DNA from: Lepraria neglecta
Lineage: Eukaryota > Ascomycota > Lecanoromycetes > Lecanorales > Stereocaulaceae
Direction: 5' to 3'
Assembly: GCA_033220425.1 (NCBI GenBank)
Contig: CM065650.1
Span: 4,650,001-4,714,000, forward strand
Length of the DNA: 64,000 nucleotides
This document shows positions 1 through 64,000 of the stretch, in pieces (position 1 is the first letter of the stretch; the number at the start of each line of letters is the position of its first letter). The position numbers and the translations under genes are program-made. Below the pieces are notes generated by a model that was given only the letters and a program-made list of their open reading frames with translations, searched no databases and was not told the DNA's origin.

Positions 1-98
1 ACTTCAGAAAAGCGCCTGTAATTGAAGCCTTTAGCCAAACACTGGATCTCTTCTAATATTGTTGGTGTAACGTTATAGAGACTTTCACGTGTGAGTCG

Positions 99-1548
99 CT
101 AAGAAGTCTTAGCGTCGAGCCTATATATATGTAATGAGAAATTTACCGATTGTGCCCAGTGTTCCTTCCCAGAGGCAAAGGACTCAATACTCCAATGGAT
201 CAGGCCAAGGTTCAATGCAATTAAGCCTTTCTCTCTGTTGAAAGTGATCTTATTTCGTGGTGTCGAATTGGCAAATTTGTCGGCCTCAGCGAATATTTGC
301 TTAAGGAGATAGCAAGCTTCGTGGCTGAGCTGGCGTAAGAACTCAAGCACAATGTAAGGCGCTGCAGCATGTCCCCATAATTTTGTATCCACCGTACACG
401 AAGCCGGAGCTCCAAGGAGCATCATGCAGGCGACGAAGCGGCGTGTAAAAGTCTACATTGCTCAGTGAAACTTCTCAAAGAGTATTCTAAACACAAGCCC
501 CTAAGGAGGCTCACGTACCTCAAGCGGCTCAAGAGGAACATGCGCCAGATCGAGTTGTGGCGCTGGGCTTGCTGTATTCAATGCCGCCTTTTGATTCGTG
601 GAGAAGACCATATCCAGCACTTTTTCAAGGCCGGTGGAGTCGTTTGCAAGTGGGAGGTTATCATCCAGACCCTTCAAGTCGACGTCAAATTTTCCCGATT
701 CATATCTCTCCCAAGTCTTTTTCACGTGTACAAGAAGGCTGAACACCGATTTGTCTTTCACAATTTCATCGAGTGAGATGCGCCGGAAATGTGGGAAGGC
801 CATTGCAGTCTTGTGCCAGGATACTATACACACAGTTAGGGACGGATACCATATAAAGCTATTCCTGACGGAACGTACGATTGTCAAGCAGTGCGGGAGC
901 TTGGATCGTGCCTCGACAGTACATATTCCTGTCATTGCAGTACTCGCAACGGTGATGATCGGGACCTGGATTACACTGCAGGAGACGTTAGCCTATAGCA
1001 CAGCCCATAGATTTTAGTGAACTCACTGGTCCTCGATTGTAGCAAGACATGCATCTTTGCCCACGATTGCTCGTAATTCGTTTCTCAGCTGGGGGCCCGC
1101 TATGATTGATGAAATTGTCGCGTAGAGGATTTTCTGCTGGTCTCTTGTGCGTAAAACCCCCATCAGCTGGTGCTGGAGTGGGAGGAGCGTGGGCGTCGAG
1201 GTGGTTGGTTCTGGTTGGTGGATTGGGCATCGCGTAAAGCTGTGGAAGAGCTGTGTTAGTACCGCAAGCTGGACAAGGAAGGGTCACCAGATTGTTTGAT
1301 ACCGAAGTATACGCAGTATAATCGTCGAGTATCTGGTCTGGGTTGCTAAAAGCCGGAGTAAGGGGGCCTTGGCCCTGGATTGGGTCGGCATGTTGAGGTG
1401 ATAGTCCAACGCCGCCGTTAATCGGTTGAGGTTGCGAATAAGACAGTGTCGTGGGTGGGAATGTACTGAGACATGATGAACAAAGATAGAAGTTGAGATT
1501 AGGTTGAAAATAGTTCGTGCAAGAGGCATTGAGGCATTGCCCCTCCAT
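99..1548 (-). CDS. Six-cysteine-cluster protein, copy A (unknown family)
   Basis: I do not recognise the family. A five-exon model gives 404 residues: exons 1548-1303, 1239-1027, 975-879, 823-519 and 452-99, all with GT-AG introns of 51-66 bases and frame kept throughout. The N-terminus has C5, C10, C23 and C26, spaced like an A20-type zinc finger. Residues 145-173 form C-X2-C-X5-C-X8-C-X2-C-X6-C, close to a fungal Zn2Cys6 cluster but with a five-residue first loop; intron 2 splits it just before the third cysteine, and the basic stretch EKRITSNRGQR precedes it. The C-terminal domain contains AAPYIVLEFLRQLSHEACYL and SFASGKEHWAQS. It is a clear paralogue of the plus-strand gene at 7892-9588, sharing all four intron positions and an exon 3 of exactly 97 bases. 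A zinc-binding nuclear regulator is plausible but inferred. Confidence 0.75.
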
Positions 1549-2507
1549 AACAGCATAGAGGGAGGGAGTGGTTCGAAGTGGACAGTATTAAAGAATGTGA
1601 ATGCTCGTATATAAGCAAGCGATGCTCGAAAGTGAATGACAGAGCCGCAGAATGTAATGAACGTGTTGCCAAAATAGCAAAAGGAGCGTGAGCAGTCAGT
1701 AGATAACAAGAGAATGGAGGAAAGGTGGGGGAGGGGTTTTTTTGTAGAAGAAGTGTGAGATTCGCGTCATCTCTCACAGAACAGTAATCATATAGGACAA
1801 TTACGGTAAAATAACGAGTACGAGGGCCTTCGAAATGTCTTTCGCCCAATAGTTGCACAACATATCTTTTATTGGACCCCAAAACGGTGTATCTCCGCAA
1901 ATTTACAGCCTGTAAGAATTACAAGACTGCCACCAATAGCCTGTTAAGGCGTCGCCAAGACTTATCATAATCCCTGCAACCGCCATCCCGCTCTGCGATC
2001 AACCGCAGTTCATATTAGCTCTAGGGGAATTTGCTCAAACAGTGTTAGTTTCGCCACATGCAGGCTTCTAGCCTATTTGGTTGCATCTGGTGGGGCTAGA
2101 CGATAGGAATCGCTGCTTTCGTTCCTTACTGGTGGCCAAAGACGATGGACTTGCCTGTGTGAACCACAATTCTTGTTGGCATGAGTGGAAGACAGATATC
2201 TAGGGGTCTGAAGCAGTCACTCACCCTGATAATACGCTTTGACAAGCCTAGAATTTCCTCAACGAGATCATTACTTTTCAGATTCGACTGAACAGGTAAT
2301 CCGCCTTCATTCGTAATGAGAGGACCTCTCATGTGTAAGGTTATGCATAAATATTCGAGGACGAGGAGTTACGCTCCCTTTCTCTTCTTCATGGTTCAAC
2401 ATACGGCAAACGTGAATTTATAACCACTTGTATTTGTTCAACGGACCCCACAAAACATTGGCCACTCCAGCAGTGTATCGTCAGGTTCTCGGCATATTAT
2501 CTTAATC
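1549..2507. other. Intergenic region, no supported gene
   Basis: This stretch is upstream of the minus-strand six-cysteine gene. It holds a 68-codon minus-strand frame (2126-2332) beginning MRGPLITNEGGLPVQSNL with a GTGAGT donor-like site inside, which may be a relic exon. I recognise no homology in it and see no RNA gene. Confidence 0.5.
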
Positions 2508-2840
2508 ATGGGAAGTATTAATGGTACATGTAAGAGCCAGCACCTAATATTCGTTCTCTTGCAGGAATCATTGCAACTGCTGATATATTGTCTTCATCTT
2601 CTAGTGGCTGGGCAAGGCCAGCCTGGCTCGCAAGCATCTGTGTCAACGGACATCACCCTTGTCGTCGTTTTCGGAATCCTTGGGCCTTTAGTTGCCATAC
2701 TCGTTGCTGTATGGACCGTATGGTATGACCATAGACGTCGGCAGGAACCTGATCAAGGTATGTTTCCATGCGACCAATTTCTATCTTCCTGTATCTCATG
2801 CAAACGAAGCTACCCAGGGAGGGACGCCGAACCAGTCTGA
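2508..2840 (+). CDS. Possible small single-pass membrane protein
   Basis: The frame encodes about 110 residues, or about 90 if a 60-base GTATGT...CCCAG intron near 2758-2817 is removed; that intron keeps the frame. One strong hydrophobic segment, around ITLVVVFGILGPLVAILVAV, is followed by a basic stop-transfer stretch YDHRRRQ, which suggests a type I or III topology. The start at ATG 2508 is the first in frame, but the N-terminal 35 residues may be intronic because a GTACATG...TTGCAG pair lies there. I recognise no family, and this may not be a gene. Confidence 0.3.
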   Translation: MGSINGTCKSQHLIFVLLQESLQLLIYCLHLLVAGQGQPGSQASVSTDITLVVVFGILGPLVAILVAVWTVWYDHRRRQEPDQGMFPCDQFLSSCISCKRSYPGRDAEPV

Positions 2841-3357
2841 AGAGATTGCAATGAGGGAGGATGTCTGAGGTCAAGGCTAGGGAGGATGGGCGCATGAGTG
2901 GGAGTGGAGGTGCCATCTGCGGGTGAACGATTTGTGGCTGCTTGCACGGTCTATAGTAAAACGGGATTAGCATCGCTTATATCATTAAAGGGTGAAGCGA
3001 AGTTATCATGCATCGTTTAGGAGATTATCAAGTAGCGTTGAATATCCTACTATCAAGAGGTTACGTTGGAAGAAGGGGAATAAGCGTTTTTAAGGGTTTC
3101 TTAAAATAGGCCGAGGGCCCATGCAGATAGCCCCCTCGGCCCTAGCCTTGGCCGTCCCAAATCTCTTACAATGAAAGATATATATCCGTAACTCTGTTTC
3201 AACGTTTTCAAACTCTTTTGGACTTACAGAAGCGTAGAATAGCAGTAGTAATATGATATAGCCAATGCACCTAGCCCAACGGTCGTCCATGGGCTGCTTT
3301 GCCCTTAGAACGTAGCTATATAAACTCATCTCCCACAATTTGACGAGTCACCGAGGC
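2841..3357. other. Intergenic region, no supported gene
   Basis: This is the flank between a doubtful small gene and the 3' end of the BRE4-like gene. An 82-codon minus frame at 3090-3338 has no recognisable domain and sits where the 3' untranslated region of the neighbouring gene would be. I see nothing else. Confidence 0.5.
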
Positions 3358-6300
3358 TCACATCCCCACCAATATATCACTTTCCCACCTAACCTCTCCA
3401 CAAACCTCTTTAGTATATTTCTGCAATTCCTGCAGGTTCTCCACAATGTCGGTCAAAGCGCCTGAATAAGCGTACTGATACACATCTGCCCATCTCCTCC
3501 CTTTCCGTTCTTCGGGACTCTTCCCTTCAGCCTCACGTTTCTGTGCTTGCTCGGCCTCGAGAATCGCCATCCGATCCAACAGCTTCCGCCTCGCAGCTGC
3601 AGCGCTGGGCAGATATCTCGGTACTGGTCTGTCGGCTCTCAAGGCGCAAGCGAGGACGTAAAGATTTAGGAGTATAACAGCCACGGCGTCCCGCCGCGGA
3701 GCCGTAAGAGAAGCGACAATTGCTGGGTCCGACGCAACCATGTATGGTTGGAAGTAGAGGGCCGATTGGCGGACTTGGACGAGGTGCTCGAAGAATGATT
3801 CACAAGCTGAGATCAAAGCGCTGTAAGGTAGGGGATCAAAGGGTGCTCTGAGGCGCATTTCATGCCGTGTAAGCTCCATGAGCTGGCGCATACGGACGAA
3901 GCCTTCTCGTAGTCGACCTTCAAGCATCTCTGATCTGGCAATATCCTCTGGGCCTGGTTCGTCGCCTTCAGAGTAGTAAACGTATTTAGCGATCACACCC
4001 CGGTAGAGGATTGCAGAGTGGAGCATCATAGCTGACAGTGACTTTCGGAGCTCGTGGCGTGCAATGAACGGCCAAAGCACCCAGTTGACGATGAGAGCTG
4101 CCACCACTCCCACAACAAAGGCGATGCCTCTTGTCCATGCTATTGTGACAATTGAAGGATGGCCGCCGCTTGTGTACGCGCTCAACGAGACGACAGTAAA
4201 GCTGATGCAGCCAACGACGCCTGACCGAGGATGCGAACTTTGCGTGAAGCGGTATAGCATGGGGATCATGTAGATGGCTGCAAAGACAGCCATGACATAT
4301 GGATTACCTACTCCGGCTGCATATGCAAAGCCACCCCAGACTGCGCCGATTGCAGCACAGGAGACCCGTGCTGCCAGATCTTGAAATGTGCCACCCACAC
4401 GAGGATGCATCATGCTCCAGACAGTGACCACTGCCCACCAGCTTTCATTGTTATTCCACCAGTCTCTGCTTTGTGGGAGCCAGGCAGGAATTGAAACAAG
4501 CGTGGTAACAAGCGCTACTTTGAATGCAAACCGTGACTCAAAACCTTGAAGACGATGAAGCAGCGTCCAGAGTCGGTATCGGAAATCGGCCTTTTCCGAT
4601 GTTTTCAAAGTCTTCCCCAAAGTTTCCTCCTGGTCTTGCTGGTACTCTCCGATCGCGGGAACCTGCTTAGATGGGTCATCGCCAGGGTGGCTTTGTCGTG
4701 CCGCGGGCACATAAACTACACTCTGAAGATCTGCCATGGTTCTATCCAGCTGTTTCTTGCCGCGGAAGTAAAACCCCGCTGTCAATCCTCCCCGATCATG
4801 TCGCACTTGGGCGTTGGTCCGCATGACAGCTTTAGTAAATGGATGAGATGGTGCTCTAATATGCCAGCGACTGTCGTCCTGTTGCATTTGCAAAATCTTC
4901 GAGGCGAATGCTTCGACCTTGTCAGTTGTCTGCCGTACTGGATGAACAAATAAGAAAAGTTCAATCACGTCTGGGCTCTTGGCGTAAGTAGATGACAGCT
5001 TTGGATTAGCTATCAGCAGAGCGTCAGCTGCATCGAAAGTTTCTCTTACTGATCGTATACGATTGACAGCCTTTGAAAGGCCTGGTGTTTCGGGCGATCG
5101 TTTTTGTCCTCCGATTTCCATGATCGTCAGGTCAGCGTGCTTTAGAACGTCGATCATAGAGTCAACCAATTCCCTTGTGGGCTCTCTGAGGCTACTGCAA
5201 ATCAATTGCATGGTGTGTTCACCCTCTGGGGCACTTCCAGGCCGCAAGCCCTCCACTAGGGTTTCTCCCCCTTCTGGAATGTCAAAGAGTATTGTGTCCG
5301 GTCTTATTGATAGGATAGATCGAATTACGCCTTGTAGCAGATTGCGTGTTTCTCGGATGTGATCTGGAGAGAATCGGGAGAAAGTGAAATCGATCGTGAA
5401 GTCTCTAACCGCTTGAGAAACATTGACAAATTGCAGCGCCAATTTGCGCTTCAGCGCCGGTGAGTCTTGGTGTGGCAAAGCAAGCCCAGATCTTACGGTC
5501 ACTAGCGCATCATGGAGGGAAAGTCTGTTGTTGAGGTAAGACGTAGTTGTAAGAGATGGGGACGAAAGTCTTACGAAATAGACCGTGAGCCAGCATCAGG
5601 AAAGACAATGAGAGCCACCACAAGACAGATGGCTTGACCTAGCACCCATGGTATGCCATAGTCGAAAACCTTGATCCAGCCGACGTTTTGGGAAGTGTTT
5701 GCAAGGCAGGTATAGAAGATAGCGAACCCAGCAGCGAGCACAGCTTGATAAAATCTGATGAGGACACATCGTAGCCAGCCAATGACTGCAGCGAAGATGA
5801 TAAGAAAGGCAGCCAATATGCCGCCATAGCCTGACTGAGCAGCGGGCGTAGAAGTTGAGACGTAGAGGGCTAGAGAGCCCCATCCTAGACCTGCTACAGT
5901 CCCAAGAGTGGTCATGAATGCTCCATCAACTTGTGAACCAATTGGTCTTCCAGGGTGGTTGATGATGGCCGAGATGACGATGATATAATTGTATCTCCCA
6001 AGCCAATTTCTTGAAGCTGGTATGAGACAAATGATGTATGTAATGGAGAAACCAAGGAAAGTTTTGAGAAGCTTGATGCCGGCCCTGGACGTGGTGATTC
6101 GGCGGAAGAAACCCTTAGCTTCACGAAACTGCTGGGGCAGGAAGCGCCCCAATGATAGTGGGTGGTTTTTGTGAAATGAATCCGGCAAGGTTCCCAATGC
6201 TTTCTGCATCAACTCATCGTAATCTCTTTCCAGTGGACGGAGGAACGAAGCATCGAAGAAGCCATCCCGTGCCTCTTCGACGCCATAGGTCTCGATATCA

Positions 6301-6617
6301 GAGTCTACCGCTTGGAGGAGAGGCTCGAGCTGTAAGTGGAAATTACTTGCCCTTGGGGATGGCGCAGCTATTAATCCGGTAGGGGTAGACGACCTAGAGT
6401 AAGAGCCCAGGTAAACATCTTGTGTTGCTACTGATTCTTGAGAGCTAGAAAGCTGGCCATGTTTCGGATTTCTTTGCCTTAGGAGAGAAAGCTTTCGAGT
6501 CGATGGTTTCTGCGTGCCATCTTTATCAGAGTTGGACACTCCAGCTGCCTCTATATCATCCCTAGGTCTGAAGGTCGGTATGTTGAATTGGATCCTCGGA
6601 AGCCCTTCTTCCGCCAT
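3358..6617 (-). CDS. BRE4-like multi-pass membrane protein (aromatic acid exporter / FUSC family)
   Basis: Two exons (6617-5575 and 5491-3358) give 1058 residues, within the roughly 1000-1100 usual for fungal BRE4-type proteins. The N-terminal third ends in a first hydrophobic block (FSITYIICLIPASRNWLG, then several helices to about residue 345). After a soluble region, a second block has the FUSC_2 signature WWAVVTVWSMMHPRVGGTFQ and helices through ALIVNWVLWPF, followed by the DUF2421-like C-terminal cytoplasmic domain with RMRQLMELTRHEMRLRAPFD. Members are related to plant aluminium-activated malate channels and bacterial aromatic-acid and fusaric-acid exporters; yeast BRE4 affects brefeldin A sensitivity. 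Substrate and membrane are unknown here. The second large frame has no ATG at its head, which supports the splice; the acceptor I chose (AAG at 5492) keeps frame but is not a strong one. It lies between the two inverted six-cysteine paralogues. Confidence 0.85.
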
Positions 6618-7891
6618 AACACGCTGGACCTATCATTCTTACACTAACTCTTTCATTGCCAAGAAGAGTCTACCCTTTTGCATATAGACTGAGCGTCAAA
6701 GCGCTTTGGGCATTTTGCTCTTCCTGGGAGCGATCGCGGGTTCGGCAAGGGATCGGGCCGATAATACATACGCTAAGGTATTACGATAATGCCCCTCATC
6801 CTTGGCGGAAAAACGTTTCCCGCTGTACCGAATCCCTATATCTAGCTAATGAGATATTAGAACACTTACACCACTCCTCGCGTTACCTACCTACCTTACT
6901 CGCCCTTGTCTTGCCTTCCAACCCTAGCTCAAATGTGCGTCGTCGACCTACAAGTTCCCACCGCGGTTGCTGTTCCACTGAAGAGGGCGAAGTATCCGGG
7001 ATACAATACCAGGGTTGATACTGGGACCGAGTGCTGCAGCGGTCCCGTCGCTCCGGATATCGAGATTACTGGAGACAGCAAGATGTGCGATGAATTATGG
7101 AGAATACATGGGATGAACATGATAAGAGCATACAAGTGTTAGTGAAGAGAATGATACGCGTGGAATCATAGTCAATGTTAGCCTCCTGTGATTGTTGAAG
7201 CCTGCCAACGCGAAGGAGGTGAGGCCGGGTACGACTCTCCGGATGTAGGTGAGATGTGCTGGAAGGCCGTACGTGGTCAATGCGATAACTTTTCAATGTG
7301 AACCTCGTTGTATGTCAAGGATTATCGAAAAACATGATGCTCATCGTCCGACTTTGATCTGTATTTACATTCATCATGAACTTAGTGAATCATCGAGATA
7401 GCATAATCTGCATTGAGTCTGAATTGTGAACGAGCGTTGCATCAAAAATCTAGAGCGCTATCGAATTGGACCCTCCTTTCCAATAAGCTTAGTGGCTCTG
7501 ACTAACACCAGGAATGACCAGGAAAAGAATGTTCCAAAGCCATAGGAACCAAGATATTGCCTAAACCGGTTAGATTATGCAAGCGAAAACTGCCGATCAT
7601 TAGGCGGTCGGAAAATAAAGATCACGAGTCGCGGCTCAAACAGCTCTCCGAGCTGTCTTCACCACGTCCTCTTCTCTTCTTGTACTCACTTCTCCTTTGA
7701 TTCCGCAACCCAGTCATTACCTATAGATTAATATTTGTGTTTGAACCATTCTTGTACACGATCATCCGCACTCACCAAGTCTTCACATGTACTCATCGCT
7801 CTTTCCACCCCACCCCACCCCACCTCTCTTGCCTTTCGACTCCTAGACTTCCCATGACACCTGCGCGCGGATCTGCTCCATCTTTGCACCA
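6618..7891. other. Intergenic region between BRE4-like gene and six-cysteine copy B
   Basis: This holds the promoters of two divergent genes. A 78-codon plus frame at 6906-7142 has paired cysteines (TECC, KMC, YKC) and a KR site and could be a small cysteine-rich peptide, but it lacks a convincing signal sequence. From about 7800 the strand becomes very pyrimidine-rich (CCCCACCCCACC), typical of fungal sequence just before a start codon. Confidence 0.5.
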
Positions 7892-9588
7892 ATGAACGGC
7901 AATGGCAATGGTACCGGTCAATGCCCTCCTCGTCGACAACATCAACAGACTGCACACTGCCAGTATCAGTGTACATCATGCTGGAACCTTCTCTCGGCCT
8001 CACCTGCACCTTATCCACCAAATCTCCTCAACCCTTACGCCATACCCGACGCCTCTCAAGCACCTACGACCTATCAGACGTCTCAACTTATCAATACCGA
8101 GGGTGGAATCACGCAAGCTGCACAGAATGATTACAGTCTGGCTCATCCTAGCAATTTTGACGCCTCTGAGACGCAGAACAACTTCGCGCACTTCTCCAAT
8201 GCTCCCAGTCAAGACAACTCGCTTGACTTTGGTAGCCTAGACAATCACGCAGCATCACAGGACCAACTCAATAGTCTTGACCTTCATGACTTTACCGATT
8301 TCGGACATTCTCAAAGTTACAATCAGGGTTTCAGCTCCGCCGGCACAGAACCTCAGTTCTCCTCAGTAAGTGATTTCTGTCAATTATCAAACAATCATTG
8401 TTCAAGGGTTTTAACTAAAAAGACTACTTGCTGCAGGCTTGGCCCAATTTGCCCCCACACACGTCCATTCCAGAACAACAAAATGGCTACACGAGTCGAC
8501 TGCCTACGCAAACCTCTTCTGAGCTACACAATCATGACATGCGAATGGAGGCACCACCCGAGGAGGACTTCATCCGTTATGAAGGGCCAGAAGCTGAGAA
8601 AAGGGCCAAGAGCAATCGAGGTCGAGCATGCATAGTATGTTACGGCCAAAAACACGTGAGTGGAACACCTTAGTACGATGGACTATATTTTGACAATTCA
8701 TGTAGTGCGATATGAGGCCTGGGCAGGTTCGCTGCGAATTTTGTAAGCTCAACAACAGATACTGTCAGGGTGCTATGCAAGCTCCACCCTTGTTAGACAA
8801 GAGTAGGTTTCAATCACGCGATAATACTTCCTGGACTACGCTAACAGCGCCTAGGATCATGGCACAAGGCGGCACTTGCTTCTCTAGAGTTGCATTGTAC
8901 ACCTCTCGATTCTGTTGTCGACAAAGCAGCGAACTATGGCCTAGTGGTCGATGCCCACCGTCCTGGACCACAACACCAATCACAAAATTATGACATTGAC
9001 CTTCGGTACCTTTATGAACAAACGCCTTCGCATGATCCTCTTCCACAGCTAGAAAAAGTTGTTGACATGGTTCTTAGCGCAGCTCGAAACACGGATTCAG
9101 ACTCTACAGGTTCTGAGGCATCGGCGAGATTATGTCCGGAACCTCTTAAGGTATCATGAGTTGTTTGCCTGCCACCCCGCTCTTCTCATTTTATGCTCAG
9201 TCCTGACGTTTTTATATCCTAGACTTTAACACAGCGTCTCCTTGCATGCCTAACGCTCCTTAGCACTCCCAAAATATGCACAGTGGATGCCACCTTGAAG
9301 CATCACGTTGCGGCTCCCTACATTATGCTTGAGTTCTTGCATGGACTAGGTTACGAAGCATGCTATTTGTTAGGTCGAATCTACGCAGAGTTGGTCACTT
9401 TTGCAGATCCCGCCAAACCACGAAAGAAAACGGCGCCAAAGTCCAGCAAAGCAAAGAACGAAAAGACCTACTTGAAAGAGAAGAAAGCAATCGCGTACTA
9501 TCTTGGTCTTATCCGCTCCAATTTTGAGTCTTTCGCATCCGGAAAAGAGAACTGGTCGGGATCGGTAGAGCCTCCTCTCGCCTCTTAA
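7892..9588 (+). CDS. Six-cysteine-cluster protein, copy B (unknown family)
   Basis: A five-exon model (7892-8365, 8437-8655, 8706-8802, 8855-9150, 9223-9588) gives 483 residues. All splices are GT-AG and frame holds. Residues 223-251 repeat the exact spacing of copy A, C-X2-C-X5-C-X8-C-X2-C-X6-C, again split by an intron before the third cysteine and preceded by AEKRAKSNRGRA. Downstream matches to copy A include SWHKAALA, YDIDLRYLYEQ, LEKVVDMVLSAARN, CTVDATLKHHVAAPY and FASGKENW. The N-terminus (residues 1-160) is rich in Q, N, S and P, and its cysteines (11, 23, 27, 30) do not keep the A20-like spacing of copy A. A lysine-rich insert (KTAPKSSKAKNEK) lies in the C-terminal domain. Sequence divergence is substantial, so the duplication is not recent. 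A role in nucleic-acid or protein binding through zinc is inferred. Confidence 0.8.
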
Positions 9589-9762
9589 CGAAAAGAAGCT
9601 AACATAATTAGCAATTTGTTCCCGGGGGCCTTTACGAATCGGCCCCAGCAGTGATTAGGCACCTTGAGTGGCTGGCTAAAAGTTTCCATCAGAAGCGCTT
9701 TCTGGAAGGGTGCAAAAATTCGGCTTTTGAACCAATCGGTATCCATATAAGCCTTTCGTCAG

Positions 9763-11025
9763 ATGTTGACTGGGGTCAGACTAGTGGATCAGGCGTAGGA
9801 GACAGGCAAGATAGCCCCTAAGCGCAGTTGATTTTTGGATGCTAACTAAGTCTACTTGTGTTGTAGCTATCAGACATTCTCCTTCGTTGACATCGCCGGC
9901 TATAACGAGCCACTAATGAAGCAGCATGTAGCCCAGGAGCATGTGGGCTCAGGCTCAGGAATGGCAGCACTCCCATCCCAGCAGCACATCGATGCGGTCC
10001 TCGTCGAACGTGAGCGCTCAAGTGGCTATCAGTACTATAGTCCTCGACACGGTAAGGCTCCGCTGGTCCAATCACCCCCTAAGATTCCAAGTGCGGAATA
10101 CCCGGCTTTAAAAGATCAGAATAAAAGGCAGGGAAGGCCTCGTGAATTGGCACTTCACATGGACATCGATCAAGTGACTCCAGCCGATACCTTGTCACGC
10201 CAACAAGACGAGTCAAGGAACCATGTCGAAGAATTGAACAAATTGAAAGCAGAGCTCCAGCAAGAAGTCTCCGTAATTCACCAACATCAGGTCAGAAAAG
10301 CCGAGCTTCAGGAAAGGATGGAAAGGATAAACCGTTGGCAGCTTGGCCTGGGACCCAACGGCGGCGATCCGCTCGAGATACCATTATTCCTAGCAAGGGA
10401 AGGAGTGCAAGAACCAACCTCGCCCATGTCCGGTACCACACAACACCACGGGGATCAGGTCTCCTTGGTCCCATGCAGGTCTGGTAATACAACTGTAGTC
10501 GGGCATAATGACAGCCCAGGCCCTGACGAATCTATGGACTTGCCAACTCGGAATCCAAGTCCACAGATCTCGACTGCTGCTGGCAAGCCGGACGAGATTA
10601 CAAGCTGGCATCAGAAGTCCCGAAAACATTCTTTGTCTAAACGCTCGAGTATCCATCTCGATACCGCTAATCCACCAAAACGAAAGCGATACGGCTACAT
10701 CTCAGCCAAAAGGGCTTCCGCTGCCCCAATTCTACATCAAGATCACGTCGTTGAGGATGCCGGCAAAGATGCCGCCGCCACGTTCGAGCAGGCGGAACTG
10801 ACTCCCGTTAACACCACTTCTACTTTAGACAGGAGCAGGCTATCCCAAGTGCTTCACGGCTCCTACGGGAAGAAGGTGACCTGTGACGAGATCAACTCAG
10901 GCTTCGTGGTAACCAACTCGAACAGGCCAACCTCCTACCCTCTAGCAAGGCGCTGGCGCCGATCAATAGGGTTGTCGATAAAATCGTTGACTACAAAGCT
11001 CGAGGACATGAAAATTGGCTTATGA
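9763..11025 (+). CDS. Unknown coiled-coil protein with basic nuclear-type motif
   Basis: The long second exon (9867-11025) encodes almost all of the protein. A 32-base first exon at 9763-9794 joins in frame through a GT...TTGTAG intron with a GCTAACT branch site, giving 396 residues; the alternative is an internal ATG at 9919. The middle has a heptad-like charged stretch (SRNHVEELNKLKAELQQEVS to MERINRWQ) likely to form a coiled coil, and PPKRKRYGY could be a nuclear localisation signal. The rest is low-complexity, rich in S, P, Q and H. I recognise no domain. It starts 175 bases after six-cysteine copy B on the same strand; a run-on exon of that gene is conceivable but the stop at 9586-9588 argues against it. 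Confidence 0.55.
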
Positions 11026-11610
11026 CTCATTTTTGGCCCTCGCAGTCTTTTCGATGTTGCTACATTCTTCATATGGGTTTTTGGTGCAAGGTTTGGTGTT
11101 TTACTTTTCTAGATCGGGCGTTTTAAAAGCATTCTGCTTGTCGATGGGAGGCTTTCAACATGCCACAAGCGTCGGAGTGAAGGCGCAGCTACTTAATAGT
11201 TAATGAAGGAAAGATGCCATGGATGATGGCATTACAGGCTGTATGATATTTCGAGTTGTTCTACTGTTCATAGCGCGGCGCATGTATCATAGAATTTTGG
11301 CGTTTTGATTTGGCAACGAGCGGATACTGGACAATTCCCGCCAAATGTTGACGATATAAGATTACAATGATGAGACTCTACACTTTCTGCAACATTCATG
11401 CATGTCATCTGTGTGTAATAACAGGGTTCATCGCCAGTTTTGGCACTTTTCCACAAGTCTAAGCGCAGTGTGGCCCACAAGAGGTTCAATGACAGGTTAT
11501 TATGTAGTATGTACAGCTATATTCTCCAGTGTGCACATCGACAAAAGCTCCGGGCTTTTGGTGAACCTCCGAGCAATCAGCATCTATTACATTATCATTA
11601 CTTCAATCTC
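11026..11610. other. Intergenic region between convergent genes
   Basis: This is the 3' flank of both the coiled-coil gene and the rhodopsin-domain gene. Only short chance frames are present, none with recognisable protein features. Confidence 0.5.
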
Positions 11611-13127
11611 TCAGTAAACCTCATGCTTGTAGGGAATCCAGTCACTACTCGTAACAACTACCTCATCCTTCACCCTAATACTCCCAGCAGGCACATTCAT
11701 CTCCGCCAGACTGATATCCGATCCAGCTACCACACCTGTCTTGCCTCCGTGCACAGTAACATCGTGACCCCATTGGTCTCTAGTCTCCGTTGGTTCATCA
11801 AGGCGACTGAATTGGTCGGCATCGCTTCTACTTCGCCAAGTCCGTGACGATCCGCTGCTGGCATCCTGTGCGCTACTCTTCCCTCCTATCTTGGTCCCTC
11901 CAATGGCGCGTGTTGTGCCGTGGAATAGTATTGAGACGAGCGGACGGAGACTAGGGATGCAGGCGCTGATTACTCCCATGCATGGTTCCGCGGCAGACCA
12001 AATTGCTGAGTTGACATAATTCCATGTCAGGTCGTACGCATCGAGTCGGGAAAGTACGACGAGTCGAATAATACTAATGATGCAGACGCTACAGCTTGCT
12101 GTCAGAAAAGGCACTTGTGGAAGAGTGGATGATGTTTGAACTTACAATCCAGCGCAGACGAAGATACCTGTCAAGACTCCCTTCTGCGAGGCTGTGGTTC
12201 GCAAGCGCCAGAGCAGAGGAAGCGGCTTTGATGTGTTAGCGTTTGGGATTCATAATCGATGTGAGTAACATACGAGGAGGATGATAAAGAAGTCTATAAC
12301 GCAATTAAAAGCTCCTGGAACAATCTGGACCAAATCACCATTAGACCAATGGCCAGGTTGTGTAAGATCCCAGAAGCGGTGTATTGGTGAGCTTCGAGCA
12401 GAGTCAGCTTGCTGGTCTACCAACGAAGAGGGAAGCCTTACCATTGGAAGATTGCGGCAAGAATCGAGCTAACGAAGTAAGCTGATACTACGCCGATAGC
12501 AATGTAGAGCAGAAGCTTCAGCTGTTGGACGGGAAATATTCGACGATAGAACGCGAGACTGGACCGTGATCAAGTTAGCGATTTCGATTATTGCCTTTAG
12601 GACTAATCACTTACATCGCAATCTTGACGGCGGCCGTCGAGGAATAGTAGCCGATTTCGTATACGTATAAAATCTTGACGAACTCTCTCGTGTTGTCGGC
12701 GGGGTCCTTGAGAATGTATATGTGTCTGCCGAAGCCATTATGTCGTTCCGCTGGGGAATTGTCAGCTCGGTGCACCAGCGCATACGGTTGCTGAACCACT
12801 GACAGACTAGGACGCATATGCATTGAACATAGCATAGAACCTGGAGATTCTCAATTAGCGAGACGCCACTTATGCTTTCATAAACATTAACTAACACAAG
12901 CAATTGTGACCCAGAGATCATCGTACTTTTTCAAGGTCAGTAGAGCTCCCTCTCGTTAGCGTTGTAGAGGAGATCCTCACCCAGTAACCAGCGTGCGAGA
13001 CTCTTCTTGATATCAAGCGTGCAATAACGAATAGTGTAGGAAGCACGATGAGAGCTATCATAGACGCAACCAGTCGCCCTCCTTGATCAGCATACAAATC
13101 TATCCCTGGAGGCGGTGTGTCGGCCAT
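11611..13127 (-). CDS. Fungal rhodopsin-domain (PTH11-like) seven-helix membrane protein
   Basis: Start is ATG 13127 (MADTPPPGIDLYAD). A chain of short exons gives family landmarks in order: helix 1 ASMIALIVLPTLFVIARL, then YDDLWVTIA, NGFGRHIYILKD, RRIFPVQQLKLLLYIAIG, a PIHRFWDLTQPGHW loop, FNCVIDFFIILL, and VLSRLDAYDLTWNYVNSAIW with EPCMGVISACIPSLRPL. These are hallmarks of the fungal rhodopsin domain (PF20684), whose members include PTH11-type G-protein-coupled receptors used in surface sensing by plant-associated fungi. There is no CFEM domain at the N-terminus, so it belongs to the shorter class. The C-terminal tail of about 110 residues is cytoplasmic, serine-rich and lacks further helices. 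Exon 1 is 13127-12981; six or more introns follow, and the exon near 12780-12830 has an uncertain boundary. Ligand is unknown. Confidence 0.8.
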
Positions 13128-14531
13128 GATGAAAGCTCGCACAACTTGTCAATGTGCGTTCGCAATGTCAGCGTCCTTTGTTTCGCGGTGGTCGGAGGTT
13201 TTTGACTCCACCTGGCGACGAGCGCGGAGGCAGGTACACAATGTAACCTTTTAGCTAGTATCGAACTTAAAGCTGTGTCGTTCCTGCTGTGCCAGGAACC
13301 TATTTCGCAACCAGCAGTTGCCGGTGATGCGTGTCTAGTTGATGAACAAGACTATTCTTCGTATACCAGTTGATTACCGCACCGTACATCCAATTTAAAA
13401 GCTAGCCCTAGCCATGGATGACGCAGTTTGTCTCCAAACGAGGCGGATCTGCCGGTTAGCCCTGAGTAGTGCTCTAGTCTTGCCTATAATGAGACTAAGT
13501 TGAAGAAGAAAGTGCGACATGCTCGGGAAGCCATACTGCCAATGGCTACAGGCTATTTTGAGTCCAGGGGGCCGGAGGCTTGACCGTGCCGCATGGCCTC
13601 CCACGCACCACGCGCACTGCAACGGCCCGCTCCTCGTGGCTCTGCAAGCCTGAAGTCAACCAAAGCTAGATAAATTTCCAACGTGATGATTGGTGTACTG
13701 GTCCGGCATCGACAAGACACTTTGGCCAGACTTCGGATGGTTGGTCAGTGCGTGACAGTACGAAATTGAACGAGCTTCAGTCTGAAGGTGGTACTATTGG
13801 CAATGTCAACAGGTAATGGCAGCTGCAATGACCCCTGATCGAAACACCATTGTGTACATTCATGTTCAGCCGCATCAGTCTGCAATATTTGGCTTAGGAG
13901 ATAACACAGCTCTGCGAGTGGGATGTGTTGCAAGACTGTGAAGCCGCATCGAAGTCCGCATATGGTAAGGGTTGCGATGGACACGATCCGCGGCGTAGTA
14001 GTCAAACATTATGCAGCTAGTTAGATAAGGGCCTCTTACATGATTGAGATTACCCAAAATTGAATGTGGCTTTGGTCCCGGATTGGCCACAAGGCTGCTA
14101 TGAAGCACTGGCTAAGCAATCTGAAATCTTGACACCTGAAACCATCCTATGACCAGCAGGGAGTCAAGACCATGCACCCTGAAAGTATGATATCATTGTA
14201 GTAACCGCTCGTCAATCAAAGCTGTTCTTTTAGGCTGAATGACGTCACTAAGTACATCATGCCTTCTATTCTGCACTGGGAAGGGCGCTTCCTCGATGCA
14301 ATCCCGGTTCGATTTGGGCCATGGAGATCACCGTAGGAAGCTGGCTGGAAAGTGCCCTGACTCATAAATGAATTTTTTGATTGATCTTACATTCATTCGA
14401 CGCAATAGCGAGGGGACAAAAGATGTATAGAAGTTTGCCTTGAGTCTCCAGACCAAGAGGTGGCGTACAAAAAACACCCATGGTGTCTAGCTACACCCTT
14501 GTCTCTCTTTTCAGGTTGTGCATGAACACCT
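13128..14531. other. Intergenic region, no supported gene
   Basis: About 1.4 kb between the receptor gene and a broken LPAELR-type gene. Short frames at 13395-13622, 13745-14005 and 13875-14108 on the minus strand show no recognisable domain and poor coding character. A tRNA T-loop-like stretch near 14300 has no matching stem. Confidence 0.5.
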
Positions 14532-15280
14532 TCATGGCGGCCCATTACCAACCGCTTCTCTGTAAGACCTTCTTTTCACGACGACTGGTTCCTCCTTTAG
14601 AGGAAGTTTAAAATCTTGTATTCCACACACAGCGTCTGGGAATGCTTTGAAGTGGATGTTCATCTCATTGGTACGGATCCCCAAAGTCGTCGCGGTCTTC
14701 TGAAGGATCGGTCCATAGATGCCAATGAGCAATTCCTTCACTGCTTGTGCATGTTTGTGGTGTGCGTAGGTCTACGATTCCAGTTCTCCAGATCGTCCAC
14801 AAGTTTCAGCTTTCTGAGACTCAATGTCCCTGTTCTCTCTTTCGCCCGCAAGATCGAGCCCATAAGATTGTCTAGGTTCTGTCCGCATACCGAGCGATGT
14901 AGACACTGCTTGGTGGGAATCGGATATTTCAGAAACATGTAGAAGTCCCAATCTAGCTAGCCCTTTGGATGGATAAAGTCCGGCTGTAGGAGCTGTATCA
15001 TGTCGAAGTGCCGTTTAAGCATGAGGGGTTCTCGCCGAGATCTTCCCCTGCAATTAAGCATCCGCATATGTCTATCAATGCTGACCGAGAAGGTGTTCCT
15101 GCTGTAATAATAGTGTAATACCTCGTGGTGGAGCTGGCGACATGCGTAGAAGAGCGGTGTTCCGGAGCAGTGCGGGCTTTGAGATGTAATGTCGATGGGA
15201 GATTCACTGAGGTAGAGGTACGAGTAAATGTGACATCTCAACTCTGCCGGTAGCAACAGTATTGTAGACTGGCCAGGCAT
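14532..15280 (-). pseudogene. Broken LPAELR-type fungal protein, copy 1
   Basis: From ATG 15280 the frame reads MPGQSTILLLPAELRCHIYS, the start typical of small fungal 2EXR/DUF7730-like proteins, and continues with CSGTPLFYACRQLHHEVLHY and YYSRNTFSVSID to a TAG stop after about 107 residues, near 14960. Homology to the neighbouring copy goes on past this stop (KQCLHRSVCGQNLDNL, LRKLKLVDDLENW), then changes frame near 14770 and resumes with KELLIGIYGPILQKTATTLG. So this copy has at least one stop and one frameshift. The N-terminal fragment alone could still be made. Function of the family is unknown; some members are F-box-like. Confidence 0.7.
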
Positions 15281-15688
15281 TTTTCGCAGTGTGATTGGTC
15301 GGGTGTGATAGTGTTTCTGTACTAGAACGGAGTTCGTTGGTGGAAGGTGGTAGAGAGTTCTGTATAGTTTGTTCGTTGAGAAAGGGAAATAAGACTTACC
15401 ACTGAGTGGCGACTTTTTGGCCCACTTGGAACTGACTTGCTCAAATTTGAGCGCAATAGCCCTCAAGATGATGCATTCCACTTTTGATCATCCATAAGTT
15501 CGACAAATCAACGAGAAGGTTTAAGGGCCCAGGCAAAAGCTTTCGATCTAGTCTGGGAGTTAAAAATGGCGTTCAAAAAGTACCACTTGAATATGCTCGT
15601 GTCCCTGTTCCAATTTTCTACAAGTGCATAGAGCCCTCCTCTGATAGTCTTCCTGCTCGCTTCCACAAAGGATCCTTTCCTTAGGACT

Positions 15689-16365
15689 TTAGTTCTTGTT
15701 CGCCTGCATATAGGAGATTTTAACCAAACGCTCAGCTTCGGGAAAGAACTTGAAATTGATCATTATCTCCTTGACACAGATCCCGAGAGTCGCGGCAGCC
15801 TCCTCAAGGATTGGGCTGTAAACAGCGATAAGCATCTCTCGCGTGGACGTATGTTGATGTCGGAATACTTTGTACGGTGTCCTCCACGCACATAGGCAAT
15901 AATTCACAACGGTCAGCTTTCTTACCAACGGTCCGACTTGTTTTTTCAGGTGCGTCATAGCCTCTATGAACCTTTCTAGCTGTTCTCTACAAAGATTGAT
16001 GTGATCCTGGTAGTTATGAAGCCAAAAAAGAGGTCGGGTGCTGGGCGAGGGTCTTTGAATTATGTGGGTCACATGCAGCTCTAGCTTTTCCACTACGTTG
16101 AAGTGCCTTGTAAGCATGTAAGACTCCATATCGAATCCTAGCATTCGATTGCATGGCTGTATATCACGATCGATGAGAGCAGAAAAAGTGTTGCTGCTGT
16201 AGTAGTAGTGCAGCGTTTCGTAGCAGAGCTAGCGGCAGGTGAGGAAGAGAGGCGTTTGGGAGCAGTGCCAATCTAAAGTATGGGAAATCGATGGTAGAAT
16301 CAGGGTACTCGTAAATGTAGGAGTATATTTGACGCCTCAACCCGGCCGACAGCTACAGTAGAGGA
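15689..16365 (-). pseudogene. Broken LPAELR-type fungal protein, copy 2
   Basis: This is a tandem relative of copy 1. The downstream part is open (16144-15689) and includes YMLTRHFNVVEKLELHVTHI, LVRKLTVVNYCLCAWR and STREMLIAVYSPILEEAAAT, aligning with the matching parts of copy 1. The upstream part reads SAGLRRQIYSYIYEYPDSTI, then needs a frame change, and continues with HCSQTPLFLTCR followed by an in-frame TAG where copy 1 has a glutamine codon (CAG), a C-to-T change, then LCYETLHYYYSSNTF. No good start codon is left. The two copies have independent defects, so they decayed after duplicating. Confidence 0.7.
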
Positions 16366-16610
16366 CTATGGTTAGACGTGATGTGAAGCGTCAGTGCAGA
16401 AGGAGCAGTGACCTAGTCTCAAGAGATTGTGAAAGAAGATGCACATTAGAGCGTGAGAAGATTGAATGATGACATAAAATACTCGCAAGCCTTAGCAAAA
16501 CTAACGTATTTCGGTGATACCTCGGAAGTCGGACATAGTATCGCCGATTGTCTATCAAATTGCCTCCTGCACGCATCTCTTTCAACAATCGGTCCTCTGG
16601 CGTAGGCACC

Positions 16611-18277
16611 ATGGCGACCGATGAGGAGGTCAAGGGGCATCCACCGCTGAAGGCGCCAGCTGTCGAGATCATCGACCTGCTCTCCGACGAAGAATCCGTA
16701 AGCAAAGGAGCCGAAGTCAATGCGCGCACACAAGACCGCGACGCGTCGGGAGAAGAGAGCGGAAGTGAAAGCGACGAGGATAGTCAGTTCTCTTTTTGGG
16801 AGGAAGCATTGAATGCTGAAGAAGAAGCTGGCGAATTCTACGAAAGTAAGAGACTCGAAAGCTTTACTATTGATGCTTGCGATAGCTAAATCGCGCAGGC
16901 GACGTAGCATGTACGCTCGAAGAAGCTCAAGCCTTTCGCAAACGACTGAGGCTCGTTGGCGAGGACCGTTTTCTTGCAGAGACCGTGGAAGCCGGCGCTA
17001 TCTCAGCGAAGAAGCTCTGTACTGCCTTTGGCATTCGACCACCATTCTTCTTAGACGGACAGGAAGATGATGCGTTCTACCCTCTCTTAGGCCTGGGGAT
17101 ATGTCGTGAGCTCCGGAAACGAGTCAAGCTGCCACAGTATAATACAATCGATGACGCCGTATCATTGCTGAAGAAGTCTCGGAACATTATTATCCTTACT
17201 GGCGCTGGGGTAAGCCTTCAGAAACATGGCTGGGGAACTCAACTGACATATTGGCTAGATCTCAACGAGTCTAGGGATTCCCGACTTCCGATCTAAAGGG
17301 ACGGGTCTATACTCTCAGCTAGAGAATCTAGGTCTTAGTGATCCGCAGGAAGTCTTCGACATCAGCCTCTTCCGAGAAGATCCCAGCGTATTCTACTCAG
17401 TCGCCAAAGACATATTACCCTCCTCAAAGAAATTCTCTCCGACCCACGCTTTCATACGGCTCCTACAAGACAAGGGTATCCTTCTCACCAACTTCACGCA
17501 GAACATTGACAACCTTGAGGGACATGCCGGTATACTTCCCGAGAAGCTGATCCAATGCCACGGCTCATTTGCCACTGCCACTTGTATAGAATGTGGATAC
17601 AAGGTCGAGTGCGAAAAGATATATTACGACCTGAAAGCTGGAAAGGTGGCACGTTGTGACCGGTGTATCCAGAGAATAAGAGATGTGAAACCAGGCTCCA
17701 AGCGGAAACGAAGCTCGAATGGATCATCTGGTCCGAGAAAGAAGCGCCAGAGCTATGAGGATAGCACTGATGATGAGGAGGACGACATCGCTGTTGCTGG
17801 GGTCATGAAGGTACACATCACCGACCAGAGCTAAAGACATCGTATTTACTGATTGTCGATGCAGCCAGACATCACGTTCTTCGGCGAGGACCTTCCGAAG
17901 ACTTTCCATGATCGTCTGATGGATCATGATCGAGGCCTTGTGGACCTTGTCCTCGTCATTGGGACTTCACTGAAAGTGGCTCCTGTATCTGAAGTTGTCG
18001 GTGTCTTACCGCCGACTGTACCTCAGCTCTACATCTCGAGAGAGGTAAGCATGCACGGTTTCAAGCACGTTTTCTGAGACTTACATTGGCCTAGCCGTGC
18101 TCCCATGTCGATTTCGACATCGACATGCTCGGTGATTGCGACACTATTATTACAGAGCTTTGCCGGCGTGCAGGATGGGATTTACAGCATGAGATGATTG
18201 CCAAAGACAGCAGCATCGATGTCCAATTACGAGAGGGTTACGAATCCCGATTTTCTTTCAAGCTTGTCAAACCATAG
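16611..18277 (+). CDS. SIR2: Sir2-type NAD-dependent protein deacetylase (class I sirtuin)
   Basis: Five exons (16611-16845, 16899-17209, 17259-17810, 17865-18044, 18095-18277) give 486 residues. It removes acyl groups from lysines using NAD and in fungi acts mainly on histones in silent chromatin. Visible motifs: [16 protein letters not shown] for NAD binding (split by intron 2), [13 protein letters not shown], the catalytic histidine in [10 protein letters not shown], zinc cysteines in CIEC and [16 protein letters not shown], and SHVDFD near the end. The preceding [20 protein letters not shown] places it with the yeast Sir2/Hst1 group. An N-terminal acidic segment ([21 protein letters not shown]) and a charged insert after the second cysteine pair ([10 protein letters not shown] to DSTDDEEDD) are additions to the core; the insert carries two basic clusters that may be nuclear localisation signals. 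The ATG at 16611 is the first in frame. Confidence 0.93.
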
Positions 18278-18604
18278 CGTGGAGTTGCTGGCATTTCTCC
18301 GGAATTCTACCCTTGATACCCATAATGTGCTTTAGCCGGAGTCTGATACTGTGCCTGGCTATCTTCATGTGAACGCCGTGTGCGGCCCAGGATATGCATG
18401 CTTGTACTTGCTTCTACAGGAGAGAGCGCTGTACCATAGAGCAATACCAATAGAATTCAAGACTCAGTACAACCCCTCAAACCCGGCCATTCGAGAACCT
18501 TGCAAAGATCTATTGAAAACTTGTCAGTCGGGCTACACTCTGACACCATAATAATATCTTGTTACTGGACCGCGCTATTAGCCCGTCCTCGCTATCGACT
18601 TCCA
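18278..18604. other. Intergenic spacer between sirtuin and kynurenine formamidase
   Basis: About 330 bases of 3' flank and promoter. I see no gene, repeat or clear TATA box. Confidence 0.5.
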
Positions 18605-19485
18605 ATGGCTTCCTCCACCCCATCCGCCCCCCTCTACACCTCAACCCTCTCCCTCCCCTACTCCCTCCACTCCCCCCTCAACACCCTCGACATCCACCTC
18701 CCCACCACTCCCCCCTCTCCCCGTCCTACCATCTAATCTACATCCACGGCGGTGCCTTCCGCGACCCCCTCGTCTCCTCAACATCCCTCCTCCCCTCCCT
18801 CCCCTCCCTCTTCTCAAATCGACACATATCGGCTATCGTCAGTCTAAACTACCGCCTCTCACCGCACCCGCACCACCCTACACACCCTTCAAGCGCAGAT
18901 GATAAGAGCAGGAACGCAAAATGGCCTGACCATATTGATGATGCGAGGGATGGTATTCTCTGGCTACAGAAAGAGGGTGGGATGAAGGGGAAGGAGTGGA
19001 TCTTAGCTGGTCATAGTGTTGGGGGTACTATGGCTCTGATGCTAGGCATGGAACCGAGGTCAGGGGATCATGGATGGGGTAATGAGACGTCTATGGTGGG
19101 GTTGAGGGGCGTGGTTAGCATTGAGGGTATTTACGATTTCGTTGCTTTACGGGATGCGCATATGTCTATGCGGGAGATGTATGAGGCGTTTACTACAGGG
19201 GCGTTTGGACCTGAGGGGGAAGGCGGGTGGAGGAGGGGGGATGTGGTGCGTTGTGGGAGGAGGATGGAGGAGGTGGTGGATTCTGTGGTTGTGGGACATA
19301 GTCGGGAGGACGAGCTTGTGGAGTGGCAGCAGGCGGTTGATGTGATGGAGGTTTTGAGGAGGGATGGGAAGGGGGCGAAGGTGCTCGTTGAGGTGCGGGG
19401 GAAGCATCAGGAAATTGTGACGGGTGGGGAAGGGGTGGGGATTTGTGTTGGACGGTGTGTGGAGGAATTGGTTAGGGGACCATGA
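18605..19485 (+). pseudogene. BNA7: Kynurenine formamidase (arylformamidase), frame broken
   Basis: The family is an alpha/beta hydrolase that cleaves N-formylkynurenine to kynurenine and formate in tryptophan breakdown toward NAD. Homology begins at ATG 18605 (MASSTPSAPLYTSTLSLPYS, then LNTLDIHLPTTPPSP) and continues in another frame with SYHLIYIHGGAFRDP, NYRLSPHPHHPTHPSS, WPDHIDDARDGILWLQ, the nucleophile motif GHSVGG, the acid in HSREDELVEW and the histidine in RGKHQEI. All triad residues are present. The frame changes by one base in a run of C near 18705-18725, and no intron can explain it: no AG lies close by. Either the gene is damaged or the base count in this C-run is wrong in the assembly. 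Its codons are extremely C-rich in the first half and G-rich in the second. Confidence 0.75.
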
Positions 19486-19619
19486 AGGTGCTTATTGAGG
19501 AACACGGCTGTCACTCGGGAAGAGTATTTCTAGCAATGCACGTAGAGACTCAAGGTCCGCTGTAGGAGTAGGTGTATGCACCATTTGGTGGGGTTTGGAG
19601 CCTCTGCTTCTTCTCTATG

Positions 19620-20138
19620 TACTGAGCTGCTGAGAAGAGAAATCCGTTGAGTCTTAGGCTTTGCCAGAGGCAGTGGCCGACTTGCTGCTTCTCTCAATTG
19701 TTAGCGTAGACCCTCCAGTATTGAAGTCTTGGAATTCTCTCGAAGGTCGACTTGTCGCCAAATAACATCTGCTGGTAGACTCTTGGTCGTACTGACCAAT
19801 GGGACATCGTTGTTGAGCTTAGCTTGCCAATCATTGACCTGTTCGTCCCTCTTTTTCAACTTGGCTGCCTTTGTTGAGTTGTTGAGTAGTGGAATTCGTC
19901 GGGTCTTAGGTTTTGCTGGAAGCCGTTGGTGCCGTGGCAGACCTGCTTCCTCCCTTGATTGTTGGCGCAGGCCCACTAGAATTGATGCCCTAGGGTTCCT
20001 TTGACGACGCTCGTTGTCGACCTGTCGCCATACAAAGCCTGACGGTATGTTGTTACTTTTGCTCGCCACTAAGGCATCGTAGTTGAGCTTCTGCTGCCAA
20101 TATTTGACTTGCTCGTCCCTCCTTTTCAGCTTCGCTTC
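19620..20138 (-). repeat. Tandem duplication of about 270 bases at the 3' end of the LYR-like gene
   Basis: Unit 1 covers about 20138-19869 and unit 2 about 19868-19620. In unit 1 the sequence reads on as GLRQQSREEAGLP...AKPKTRRIPLLNNS. In unit 2 the same place reads GLR, a TAA stop, then QLREAASRPLPLAKPKTQRI and LLSSS in the same frame beyond the stop. The stop is one C-to-T step from the CAA codon in unit 1. Confidence 0.75.
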
Positions 20139-21330
20139 CTTTATTTTAGCCTGCTCTTCTTTTCGCTTCTTCCGTTCTGCCTTGATTGCTGCTCTCTCTT
20201 CATCCGTCCATGAGACCGATTGGGTCTCCCCATGCATCCTCCCTATCTCTTCCTTCAACTTCATCTTGGCAATGGTCCTCTCGGTCAAGGGCTGCTCCTT
20301 CTTAGCAGCTGTTTCCTCGGCTAGGGGCTGCTCTTCTGGTGCTGGCATTTCCTGTCTAATGCTAGAGAAGTACTTCGCCTTCCTCACCATGTACTTCTCA
20401 TTCTGTATCCTCGACTTCTCTTCCATTGCAAGCACTTTCTCTTTCTCAACAATCGCCTGCATTTGTGCAGCGATGGCAATTCGTTTGTTGCCGGCTGCCG
20501 TCTGCAAACTCACAACGTCATTAAGCGCTCGCTGAGTCTCACTATACCAGTGCTCCTCTGAATTGTTCTGTCTTATCTTCACCTGATTGGAGAGGATCCG
20601 ATCCCAGTCGTCTTCATCATGAGCGTAGCGCAACAGGTCGTGCAGTTTGACACATAGAGAGAGACGGGCTTCTCTCGTTTTGACGGTGTCTCGGATGATT
20701 CGGCTCAGGAATGGTGACTGTGGTTTCTTGAATCGTAGAATGGGAACCCTGTTCGCATTGACGAGTTTCGGGACGTGACGCTTGCCGGAAAGATTCGCAT
20801 ATGGTCGATCTAGGACCTTTATAGCACCTGGATATGGCCATAGCCGGGGTGGCGATGTTTTAGCTGGTGTAGGGGCAGCCCCTGCTCCCTTAGAGTCCTG
20901 TGGTGTTGTCACGACCGCATTGCGTCGTTGCTCCGCAGATCGTCGAGCCCCCTGTTCTAGAATACGTGTAAAGGCATCCTTCCATCTTGTCGGGCTCCGT
21001 AGCACTTCAAGCGTCTGTAGTACCGAATCAGCAACCGGAGGGTCTTTGGGCTTAGAATCTGTAGGCCTACCTCGTAGCCCAATCGCAGGGCCGTTGAGAT
21101 ATCCTGGAAGCTCTGAAGTTTTACATTTCTCTTGAGGACTGCTTTGATCTGGGCCTCAACAGTCTTTTGGTGTAATGTGGGGAGAGGAAGCTGCTTGGCC
21201 TGCCGCAGCAGCGCCCGAGAGAGCGCGAAGCCTGTAATGGTCCAATGTTAGACAGACATCGTGAGATTCGGAGAGGAGGCGAAATACATGCTGCGCGATG
21301 CACACCTGATCTCCTCGGAATCAGGGGCAT
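19701..21330 (-). CDS. LYR-motif-like protein with duplicated C-terminal module
   Basis: Three exons (21330-21306, 21231-21071, 21014-19701) give 499 residues. The first 70 residues (MPLIPRRSGFALSRALLRQA, then TLHQKTVEAQIKAVLKRN and DISTALRLGYE) resemble a Complex1_LYR domain; such small helical proteins help assemble mitochondrial complexes with the acyl carrier protein. A conserved-looking middle follows (VPILRFKKPQSPFLSRIIRD, HDEDDWDRIL), then a long charged helical region rich in K and E. Two copies of a C-terminal module lie at about residues 355-412 and 445-499, sharing KLKRRDEQV/KLKKRDEQV, the W-Q-K-L core, VWRQVD/IWRQVD and SILVGLR/SILEGLR. The 25-base first exon is short but joins in frame. 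LYR assignment is moderate; mitochondrial location is inferred. Confidence 0.65.
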
Positions 21331-21605
21331 TCAAGTTGCCATGTCTGGGGAGGTTGAATGTTGAAAAAGTCGGGATGTCGGCGGATAGTTTTCTAAGTAA
21401 AAACGTGGTCACGTGCGAGGAGTAGGTATAAAATCGGTAATATAAAGTAGGTTTAGAGTGAACATGTTTGATTGCTAATGCATGCCTATCTCTGGGTAAT
21501 ACCATGTGCTGCTAATACGCCGGCCAATGCAAGAGTCTAATAGCACCACCGCTTCTCATAATTTCGTGATCCAATCTCATCTCCAAATCCCTTCCCTTCC
21601 TTTAA

Positions 21606-22240
21606 CTAGGTGAATGTAGTACCCTCGGCGGGCTGAGGAAGTTTTTTGTGTTGAGGCAACACCATAAACCTATGATCAGATAGTTAGAGTTTGTGATGCA
21701 TCTGGCAAAGCCAACTCACCTCCTAAGCTCTATCAAGATTGTCTCCATGGTGTTCTCGCGCTTCCATTGGAAAAGGCATGGTAGTCTAGATGGGTCCACC
21801 TAGCGCAATGTCAGCGAGAGCTTGCGACTATCGACGGGGAGAGCTACCTTGCCGGTCCTCTGGTCGACGCAGGGGAGGTTGATCTTGGAGACGAATTGCA
21901 CGGTTGGAGGAGAGTCTGGGTAATTCTCGCCGCAGTGTATGTTCAAGCTGTAAATACGGTTCTCGTGGGCGCTCTATTAAGGAGAATATCGTCAGCACCG
22001 TTCAGGACCATGGTTCCGGCTTCTGTACATACGTGAGGAGGGCCAAGGATTGTTCCGTTCCAGTTGGACATTAGGAGATCATCCCCGTCGGATAGACCGT
22101 AGGAACAGGCCTCTATGAATCCAGTGTCAGAAATCGGCTCCACTTTCTGTTGAATATCCTAGCGCACCTGCACCGAGCCCTTTCTCGCCTTTCTCGAGCT
22201 CTTCTAGCAGCCGGAAGTTCCTGGGCACTTTTGCTCCCAT
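21606..22240 (-). CDS. MMS2: Ubiquitin-conjugating enzyme variant Mms2
   Basis: Five exons (22240-22168, 22112-22033, 21973-21848, 21799-21720, 21669-21606) give 140 residues, the usual size. The protein has the E2 fold without an active cysteine; it pairs with Ubc13 to make lysine-63-linked ubiquitin chains, notably on PCNA in error-free post-replication repair. The sequence shows the N-terminal Ubc13-contact helix ([20 protein letters not shown]), [39 protein letters not shown], and a position ([14 protein letters not shown]) without the HPN-C catalytic arrangement. The end is [13 protein letters not shown]. All introns are 48-60 bases. It is head-to-head with MON2, 367 bases apart. Confidence 0.95.
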
Positions 22241-22607
22241 ATTTGCTATTAGTCTCCGCTTTTCGATGTGTTGTGGAATTTGCGGATGAGGTTTGAGAGA
22301 GGGTTCCAGCAGGTATGAGAAGCCCCGCTACGTGGAGTGGTACGAAGGCAAGGCTGTTGCTCGCCGTTCTATGTTTGGATCTCGTGCGGAACCTCGAGCC
22401 CACTTTAAATTACCGCCACGCTAGTTTCTAGTGGTAAGTTTCAGGCATCGAGGACCGCCAAGCGACGTGGTCAAAAGTCGAAGAATCCAACAAATACAAA
22501 GCGAAAGTTGTTGCGGGAACACGCCGATCGGCCCTGAGCCAACGATCATTCGCGACTGGAGATGTGGAATACGTAGTCTACGGCCGTTCAACAAATGCAA
22601 GTCGAGC
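22241..22607. promoter_or_regulatory. Divergent promoter region of MMS2 and MON2
   Basis: 367 bases lie between two start codons pointing away from each other, so this must hold both promoters. I see no clear TATA box. Confidence 0.6.
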
Positions 22608-25600
22608 ATGACGGCTCAATTGCTCACCTCGGAGCTATCAACTCTGGTCCAAGAGTCGAAGAGAAAGAATCCAGATCTGAGAGCCGCTGCCGAAAAATCT
22701 TTGAATGACTTGAAAAGCCTTCCACGGACATCTGAAGCTCAAATCGCAGCAGGTCTGTGTCTATCATGCCAGATATGGAGCAATGGCTGACCTTGAAAGA
22801 GATTTGAAAAGTCGATCAGGCTTCGTAAAGCCGTTCCTGCTCGCCTGTGGTACACGAAATCCTAAATTCGCCGGAAGCGGGATCGTTGGTCTCCAGCGAT
22901 TAGTCGTCTCCAATGCCTTGCCGAAAGAGACCTTGACGGAGGTCCTGGAGGCTTTCCGAGAATGCTCGACTTTAGCCCTTGACATTCAGCTCAAGGTGCT
23001 ACAGGCACTTCCATCACTTCTTCAGAACTACGCAGCTAGCTTGACTGGGAAGTTGCTAGTAAACGCGTTCCAAGTATGTTTTCTGTTGTATAGCAGTAAG
23101 ACAGTTGTAGTCTCGAACACCGCTGCAGCAGCCCTACAGCAGCTTGTCAATTCTATCTTCGAAAAGGCTACATTGGACGACGAGGGCCAGTCGACAGATG
23201 TGCCTGCTGTGGAGGTTCCGATTGGCGATGGAACCGTATCGATATATGGCGCTGCCCTGGACGCACATCATGTGCTGGATGACATTTGCCTCCTAACAGA
23301 TGGACAGAAACCAGGGTTTTTAGTCACAGCTTCTCTTGCGCAGAATTTTGGTCTCGAGCTAATAGAGTCTATATTGGCAAATCATGCCGATACTGTCATG
23401 GCCCATCCAGAGCAAATCCATGTATTACGCCAGCGCTTGATGCCATTGATCATCAAGATCTTATCAGAACGGGCAAGCTTCTCCACCACAGTCCGCACAA
23501 TGCGGCTTCTGCAAATGGTGCTAAGCCGTCTACTCTTTGCACTTGCCGAGGAATGCGAAATGGCTTTGAGCCTGCTAAATCATATGCTTGACGCGGACGC
23601 TGCAACTTTATGGAAGCGAGCGTTGAGTCTGGAGGTATTTCGGAATATACATTCCGAGTCTGCACTTGTCAGAAGTATATACGCCCATTATGACCAAGCA
23701 GACGAGAAGAGGAATATTGTGAGGGATCACTTAGGCAGCCTTGTACGCCTAGCATCTGAGAAGCCGGCAGTTATCGGTCTTGGCCAACAATCCTCGATAC
23801 CATCATCCGTGGGACCGGATGACACTTCTGGAGAGCAAGCCGCCGTTCAAGCAGGGGGCCTTGTCGGGAGCATTGGAGCGTCCGTCACCATGACAGATAC
23901 CAACAGGTCTGGCATAAGTACTCAGTGGAGCATGATCAGAACACCATGCATCGAGCAGCTTGACAAGTCAGAGCCTCCGAACCTGCCAGCAACGTACGTC
24001 TACAGCCTTGCTCTAACTTGCATCACAAGATTCTCTGAAGGTCTCGCGCGCTTTCTTCTTCCATTTACAGTACCAGTTGAGACCAAATCAAAGCGAAAGC
24101 AGTCTATCATAAAGGAGACTGATGGCCGAGATAATATCGATGGTTCTACGGGAAAGACGCTTCAGAGACACCAGCCTTTCGGCGGCCGAAGACCGCCCGT
24201 CAATCCTCTCAGTCTCAAAGAACATGTACTCTACGGTCAGATAACGACTTCCGGTCATATGGTAGACCATTGCTGGCCAGCACTGCTCGCAGCATCCTCT
24301 ACATACCTCAATGCAACTTTGGACTCCGAAAATTACCATGCTTTGATCCGATCCTTCCAGAAGTTCACCCAAATCGCTGGCCTCCTTGACCTGGCAACTC
24401 CTCGAGATGCGTTTCTTACGACGCTTGGGAAACACGCAGTACCAGCAATGAACAGCAGCTCAATAACCCGTTACACCAACGGGCGAGATTCTGGACTTCG
24501 TGAAGAGTTTACCGACAGCGATCGTGAATCAAGCCCAGTCACAAGCATTCGTGGACAATCCACAGATTTGGCAATGCCAACGATGAATACTAGACACCTT
24601 CTCTGCTTACGAGCTCTGCTCAATTTGGGTATTGCCTTGGGACCAGTCTTGAAGAAGTCCTGGACAATCATCCTGGAAACTCTTCTCCAGGCAGACCTGA
24701 TTCTATCCGTCTCTGGACCGGCAGGCCGGAAGCAGATCAAACGTTCAACAAGTAAAGCGGAGAGCGATGCTGCAGCGGAAAGGGCAGACGGCGCCGAAGA
24801 TCTCGGCCTGGAGGTTACCGCTGCTGAGACTGCTGCGTCAAGACTTTTCGAAAGCACCGCGGACTTGCCAAGCGATGCCTTTCTCGACTTTGTGAAATGC
24901 CTCTGCTTACTGCTACACGTTGAGATGCCCATGCAAGAATTGAGAGACGGATTGCTATCACCAAAACCAGCAGCAAAAAGGCATCAAAAAGTGAGAAGTG
25001 TGTCTGGTGTTCCTATGGAAGGAGGTGCTCTTGGCCAAAGTAATGGATTTGTAGTTGACAAATTGGACGACATAATCCATAGCAACGTTGCACGAATGCA
25101 GCGACCAGAGACGTCAGAAACTGGGTGGAGTTACCTTCTAGAGGTACTCACTGGCGTTCTCAGCTCGAACAAGGCACAACCAGAGGTTCGTATCAAAGCG
25201 GCTAATACACTTAATGGCTTAATAGCTTCAGTCGCCGTCTCGGATGAGTCGTTATTGCCAAAGGAACGTGATACTGTTTGGGATCGAAGCTTGTATGCTC
25301 TACAAAATCAAGTTTCGGCGCTGTATGAGTTCCGGTCACAGGGTACAACGTCTTCGCGGAGTTGTGAAATTGAGATTCATCGAATGGCCCTAGAAGCTCT
25401 GAAATCAATACTCGAGCATTGTGGAGATTCTTTGGATACTGGATGGAAGAGCGTTCTTGCCATGATCAAGAGTGTCTTTGATGAGTCGACATCAACAGGT
25501 GTTCAAAGCGACGATATGCCCTCTCCTCGTAGCAACTTACCACAGCTCGTTAGATCTGCTTTCGGGTCGTTGCAACTCATTTGCTCGGATTTCCTCGCCT

Positions 25601-27787
25601 CCGTCCCGTCTTCCCATCTTTTACCCCTTTTAGACACGCTGTATTACTACTGCGCCCAAAACCTAGACTTGAACATCTCTCTCACGGTAAGTTATCCCAA
25701 AGCCAAGTTGCTCCCATTTAGATACTCATGGTACCCGACAGACAGCAACTCTCTTCCGAAACGCCTCGGACTTCCTGCAACGTAATGGCGAGAGCATCGA
25801 TTTTGAGTTCCTCGAATCGCAACACCCATCGAATATGGATCTGACAAGATGGGCACCGGCGGAAGATATCAAGAAATCGACGATGGCGATGTGGTTATAT
25901 CTCCTGCATCGGTTGATGCTATTGTCAATGGACCGCAGGCTAGAAGTACGGCACAGTAAGTGTATTGGCGTTCAGCTAAAAGAAATTGGCTAATATCTTG
26001 ATCATTTAGGTGCTTTACATACGCTGTTCAGGATCTTTGATGCATCTAGTGATCAACTCACAGTTTCAGCCTTGCAAGTCTGCTTCAATACCGTTCTCAT
26101 CAAAATACTCGAGGCCAATGCAAAGCAACATCTTGCATCAGAGGGCCCAGAAGCATCGGGTACTAAAGAAGACGCAACACAAGGTTGGAATGAAACAGCA
26201 ATAGTTGAGGTTGAGGGCATAGCAAATCTGTTCTCGCAATGGCTTGATACACACAAGGGAAACAGAGTTGTCATAGCAATGTGCGAAGATCTGTTTGAGC
26301 GCTACACGCTGTTCTTGAAACGGCATGTCCTAAATGTCAGCAATACTGTCTTTACTGGTGTGACCAAAATACTTGCGGAGGTTGAGAATTCCGAAAGTGC
26401 CGACAAGTCCCTTCTTCTCAACAAGGCGTGGGGATTGTGGAAGGATGCTAATCCAGCTTCTCACGCCGACAATTCGAAGAGAAGGACTGGCAACCAGGAC
26501 GCGCTGACCGCTTATCTGCACTGCCTTCGTGAGTTACTGCGCCTATTTTCCCAGGAGCTTCGATTTGAGCAAACACAAACGATACTGAAACAATTGCGCG
26601 TATGCGTTGTCGAGTCTACTGCTACGGCGTATAGCGTGGATGTTGACCGTATGACGCCTGTCCAGGGGATGGTATTGGAAGGGATAAAATCGATCCCTAG
26701 CAATATCCCAGAGATCATACCAGAGCTTGTTCAATCTATCAATGGGCTGGCCACCTTAGCTTATGAGCAAGAAAGCGATCCCTTGGGTAAAAAGCAGACA
26801 TACATAGCTCTCTCAAAAGCTGCGATGAGCCTGCTTGATTCGTGCATCATCAGCCATATTAGAAGCCCCGGCCTCGATCTCATAGGGATAGTCTCTGAGG
26901 CAGTTAATGCCCTGGCAATACCGATACACCTCAAGTACAACTGGAAGCCAGAAGGCAAGGATCCTTCGCCATGGTCGAAGGCTACAACGACGGCGCTGTC
27001 GATTCTGGAAGCCTGTATGCCGGCCATACAAGCTTCTCATTATGCCAAACAAGATAATCCGCAACTTTGGGAGAGTATTGTCAGGATAAGCGATGGGATT
27101 GTTGCAGCTAACTATGATGCGTGCACTAATTTGGCGGACATACCCAAAGATCAAGAATCTAACATCGAATTCTTTTCAAGGATACGAAAGCTCGTCATTC
27201 CTACCCTTGGGTCGCCCTCGATTCCGGACACAGTAAGACGGAAGTACGCAGAATCCATATTTAAGAACTCCATCATCCATGAACCGCACCCAGATGATCT
27301 CGCCAGACCTGGCCAAGAGCTTCTAGAAGGCCTTCGAAGCACTCACATCGGCCGCGTCAACGATCTCCCGCCATCTCCTCGATCAAAAATGTGCTATCTA
27401 CTTCTCGATGAGCTCTTCAGCCTTGTCGCCGTCCATGACGGCTCACCCGAGCGAATACGACTCGCACAAGCAGCTGCTCCTTACCTCATCCTTCGTGCAG
27501 GTCTCACACTGAAGGCGTACGTCATGGATCATCCGCTACGTGGGCGCATGCCTCAGCCATGGTCACAGAAGAAAGAGATGCTGTATATTTTACGCAAGCT
27601 GATAGAGTTGGACTCTGAGCCGAAAGCTATTCCTGCGGCGCCGGGGATCACGTCGGAGCATAAGAAGCATTTGCATAGGCTTTATCCGCTAGTTCTGAGG
27701 GCTTTGAAGGCTGCTTGGAGGGATGAGGAGATGATGAGTGCGTTGCAAGAGGTTCTTGATGCTGTGGGTGATGATTTCGGTATCTAA
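22608..27787 (+). CDS. MON2: Mon2, large ARF-GEF-related scaffold of Golgi and endosomes
   Basis: Four exons (22608-22752, 22802-25686, 25742-25955, 26010-27787) give 1673 residues, close to the about 1640 of yeast Mon2. The protein resembles large ARF exchange factors but lacks a Sec7 domain; it acts in Golgi-endosome traffic together with Dop1 and Neo1. Family landmarks: the N-terminal DCB-like region MTAQLLTSELSTLVQES, FLLACGTRNPKFAGSGIVGL and LEAFRECSTLALDIQLKVLQ, then LALTCITRFSEGLARFLLP in the HUS-like part, and ATLFRNASDFLQ and DRRLEVRHSALHTLFRIFDA further on, ending in LEVLDAVG-like QEVLDAVGDDFGI. The first exon is short; its acceptor (GAG at 22799-22801) is unusual but keeps the conserved frame. 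I see no stop or frameshift. Confidence 0.93.
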
Positions 27788-27941
27788 TCTAGCTTGTTCA
27801 TAGCCTGTTGAATGGCTTCATAGACGTTCTATAAATGACATTGCAGAATAGCGTACTTGCTTTGAAGGGCTATTACAAGTATTGATGCAAAGGTAGAAGT
27901 GAATGTCCAGTCATGCTCTCATCAAAGCTATCAAAAGCCAG

Positions 27942-28306
27942 CTACTTGAAGTCAACGTGTCTGATGGTTCCATCTTCCGCGAGATGAATGTTCATTCTAG
28001 TCTTTTGTCAGATTTCTCTCGCTCTCCCTGGACTGTGACCAGAGACTAAAGGCACATACCTATCAGGATTGAAGTCTTGCGTAGTCATAGATCCGGGCTC
28101 AAGCACTCTATGCTCCTTTGGTAGATCTTGTTTTGCGAAGCTCTTGATATCTACAGTCAGCATACGCAGTATCTTCAGCCACCATCAGTTTAACCCACCG
28201 TAGCGTCGCTAGACCCGTCAGTGATCTTCTTGCCAACAAGCTTGTTCATCCACTCTTCTTGCTGGTTGCCGGAACCACCCATCATTCCTGGTACGACGAG
28301 AGGCAT
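27942..28306 (-). CDS. Small peptidase inhibitor of family I78
   Basis: Three short exons (28306-28199, 28142-28060, 27996-27942) give 81 residues. The first exon reads MPLVVPGMMGGSGNQQEEWM and KLVGKKI; the second and third carry FAKQDLPKEHRVLEPGSM and DFNPDRMNIHLAEDGTIRHV, matching the I78 inhibitor fold in which the H-R-V loop contacts subtilisin-type or elastase-type serine peptidases. There is no signal peptide, so it is probably cytosolic or vacuole-associated like other fungal members. The exons are too short to stand out as open frames, so the gene was found by splicing by eye. It is head-to-head with the Pro/Gln-rich gene starting at 28604. Confidence 0.85.
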
Positions 28307-28540
28307 GGTGGCTTAGAAATACGTGTTCTGGTAAAATAAAGAAGCAGTGTACTATAATAGGATCGTGTACGTTGGTTTTGCGAAGCAAGGAAATGATACT
28401 GGGCAGTTCGTAAAGTAAATAGTGGAGCCTGATAGTGGGGTCAGAAGGTTCGCTCCGCCCCGCTCCATGACGTTGAGACGCATACGAAACCAAAATTCAT
28501 TGACGCGTCACATCAGATCGACATTTCTTACGTCTTGGGA

Positions 28541-28547
28541 TATAAAA
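28541..28547 (+). promoter_or_regulatory. TATA-like box
   Basis: TATAAAA lies 57-63 bases before ATG 28604 in the divergent spacer shared with the I78 inhibitor gene. Confidence 0.4.
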
Positions 28548-28603
28548 ATGGATCTTGATCCTATCGACACTCGCAACTTACCAAAGAGACAATTGAGTTG
28601 GAG

Positions 28604-30235
28604 ATGTCTTACGATCCGAATACACCACTTCCGGGCCAAGGTGCCCCATCGTCTGGCTACCAGATAGGCATTGGAGCTCCGAGCAATCAGCAGTATCTAC
28701 AACAACAAGAAGCAGCACATGGTGCGACCTCGACCGGAGGTCCGCCCCAGCAGCAGTATGCACCCCAAGGAGCGCCTGGCTCATACACTCCTGCGCCGAG
28801 CTACAACCAAGGAGCCTCGAACATGCCCTCTCAAGCGCCGCAGCAGTATCCACCACCTCCCGCTCAAGCTGGACAGCAATATCCTCCTCCACAGGCTCAG
28901 CATGCTCCAGGGAGCTCCGGAGTTCTCGGACAGGATCAGCAGTATTATCCCTCACCACCCACTCAGCGACCCCAAGGAGCTCCGTTGTCTGGACAAGACC
29001 CTCAACAGTATCCTCCAACCCCCGCTGGACCCCAATCCACCTCAGGAGCTGCACAGCCCCCTGGACAGACTTCCCACCAATATTACCCACCGCTACCCAC
29101 AACCATGACAACAGCGAGCGAAGCCTATCCAGTTCCACCAAAGAGGCACAGCGCCAATTTCGGCGACGACGACCCTTCGAACCCCATTCATTATACTCGT
29201 GATCCTCACAAGCTAGTCGCATATCTCGTACCTTTCCCGAAACCATTCATTAAGGGCGTCGATTCTTCAAGAATCCCAGACCGTTTCCTCATCTACACAC
29301 CGCCACCACCTCCGCTCTTGGCCCCTAAAGAAGGTGAAAAAGAGGATAAGCTGCATAAGGTGCAACGTAAATGGCAAGAAGAAGTCCGCGCGGCCAAGGC
29401 CAGTGATGCAAAAGTTGCTAGTTGGAAGGGCGTTAAGAGCCGAGCTACCAAGGGCATTAGCTATGTTATGTCCAAGACAACGACGTCGAACCTCGACTTC
29501 GTGAATCGAATTCCAGGGGCGAAGGCCGATCCTCAGGACAAGTACGCTGAGGATGGTGTTGTTGAGGGAGATACTACCAAGAAGACTGTCGGTCTTGAGG
29601 AGATGGTCCTGGTTTATCCGTCCTCCTATGGAGCAAGCCCAGACCAGGTGAAAGCAGAATTCATCAACACCATGATGCGAACGAAGTCGAAGGCACAACG
29701 TGACGCTATCATTGCTACAGGTCTACTACCAGTCTCAGGAGCCATCGATCTCATGGCGACTCTGATTTGGCCATTTGGTGGACTTCTTGAAGTTGATAGT
29801 GTTTGGGCATACTCATCAATCCGAGGAGCCAAGACCGCCAGATCTGTCACCAAACGATTGGCTTCCTCAACTCAATCCGGTAGCACCCAAGACCAGACCG
29901 AGGAGCAAGAGATGGCAGGCGACAAGCTCCGCCTGAACTTCATGCAATCGCCGCGCCTGGAGGTCCTGCAACGCTACCTCGTCACCAAATGCCGGGAGTA
30001 TGACCATAAACACTTCCCCAACACCGAAGTCGCGCCGTCGGAAGGAGATGTACTTGCGGCAATTGGTTGGGCGCCTAGCCAGACTGGCAATATACAGAAA
30101 AATTGGGAAGACGAGCAGTGGGAGACTGAAGAAGTGAAAGCTGACATGCGGTTGACATTGGGGAAAGCTGCTAAAGAGTGGGATAAGTGGTGTAAGGCGT
30201 TTGCGAAGGATCCGGAGAAGGCTTTGAAGAAGTGA
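28604..30235 (+). CDS. Pro/Gln-rich conserved fungal protein of unknown function
   Basis: A single exon encodes 543 residues from ATG 28604 (MSYDPNTPLPGQG). The first 190 residues are low-complexity with repeated QQYPP/QQYYP motifs spaced by GQ and PQG runs. The rest is globular: LVAYLVPFPKPFIKGVDSSR, DRFLIYTPPPPPLLAPKEGE, a coiled charged helix, FVNRIPGAKADP, an acidic stretch, and a helical part that includes LLPVSGAIDLMATLIWPFGG, which is hydrophobic but short for a membrane hairpin. The C-terminus is lysine- and tryptophan-rich (KEWDKWCKAFAKDPEKALKK). The type is common in Pezizomycotina but I cannot name a function. The low-complexity head and folded body suggest a cytosolic scaffold or condensate component (inference). 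Confidence 0.8.
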   Translation: MSYDPNTPLPGQGAPSSGYQIGIGAPSNQQYLQQQEAAHGATSTGGPPQQQYAPQGAPGSYTPAPSYNQGASNMPSQAPQQYPPPPAQAGQQYPPPQAQHAPGSSGVLGQDQQYYPSPPTQRPQGAPLSGQDPQQYPPTPAGPQSTSGAAQPPGQTSHQYYPPLPTTMTTASEAYPVPPKRHSANFGDDDPSNPIHYTRDPHKLVAYLVPFPKPFIKGVDSSRIPDRFLIYTPPPPPLLAPKEGEKEDKLHKVQRKWQEEVRAAKASDAKVASWKGVKSRATKGISYVMSKTTTSNLDFVNRIPGAKADPQDKYAEDGVVEGDTTKKTVGLEEMVLVYPSSYGASPDQVKAEFINTMMRTKSKAQRDAIIATGLLPVSGAIDLMATLIWPFGGLLEVDSVWAYSSIRGAKTARSVTKRLASSTQSGSTQDQTEEQEMAGDKLRLNFMQSPRLEVLQRYLVTKCREYDHKHFPNTEVAPSEGDVLAAIGWAPSQTGNIQKNWEDEQWETEEVKADMRLTLGKAAKEWDKWCKAFAKDPEKALKK

Positions 30236-30532
30236 TGAGATAGATGATGAGATAGATTCAAAGCGTTTATGATGGCTCGTATGATTTATGCGTTGTACAG
30301 AAGAATGTAATGACTTTGGGGACCAATAGAATCACAGACCCGAGGCGCTAGTTTTCGCTGCACCCTCCACTCGGGCTTTCCTTGTGCTCCTTCACCTACC
30401 ATTTGCAACTGCAACCCTCGAAACACCCATTTGCAGCTCCCACAGTAATTTCAACCCTGAGTGGGGTTTGAGTTGTCCTCATAGGAGCTAAGCCTGCGTA
30501 AGGCACCAATATTCTGAGCTACCGGCCACGAG
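30236..30532. other. Intergenic spacer
   Basis: About 300 bases. It serves as 3' flank of the Pro/Gln-rich gene and promoter of the NIP30-family gene. I see nothing distinctive. Confidence 0.5.
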
Positions 30533-31373
30533 ATGTCTTCCCGATTCGTCTCCGGTGGAACAACCGATAACCCCATAGAGCGAGACGACGAATGGCTTAA
30601 AGCCCAACAAGAAATCGAAGCCAATCGTCGCAGAAAGCAGGAGGAAAGCCAGCAGGAAGGTGGGAAGACGCTGTACGAGGTCTTGCAGAGCAATAAAGGT
30701 GACTATACAGTACCCCACCTGCTGTTGTTCTATCACGGTACTGGCCGTTGAATGGAGTTGCTGACATGTCAGTGTTCTTCTCCACCATCTAGCCGTCAAA
30801 CAAGAAGCCTTCGAAGAATCTATAAAGCTCAAAAACCAGTTTCGCAACCTTGACGAAGACGAGATCGAGTTCCTAGACTCGGTACTTGAATCTACGAGGG
30901 CGAAAGAGGAGGCTGTGAAGAGGGAGACTACAGAGCAGTTGGACCTGTTCCGACGACAGCAAGAGCAGGCTGATAAAGCGTTGCTTGAAGAGGGTGGGGA
31001 CCAGGAGGAGGGCAAGGCGGGGAGTCCTACGGCTGGGGAGAGCCAGTGGGCTGTTAATGCGAGAAAGAGGAAGAGGGCTAAGGAGAAGGAGGGGCTGAAG
31101 GGGGTGAAGATACGAAAGTCTTCCACGAGTGAGGGCCTGGACAGACGTGAGAGCGCTTCTCAGGAACCAGAGAAAGCAGGAGCTGTCCCCTCCACAACAG
31201 ACATCAAGGAGAAGGAAGGAGCTCTACAAGCTCCAAAGGGAAAGGCAACTGCCGTCACACCTGTGTCTCCTGTAAAACCTAGCAAGGCTTCAGCAGCGAC
31301 TTCTTCAAACCCAGAGCTGCCTAAGTCGGGAGGGTTAGATCTGGCAGGTTATAGCTCTGATGAGGACGATTAG
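30533..31373 (+). CDS. NIP30/FAM192A-family nuclear protein
   Basis: Two exons (30533-30698 and 30793-31373) give 248 residues. The N-terminal domain follows the NIP30 pattern: DDEWLKAQQEIEANRRRKQE, GKTLYEVLQSNK, then after the intron AFEESIKLKNQFRNLDEDEI and EFLDSVLEST. The human member (FAM192A/PSME3IP1) binds the proteasome activator PA28-gamma in the nucleus; whether fungi keep this is unknown, since they lack or vary in that partner. The second half is lysine-, glutamate- and serine-rich with a likely nuclear signal (NARKRKRAKEKEG) and ends in the acidic GYSSDEDD, which matches the acidic tail seen in the family. Size and intron position are ordinary. Confidence 0.85.
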
Positions 31374-31728
31374 ATGGGTCACTGATTGAATCGCACGGCC
31401 GCCCACGAGCTCTGCTGCATAGTGTCTTCGATACCCAAGATGTGTGTTTGTGTTTAGCGGCATTACGATTAATGTTTGCCAATCATCGACTTGCATCCAG
31501 AGATTCGAGGTTTGGGTGGCGGCTGTTTGCCAGTGTGAAGGGCCATCATCGGCCCGCACTGAGTGAATCATTGTTGCAACTCCGGGCTTTCAACCTTTGC
31601 TTTTTGTTGATCCTCGGGCTTTCAACCTTCAAATCCTGCAGTGTGTGAAATGACAAAGCGACCACAAAACAAAGACTCGGCTTGCACACAATACATTGTC
31701 TTGCGACTAAGATATTACGCCGTTCAAA
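31374..31728. other. Intergenic spacer
   Basis: About 355 bases between two genes on the same strand. I see no gene or repeat. Confidence 0.5.
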
Positions 31729-34085
31729 ATGGCGAGCGTCTGTGTCCTTCACAATAATCCAGCAGCCCTTGGCACGATCGACCAACCGCACTGTCAACAC
31801 TTTCAGGTGCTCGGTCATCGACGCGCTTCCTCGATCCCACAACGTTCACGCTTCATGAATCGTCTCGGAGGGGTAGTCGAAGGGGGTATATACGGATCAG
31901 CGACGGCGACCATAGCATCTAATTACACTCGACGCCAGCCGCGCTATCAATTTGGGGTGAATGACTGTGATTCATCATCTTCCGAGGACAACAATGGCAG
32001 GCCTAGCAGGCAGGCTGCGAGCCGTGAACTGCAAGCTTATGAAGATACTGTACCAAAATCGAAATTTGCACCTCAACTTGATGCAGAAGTGGAGTCTCTC
32101 ATTAGTAGGATCAACGAGAATGTGGTAATCATGAATAGGGCGATTCAAAATCCCCTATGCCTCGAAGTACCCAAAGGCTACCTCATGGAGGCTGCAGTAT
32201 CCGCCAGGTCATTCTATCAGACGAGAGCGGAGGTTAGGACACATGCCAAGAAGCGAAAACGAGAATTGGGAACACTTCCAAAGAAGCTCCGGTATGACAG
32301 ACAACAGGAAAGACACGGATTCCAAGCCCAGGAGGTGAACTTGAAGGGTGCGGTGCATCTCGATGATTGCAGACCCTCAAACCTTACCATTGATATCCAC
32401 CCACTTTTTGACCGATCTTGCTTCGACGATACCCCTGACGCAATCTACGATCAGCTGATACCCGCATTGAAGTTGGCCACCATGTTTCTCACACAACCCA
32501 TCTGTATGCAGTTTTGGGTAACTCTAGCTATGGGTTACCGAAGAGAAGATGCTGAGATGAGCGCGCATAACGGCAAACAATGTCAGCGAATTGACAGCCA
32601 TCTCGAACTAACGCAAGGAAGAGCACATGCTATAATCGAGCGCATCATCACATTGGGCAGGTCTAAATTGATTCATTTCAGGTTCAAAAACCGGCTCTCT
32701 AGCAATCGAGGCGGTGCTTGGGGAACCTCTGCTCCTATTTGTGATTATCGAGGGATACAACAGGAGTTCCACGGACAGCAAGGCCCACTCATTCGCTCAA
32801 TTATCAAGCTGCACGCTGACTACTACATTGTTGCGAAGAAGCTGAGCCAGTTGAAGTATCCGGAAGTCTCGCAGAAGCTACGTTTCAGTTTCAATTTCGC
32901 TGTTCTACTTGTGCATGAACTGGTAAGTCGATCTCCATTCCTTCTCCCTAGCCACCCCGAACTTTGCTAATATATCGCTAGGCTCACTCGATCGAAGGAA
33001 TTCACATACGAGGACGAGCTGACCAATGGATAGACTGGCAAACCTTTCGTTTCTACAGAGAAGTATACTGGCTCGGTTGGCAGGACGTTGAGCATGGTTC
33101 CGAATTGGGAAGAGCATGGGAAGAGACCATGTTTGGTGGCGAAATTGGCTTAATCAATAACAGGGCTGATGGCTCACATGGTATTGGTACGAGCGACTGG
33201 CCTCCAAGGGGTAGTCTTGACGACCCCGACAGGAGAATCTGGCATACAGTCTCCATGGAGTACATCGAGCGCATGTTCCAAATGGAGACCTGGCAACGCA
33301 ACTTCAACCTCAAGCAGTGGCGGGTCTTCAATATCGAAAGAGATGGAGCCCCCTCGCTCTACATCAACTCGTTCACTACGATGTCATGGGACGAGGAGCA
33401 GAGGGTTGCCAACGAAGAAATTGCCGACCTCGTTGCTTTGGAAGATGAGCAGCCGGCAAAGAAGAAGCGTCTAACAGGTGAAGGAGAAACTGAAGAACAT
33501 CGACTCGAAGACGACGAAGTTATCGAGCAAGCTGTGCAGGAGCAGGAATTGCAGCGGACACTGCCAGATTATGACAGGCAAGTTCCAATGTTTCGTAACA
33601 CCCGTCGACTGTCCTCAGTCATGCCTGGTGCTCTTCCTGACTCTAAAACTAGGGTTATTCTCTCACCACGGACCCGCAAGCCACGAAGAAGCCGGTATCC
33701 GCGATCTGGAGGGAGTGCTGGGAAGACTCCGTCCTGGCTCAAAGAAGGTCAACGAGAGTTTATGAAAGATCAACGCTCCAAGGATCGTGAGCGGCGCCTC
33801 GCAGACGAACTGACAAGGCAAACCCATGCGCTTGAATGTTCTAAGGTGGAGAAGCTGACTTCTGAACTGATCAAAAAGATCAAGTCGAGGCCTACGGGGC
33901 TTATGGAGAAGCATCGAATGAGGAAGAGAAATGAGCAGATAAATAAACGGGCGGAAGAGAAGAGAAAATTAGAGATGTCTGAGCAGAAACGTGTGCAGGT
34001 CAAGGAGGAGCTGATAGCAGCGTGGAGAAAGTGGGACCAAGACAAAAAAGGTGGCAGCGAGAGCCTGACCCGGAGAAGTAACTGA
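31729..34085 (+). CDS. Predicted HExxH zincin-like protein with charged C-terminal extension
   Basis: Two exons (31729-32922 and 32982-34085) give 765 residues. The only intron falls inside the motif VHELAHSIEG, so HELAH (396-400) is formed by splicing. Downstream come WLGWQDVEHGSELGRAWEE and MFGGEIG; a glutamate here (E439 or E445) is a candidate third zinc ligand. Similar HEL(A/V)H ... E-G-x-x-x-E ... FGG arrangements occur in uncharacterised fungal proteins, so a metallopeptidase-like fold is likely though activity is unproven. The region before it (about 260-395) is helical. From about residue 500 to the end the protein is highly charged and probably coiled-coil (QREFMKDQRSKDRERRLADE, LELEMSEQ-like RKLEMSEQKRVQVKEEL). 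There is no signal peptide, so an intracellular role is likely. Confidence 0.75.
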
Positions 34086-34303
34086 ACCGCCCTGTTGGCT
34101 TCGTGTAAGAGGGTGCTTCAGAGATGTTGGGGTTGTATTGTATTGGATAATGTAACACCAATCGAAAGGGTAATTGGGTATAGGTATAGACGTTGTAATA
34201 ATGCAGTCCACTAAGGATAGCAAGTGCCTCTCTGTATGATTAAGTAGAATCTGCTATCCTAATTGTACAAAGTGGAGGGGAATCAAAGTTTTTCAAGCAC
34301 CAG

Positions 34304-35578
34304 CTATCGCTTATTCCGCGTCTGCTCAAAGCCCTGAAGGACGCTCTTACCCACCTCATCTCTCTTTCCCATCTCTGCATCCATCCCAGCTTCCACACTC
34401 ATATCTTGTTGGCCCTGTGCGCCGCTTTGGATGCCCGCTGTCATACTCTTCGCCTGCCCCTCAGCAATCTTGCCATACATCCCCATCGCACTAGCAATCA
34501 TGCCGCCCATATCTCCCATATTCCCCGGCACAATCACAGCCGTCCCCTCCTTCGCCAGCTTCCCAAACGCCTCAACGTATTTATCCGCCACCGTAAGACT
34601 GATGGCTCCCCTAGCGGCCTCTTGTCCTTCCTTCAAGGTCTGAGCCACAGCTTCAATCCCCTTTGCCGTAGCTTTTGCCCTCATGAGGATAGCCTCCGCC
34701 TCACCACTAGCCATATTAATCTGCTCGCTCTTCAGCGCCTCCGAAGCGAGGATGACACTCTGTTTCCTCCCCTCCGCAATATTAATCGCACTCTGTCTCT
34801 GCCCTTCACTCTCCAATATCTCCGCCCTCTTACTCCTCTCAGCCGTCACCTGCCTATGCATAGCACCCACCACCCCCTCCGGCGCATGAATATCCCGAAT
34901 CTCATACCGCAAGCATACAACGCCCCAATCCCTCGCCGCCTCATTTATCGCCTCCGTGATATTCGTATTCAGCGCCGCTCGCTCCCTCAGCACGTGATCC
35001 AACGTCAATCTGCCGATCTCACTCCTCATCGTCGTCTGCGCTAGCTGGCTAATCGCATACTCGGCATCCTCCACCCCATAACTAGCCTTATACGCATCAA
35101 ACACGCGCGTGTACAACACCCCATCAAGCTCCAACGTGACGTTGTCAGCAGTGATGGCGCTCTGGCTGGGTATTTCCATCGCGGCTTCTTTTAACGACTT
35201 GACGTAGGCGATGCGGTCGAGGAAGGGGAGGAGAATCGCTATGCCGGGTGGGAGGATGCGGTTGAATTTCCCCATCCGCTCCACTATCCAGGCTGTTTGT
35301 TGAGGCACGAAGCGGATTATTGTGTTGGCGGGGAGGGAGGGCCGTTGGAAGTAGGAGGATGGGGGGGTTGCGGAGCTGGGGGTGGAGCCGAGGAGGGAGG
35401 GGCCTATGGCTGAGTTGTGGGGGGATGTGCTGAGTGTTCTTCGAGATGCGAGAGGTGAAGAGGTATTGGTAAGGCATGCTGCTGTGAGAGGTGTTCTGGA
35501 ATGGAGATGTCGAGAGGATTGGAGGAGGGTGGATGTTGCTCGTCCTAGACTGCTGATAGATGCTTCTCTTAAGACCAT
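34304..35578 (-). CDS. Mitochondrial stomatin-like protein 2 (SPFH/prohibitin family)
   Basis: An intronless gene encodes 424 residues. The N-terminus is a mitochondrial presequence (REASISSLGRATSTLLQSSR, RRTLSTSPHNS). The SPFH core starts at IIRFVPQQTAWIVERMGKFN, continues with PFLDRIAYVKSLKEAAMEIP, AITADNVTLELDGVLYTRVF, YAISQLAQTTMRSEIGRLTL, and the coiled region ERSKRAEILESEGQRQSAIN. These match animal and fungal SLP2, which organises cardiolipin-rich inner-membrane domains and scaffolds proteases. The tail is methionine- and glycine-rich (GNMGDMGGMIASAMGMYGKI). Length fits the family. It is head-to-head with the mitoribosomal protein uS11m gene, 205 bases apart. Its coding strand is C-rich early and G-rich late, as in several neighbours. 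Confidence 0.93.
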   Translation of the reverse strand: MVLREASISSLGRATSTLLQSSRHLHSRTPLTAACLTNTSSPLASRRTLSTSPHNSAIGPSLLGSTPSSATPPSSYFQRPSLPANTIIRFVPQQTAWIVERMGKFNRILPPGIAILLPFLDRIAYVKSLKEAAMEIPSQSAITADNVTLELDGVLYTRVFDAYKASYGVEDAEYAISQLAQTTMRSEIGRLTLDHVLRERAALNTNITEAINEAARDWGVVCLRYEIRDIHAPEGVVGAMHRQVTAERSKRAEILESEGQRQSAINIAEGRKQSVILASEALKSEQINMASGEAEAILMRAKATAKGIEAVAQTLKEGQEAARGAISLTVADKYVEAFGKLAKEGTAVIVPGNMGDMGGMIASAMGMYGKIAEGQAKSMTAGIQSGAQGQQDMSVEAGMDAEMGKRDEVGKSVLQGFEQTRNKR

Positions 35579-35783
35579 ATTGGCTGTTGTAAGGGCCCTC
35601 GAGCCTGTTACTGCTTGCGAGCTCAGTCCAGGGATGTGTATCGTAGGTGTAGCTGTGACAAGATTGTTTATGGTGATGGAGGTGAAGTTAAGAGCTCATC
35701 AGCCCTATTCTATGACATTAGCGCGATATCAACTTATTCTCATCCGCACCTTCCAAGCTTCCATTATTCTTACAGAGCTCACC
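35579..35783. promoter_or_regulatory. Short divergent promoter between two mitochondrial genes
   Basis: Only 205 bases separate the start codons of SLP2 (minus) and uS11m (plus). Both products go to mitochondria, so joint control from this spacer is plausible. I see no clear TATA box. Confidence 0.6.
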
Positions 35784-36458
35784 ATGAGCCGTACAGTATC
35801 CCAACTCCCATCGCTGGGATCAATCTGCCTCTCATGCCGCCTAAAACTTTTCCAACCATTGGCTCACCAACCCTCAAGCCTCATCTCAAAGCGCCTCCTA
35901 ACCACAACCCCCCATAACCACGCCGACCGTCCCTCCCCTTTATCCTCCGCCCTCGGCGGAAAATCCTTCCAACCAAAAAACCCAGCATACATAGACCCCT
36001 ACCCCCGAACCTCAACCCAACAAAACCCGCGCTCCACCAGCCTCATCTACAGAAGACCCCCCCAACCACACCGCCTACACATCTACGCCACAAAACACAA
36101 CTGCCACATCACTCTCGCCCAAGGAAATCGCGACGCCCTCATCTCCGTCTCCTCGGGCAACCTTGGGTTTCGAAAAGCGGCGAGAGGGAGCTATGATGCG
36201 GCGTATCAATTGGGCGCGTTTATGATGAGCAAGATTACCAGTCAGGGTATGCTGAGTGATGAGTATCCCGGGAAAGGAGGGCCGATTAGGGCGCTGGAGG
36301 TTGTGTTGAGGGATTTTGGACCGGGGAGGGAGGCGGTTACGAAGATTTTGCTTGGGAGCGAGGGGAAGGTGTTGAGGAGTAGGATTTTGAGGGTTATGGA
36401 TAGTACGCGGTTGAAGTTTGGGGGGACGAGGAGTAAGAAGCCTAGACGGTTGGGGTAG
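35784..36458 (+). CDS. Mitochondrial small-subunit ribosomal protein uS11m
   Basis: The product has 224 residues from ATG 35784 (MSRTVSQLPSLGSICLSCRL). It begins with a presequence-like region (ISKRLLTTTPHNH) and a variable linker, then shows the uS11 fold: HIYATKHNCHITLAQGNRD, ALISVSSGNLGFRKAARGSY, AAYQLGAFMMSKI, RALEVVLRDFGPGREAVTKI, and the C-terminal STRLKFGGTRSKKPRRLG that contacts small-subunit rRNA. Yeast calls this protein Mrps18. The long open frame continues upstream of this ATG opposite the SLP2 gene, but that part is antisense overlap and not protein. The gene is intronless, C-rich in its first half and strongly G-rich in its second. Confidence 0.9.
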   Translation: MSRTVSQLPSLGSICLSCRLKLFQPLAHQPSSLISKRLLTTTPHNHADRPSPLSSALGGKSFQPKNPAYIDPYPRTSTQQNPRSTSLIYRRPPQPHRLHIYATKHNCHITLAQGNRDALISVSSGNLGFRKAARGSYDAAYQLGAFMMSKITSQGMLSDEYPGKGGPIRALEVVLRDFGPGREAVTKILLGSEGKVLRSRILRVMDSTRLKFGGTRSKKPRRLG

Positions 36459-36617
36459 AATGCTTAGGGCTTACTGTACGAGATTGTATACACTCAATTA
36501 TGAGCCTTGGGGAGTGGCAAGAGCGTGCAACTTGAGAAAGTCAAGACTTGCAATGGTTATGTGTATCATTAATTGAAGATTGTGATCGGATCCAAACTGC
36601 GCCGGATGCAAGGTTCC

Positions 36618-38350
36618 CTAGATCAGCACAAAAGTCTCCGAGTCCAATTCGCCATTTGTGCCAAAGACTTCAAAGGCTTCTCCGTCCATAAGCCCATGTA
36701 TATAGCATTCCCCGATGAATGAATGCTCGTTGGGTCCATGCTCACGCAGAACATATAGCACCTGACCGCCGTACAAGGTGCAGATCAAATCTCTTTCTTT
36801 CGCTCGCGGATGCATTAGTCCCATGTAGCCCCTATTTGTCCAAGTAAACCTTCGGTAATGGGTCGCAGCTTTCATTGAGGTACGAAGATTTTCCTTTACC
36901 TCCTTTCCCTCAAATCTCAATGTATCATGCTCCGACAATTCGTAACGCCAATCCATCGCGTGACCGCGGTACCTGCGATGCTCAAAGCGTCCGCCTCCGT
37001 ATCTTGAGCGAACTTCAGCAGTAATGGTGCGTAGAAATGCTAATATAGTCTCTCCGCCGGTGTGATAAACAACTGAATCTAGTCCTGAGCCCCAGCTTTG
37101 TTCTATGGAATCATCGTCTATGTCGTTCGCAATGGCAGAGACTTCCTTGATCATATCTATGCAAGCGCCTTCGATGCCAAGTTGGGTGCCTGTAAACGAG
37201 ATCTCTTCGTGTTTGCTCCCGCCAGCTCTATACGCATCTTGGCCTGCGTCGTCGCCATATCCTACGTATTTCCCAAAAGGCCATCCGAACAACAGATATC
37301 GCCAATCTGGGACCCAGCTATTTGTCGACTCTTTTTCCTTGCGAAGACATCTTGCGCTGTAATCAATATGACCAAGAATTTCAAGCTTGTGACCTTCTGG
37401 GGCATTCCGTATCAAGAACTCTGCCAATTCCCTATAGACCATAGCCACCGATTTATTGTAATTAGGCACTCACTATAGCATAGCTCGTAAGATCCGTGGT
37501 AAGACCGAGTGCAGAATACACTCGGTCTCTAGGGTCTGTGACTTTGAACCGTCGTAGCTATATTAAAATATCAAGAAACGGCCATGATTCATTATCTCTG
37601 CGCAGATTGAAAATTCTGCTTAAACGCGGGAGCTTGTATGCACGCACGACCATCTCCCTCCCATCAGAAGTGCCTATGGAGTACAAGATGTGTTGGAATG
37701 CTTCGAAATGGCGAATGGAAGCCTCCCTCCACAGAATAAAGAAGTCTCTGTAGGGCAACTACCTTCCTGTAGAATCCAAACTCTAGACCACCAATCTCGA
37801 TCACAGAGCTCAGCAATAGCCGCGCAGCTTCGATAGCTATCAAGGGTCCTTGCCGACGCCACCAACGCACCGTTCAACCAAAGATCGCGCGTAGCGTATT
37901 TGCCTTCACACGACCTTACTAAACTCCTCCAGTTTCTCGAATACCATGCTCGTGTCTTCGGTAGGAAGCCTAAGCCAAGCATAGACAGCGGCGCTCTGCT
38001 CAAAGATTATCTTCATATACTGATCTGCGAGCTTCGTTCTTCAGGGTCTTGTTGATTAATGCAAATGGTGTCAACCCATAGAAAATGCTGGATTTTCCGT
38101 ATAATGCGCCACATATGGGAAAGGGCGGTGTCAAGTCCGATAGTCACTGGTAGCGTATAGTAGTTGTTGATGAATATTGACTTTGAATAATTCGGTGTGC
38201 CCCAAACATAAGACAGGGCAATAGATGCTGGTGCATCATGAATGTCACAGTAACGCATCTTGAAATCGAGACCGTTATCTCCCACGAGCTACAGCAGACG
38301 AATTTCATTTCTACCCAAAGACCCATAGCAGTACCGAGGCAGAGGTTTCT
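36618..38350 (-). pseudogene. Broken HET-domain (heterokaryon incompatibility) gene
   Basis: Fragments in order along the minus strand match a HET protein: ASIALSYVWGTPNYSKSIFI, QHFLWVDTICINQQDPEERS, RDWWSRVWILQEGS, a VTDPRDRVYSALGL piece, and a long open C-terminal part (37457-36618) with ELAEFLIRNAPEG, NSWVPDWRYL and GECYIHGLMDGEAFEVF. HET proteins drive cell-death reactions when unlike fungal individuals fuse. The pieces lie in different frames with about five interruptions, and no intron set explains them, so the gene is not functional. The C-terminal part is well preserved, suggesting moderate age. Confidence 0.75.
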
Positions 38351-38896
38351 TCCTCGATAACAAGCGCAGTTTTGGGGGGGCATTACCTCCCGATCCGTCT
38401 GTTTACTGTTCCCGAAAATCTTCTGACGCAGATTCTGCTCCCAGACAGCTTTTTCCCCTTGACACTCTGCTCCTGGGGCTTGTCGCTTGGCTCGAACCTG
38501 TTCCCTCGAAGGCTGATATTGGGTCCATGCCTTCAAAAACCCGTACGTGGAGAGCTTGGAAATACACTCAATAGTACCCGTGTGACTTCATGGGATGTGG
38601 GACATAAGTCATTAGTCGAAGCTTCGAGAATGGCACGTTCAATTACACGTACCTAGAATCAGAGGCAAAGTGGAGTGATGGACACCAGGCAGCATCTACA
38701 GGCAATGAGGCTGAAGAGGCGACTAGATGCTTACTAATCGGGCGGAGAACCATCAACAAATGAGAACGTGCGTATCAGTTTCATCGCAACGATGGTATTT
38801 GAACTACAGTACTAAGACGATTGAGTCGCATGAAGTTGAGATAAAGCTGCCCCAACACCTTCGCTAAGCCCATGTAACAACGGAGATTGTCGTCCG
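38351..38896. other. Intergenic region downstream of the PPPDE gene
   Basis: About 550 bases between the broken HET gene and the PPPDE gene. Short frames only; no recognisable domain. Confidence 0.5.
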
Positions 38897-39754
38897 CTAC
38901 GAACGCCCCCTTGGTGGTGGAGCTCGCTCGCTGGCAGGTATATCTCTCCCAGCAGTATCTCGTACAATATCTTTACCCTTCCCACTACCACCTTTCCGTC
39001 GATCTCTGTCGCTGTCCCAGCCATCGTCCTCACCATCCATTGAGCTGCCATGGAAACTGTGACCCCGGTGATACTCCTGCCGTAACATTGAAGTCCGCTC
39101 GTCTTCTTCATCCTCTTCCAACAACTCTCCATCCGCATTATCGTGATCCGGCGGAGCAATCCATTCTCGAGGCACGACGCAGGGGAGTGCAACGCCTATA
39201 CTAGCCGCTCTGTTGAGCCAGCTTGGCGCTGGCTTACCGATGAGCCTCTCGCATAGATGATTTGTGAAGTGATTGCAGTTGTTGGAGAGCATATTGTAGG
39301 ATGGACCCAGAAATTCTTGCGACACCTCCTTGATGATGGTCTCGATCTCGTGTTCGGGTCGGAAGGTGAAGCCTTGAAGCAGTTCGCATCTGAACGTTCC
39401 ACCTGGTGGCTCCATGCATGGCTTTGTCCAGTAGACGCCTGACATCCCAGGTCTGTCGTGCCCGCCAAACGCATATTCTCGATTCAAACTTTTTATGAAG
39501 ACACCGGTGTGTAGGAGGGAGCTGCCGAAAAACCAGAGCGTAGATGCGAGTTTGCCCGGCTACACGAGTCTACGATTAGCTTCTAACATCTGCTAGGCAA
39601 GTTCAAGACATACTGGAAGAAGATCATAGACGTTGATGATGATCTCAGTCCTTGGGACTGAGGACGAGGTACGGCGGGCTCCTCTGGGTCTTTCGATATG
39701 TGGTTTTGGTAGTGATGATGGGCGAGTCTCCTCCCTGTAGGCTTCTGGCGCCAT
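38897..39754 (-). CDS. PPPDE-family deSUMOylating/deubiquitinating isopeptidase (DeSI-like)
   Basis: Two exons (39754-39614, 39559-38897) give 267 residues. The PPPDE papain-like fold is clear: IIINVYDLLPPGKLAST, then the catalytic histidine in SSLLHTGVFI, NREYAFGGHDRPG, VYWTKPCMEPPGGTFRCELL, and the catalytic cysteine in YNMLSNNCNHFTNHLCERL, followed by LNRAASIGVALPCVVPREWI. Family members remove SUMO or ubiquitin from substrates in animals and plants. The C-terminal 75 residues are acidic then basic low-complexity (GELLEEDEEDERTS, DRDRRKGGSGKGKD). The start at ATG 39754 is supported by the in-frame first exon. It is divergent from OLA1. Confidence 0.93.
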
Positions 39755-40328
39755 TATGCTCTAAATATTGGGAAGGTACAAGGACTAGATTGTCTGGGGG
39801 GAAGGAAGGCGAAGGTAGGCGAAGGTGGAGACGGAGGCGTTGGAGATGTTAGTCCTCTATTCGAGGAACGCGAATGTGTAGGTATAGTCTAAAGCAGTGT
39901 ATACTTAGTTTTAGAAAAGAGGGTTGTAATACAGAAAGGTATACTCGTGCTTCAGATGAGATCAACATCCCCAAAAGAAAAGAGTCTGGGGCTTATCGAT
40001 AGCGCTTAGGGCGGGCTCTAGCGGCACGGACACCTAGACCGAACTCAAACACTCTGAGTAGAAATCCTCTTTTCCATATTCAAGCAAGGCCCAGCAATTG
40101 GCAGTGAAGAGAGCAGCTCCTGCTTGCTCTCGATTCATCTACAAGACGACAACCTTCCTACGGCAATCTTACGCTTTCACTTCAGTATCTTGTCAATTTC
40201 AAATATCAGCAGCAGGATCTGCATTTGGGTTCCAACTAAAAGCGAGCCCGCGGTCAGCTCCCCTCCTCCGACCCTCCTCAACAGCCTTTCGGACATTTTC
40301 AGCCTCGACTGTCAGACACCGAAGCAGG
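39755..40328. other. Divergent spacer of PPPDE and OLA1 genes, with an in-frame open leader
   Basis: 574 bases. The last 230 bases are open in the OLA1 frame and read like a mitochondrial presequence near the end (APLLRPSSTAFRTFSASTVR), but contain no in-frame ATG. Confidence 0.55.
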
Positions 40329-42013
40329 ATGCCTCCTAAGAAGAAAGAGGAAGAGAAGAAGGTGCTTTTGGGGCGTCCAGGGAACAGCTTGAAGAGTGGT
40401 ATCGTATGTAGGAGTATTCCATACATCGTCAATCTCAACGCCTCAAGAAACGCTTACAATTATTGTAGGTTGGTCTGGCCAACGTTGGAAAATCAACACT
40501 GTTTCAAGCCATCACCAAGTGCTCACTAGGCAACCCAGCTGTGAGTCATTAAGCAAGACTGACCTGCTTATTCTTGAAGCTTATACACAGTCAACAGAAC
40601 TTCCCATATGCCACAATCGAACCTGAAGAGGCACGTGTCATTGTGCCAGATGCACGATATGACTGGCTGTGCGAGAAATACCAGCCCAAGTCACGAGTGC
40701 CAGCCAACTTGACAGTCTACGACATTGCGGGCTTGACAAGAGGGGCCTCGACTGGGGCTGGTCTTGGGAACGCTTTCCTATCACATATTCGAGCGGTCGA
40801 TGCGATCTTCCAGGTTGTTCGATGCTTTGATGATGCAGAAATCATACACGTTGAGGGAGACGTGGACCCAGTGCGCGACTTGAATATCATCAGCGAAGAA
40901 CTGCGCATCAAGGATATTGAGTTCGTCGAGAAGGATTTAGAGAACTTGAAGAAGCAGACAAGGAGAGGTGGGCAAAGCTTAGAGATGAAGAAGCTGAAAG
41001 AAGAGGAGGCTACGGTGGAGAAGATCCTGGCGTGGCTCAAGGACGGGAAGGACGTGAGGAAAGAGAATTGGACACCCAAAGAAGTAAGTGAATACTCCCC
41101 GTCAATTTTTTTCAAGGACCTTGTTTGCATGATGAACAAGAGCTATAAAGCTCGATATAATCCCAGCTCGTTGAGCGGCTCAATAAATAACGCTGAGACC
41201 GCATTGAGATAAAACCCAACCCTGACTCCAAGACCTCATATACATTGTCACACTCCTCGCACACTTCAGTGGAGACGCTGCTAAATACGATGGCATTTTT
41301 AGGTTGAAGTCATCAATCCACTCTTCCTCCTTACGGCCAAACCTGTCGTCTACCTCGTCAACCTCAGCGAAAAGGACTACCTTCGACAAAAGAACAAGCA
41401 TCTCCCCAAGATCGCCGAGTGGGTCAAAGAGCATGCAGCAGGAGATCCCATACTGCCTCTATCTGTCGCCTTCGAGGAGCGTCTAACGCGGTTCGAGACT
41501 GAAGCTGAAGCAGCAGAGGAGTGCAAGAAGCTGGGTACGAAGTCCGCACTGCCGAAGATCATTACGACCATGAGGCAAATGTTGGGTTTGGGGAGCTTTT
41601 TCACGACTGGAACAGATGAAGTGAGGCAGTGGACTATAAGGAAGGGGACAAAGGCACCTCAGGCCGCTGGGGTGATTCATGGAGGTATGCCAAGATATCA
41701 GCATAGGCATCTCTACATATTTTTGGGCTGACTGAGGATTGCATAGATTTCGAGAAGACTTTCATTCAGTGTATTGTCTACAATTACGAGATCTTGAAAG
41801 AGCTAGGGGACGAGGCTGAAGTCAAGGCCAAGGGGAAGGTCATGACGAAGGGCAAGGACTATGTCGTTGAGTACGTAAACACAACAACAACACCTTACAA
41901 AGCTAACGTGCGCGCAGAGATGGCGACATTATATTAAGTTGTTTGTCCTTTCGATTGGTGTTGTGCCAGAAAGCTAACGTCCTACAGTCAAAGCGGGGGC
42001 TGCGAAATCATGA
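40329..42013 (+). CDS. OLA1: Obg-like ATPase OLA1 (YchF family)
   Basis: Seven exons (40329-40403, 40469-40540, 40598-41083, 41303-41684, 41747-41870, 41918-41937, 41988-42013) give 394 residues, the usual length. The start is MPPKKKEEEKKVLLGRPGNS. Motifs: P-loop VGLANVGKSTLFQ, NFPYATIEPEEARV, switch II DIAGLTRGASTGAGLGNAFL, the coiled domain with EFVEKDLENLKKQT, and NLSEKD in place of NKxD, the change that gives the family ATP rather than GTP preference. The C-terminal TGS domain runs through FFTTGTDEVRQWTIRKGTKA to GDIILIKAGAAKS. OLA1 acts in the cytosol in translation and stress responses. Intron 3 is 219 bases, several times longer than its neighbours. Confidence 0.95.
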
Positions 42014-42643
42014 GATATCGAAGTGCTTGGCTGCTCAGATCGCGCTTGGGCTGTACCCCCGCATCTTAAACGTAAGGCAAAGCCTTGGGAAAGCATGTAT
42101 ATCAGCAGTACAACCTAGAGTTAGCATTGAAAATAGCTAAGTGTCAATGGGAATCTTTCTTGATATGATCAATAATTGGTGAGCCGGGCTAGCCCCCAAA
42201 CTAGTACGGGAGGAGAGTTCAACAGACTTTACAATTGTAGATGAGCTGGCCCCACAGCTGAGAATGTACATTCATACTGGGTGAACAGGGTGTTTTTGTC
42301 TCACTCTTAGTTGTGACTACTTGAGCAGCGGTAGGGCCTCACTGGCTTCACTGACTTAGCCCGAATGGCAATCCTTGTTAAAGCTGGAGCTGCAAGATCA
42401 TGAGAACGTGGGTGTGACGCAACAATCGATTGGGCCAGGGCAAGTATCCTTGAGGCATACGGGTAGGTTTTGACAGTTACGTTTGCTGGGTGCGCTGGAG
42501 AGGTTGATGGGATACACTCAACAAAGAGACACAGATCGTGAATAATTCAATAACAAAGAGGCCCGACGGCTTGCAAGCCCAGATAGCAGTACCGTACGGA
42601 AGAGTGTACATAGAGCGGTATACCCCCCATACGTTATTGCATT
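42014..42643. other. Intergenic region between convergent genes
   Basis: About 630 bases of 3' flank for OLA1 and the oxidase gene. I see nothing recognisable. Confidence 0.5.
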
Positions 42644-44035
42644 TCACCCTCTTGCAAGATCCTTCAAATCCCTGATCGGTTTCAACATCCCCTGCGCTGC
42701 CCCATCCTGCACACGATCCCATCTCCACCGTTGAGCCAAGTCTGGCGCCAGCTTGCCTTGCAGTAGGTCAACGACATATTTACCAACAATCGGAAGGAAC
42801 TTCCAGCCGTGGAAAGATCCTCCTGCTGCAATATAGAGACCGTTGCACCGCGGATGCGCGGAGATGATGAAGTCTTGATTGGGTGTGAATGCGTCCCTTT
42901 GCAGGTCATATTAGAGGTTACGTTTCTCGAAAGTAGGAACGCCTTACCAGCAGATGCGGTAAGAGTCAATCTCCATGCCTTCAGCTTGCTTACCCCATAT
43001 GCCTTTCATCACTGTCTGGATCTCGTCTTTCAGCCCTTGAGGAACATTGGACTGGCCTTCATCTTCTTGATCAAGCGGTGGAGTCGATATCATCTGGCCG
43101 GATTCGGCATGCTTATAGAAATTCGAGAAGCTGATGTCACGGCAGAACTTCATGACCTTCTCCGGCGTTGGTGGGTATGCTTCTCCTGAGAGCGGTTCAT
43201 CAGCGTGGCTGTAATCCAAGATTTGGATTGGATTACCAGATACGCCACCCACTCTGTGGATGAATAATGGCATATCCTTATATTCCTTAATTTGAGATGG
43301 GGTAAGCTTGACAAAGCCGGTCACTACAGCAGCTCCTATGATTCGATCGTCGACTTGCATATCAGGTCGTTCAGGAGCACTGTCTGCAATCAATTTTGCC
43401 ATTCCGGCTCCAACAGAAAGAATTAATTTGGATGCCTTGACAGTTCTCCCGTCTTTGAGCTCAACGCCAAAGCAATCACCTTGGTCATCGAAAAGAAGTC
43501 TAGAGACCGTGCCTTCGATATATTCAACGCCATCATCGACCGCTGCTTGGGTAACCGCCTTCACAGATGATGCTGCCTCTGCCCACCCACTTTCCGGGTT
43601 TACATAACAGTCTTTGGCAGCGCTGTAGTCAGTGTCCCAAAAGAGCGGGTATCTCTCCTTCAATTCCTCTGGACCAATGACTACAGCTTTTGTAGAAACA
43701 CCTAACTCCTTGTAATTCTGTAACATTCTCCCCCCAAGCCCGGTCCCTTCAACATTGACCATGCCGCTCTCGTGGTAGAATTGCGAATAGAGCGGATCTG
43801 TACGCCATTCGTGTTGGGCTTTGAGGGCTAGTTCCATGTAGAATTTGTCTCCATAGTCTGCCCGCACGATCTTGTTAACATCGTAGGAGGCCGCTAGTGG
43901 GCAGGGGAAGGGTAAGCGGTCAATGAGCGTGATGGAGGCGGAGGGTGAGGTCTTGATGAGATGGTATGCTGTTGAAGCCCCGAAGACTCCTGCTCCTACG
44001 ATTATGTAGGTTGGGTTGGTGGTTGGTGTTGCCAT
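42644..44035 (-). CDS. Fructosyl amine oxidase (amadoriase), sarcosine oxidase family
   Basis: Two exons (44035-42948, 42896-42644) give 446 residues. It is a flavoenzyme that oxidises fructosyl amino acids (Amadori products) or related N-methyl amino acids, releasing glucosone and hydrogen peroxide. The FAD-binding motif YIIVGAGVFGASTAYHL is at the N-terminus; DVNKIVRADYGDKFY is the typical second segment. The cysteine in DSYRICWDAFTPNQD, about residue 362, is the expected site of covalent FAD attachment, and ISAHPRCNGLYIAAGGSFHG with GWKFLPIVGKYVVDLL closes the fold. The C-terminus ends DLARG, with no SKL-type peroxisomal signal, so a cytosolic form is likely. The frame is intact. Confidence 0.9.
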
Positions 44036-44489
44036 CTTGTTTACCAGAGCGTGGTTGACAGCGATCCAACATTAAGTGTGCTGATTCCACGTATGTCCTC
44101 ACTGTCTAAGAGAAGTAACGGATCTACAGTCAAAGCCGGAGCCGGGCCTTCAACTACATTACGACTTGGACCATGTTTGGGCCACCAGGGCCGTGCAACG
44201 GTATAATCAAAAATTGCGGTGAAGCATATGAAACAATCGCTTCAGTTTTGAGATTCCCGTTGACAAGTCACGATAGTATAATAAGTGAGGTCGATGGGGC
44301 TAGGGACCTGCCCGCTGAATAAGCCGCCCTCGGCTGCAATCGTTGCCAAAGCAATTACAACTCTCATGTAGACGGAAATACATAGCTCTCACAATCATTA
44401 GCTTGTAACTTCAGCCCTTCTTCTTCCACTGTTCTCGACTTTGCCAGACTCTCTCTCACTCTCTGATGATGCACTTATCGCAAGTATTC
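44036..44489. other. Intergenic region
   Basis: About 450 bases of oxidase promoter and broken HET gene 3' flank. I see no gene. Confidence 0.5.
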
Positions 44490-46768
44490 CCTTCACCGCA
44501 ATACGATATCCCTGGGCTCCCACCAGTCTTCTTCGAGCGCTTCACCATGCATGAGCCCGTCAACATAGGCACTCCCAACTAGCAAAGAGGAAATTTCCCC
44601 GTCCATCAAAACAGAGGGTGTTTGCCCATCAAGAAATATATAGATCTGATCACCAGGCCTCGAGTAGCCTGGCACTAATCCTAATTGGTGTTCTCACTCC
44701 TGAAGCTATACACACCGGCACAAGTGGATATGTAAATAGATGCTTGGGCGGTCTAACGCCAGGGCTAGCAGGCCTAGAAAGGCTACAACAGGTGCCCCAG
44801 CGCTAGAAAACTCCCATGCCTAGGCGGCATAGACCTGGAGTGTAGATAGGCTATATATAGGCTATGTATAAGGTGCGGGTGGGCGGGAAAGAACTGCTAT
44901 GGCTCTGAAAGAGATGAACTCGACTGAAGAGCCAACTGCTGGTGGGATGCTCATACAAATAGTGCTCTCAGGAAGCACGGATCTCTCGCTATGGCCCATG
45001 GTCATGGCGCATGGCTGAAACCGCATCTGATCATGAGACACACTAACCCACAGTCCCACTGTAGCGAATAGCCGTTTGTTGTTACGCAAAACCTTCGCTG
45101 GACTGCAGCGCTCGAAACGTGATCCAGCATTCCATATGGCGCGTTCCATTTGACAGCGGGAGTCTCGGGACCGAAGGCGACGTGATACTGGTCAATCGTT
45201 TTAGTCTATTGGAGAGACCTCTCCTTTCTGGTAGCTGCAATTCGTGAACCTGCAACCAGTGTTCTGGTGTAGGCATGCAAGTCTTTGTCTTTCTGGAGCA
45301 TGCGAGCTAGTTTTCTAGTTTAGCGCTCCCGATCAATCAAGTCAGAGATCGCGACACCCTGTGGACTTCCTCTCAGCTTGGGGCCTAGCTCCAATATGTC
45401 ATCAACGTATACTCCCTTCGATATCATTGCCTCGGTATCATCCGCTATTTTCACATAGGGACACGACGAGCCGGCCGCTCTAGAATGTCGAACAGCATTG
45501 GAGAATCCGACCTGCTCGGTTTTAACGCTCTAGTCGGGCACCGGCGTCGGGACATCCACTTGCCCATGTTGGACCAAGCCAGCTTGACTTAGAAGCTTGA
45601 CTTAGAAGCTTGATACCGTAACCACGCCTTACCAAAAAAGCGAGCATAATTGTGGTATACGTTTGCGACAGGTTGAGTGTAGTCCGGAGGAGGCGCTCCG
45701 TGGATGTCGGGTGCTAGGCCCAACAGCGCATACGTCTTGTCTCTTAGGTCTGTGGATTGAAAAGCACGATAATCCTGAAGAAGATCAAACAGGAATATGA
45801 ACTGTCGAACACGATCGTCGCCCTTGCTTTGTGCGATCTTCCGGCGAAGCGATTCAATAGCCTGACGGGCTTTGCGGCCTTCGTTCCCAGCTATTTCCAC
45901 GACATGTTTATTGTTATTGTCGGCTTCGTACATATAGTTGGACCAATCACTACAGCTATGGCCGGTCTTTGTTTCGCGATATAGATCCTCGTCAATTTGA
46001 TTGATGCCATCAGAGATTGTCTTCTAGTCTATATCGAAGAGACCTAGAATCTCAGTGGCTTTGTGACTATAAGCGACCTCTTGAATGATCAAAATTCTGG
46101 TAAACCATTGTCGTGCAAGAATGTGGCGCACCGCGTCCCAGGCTGTTCCTTTGTTCAAGGAGGCACGCACACGGTCCTCACTATCAAACAAATCGGATCC
46201 TCGATAGCCATCCTTTTTTGCGCTTGCCCATCGGATGGCCTGTTTACGGAGCTTTTCCCTGTGAGGCCTAGCAAATCGAACGCTTTCAAGATCAGATCTC
46301 ATGAGGGACATGAAACCCAGCTTTGCCAAGTGCATAATGAGGTTGATCGCACCCCTGATGTATGTATGGTCGGAATGTGAAGACTGTATCTCTTCCTCTA
46401 TCGCTTCGCCAAGATAGACTAAGACAGTAGAAGCTTGTTGGGACCTGCTGACTACGTTCCTGAATGTTGCTCTGATCAATGCAGATAGCGTCGATCCAGA
46501 TGAATTGCCGCTCTGCATTCCGAAATCTCCGTAGTGCCATATCTAGATGGGTCGTAACAGCGAGTTAGCTATCATTGCAGGTGATGAAAAGATCCAATAT
46601 TGGGTCACCCCACGTATATGATAAGGCGCGATATTTAGAGCCCTGGTTTAATGACAAGTGATGCAAGCTGCAAAAGAGAGGCTCAGTGATGGTTTCTGCA
46701 GGCAGAACTCGAAGAAGACGTATTGATTTGTCCCATATTCGGAGAGGAGAATATCGATAGTTCTCCAT
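44490..46768 (-). pseudogene. Second broken HET-domain gene
   Basis: Pieces in order on the minus strand: SIRLLRVLPAETITEP and KYRALSYTWGDP (46768-46565), FIWIDAICIDQSNIQERSQQ and STVLVYLGEAIEEEI (to 46024), TDLRDKTYALLGLAPDIHGA (45933-45589), a poorly kept middle, and a tail with GDQIYIFLDGQTP and VGSAYVDGLMHGEALEEDWW (44675-44493). The ALSYTWG and IDAICIDQ motifs are diagnostic for HET. Several interruptions separate the pieces, and a stretch of about 180 bases at 44690-44870 looks foreign to the gene. It is not closely similar to the broken HET gene at 36.6-38.4 kb, so the two are separate family members. Confidence 0.75.
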
Positions 46769-47254
46769 TGGCTTCCCAGAACTAGAGCCTTACTGCGATG
46801 GTCGCTGTGGCTTATTTTAGTATCGCTTGGAGGTCTTTATGACTACACGTCGTGGTTGAGGGAACAGCTACGGCACTGAAATACTGCTCAGAAAAGTTTA
46901 GCTATCATAAAACAACACAAACTTCCCTTTAATCCTGTAAGACTTTCTTGGTGGTTTTGGAAGAAGATGGTGGTGGAGTCTTGGCGAGCGAGTGATGACA
47001 GTGCCATAGGGCTGCAGGAGCACAGCCTTCAACAAGACCGAGCAGCGACTGGCGATGGAACTGTCATTTGTAGACTTCATAGGCCGAATAAAGCTGATCA
47101 CGATGAGTGAGACCCTAGCTTCCCTGACAACAAACATTCGAGAGGCTTGCGCCATGATGAAATTGGGAGGCCATGCTCTAAACGCCATCGTTATTAAATG
47201 ACGCCTGCAAGTGTCCGTAGAATACGACATATGTAAAAGCAAACACGAATATTA
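46769..47254. other. Intergenic region
   Basis: About 490 bases upstream of the broken HET gene and downstream of the broken transporter. A 114-codon minus frame (46898-47242) has no recognisable features. Confidence 0.5.
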
Positions 47255-49003
47255 TTAGTTTCCTCTCCTTTCCCCAGCCTCGAGCTCCTCATAATCACCA
47301 TCGAAACTTTCGCTATCCTCAACAGGTTGCATGTCCTCATCATAAGTATCGCCATCCTGCTGCTCGTACGCTTTCACCATACTCTCGCTCTCCCCAGCAG
47401 CAGGTACCACCTCGTACTCCGCTGCGCCATTGATTTCGGTGAATGCTATATCGCCGGCTTTATGTACCAGCCAGCCTGGGTTAGCTGCGAACCATTTGTC
47501 GATCTGTTCCAAACTCTTCCCGGCAGTCTCAACGATGAAGTAGTAGATGAAGGGAACAAAACAAGCGTTGAGAATGGCGTAGACAAGGTAAAGGCCCCAT
47601 TTTAGGTAGTGGATACCAATCGGCGTGGTTTGTATCACGAAGTAATTGAAAAGCCAATCACAGGCAGTAGCCAAAGCAGCGTCTTTGGTCCGCATTCCGA
47701 GTGAGTTGATCTCAGCAGGGTAGAGCCAGGGCGTTGCCACCCAACCGAAACCGAAAGCAAGGAAGTAGAAGGTGATGAAGACTGTCGCGACGATGCCAGG
47801 GATCAACGCTTCTCTGTCATGACCGAGCTCGGTACTAACAGCGATTCCAAGCATCGCGATAGCTTGTGCTGCTGCCATTGACATTAACAAGGGCCTTCGC
47901 CCAAGTCTTTCGATGAGGAAGACACAAGCTGCGGTGGCGAACATATAGAGAACGGCAAAGCCAGTCGAGAGGAGGCGAGATGCAAACTCAGGTAAGCCTA
48001 CGCTTTTGTGTAAGACCAATGGGAGGTAATAGCAAAGTACATTGATGCCTGTCAATTGTTGGCTATATGAGGTCAGTGTTAAATACTCCATAATGAAGTC
48101 TAACATGGACATACCAGACTTGTAGAAGCATACCCAGCAGTAGACGCCGAGTTGCCTGACCACCTCTGAACAGTTGGGACCAGGATGCTTGAACAGCCTG
48201 TTCCTGCCGCACTGAATCCCTGATTGCGTTGAACTCTGCTTCGACATCATCCTCACTCAGGCTGGCGAGTATGACCTTTGCCTCTGCATCTCTGCCGCGA
48301 GCAAGCAGCCAACGTGGCGACTCCGGGAGTATTGGAACGAGCGTGAGAATAATGACAATGAAGATGACCTGGATTCCGAGAGGAAAGCGCCACTGGGCTT
48401 CAGTCGTGAGCCTACTGAAGGCCAGTGTGATGACATTGGACACGACGAAGCCGAAGACATTCACGACCATCTCTTTAACAACAGCCTTGCCTTTAGCGTG
48501 GTCATACGAGGTTTCCACGTGCCACACGGGGGCCGTCGCCGTGTTGCCACCATTCCAATACCTGCAATGAAACGGCCCCATAGGAGATGGTTCATAGAGT
48601 GAGCGCCAGTTTGAAGCAAGATACTAGCCGTCATGATTATGGTAAAGATGATGACTGTGCGTTTCCGGCTAAGCTATTCTCCGACAAGCAGCGTGAGAAG
48701 CGCGCCAGCGAAGCAGCCAAGATCGTAAATACTGGTTACGAATCCCGTCAACGAAGGCGGTGGATGATGGAAGTAGTCTTGAAATTCATGGCCCACGATT
48801 ATACCGCCGAAGACGCCCTGTTCGTAGCCAAAGAGACACATTACCGTGCCAGCGGCGACGGAGATGAGGGCGTGTAGGCTTCAAGGCTCAAAGCCATACT
48901 CAGGCCGCCGTCCGTCTAAGAGGTCTTTGGTGCTGGATTCTAGTGCATTGGATGACGATGAACGTTGTATTCCTTCTTCTCCATCAAGGGGTCGGTATGA
49001 CAT
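47255..49003 (-). pseudogene. MFS sugar transporter, broken
   Basis: From ATG 49003 (MSYRPLDGEEGIQRS) the family signature is traceable end to end: LISVAAGTVMCLFGYEQGVF, SLTGFVTSIYDLGCFAGALL, LLWGRFIAGIGM, GGNTATAPVWHVETS, LPESPRWLLARGRDAEAKVI, an intron near 48058-48112, QQLTGINVLCYYLPLVLHKS, IERLGRRPLLM, GWVATPWLYPAEI and the cytoplasmic tail. This is a twelve-helix hexose-type transporter. Three defects are visible: a TGA just before the first helix (after YGFEP), a TAG in the GE-x-LSRKR loop after helix 2, and a one-base loss at GIGM/GGN. Both stops are one C-to-T step from Arg or Gln codons. The last two thirds are fully open, so inactivation looks recent. Confidence 0.75.
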
Positions 49004-49470
49004 CTCGAAGGTTGTGTATTGAATTCGTGTCGTCTAAGGGGTTATGGTTTGGACAACTGTTACGCATCGTTGTTATTGCCGTTATTCTATGCATCTAGAC
49101 CAAAGTTCTTTTGAGTTTTAAAAGACGTCCACAGTCTGTGTGGTACAACTGGCGATAGCATCTGATCAGGTAATGTCTCGTGTGACCAGAAAAAGGCGTT
49201 GGAGATGCTGGAGATGATCATCGGACCTACAGGGACCGATATCCGGCGCTAGCTTATATAGGCTAGTCCGGTCTATATATTAAGTAAGTCACATCTTGAG
49301 TTTTTGCTAAGGAGCTTAAGAAGAAATATATAGAATTAAATACATGATGTTACATGTCGTACAAGACAATGTTGCAACGCTCGCACACAAACAAAGACCG
49401 GGAAAGACTTCGCCGCGATTGGGCCCAAAAATTTGTGCCAAACTCAGGATCGGATTAACGAAAAGACTGA
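49004..49470. other. Intergenic region with an A+T-rich patch
   Basis: The patch at about 49245-49345 contains TATATAGGCTAG and TCTATATATTAAG and shares the short string TATATAGGCTA with the foreign-looking stretch near 44850. It could be a degenerate transposon remnant, but nothing confirms that. Confidence 0.35.
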
Positions 49471-51792
49471 TCAAGCCTTCCTCCAAATCGCACCAATACT
49501 GTTAATAACAATCGGGTCTGTATGACCCCAGAATCCAATAAGTGTCCAGCCGCCACTGCTATCTGGTGGCTCTTGCTCGACACTCTTCAATCCCGCTGGT
49601 ATGGATGCCTTGGCTTGACCGTATGATTTCCAGCTCGTTAATTCCTGCCCTGTGGAATCCAATATGACTAGGGCTGCCAGGCAACCTGAGCCTGCTGTAT
49701 ACTCGATCCTCACTTTCGATGCTTTGGCGCGTCTGAAATCGGCGACTGGCTGGCCCCAATACGCGTGGTTCCTGTTTGCTTTGCCAACGACGTGATGGAT
49801 TCCATCCGCTCGAGGAGGGACATTGGAGTCCGCAGCAGTGCTGAAGCCGATGCCTGAGATATTGTTGTGGCAGCGTTTCGAACGAGTCTGGAGCCCGAAT
49901 ATACCAAGCCAGTTGACAGTGCGGTTCTCATGAGCGTGTATGCGAAGCTTGGTCAGATTTTCAATGCTGGATGAGCTTTCGGCGGAGTCCAGGGTGCAGA
50001 AAAGGCGGTCTGAGCCTTTGCCATCTACCCACGAGCGCTGTATTGGGAGGTGATCGCCGACTAGGGGCGAAAACTCGAGATCATCATCTCGTGCCCAGCC
50101 GCCTATTTTGGCAATTTCTGGTCCGGTGAGAAGGCCGAAGTTGGTGTCTCGCCGGGTAAGGTCGGCTTGCTCGCGTATCGTCTGGCCGTGGTGCCTGACC
50201 TACAGACTTCTCAGCCCTAGCGAGGAAATTGAGGGAGAAAACGACTTACCGGCAACCGCTTTCTGAGCTCTCCTGGCCACATGTAAGTCACTCCCCTTTG
50301 CTGCCCGTTCTCGTCCAGGTCTGCCAGCGAAGGCTCGGTGATCAAGGCTTTAGTTATATCGGTAATCTGAGTCATGCCTTTGCGTGCTAGCATTCTTGCT
50401 TCGTTCATCCCCTTGGGTGTCAATTGGATGGGATTGGGTACACCTGGTCCTGGATCTCTCTCGCGGTACTGGTCTGGATGCTTCAACATATCGGACAACT
50501 CGCCCCAGATATTTTTGTAGGCCAGGAAGCCGCTAAACAGGTCTTGAGTATAGATAGAGCAGAGCTCGTAATCGAGGATCCTGAATTTGTCTTCTGGTGG
50601 GTTCCTAGCATTTGCTTCATTGAAGCTCCTCAGGCTGGTGTATCGGGTCAATACTGCCGAAGTTCGTTGAGCACAAGTCTGTACGAGGTGTGGAAATCTG
50701 GTAGCCACATCTACAACGGTCTTGAGATCCCACTTTTCATCTGCGGGCTTTACATCTCCTCCACCAGCCCAGTTGACGGAAATGGTCGTCTCGGTGTCGT
50801 CCCAGACATCGCTCTTGTGTCTGTCTACGGAATTCTTCGTACCCACTGACAGCCCTGGAACGGCGGCAACGGCGATCTCTGCTTCTGCTGCAGCTTTCAC
50901 AGCAGAGACCTTGGATTTGTCGCTGACTTTGATGCTGATAATTGCACTGAATTCGCCGCCTTCGGTAAAGCCGCTGATAAAACAGTCACCTGCGCGGGTC
51001 AGCGACGGCTAATGCGGACCAGACGAATGGGTACTTACCAAAGACATCCGTAAATTTCGAGTTTTCCATCTCCGGTATAGGGTTGAAAATCATTCTATCA
51101 GCCACGGGCGAGGTTTCGTTGGTCACCTTGACCGTAACGATATAATTCAGATCAGACTGATTGACTTTGTTCTCGTTGACAATGGAAGTGCTGCCGGAGC
51201 CTTTGATCGTTCCATATTTGATCGATGCCGATGAAGATATGTTCAATGCTTCTACAATGTCAGACACGTTGTCGACTAGTCGCGACGAGTATGTGACGAT
51301 CTGAACGGTGTTCTTGTGGGGAGGAGTGACCTCGGCCGGATGGACTGATGTTGCAGGACGATGTGATGGATTCGTCACAGTAAGGTCAGGCACTGATCTT
51401 GGTTTGGAGATCTGGCTGCCAGCATCGGATGCTGCAGTGGATGCAAAAGACTCATTACTGGCCTGCGGACGTAGGGTGACGGAGTTGTCTGAGACAGCCT
51501 TCGGGGCTAATTGAGGGCGCAACGGACTAGAGTCGATGACAAGGCTTTGCGGACGCCGCTCGTCTGATGATCTAGTCTTGTAAGTGGGCTCGACGAATGG
51601 GCTTTGCCGGCGCCGTCCAGTTGCTATGCGAGCCTTTTTGGCAGGCTCGATCAGAACGGCGTTCTCGATACATATCTCTTGTGTGTAAGAGTTGAAACTT
51701 TAGTGGGGTTAATAACATTTCTCCATGGCAGTAAGAAGATCTTACCCCTGGCCAAGCCTCATGGCGTTCGTGTATGGTGCGAGGAACGACAT
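49471..51792 (-). CDS. MACPF-like fungal protein with C-terminal beta domain
   Basis: Four exons (51792-51746, 51697-51039, 50989-50250, 50199-49471) give 724 residues without interruption. The start MSFLAPYTNAMRLGQGFNSY, then IENAVLIEP, is followed by a low-complexity linker to about residue 140. Next come TYSSRLVDNVSDIVEALNIS, SIKYGTIKGSGSTSI, DLNYIVTVKVTNE and, across intron 2, DVFGDCFISGFTEGGEFSAI, which resemble the membrane-attack-complex/perforin fold (G-x-x-F-I-S-G-F-x-x-G-G-E). The C-terminal 240 residues are beta-rich with tryptophan and glycine (WLGIFGLQTRSK, GGWTLIGFWGHTDPIVINSI). There is no signal peptide. Members of this fold can insert in membranes, but many fungal ones are uncharacterised. 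The MACPF call rests on motif resemblance only. Confidence 0.6.
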
Positions 51793-52809
51793 GCCGGCGC
51801 CAACGGAGTAGCGTGGTGTAGAGGGTTCTGTCGCCAAAGTTGGCAGTGTGCTCTGGTGATGCCACTGTTCGGCCAGGATCGCGACGTTAAATGTTTAAGG
51901 CTTGTCGGGCGTGTCTAAAAAGATAACAAAACAATAAGCTCAATTTCTCGGGCCACGGAAAATGTTGCGCATTGCGGCGGCCGGCATTATATAGACTTTG
52001 GATTTTCTTTTTTGCTAGCGCTGACTACCACTCCAACACAGTAAGATTCTAAGTATGGATGTCTGCAATTGAGGCTCTGCACATCAGGATTGTCATGATT
52101 TTTGCAAGTGATAGGCACACGACACGCGAGCGCTGCCTGAAACGAGAAGGATGCGACGAGACGCATACTTGTCACCAGAGACGAAACACGCAGGGCGTCC
52201 AAATAGTTGTTAGCGTCTCGCTCGGTGCGAGGATCCACTTGGCAGCTGAGATGGCGATGGCGAAGCGCATCACCACCATCACCAGCATAACTCATGACAC
52301 TTGCGCTGCCTCAATCCTGTACTATTCTTTGAATGTTGAATACGAAGAAAACATTCATCTGACAGAGGAGGATGCTAATTGTAATCTTGAAGGATTTAGA
52401 GACGGGTTGAAGTTGCAACCATCGAAGCTCAGCCGCAACAGGGGACTGAATCCTTCGAATCCTTCGAACACCAAATGTGGGCGCCTACCGTAACACGCTT
52501 CTCCATTTTGACCGCGCTGTGGAAGCTTCGCGCCTGGTGTCCAAAAGTTGCAATGATTGGTTTCCAATGAGAAGTTAGACAATGATTCGTGTGTCAAAAA
52601 TTGATTTCGTACCGCTGCATACGTGGACGCGTTTCTCGGCCATGCCGCCTCCATTGTCCGCCTTTCAAAGTGCATAGGTGAAGTTCGTAGGTTACAATGA
52701 GAGCTCATGTTTCCTTGTTGCAAGCGCACGTCTAATGGCATCCAGGAGCTCAACTGCCTCGAGTGGCACAAAACATAGCCTAGTACGCTGTATGCAACAA
52801 CCTCATAAA
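51793..52809. other. Intergenic region of about 1 kb
   Basis: It holds the promoter of the MACPF-like gene, including a TATATA-type element near 51987-51993 on the minus strand about 195 bases before the start. Frames at 52059-52493 and 52355-52813 show no recognisable domain. The short string GAATCCTTC is repeated side by side near 52449. Confidence 0.5.
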
Positions 52810-53789
52810 TCAAGACGACGCTATCAGTACCGAAGGGACTGGATTAACATTCTCTAGAGCAGGTGCAATCGTGTTTTTCAATGTCGAGTTCGCCAGAAAG
52901 GGAGGCTCGACCTGTGTGGGATAGTCATACGGATTCGGCACCACACCGATTAATTCCAAGAGTTCCTGCTCAGCAATCGATTTCGCCTCGGGGTCTTGTG
53001 AGAATCTTAGGCTCCGGATCTTGGAGTAGACCGAGCCGGCACCGTATAGGACTACTTCGATGTTTTCGCGGTCTCCTGCAGTAGTTGTTATTAGCATTTG
53101 TCAACTGCGCTGCAAATGAAGGCACGGCGGGCTGCACACTATTTCGAACGATAACGCCGCCTGTTCCTTTTGTGCAAACGCAGCCTCGTAGTATTATCCG
53201 TGTGGGTCCTATCAAATTTATGTAGCTCGATACGTCATTGAGAATGCTAATAAAGTCTGTCGTTAGGAGCTTTTGTGCTGTGCATCCGCCTGGGTTCTCG
53301 TCAGTATGGGCGTTGTTATTGGCTGGCAGTTTTGAGTGAATATTACCAGATGTCTTCTCGAGTGGTAAGGGTTGATTTGGCATTGTACGTGATATGTCGG
53401 AGACTTTAGTGTAAAAGTTTCGTGCTACTGTTCGCCCTAGTGGATCGCGCAGAAGCATTGCAATCGCTGCGTTGCACTCGTCAAAGTTGACTTGTCCCAG
53501 ACTTTGGGCACAAAAAGCTGGTTGTGGAGGCGCGTTGGGGGAAGCTAATCACCGACGACGCAGCTGGCTGGAATAAGGCGACGGCGGCGGATGATGCCGA
53601 TGCGGGCATAGCAAATACATGGTTACCAAACTTCCAAGATCTCGGATGCTGCGGGAGGGTACTCGAAGGCATCGCTGGAGGAAACATGTCTTTCAGGACG
53701 TTCATCAGGATAGTGATAAAGATTGCAAGGAACCTACAACACTCTCTCATAGTCATGCGATACGCACAGAGCCTGTATCCTACTAGCAT
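52810..53789 (-). CDS. Predicted secreted protein of unknown family
   Basis: The model joins exons near 53789-53627, 53517-53347, 53289 to about 53150 and about 53085-52810. The N-terminal segment CRFLAIFITILMNVL is hydrophobic and could be a signal peptide. The mature part starts around FCAQSLGQVNFDECNAAIAM and carries DPLGRTVARNFYTKVSDISR, PNQPLPLEKTSGGCTAQ, a SYINLIGPTRIILRGCVC segment, and IEVVLYGAGSVYSKIRSLRF. Cysteines are few and spaced as in small fungal extracellular proteins. The first splice (GTAACC donor) and the last one are uncertain, and the start could be the ATG at 53789 or one of two ATGs 33-39 bases downstream. I do not recognise the family. A secreted, possibly host- or surface-related role is inferred from the N-terminus only. 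Confidence 0.5.
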
Positions 53790-54402
53790 TACACGCCGCT
53801 GTTTTGTACCATTAGAGACCACAATGTCGCGTGATCAAAAGGAATGCTAGGACGTGCTTCCTGGGAATAGCTACGCGCCCTTATTGCAGGCTTTGTAACG
53901 TAAAACATCTTGCTACAGTCTGCAACGGGAAATGTCCGGATGCAAACCGGATGTAGGAGCCTTTAACACTAAAGACCCTGGGGACTTCATGCAAGTAAAA
54001 CGTCTCTGCAGTAACTTTAAATTCCTCAACGGCAGTGCAGGACTAAAAAAGAGCCCAGCCACTTGGACTTTTCAGGCAAAGTGTCATCAAACAGGCTGTC
54101 GAACGGTCTTCCGACGTTGCTATATGTGCAGGCGCTCACTTGACCGTTTCATCGACGTTAGAGGTGTATGCGGTCTTCGCGCCAATGCAAACTTGCGAGT
54201 AAGCGCTATTCATTGGGAAGGAGTCTGTGCGCCTGTAATATGGATGAGGATGAAATAGGATGAAATAGGATGAGAAAATTCAGGTTTGAGATTTTGTAGC
54301 TTCGCATTGGGCAGGAGGAAAGTGAATCAATTGGAGCATGATGCTTAAGAGAATGCCACAAGACCCTCGGTGCTTGCGTTTAATTCTATGCTGTAAGCTT
54401 AG
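53790..54402. other. Intergenic region with a short tandem repeat
   Basis: About 610 bases. The 108-codon plus frame at 53932-54258 has cysteines but no signal peptide or known domain. A 10-base tandem repeat lies at 54248-54273. Confidence 0.5.
54248..54273. repeat. 10-base tandem repeat, 2.6 copies
   Basis: The unit GGATGAAATA occurs twice and is followed by a partial third copy. Confidence 0.8.
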
Positions 54403-55284
54403 CTAACTCGACTCCACGTTAATCGCTAGATTCCCCAGCACGGTCGGTATCCAAAGTCCATGTACACCTGTTGGTGCCCAATTTTTAGCAGCGCTGGGTT
54501 GAGTATTACTTGGAGCCGGTGGCGAAGCGGTTGTAGATAGTATGCTAGCCAGCTCTTGCGCGGGAGCAGCGTTTTGGGCGGGCTGTATAGCATTCTGGGC
54601 TGGCGTACTGCTGTTGATAATAGCACAGCCACTGATAGCACCAGCAACAACGTCGCAGTCAGGGTAAGCTCCGGTGCAGGCAGCGGTACCTACTAATGTC
54701 AGTGGACGAGTTGTTCTGTGCGAAATGGATGAAGATCACCATTATTGTCTGGAAAAATCGCTGATCCACTTGGGGCGCAGAATCCGAGCTCGCCGTATGA
54801 GCCTTTACACCTGTAGAGTTGGTAAGCACTTGGTCTGTGTAGACACTTGGTCTGTGTAGATTGGAATATTTATTGAAGACAGTACATATTCGACTGAACA
54901 GTAGGATCGGTGCAATTGACGCACACAGATCCCTGAAAGCATGGTTGGATGCACTGAGCGCATGTCTCTGCTCCGACAAAGCCCATTTGGCAGCTCTGAC
55001 CCAGATGTCAACTCAACGGGACTTTGAAACTTTGTTATAAAACCCACGGTGCACTGGACATCATCCCAGCCATTTTGCCAGCATGTCATACCGCAATGCA
55101 AATTAACAGCCCAGCATCTCGTGATGCAACTTTGGCACGCGTCGCGCATATTGACGTTTGCACATCCCAACGAGTTTGCTTGATACTCGATCCCAGTGTC
55201 GTTGTACTGGGCAGCTGCAGGGGAGAATGCCTCGTTTGCAAGGATGTAGAAAACAGTAAGTTTGAGCGAATGGGAGTATAGCAT
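54403..55284 (-). CDS. Cysteine-rich predicted secreted protein
   Basis: ATG 55284 starts MLYSHSLKLTVFYILANEAF, a likely signal peptide ending near SPAAAQ. The mature protein is packed with paired cysteines: LGCANVNMRDACQSCITRCW, LHCGMTCWQNGWDDVQC, then after an intron NCQMGFVGAETCAQCIQPCF and VCVNCTDPTVQSN, and in the last exon CTGAYPDCDVVAGAISGCAI. A proline-, alanine- and serine-rich stalk follows (NAIQPAQNAAPAQELASI, TTASPPAPSNTQPSA) up to the TAG at 54403-54405. Exon 1 is 55284-55031 and exon 2 begins at 54993; the border of exon 2 with the last exon, near 54870 and 54690, is not resolved because I could not find a fully frame-consistent splice pair. The layout (cysteine head plus stalk) fits a cell-wall or extracellular protein. 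I do not recognise the family. Confidence 0.6.
54827..54860. repeat. Perfect 17-base tandem duplication
   Basis: CACTTGGTCTGTGTAGA occurs twice without a gap, inside the last intron of the cysteine-rich secreted protein gene. Confidence 0.9.
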
Positions 55285-55961
55285 ATTTTCCTGTCCCAAT
55301 CGGCTCGATGTTTTAGAATTAGAGGCCGGGACAATGTTTATATAATACTCCGATAACAGGAAACAAACGACAGAGAACAATGCCCGTCTTCACAAACCCA
55401 AGGTGAGATTGAGGCAATATATATTTAAAAATCCGATCACGGCTTGGCGCAAATCCCACGGGCCAACACTTTATTTCCTCGTTTCACTAATGTGATCTAA
55501 CTGTGACAGAATGGGATTTAAAGACTGTGCGTACATCATGTGGGCGTTGAGTGGTGCAGTAGAGACCCTTGCGAAACAACTCTCTTGATTAAAATGTTAC
55601 CACCCCGTGACCCACGCTCAGGTAATAGTACATGGGATATACCCACAATCTCGCGCTGCAAGATGAAGAGTTAAGCGACGTCAAGGCGGATGCGCAATCC
55701 CACTGCCTGTGCGGGATTCTAGATCCGCATGCAAATGCTATCAGCCGCTAGCACTCTTGAATGAGGTATACTGATGATTGGTGAGATAAGCGATCATGTT
55801 GCTGTAAGTGCTATCAGTACGAACTACTCTCGAATGCACTCGAAGACCGAACCTGAACTCTCTCCAGTGGCCATGTTTGTATGCTAGACCTCAACTGATT
55901 GTATCCTGCGACACATCCTTCTGAAAAGCTTGACGTCCGGACAAGAAAGGATTTTGTGACC
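55285..55961. promoter_or_regulatory. Promoter region of the cysteine-rich gene
   Basis: A TATATAAA-type box on the minus strand (plus-strand TTTATATAA at 55337-55345) lies about 55 bases before the start codon at 55284. The rest, about 600 bases, shows no gene. Confidence 0.45.
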
Positions 55962-56555
55962 CTATTCAGCATCGTTGTAAGCGCGAAGGCGCCCTGTGAG
56001 TGTCCTCTTCAGCACATTGTTAACACTTTTCCTGAGCATTCCTGGAGCAACTTCGTCTGACCACACATTGGCATCGATTTTGAGCTGGGCCAGCTCTGGT
56101 TCCCTGATTTCACAATCGGTGGTATACGTAGAAGCTCTAGCTAGAGAAAATATGTCATAGCGGGCAGTCTGAACATCACTATAAAGTTTGGTTTGAGGGA
56201 TCACGATGGACATATTGAACCTTAGATGCCTGATGCTTGATACATCGTTCTCTTGGAGACCCTCGATCCACCTCTGGAATCGGTCCCAGTGCTCAGAGGC
56301 ACCGAAAAGTGTATTGTGCTTTAACTTGACATAGAACATGCACGTCCGGTAGAAGATACTGCGAGAATCTTGGCATAGTTGACGCGAAGAACACAGTAGA
56401 GCTAAGTCTTTAATGTCGAATGCGGAGTTGATGTGGACTACATTCGGCAAGATCATCCGTATACTGCATCGCGGAGCTCTGGTGGCAGGTCGAGAAAGCG
56501 AAAGCTTGGGCTTCCGAGCGGGCTTTGCAGTAAAGAGCTGATCGGTACCGAGCAC
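55962..56555 (-). CDS. Uncharacterised fungal protein, possibly one exon of a LPAELR/F-box-like gene
   Basis: The open frame of about 197 codons has no ATG at its head, and a CGAACAG acceptor just upstream suggests a spliced first exon I could not find; the first internal ATG gives MILPNVVHINSAFDIKD. The content ALLCSSRQLCQDSRSIFYRT, YVKLKHNTLFGASEHWDRFQ and SSIRHLRFNMSIVIP resembles the body of fungal proteins that start with an LPAELR motif (compare the two broken genes at 14.5-16.4 kb, which have a distant C-R-Q-L...Y pattern). Codon use looks protein-like and the frame has no interruption. It may be partial. Confidence 0.5.
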   Translation of the reverse strand: MLGTDQLFTAKPARKPKLSLSRPATRAPRCSIRMILPNVVHINSAFDIKDLALLCSSRQLCQDSRSIFYRTCMFYVKLKHNTLFGASEHWDRFQRWIEGLQENDVSSIRHLRFNMSIVIPQTKLYSDVQTARYDIFSLARASTYTTDCEIREPELAQLKIDANVWSDEVAPGMLRKSVNNVLKRTLTGRLRAYNDAE

Positions 56556-57521
56556 TGCATATTTCCCTGTTCGTGAAGTAGATATGAAGTAGATAGGTGA
56601 ACAGAATTCGACGGAGATAGTTGGTAGGATGGGAGATATCCTGTTCTAATTCTCAGCGTTTCTCGTTCAAATCTTGTATGTCAAGAGCTGACAGAATTTT
56701 TATATGCTAACAGACTTTGCTACCATGGTACCGGAACATTGGCGAAGTACTTTCTCAATACCTTTTTGTTGGGTTAGTACCACAACCGTTAATTACTCAA
56801 TTTTTCATAGTCATATCTTATAGTTTATGGCGAAATGTAGCCCGCATACTCACCTGAGTCTCGAAAAAGTTGTGTAAAAATGCATATACTTCTTCCTTCG
56901 CCAAATATCGACCGCATGTACTGATGTCAATGCAAAGTCTCGGGCGAATCGACTTTTAAAGATAGTCGACATCGATCTGGGACATCGATCCCACTAGTGG
57001 GAACGGGCTTGATCAAGACATCACGGATTGTATAGGCTAGGGACGCACTGTGTCGGCCAATTGACAGCCAATCTCCAGGTATAGCGTACTTCCTTTTAGC
57101 CAGCGGAACGTTCGCTCTTAAGGGTGTGGTCTCTGGGGGAGTGCACTAATGGTCATTTACGGTACTTAGTAGTATGCATGTGCTATTTGATAAGCTAGCG
57201 AGTAGCTCCTGATGGATAGTCATTTCAATAATGTGAGCGAGGCACTTGACACGCCCTGACACTCGCAATGCTATCCTAATGAAGCTGGCGTGAGTTGGGG
57301 GTGTTGATGGGCAGAGAGCTTGAAGAAAGCTGCGGGCTGACGTAATATCCGGGGTCCACCAATCATCAGGATGCTTGGCCTGGTGTGTCCCTGAGCTCAA
57401 TTGTTCTCAAGCTTGAACGTCTTGCACATCCTCCGCTTATGTATGATTACCTTACTTGATCTCATAGCGTGCTCAAGCTATTGCAGTCGAGGTACATCGC
57501 ATTGCTCATTAGAAGCTGTCG
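56556..57521. other. Intergenic region of about 1 kb
   Basis: Relatively A+T-rich, with several TATA-like strings. A possible first exon of the gene at 55962-56555 may be hidden here. I see no complete gene. Confidence 0.45.
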
Positions 57522-60500
57522 ATGTCCGAATACGCCCAGTACTCCAATCATATGCCGCCTGAAGATTCCCAATCAGCAGACACTCCTCCAGCACTGGAGC
57601 CTGACAGCCCCAACAGTCGCAGGCCGCTGGTCTCGCTCGCATGTCGGATGAATGCACTCTCTCAATCCTTTCCTGCGGGCCTTCTTCAAGAGCCCTCTAC
57701 CCTCACAGTGCGATCCAGTCAACAACTATGTGAGAAGCTGCCTGAGACGCCCCTTGTGCCCGACTACGAAAGGAATGGGGGATGCTACGAATATCGCTCT
57801 GACATGATCATAGATCCTCCTTGTCCCTACAACAGAATCCCTCCTTACGGCCAAAGACCGCGAAACCAACGCTACCTATGTGGAACTGGCAGCCTCCGAA
57901 GACTTCCTTGCCAGCCATGTCCTCCGCATCTCAGGCACAACCGGTCCTGGCAGCAATGTGCGAGATAGTAGAGGAAAGGCGAAGCAATTCAATACCGTGA
58001 ACGGGCGAACTGTCGTGGTGAAAGAGTCATTCGTATATAGCAATAAAGGTATGCCTCTTTAAGTGCAGGCGTTGGAGCGCGCTGGACTGACATGTTAAAA
58101 ATAGGGTTCAGAAACCTCAACCAAGCACAGTTACTCAGTGATCAGATCTACTATCCTGACAGCCTCGATACGCAGCAATGGCTCGTCTACTACATCTCAA
58201 GACCTCTAATCGGCTCCTACGAACCAATCAAGATCACGCCAGCCATCCTTCCGAACTTGGTCAAAGGCCTGAGATCCTCAAAAGATACCGCCAACGAAAA
58301 CGCAGATGGGTATGCAGATTCTCTCTCTTCTTCAGGCTCTAAGAAGGATGTCAAATCGTTCAATGAGCTTCTCAACAACTTCCCCATGATCGCGCGCCAA
58401 ATGCAGCCTGGCTTGGAAAAGGTGTTCAAAGACTTCCAGAAGGACATACGTGATCGGCCAGTCGCTCCTTCGCGGAGAAGCTCCATCTACTCCAGACGAT
58501 CCTCGACAGCTTCTACTTCCTCCAAAAGCAATGGGTCAATACACAGCAAATACTCGAACGGGCATGCCGCCGCGCCCTCTGTGACAACATTACGTGTTGA
58601 CGAGGAGGAAGACTACCTGCGAAAGATATTGGAGACCGCGGTGACTGCGGCCATTGATCTATTCCAGCAAGTTGACAAGCAGCAACTATCTCTACTTGGA
58701 GCTACGACCGACCTTACAGGACCTAAGGTGGAGCGCCTTATCGAGCGTTATGTCACAGAACAGTTGCATGACTCGAATCTTTTTCCGATGATTCGCAACA
58801 CCAGAAGATTGGAAGACCAAGAGCTTGAGTCCCGCATCCATGGCATGCAACATATCGACATTGCTCAGGTTGGGATCGAGATAGAAGGTGGTCGCAAAGG
58901 CAAAGAGCAGCTCGTGAGCAGGCTCGCAAGAGGCGTCGAAGAATTCCGGCAACTTGGCGTCGCTGGCAGCCCCCAGCAAATGTTGGAAATCCTTTTGACA
59001 ACACAGAAGGTAGTGACCAGTGACGAGCCTGCTCGCAAGGACATCCAAAGAAGCGGCGATGACAATCAAGGCTCGGGAGAATCAGAAAAGGCCCCTTCAA
59101 CGATGACGATGAATGCTGATACCCTTGTATCGCTACTGCTTGTGGTGGTCATTCGCTCCCAAGTACGGCATCTCCAGGCTCGGCTTACATATATGCGCAA
59201 CTTCATCTTTGTCGACGATGTCGAGAGCGGCGAAACGGGATACGCGCTTAGCACGTTTGAAGCAGTGCTCTCATATCTGGTATCTGATTCTGGCGGCTTG
59301 AGGAAAGCCAGCAGAAGGAATAAAAGATTATGGCAAGCTACAAAGGAGGGCGACGTGCAGGAGATCAAGACAATGCTTGACCCTAGAAATGAGTCCAGCG
59401 AACCTGGAGAAGGCAGCCAGCAAATGCAGGATGAGGTGGATGAGCAGGCGGTTGTGGATGATGAGCCCGACACTTATGACGAACAATCAGTGGATAGGGA
59501 TGATGGTGACCTAATAAGCACCCATGCTTCAAAAGAGCCGACTGAAGATGGATATGTATCGGAAGGCTCAACCTTGGCCCATGTATTTCCATTCCAGGCT
59601 GCTGCACCTGCTGCACCCACCCGCAAAGGGAAGCGGGTCTCAATGGATATGCGGAGCTTTTCGATTTCTTCTGAGCATTCATTCATATCCCGTACGACCA
59701 CGCTTGATTCAAGATCGAGTGGCATTGACGGCGATACATCCATTGAAACATTGACGCAAACGCAAGACACCGAAGGCGATTCGATACTCATGATGGCTGT
59801 GGAAGCACGACAGCCCGGGGCTCTAGACTATCTGTTATCTCTTGAAGAATATTTTTCTACCAAGTCTGTTCTGGAAGACTCCAATAAAGAGGGCACGACT
59901 CTCCTAAGTGCTGCTGTCCAATTAGCCCACGCCGAGCTCATTGAGATACTGCTACGTCGCATATTTCAGGCAAGGGACCAACAGGAGATATCGAACTACT
60001 TCGCAAGAGCAGATATTCGTGGCCGGACGGTAGCTCATTACCTTTTCAATGCACCGTATTTGATTCCGAGGTTTTGCGACATCCTCCCTTGGAGGAAAAA
60101 AGACAAGAACGGCCAGACACCTTTGCTGGCGTTGTGTAGGTCCTACGATCATCCAGAATACTCGGAGATGGTCAACGACTCGCTGCAGTTCGCAACTCAT
60201 GAGCAAGGCGATGGGCAACCTCTGCATCTCGATGACCATGTTGACGCCAAAGGCAATACATTACTCCACGTCGTCAATGATCCTTCGCTAGCTGTACGAA
60301 TCCTCAGGCATTGTGACTCCGATGCGAACGCGACTAACGACAAGCACTTTACACCCTTGATGGTAGCTAGCAAGTATGGCCGAATGGATATGGTCAGAGC
60401 ACTCTTCGGCGACAAGAGAGTTGATATTCTTGCTAGAGAATCAAGAGGCATGACGGCTGTGGAGCTGGCAAAAGACGACGAGATTCGAAACCGTATTGAT

Positions 60501-61698
60501 GACATGATGCTCGTCTCCAATGTGCCTGCGCCCGATGGCCGAGTCACTGCCGTAGTCCGGTCTTTCTTTGTTGAAGATGCTTCAATACGTCTGATCATCA
60601 AATCGGCCGTCCGTAATGACAATGGTATGATTGGTGTGACTACTTGCAGGAGATCGTTGACAGACTTTGAGAACCTGGCAAAATGGCTTGCCCTCGAACA
60701 TCCTGCTTCATGGTTTCCATCAATTTTCAACTTTCGATCACCATTCCAAATACCCTCGAGACCGTCGAGGGCAGTGCTGCAGGATATTCAAGTGCGCCTT
60801 GACAAGTTTTTGAAGATTATGCTTGCCCATTCAACATTCTCGACACACGAGTTGGTGTGGGAGTTCATCCTCTTCCCCGAAATCCAGCCAGATATGATGG
60901 CAGAGCGGAGCAGGAAGAAGGCCGAGATCAGGAATGAGAATATTAGAGAGGACTACGAACCGGTGGAGGATGTTCGGGAGGTTTCGACTTTCGCAGAGCA
61001 TGCACGGGAATCCATCCGAAGCGTCAATTATTCGACCAAGAGCGTGATACGGAGATCTACCAGTATCCTTGTTGGGGTGTCAAGTACGTTTCCCATTCTT
61101 TGAATAACCTGTATCTCTTGCTAACAATGCTGCAGACCTCTCCATCGCCCTCGAGCTTTGTGCCAAGACCTTCGCGACGTTACCCTATCTCCCGACTCCA
61201 CATGTCCAGGCTCTCGGACGCTTCGCTACTTGCGCTCAATTGCTTCCCTCCGACCCGTACAAGTTCTTCCACCAAGACATGCAAGCCATCTTCTCTACCA
61301 TTTTCGCCATCCTCTCCTCCCTAGCTCGCCCTCACTCCCTGATCAACTCCATCGTAAATATACAGAAAGCCATCGACCGTCATGACTCCTCCCTCCGCCG
61401 CTCTGACCGATGGCCACTCGGGCTTCTTGACGAAACACGCAAAGGCATTCACGCGGATGCACAGGAAAAAGCAGAGAAGTGTAGGGAAGAGTTGAGGACT
61501 GTAGGTTGTGAGCTGCGGTATACGCAGCAGACTGTTGCTGGCGAATTGGCAGGATGGCAAGAGCTGCATGCTAAGCTTGGTAAAAGAGCTATCAGGGCGT
61601 TAGCTGAGCGAATGGTAGTCAGGGAAAAGGATCGACTAGAGAGCATGAAGAGGGCTGTAAGGGCAGTGGTGGAACTGAAGAACGCACGAGGGCTCTGA
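57522..61698 (+). CDS. VPS9-ankyrin-PX protein resembling yeast Vrl1
   Basis: Four exons (57522-57707, 57814-58048, 58105-61083, 61136-61698) give about 1320 residues; the first splice is the least certain. The order of parts is an N-terminal conserved region (LLVPTTESLL, SEDFLASHVLRIS, LDTQQWLVYYISRPLIGSYE), a VPS9-type Rab5 exchange region (MNADTLVSLLLVVVIRSQVR, HLQARLTYMRNFIF, about residues 330-530), an acidic linker, ankyrin-like repeats (about 690-940, including GNTLLHVVNDPSLAVRILRH and TPLMVASKYGRMDMVRALFG), a PX domain (about 950-1060, FFVEDASIRLIIKSAV, RRSLTDFENLAKWLALEHP) and a helical tail that could be a BAR-like dimer part. Yeast Vrl1 has this order and works with the SNX-BAR protein Vin1 on endosomes. 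Function here is inferred from that match. Confidence 0.85.
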
Positions 61699-62122
61699 AT
61701 ATCCTACTTTCTGGCCTCGACGCCATGTTTCAACCGCATCTCTATGGCGGCGTCTCTTCGAGATTCTTGGAGTTTATTCGGTGTACTTGGAATAAGATAC
61801 CCCGGCCACGCTTACCATTTATTGTACTCTTGCAACAATTTACAAATAATCTAACGTTTGCATGCTCTGGATTTGCAGTTCTGATTTGGCAAATATTACT
61901 GGTTAGTTTTGAAATCAGTGATGGAATTGATATGCAACTGTTAAAATTAATGCATACCTATCTCTTAGGTAAGTTATGGACAGATGTCTGAAAAAACGGC
62001 TGATTGTCTATGTAGAGTCTCATCAAGGAACGGAAGGAAGGGCAAAGGATACCATGATTGCAAATATCGATTCGAATAAGTGCCTACAAACGCCACAACT
62101 CCAGTTTCTTGCCCTCATTAAG
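61699..62122. other. Intergenic region between convergent genes
   Basis: About 420 bases, A+T-rich in the middle. I see nothing recognisable. Confidence 0.5.
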
Positions 62123-63031
62123 TCATTTCTTCGCCAACCCAGTCCAAGCAACCATCTCAAAGCCCACCTTACCGCATTCTCCTCGTCTCATGTGCTCACT
62201 TCCACCCTTCATAACCTCCAAAAAACCCTCCTCCATCTTCTCCTTCTCCCCTGCCGTCCAACCACTACCGACCATCAACCTCAGTGTCTCACATATCCTA
62301 TTCGCTGCTTCCTCTATGGACGGCCACCAAGCATGACCTAGCACATCACTCTCGCTCACATCTCTGAACCCTCCATCTCTGAGCGTCTGCGCGAGCTTTC
62401 CTGGTACTACCCATGCCTCCAGGGAAGGAAACTCAGTAGGCTCACTGTCTGGCCTGACGATCTTCTCGACCTCATGCAATAGCGGCACCGAGCCTACGGA
62501 CTTCCATGTCGTTAATGCTGCTACGCCTCCTGGCTTAAGGGTGCGGTAAAGCTCAGAGGCGCCTTTCACTGGATCGGGGAAAGCAAAGATTCCGAGGGAG
62601 GTAAATGAGGCGTCGAAGGTGTTGTCTTCGAATTTGAGTTCCATGCCGTTCATCACGTCCGTGTCGACGAGTTTACCATCAGTAGCCCAATCGGGATGCG
62701 AGGAGATGAGAGCGCGGTTGGCTTCGATGAAATCTTTGCTGAGGTCTACCGCTGAGATATGCACTTCGCTGTGCTCCGTGATTGTCTTGTTACGCATGCA
62801 TTGGATTGTTAAGACAGCTGGACCGCATGCATTGTCAAGAATACGCAAAGGTTGGCTCGAAGGTGGGAGATGTGGCGTCACGAGGGAGATTAGGTGGCCG
62901 GCGAGGATGATGTTGCAGCCGCCTGTGCGGTCGTTGTATGTTTTGGCTAGGTCGCCTTCGAATATGGAGGCATGGTGGCTTTGCATGTGGGTTGTTTGGT
63001 GTTTGTGCATCGTGTCTGTGTGGGTTGACAT
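62123..63031 (-). CDS. SAM-dependent class I methyltransferase
   Basis: An intronless gene encodes 302 residues from ATG 63031 (MSTHTDTMHKHQTTHMQSHH). Motif I is ILDNACGPAVLTIQC, followed by HISAVDLSKDFIEANR (acidic residue contacting SAM ribose), DTDVMNGMELKFEDNTFDAS, TSLGIFAFPDP and YRTLKPGGVAALTTW, the standard order of the Methyltransf_11/25 fold. The substrate is unknown; such proteins in fungi often act on small molecules. The nearby genes (Vrl1-like, aldo-keto reductase) give no hint of a metabolite cluster. The N-terminus is unusually rich in histidine and threonine. The coding strand goes from C-rich to G-rich along the gene. Confidence 0.88.
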   Translation of the reverse strand: MSTHTDTMHKHQTTHMQSHHASIFEGDLAKTYNDRTGGCNIILAGHLISLVTPHLPPSSQPLRILDNACGPAVLTIQCMRNKTITEHSEVHISAVDLSKDFIEANRALISSHPDWATDGKLVDTDVMNGMELKFEDNTFDASFTSLGIFAFPDPVKGASELYRTLKPGGVAALTTWKSVGSVPLLHEVEKIVRPDSEPTEFPSLEAWVVPGKLAQTLRDGGFRDVSESDVLGHAWWPSIEEAANRICETLRLMVGSGWTAGEKEKMEEGFLEVMKGGSEHMRRGECGKVGFEMVAWTGLAKK

Positions 63032-63482
63032 GGTTGGTGGTAGGGGGTCGTGCGTATTTCTATGAAATATATGACGAAGATTGAGAGAGATTATACGGAT
63101 TGAAGGATTATATGTAGTTCTAAGTCAAATACTTGATTCTTTGAGGATTCAGTGGCTTGGAAAGACGGGATGTGAGGGATTCTTTATATTAATATTTTTG
63201 CGAAGGAGCGGAACCTTGTCGGAGACTTTGGAGCAATGTGTCCGAGCTGCTCGGGATTTGGTGACTAACATGTAAGCAGTACATCTCGGCCGCAACATAT
63301 AAGCACTAGAGCATCGAGATCGATCTCGCAAACAATTCGGATACATATGCCTGGTAGTTGGAAAGGGCACTCAAGCTCAGACTGGCTACGCCCACTTTGG
63401 CAACTTTGCGTAAACGAATCGCATGAGCTTCATTCATCGTGGTATCATACAGAAGGCCCCATCAGTCATGAATCATAGGCAC
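63032..63482. other. Intergenic spacer
   Basis: About 450 bases between two minus-strand genes: promoter of the methyltransferase gene and 3' flank of the aldo-keto reductase gene. I see no RNA gene. Confidence 0.5.
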
Positions 63483-63978
63483 CTACTCATCATCCCCAAA
63501 GAAAACCTTGACGGGCAGCCAGCCGTCGCCACAAACCTTGAATCGATCCGTCAATCCATCCAACTTCTGCATCTCCTCCGTCGACAGACCCCAGCCATCC
63601 AGCTCGAAATTCTTCTCGATCCTCGCTTGAGTGACGCTCTTAGGTATGACAGACCAATCCTTCTGCAGCCCCCACATCAGTAACACCTGCTGGGGTGTCT
63701 TGCCTTTCGCTTCTGCCACCTTCAACAGTGTGGGGTCCTTGTATAGTGGCGAGTTTGTGGAGCCGAGGCAGGAGTAAGCGGTCGAATGTATACCTTTTTC
63801 TTTGTTGTATGCGACTAGCTTGGGTGAAGGGCTATTGGGATGGAGCTCGATTTGGTTGACGGCTGGGACTGTTTTGCAGGAAGGGTCGGCGAGGAGCTTT
63901 TCGAGGTTCTTGATTCCGAAGTTGGAGACGCCGATATTCTTGACTTTGCCGGTTGCGGGGAGCTTCTGCATCTCTTGC
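63483..63978 (-). CDS. Aldo-keto reductase, 3' exon (cut by window end)
   Basis: This is the last exon of an NADPH-dependent aldo-keto reductase; the acceptor CCACAG lies at 63979-63984 and the rest of the gene is beyond the window. The visible 165 residues include QEMQKLPATGKVKNIGVSNF, VNQIELHPNSPSPKLVAYNK, TAYSCLGSTNSPLYKDPTLL, TPQQVLLMWGLQKDWSVIPK and QARIEKNFELDGWGLSTEEM, all standard for the C-terminal half, including the cofactor-binding S-V-I-P-K-S-V segment. The catalytic Tyr and Lys would be in the missing part. The gene ends VKVFFGDDE. Substrate cannot be told. Confidence 0.9.
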
Positions 63979-64000
63979 CTGTGGATTGGTAAGTACGGAC

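Follow-up and report, generated by a model that had tools for sequence, protein, structure and literature searches.

Near the start of the window, the stretch of 64,000 nucleotides analysed here (C5:4650001-4714000), two paralogous genes diverge from each other, gene A on the minus strand and gene B on the plus strand, one on each side of a gene for a BRE4/ArAE-like transporter. An earlier note on this DNA had proposed such an inverted pair around a BRE4-like gene, and the arrangement is borne out. The features are listed below; all splice sites in the models of A, B, and a third gene, C, are predicted.

C5:4649860-4648675, minus: gene A exon 7, beyond the window
1..98, minus: gene A exon 6, the part in the window; the exon continues to C5:4649917
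99..146, minus: gene A intron 5, containing the stop formerly read as the gene end
147..452, minus: gene A exon 5
519..823, minus: gene A exon 4
879..975, minus: gene A exon 3 (97 nt), with Cys 3-6 of the six-cysteine domain
1027..1239, minus: gene A exon 2, ending directly before Cys 3 of the domain
1303..1548, minus: gene A exon 1, start ATG at 1548
2424..2840, plus: small open frame that includes a hydrophobic segment, without a Pfam match, separating gene A from the BRE4-like gene
3358..6617, minus: gene for a FUSC/ArAE/BRE4-like membrane protein of 1069 aa, with one intron (5574-5525)
6618..7891, no strand: divergent region of 1,274 bp from the start codon of B to that of the BRE4-like gene
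7892..8365, plus: gene B exon 1
8437..8655, plus: gene B exon 2, ending directly before Cys 3 of the domain
8706..8802, plus: gene B exon 3 (97 nt), with Cys 3-6 of the domain
8855..9150, plus: gene B exon 4
9223..9564, plus: gene B exon 5
9565..9611, plus: gene B intron 5, containing the TAA (9586-9588) formerly read as the gene end
9612..9805, plus: gene B exon 6; alternative end at 9794 if intron 6 is GT-AG
9867..11025, plus: gene B exon 7 including the stop, with KRKR and the C-terminal SYPLARRWRRS; alternative start at 9874

Each gene has roughly double the length originally proposed. Five exons each, with ends at 99 and 9588, had been proposed; introns 1 to 4 do match in phase (0,0,1,0), and exon 3 is exactly 97 bases in both genes as claimed, but each gene has seven exons, and both supposed stops lie inside a fifth intron of 47-48 nt that is followed by exons 6 and 7. 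The TAG of gene A (101-99) is the last codon-sized piece of intron 5 (146-99). The donors of this intron fall at the same codon and phase, after KENWSGS in B and after KEHWAQS in A. The open frames just past each gene (9850-11025, plus; C5:4648675-4649922, minus) have long motifs in common, and a query with exons 6-7 of B retrieves exon 7 of A (E 3.8e-39, 39% over 271 positions). Motifs had been said to be shared up to the C-terminus; this holds for exon 7 but not for the tails of the short models, VEPPLAS and VNFSLHIYRLDAKTS, which do not resemble each other. Because the models made by eye had ended at codons within short introns, both proteins came out half as long and the C-terminal homology of the pair went unseen. 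With the longer models, A and B are almost certainly inverted paralogues.

Gene B (7892-11025) encodes 926 aa, with exon lengths, stop excluded, of 474/219/97/296/342/194/1156. Gene A encodes 845 aa (246/213/97/305/306/182/1186) and leaves the window to end near C5:4648675. In intron 6 of B, a GC donor is required for the phase common to A and C; the frame is also preserved by a GT-AG version at 9795-9873. The donor of intron 1 of A (1302-1240), GTATCA, is weak, and the frame stays open if this intron is kept (425 aa, versus 404 aa in the short model); it may be retained in the transcript. Splicing is favoured because a TACTAAC-type branch site lies 20 nt from the intron end and because the spliced form agrees with B and C. 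Across the 18 modelled introns of the three genes, 16 are 47-72 nt long, 17 start with GT and one with GC, and 13 have a CTRAY branch-like site no more than 25 nt from the end, a count that has no chance control.

A third paralogue and the age of the pair

The genome searched comprises 42,023,604 bases in 11 contigs. Protein A as a query matched two stretches of one gene at C1:2557607-2558446 (E 7.9e-4 and 2.6e-3), which was modelled as gene C (C1:2559074-2556260; 786 aa; exon lengths without stop 225/219/97/299/303/152/1063). The models of A, B, and C each have seven exons, intron phases 0,0,1,0,0,2, and an exon 3 of 97 nt; this agreement is partly built in, because splice sites were picked with the other genes in view. 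With C as the query, A was matched weakly (E 0.006 and 0.13) and B was absent from the list, and the B queries (short model; exons 6-7) did not return C. The kinship of C is the least secure among the three.

The single-protein genome searches (short models of A and B, whole C, and exons 6-7 of B; E up to 10) found no members beyond A, B, and C, and the counts are lower bounds. Three weak matches (C1:2682651, C3:5293112, and C1:4729614; E 0.16-0.43), each with a stop inside, were taken as chance. The large scattered family that the earlier note had raised as an objection did not emerge; C was the one further member found. Pattern searches of prokaryote and viral contigs gave 21 and 13 matches, with no relative confirmed. 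Searches of the open-access literature (PMC) turned up nothing on the gene family, and the term CX2CX5C was absent from the papers checked for it. The description of the genes as unrecognized also stands: the whole A, B, and C proteins had no Pfam match above the cutoff, and the short A and B models had none in NCBIfam, whose models are mostly prokaryotic. A TAF match in A fell under the cutoff (E 0.09 and 0.19) and was dropped as chance; PDB sequence searches were empty apart from one row at chance level (2m85, E 0.38). A, B, and C thus form a small family that lacks a description in the profile libraries used.

Over the full models (813 aligned codons, weakly aligned tails included), A and B have an amino acid identity of 0.37; exon 5 (0.54) and exon 3 (0.48) are the most similar. 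Identity is 0.22 between A and C and 0.23 between B and C. For A and B, pS is 0.75, which is saturated, and pN is 0.42. Positions 1-11100 of the window hold no long inverted repeat at the DNA level; the longest of eight arm pairs is 28 nt, at 82%. The large divergence noted before is therefore real, and the duplication is old, given the 37% identity together with the saturated synonymous change. The earlier suggestion of an old and maintained locus holds for the genes themselves, pN lying far below pS. These values support an old duplication under purifying selection; they give no date.

The six-cysteine domain and the rest of the proteins

The domain has the spacing C-x2-C-x5-C-x8-C-x2-C-x6-C in A and B, the second gap being x6 in C. 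It reads C-MS-C-YNRGP-C-x8-C-EY-C-x6-C in A, C-IV-C-YGQKH-C-x8-C-EF-C-x6-C in B, and C-IA-C-FNKKRP-C-x8-C-TY-C-x6-C in C, and in all three genes an intron lies directly before the third cysteine. The x5 gap is present in every model of A and B that retains the domain. When the residues of each protein were shuffled 20,000 times, the six-cysteine pattern never arose; among the 36 alignment columns that hold a cysteine, seven have one in all three proteins, and six of these seven make up the motif. Around Cys 4-6, the conserved features are R-C-x-[YF]-C-x3-N-x-Y-C-x-G. Between Cys 2 and 3 of protein A, just one residue is basic.

The comparison class is the fungal Zn(II)2Cys6 binuclear cluster of the Gal4 type (PF00172, Zn_clus). 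Searches with A, B, and C, whole or as domains alone, gave no Zn_clus match at E up to 10. With one X inserted, the B domain reached 14.6 bits (E 0.036), below the cutoff of 21; the A domain with the same insertion gave no match. The motif used to search for Zn(II)2C6 proteins in the abstract of PMC2447501 is C-x2-C-x6-C-x5-16-C-x2-C-x6-8-C; in that form it fits gene C but neither A nor B, which are one residue short.

The same genome contains at least 68 Zn_clus matches over the cutoff, which together with the short introns makes a filamentous ascomycete likely. A control set was built from its own clusters: 26 of 30 fetched loci were usable, four being dropped because no full motif lay in one frame. 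All 26 true domains scored 35.6-52.3 bits, a level reached by none of 200 decoys. The A, B, and C domains scored 2.8, 4.4, and 2.2 bits, respectively, and 251, 170, and 393 of 500 cysteine-preserving decoys scored as high; with one X inserted, the numbers were 351/500 for A and 91/500 for B. An earlier profile, made from seven of eight fetched loci, gave 105 (A), 143 (B), and 278 (C) of 500. Comparison of the A/B/C domain by hhalign placed all six cysteines in register at Prob 7 (E 0.0048, for a single comparison); ten true triples gave Prob 98.8-99.2 and 30 column-shuffled controls 0.6-69. Profile comparison accordingly did not establish membership in Zn2Cys6. Since the cysteine layout is alike and the rest is at decoy level, the domain may work like a Zn2Cys6 cluster with its kinship undetected. 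The surprise is a modest one: a six-cysteine domain that is spaced like a cluster but in which no relationship to this genome's own clusters could be detected.

Each protein carries one KRKR, in its last fifth: at 812 of 926 in B, 724 of 845 in A, and 650 of 786 in C, where it occupies a different alignment column from that in A and B. KRKR-type motifs can serve as nuclear localization signals. A and B also have SYPLARRWRRS in common near the C-terminus. The predicted structure of exon 5 of B, with exon 5 of A as the sole other row, is helical, with a poor mean pLDDT of 54.7. By eye, A and B share a stretch resembling a coiled coil.

The BRE4-like neighbor and the competing readings

That the gene between A and B is FUSC/ArAE/BRE4-like was confirmed by its Pfam domains: FUSC_2 scored 47.5 bits (cutoff, 25.6) and ArAE_2_N 27.5 (cutoff, 23.5), and ALMT was also over its cutoff. 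The BRE4 domain (PF10334; cutoff, 25.7) gave 23.4 and 22.5 bits by hmmscan and 26.7 in the genome search. Over the genome, the BRE4 profile marked three places, of which the A/B locus and one on contig C2 are above the cutoff and one on C8 is below. It had no match on C1, the contig of gene C, and the genome searches, as lower bounds, found no A/B/C family member near the C2 and C8 places. A comparison of CGG/CCG pairs and short words, with no shuffle control, yielded no convincing site common to the upstream regions of B/BRE4, A, and C; CCGGAT or its complement has three occurrences in the divergent region that B shares with the BRE4-like gene, against 21 in the whole window.

In the reading that we find likeliest, and hold with some confidence rather than much, the A, B, and C proteins are nuclear regulators. 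Genes A and B arose by an old local inverted duplication. Two zinc ions would be bound by the six cysteines, forming a compact domain with the layout of a Zn(II)2Cys6 cluster. Nuclear entry and attachment to DNA or chromatin could come from KRKR and from the basic residues that precede the domain, the region of exons 4-6 might be a helical regulatory or dimerizing part, and the proteins would act as transcription regulators. The idea of a regulator pair, raised in the earlier note, gains support from the cysteine spacing and the single KRKR of each protein but not from the Zn2Cys6 profile tests. A further and weaker step is that B, and perhaps A, controls the transporter gene through the shared divergent region, which seems rather doubtful.

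Descent from true Zn(II)2Cys6 regulators, strongly diverged and with a residue lost between Cys 2 and 3 in A and B, is a serious possibility that stops short of being probable. Such proteins would act as dimers on CGG-type DNA sites, and this would be one origin for the regulators of our preferred reading, not its opposite. Gene C retains x2, x6, x8, x2, x6; the class is abundant in this genome; a single inserted residue lifts the score of B; and hhalign registers every cysteine. Yet that insertion leaves B under the cutoff and does nothing for A, and all three domains stay among the decoys in a test that every usable true domain passes. Nothing outside the cysteines resembles zinc clusters, and the stretch around Cys 4-6 has its own conserved features; both would suit some other, protein- or RNA-binding zinc domain with convergent spacing, in proteins that are not transcription regulators. 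We consider this unlikely: both halves are spaced as in the regulators, which likewise have basic residues ahead of Cys 1, KRKR occurs once per protein, and no other domain family is matched.

For the neighborhood, an ordinary local duplication seems on balance probable, in which the BRE4-like gene came to lie between the two copies fortuitously and is not linked to them in regulation; this is compatible with A and B being regulators. The contig of C has no BRE4 match, a mild argument against a fixed regulator-transporter unit. No family member was found near the other two BRE4-like places and no clear common promoter site emerged, which points the same way. The arrangement has nevertheless outlasted divergence to synonymous saturation, and B and the transporter gene do have a divergent region in common, neither of which is a strong argument against chance. 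A separate six-cysteine zinc domain, whether it came to its Zn2Cys6-like layout independently or diverged past recognition while retaining two zinc sites with an altered loop, combined with a maintained A/B pair that controls the efflux-type transporter, is clearly improbable. The inverted pair itself is genuine and goes back to an old local duplication, in a family that is small, unclassified, and probably nuclear.

Comparison with known systems

Should the domain be a zinc cluster whose loop differs, proteins of this kind escape counts of fungal regulators made by profile, and the family illustrates how much change the Zn2Cys6 layout allows; an independent origin would make it a new small zinc domain. 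The likeness to Zn(II)2Cys6 proteins (PF00172) consists in six cysteines that form two halves of the type C-x2-C-x(5 or 6)-C, basic residues ahead of Cys 1, large size, and a putative nuclear motif. In contrast to that class, A and B have x5 rather than x6 and a conserved C-terminal tail of their own, the domain begins 139-223 residues into the protein, an intron lies directly before Cys 3, and there is no profile similarity outside the cysteines.

The neighboring gene resembles the FUSC/ArAE_2/BRE4 type (PF13515, PF10337, PF10334) in that FUSC_2, ALMT, and ArAE_2_N all pass, and departs from the BRE4 type in that the BRE4 domain of the whole protein stays under the cutoff (22.5 of 25.7 bits), though it lies just above it in the genome search (26.7). 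As for a regulator beside its target, the hxn cluster of Aspergillus nidulans, a fungal pathway cluster described in PMC5746545, has a regulator gene clustered with genes under its control. HxnR, unlike the proteins described here, is a Cys2/His2 regulator. For a divergent region like the one that B shares with the BRE4-like gene, niiA-niaD offers a precedent; the reference list of the same paper (PMC5746545) names it, with NirA sites that act both ways.

N-terminal cysteines of the paired genes

Apart from the six-cysteine domain, four N-terminal cysteines are present in gene A and its inverted paralogue, gene B, and absent from the more distant paralogue, gene C; these perhaps form a second zinc site.

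1548-1471, minus strand: gene A cysteines, C-x4-C-x12-C-x2-C
7892-7981, plus strand: gene B cysteines, C-x11-C-x3-C-x2-C

Frames beyond gene B

11611-12141, minus strand: fungal rhodopsin-domain frame adjoining gene B (PF20684, E 2.4e-13)
14957-16352, minus strand: two adjoining frames of similar appearance, LLLPAELRCHIYSYLYLSESPID and LSAGLRRQIYSYIYEYPDSTIDF

The LLLPAELRCHIYSYLYLSESPID frame gave a near-match to DUF7730 (E 4e-6; 26.7 bits versus 27) and also matched Ank_4 (24.1 versus 22.7); the same domain search returned no match for LSAGLRRQIYSYIYEYPDSTIDF. The pair resembles a tandem duplicate whose reading frames are interrupted.

Mon2/Sec7/BIG1-like gene

22714-25782, plus strand: Mon2/Sec7/BIG1-like gene

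The window holds both this gene and the BRE4-like membrane protein gene, names that each evoke brefeldin A traffic; their co-occurrence is probably due to chance.
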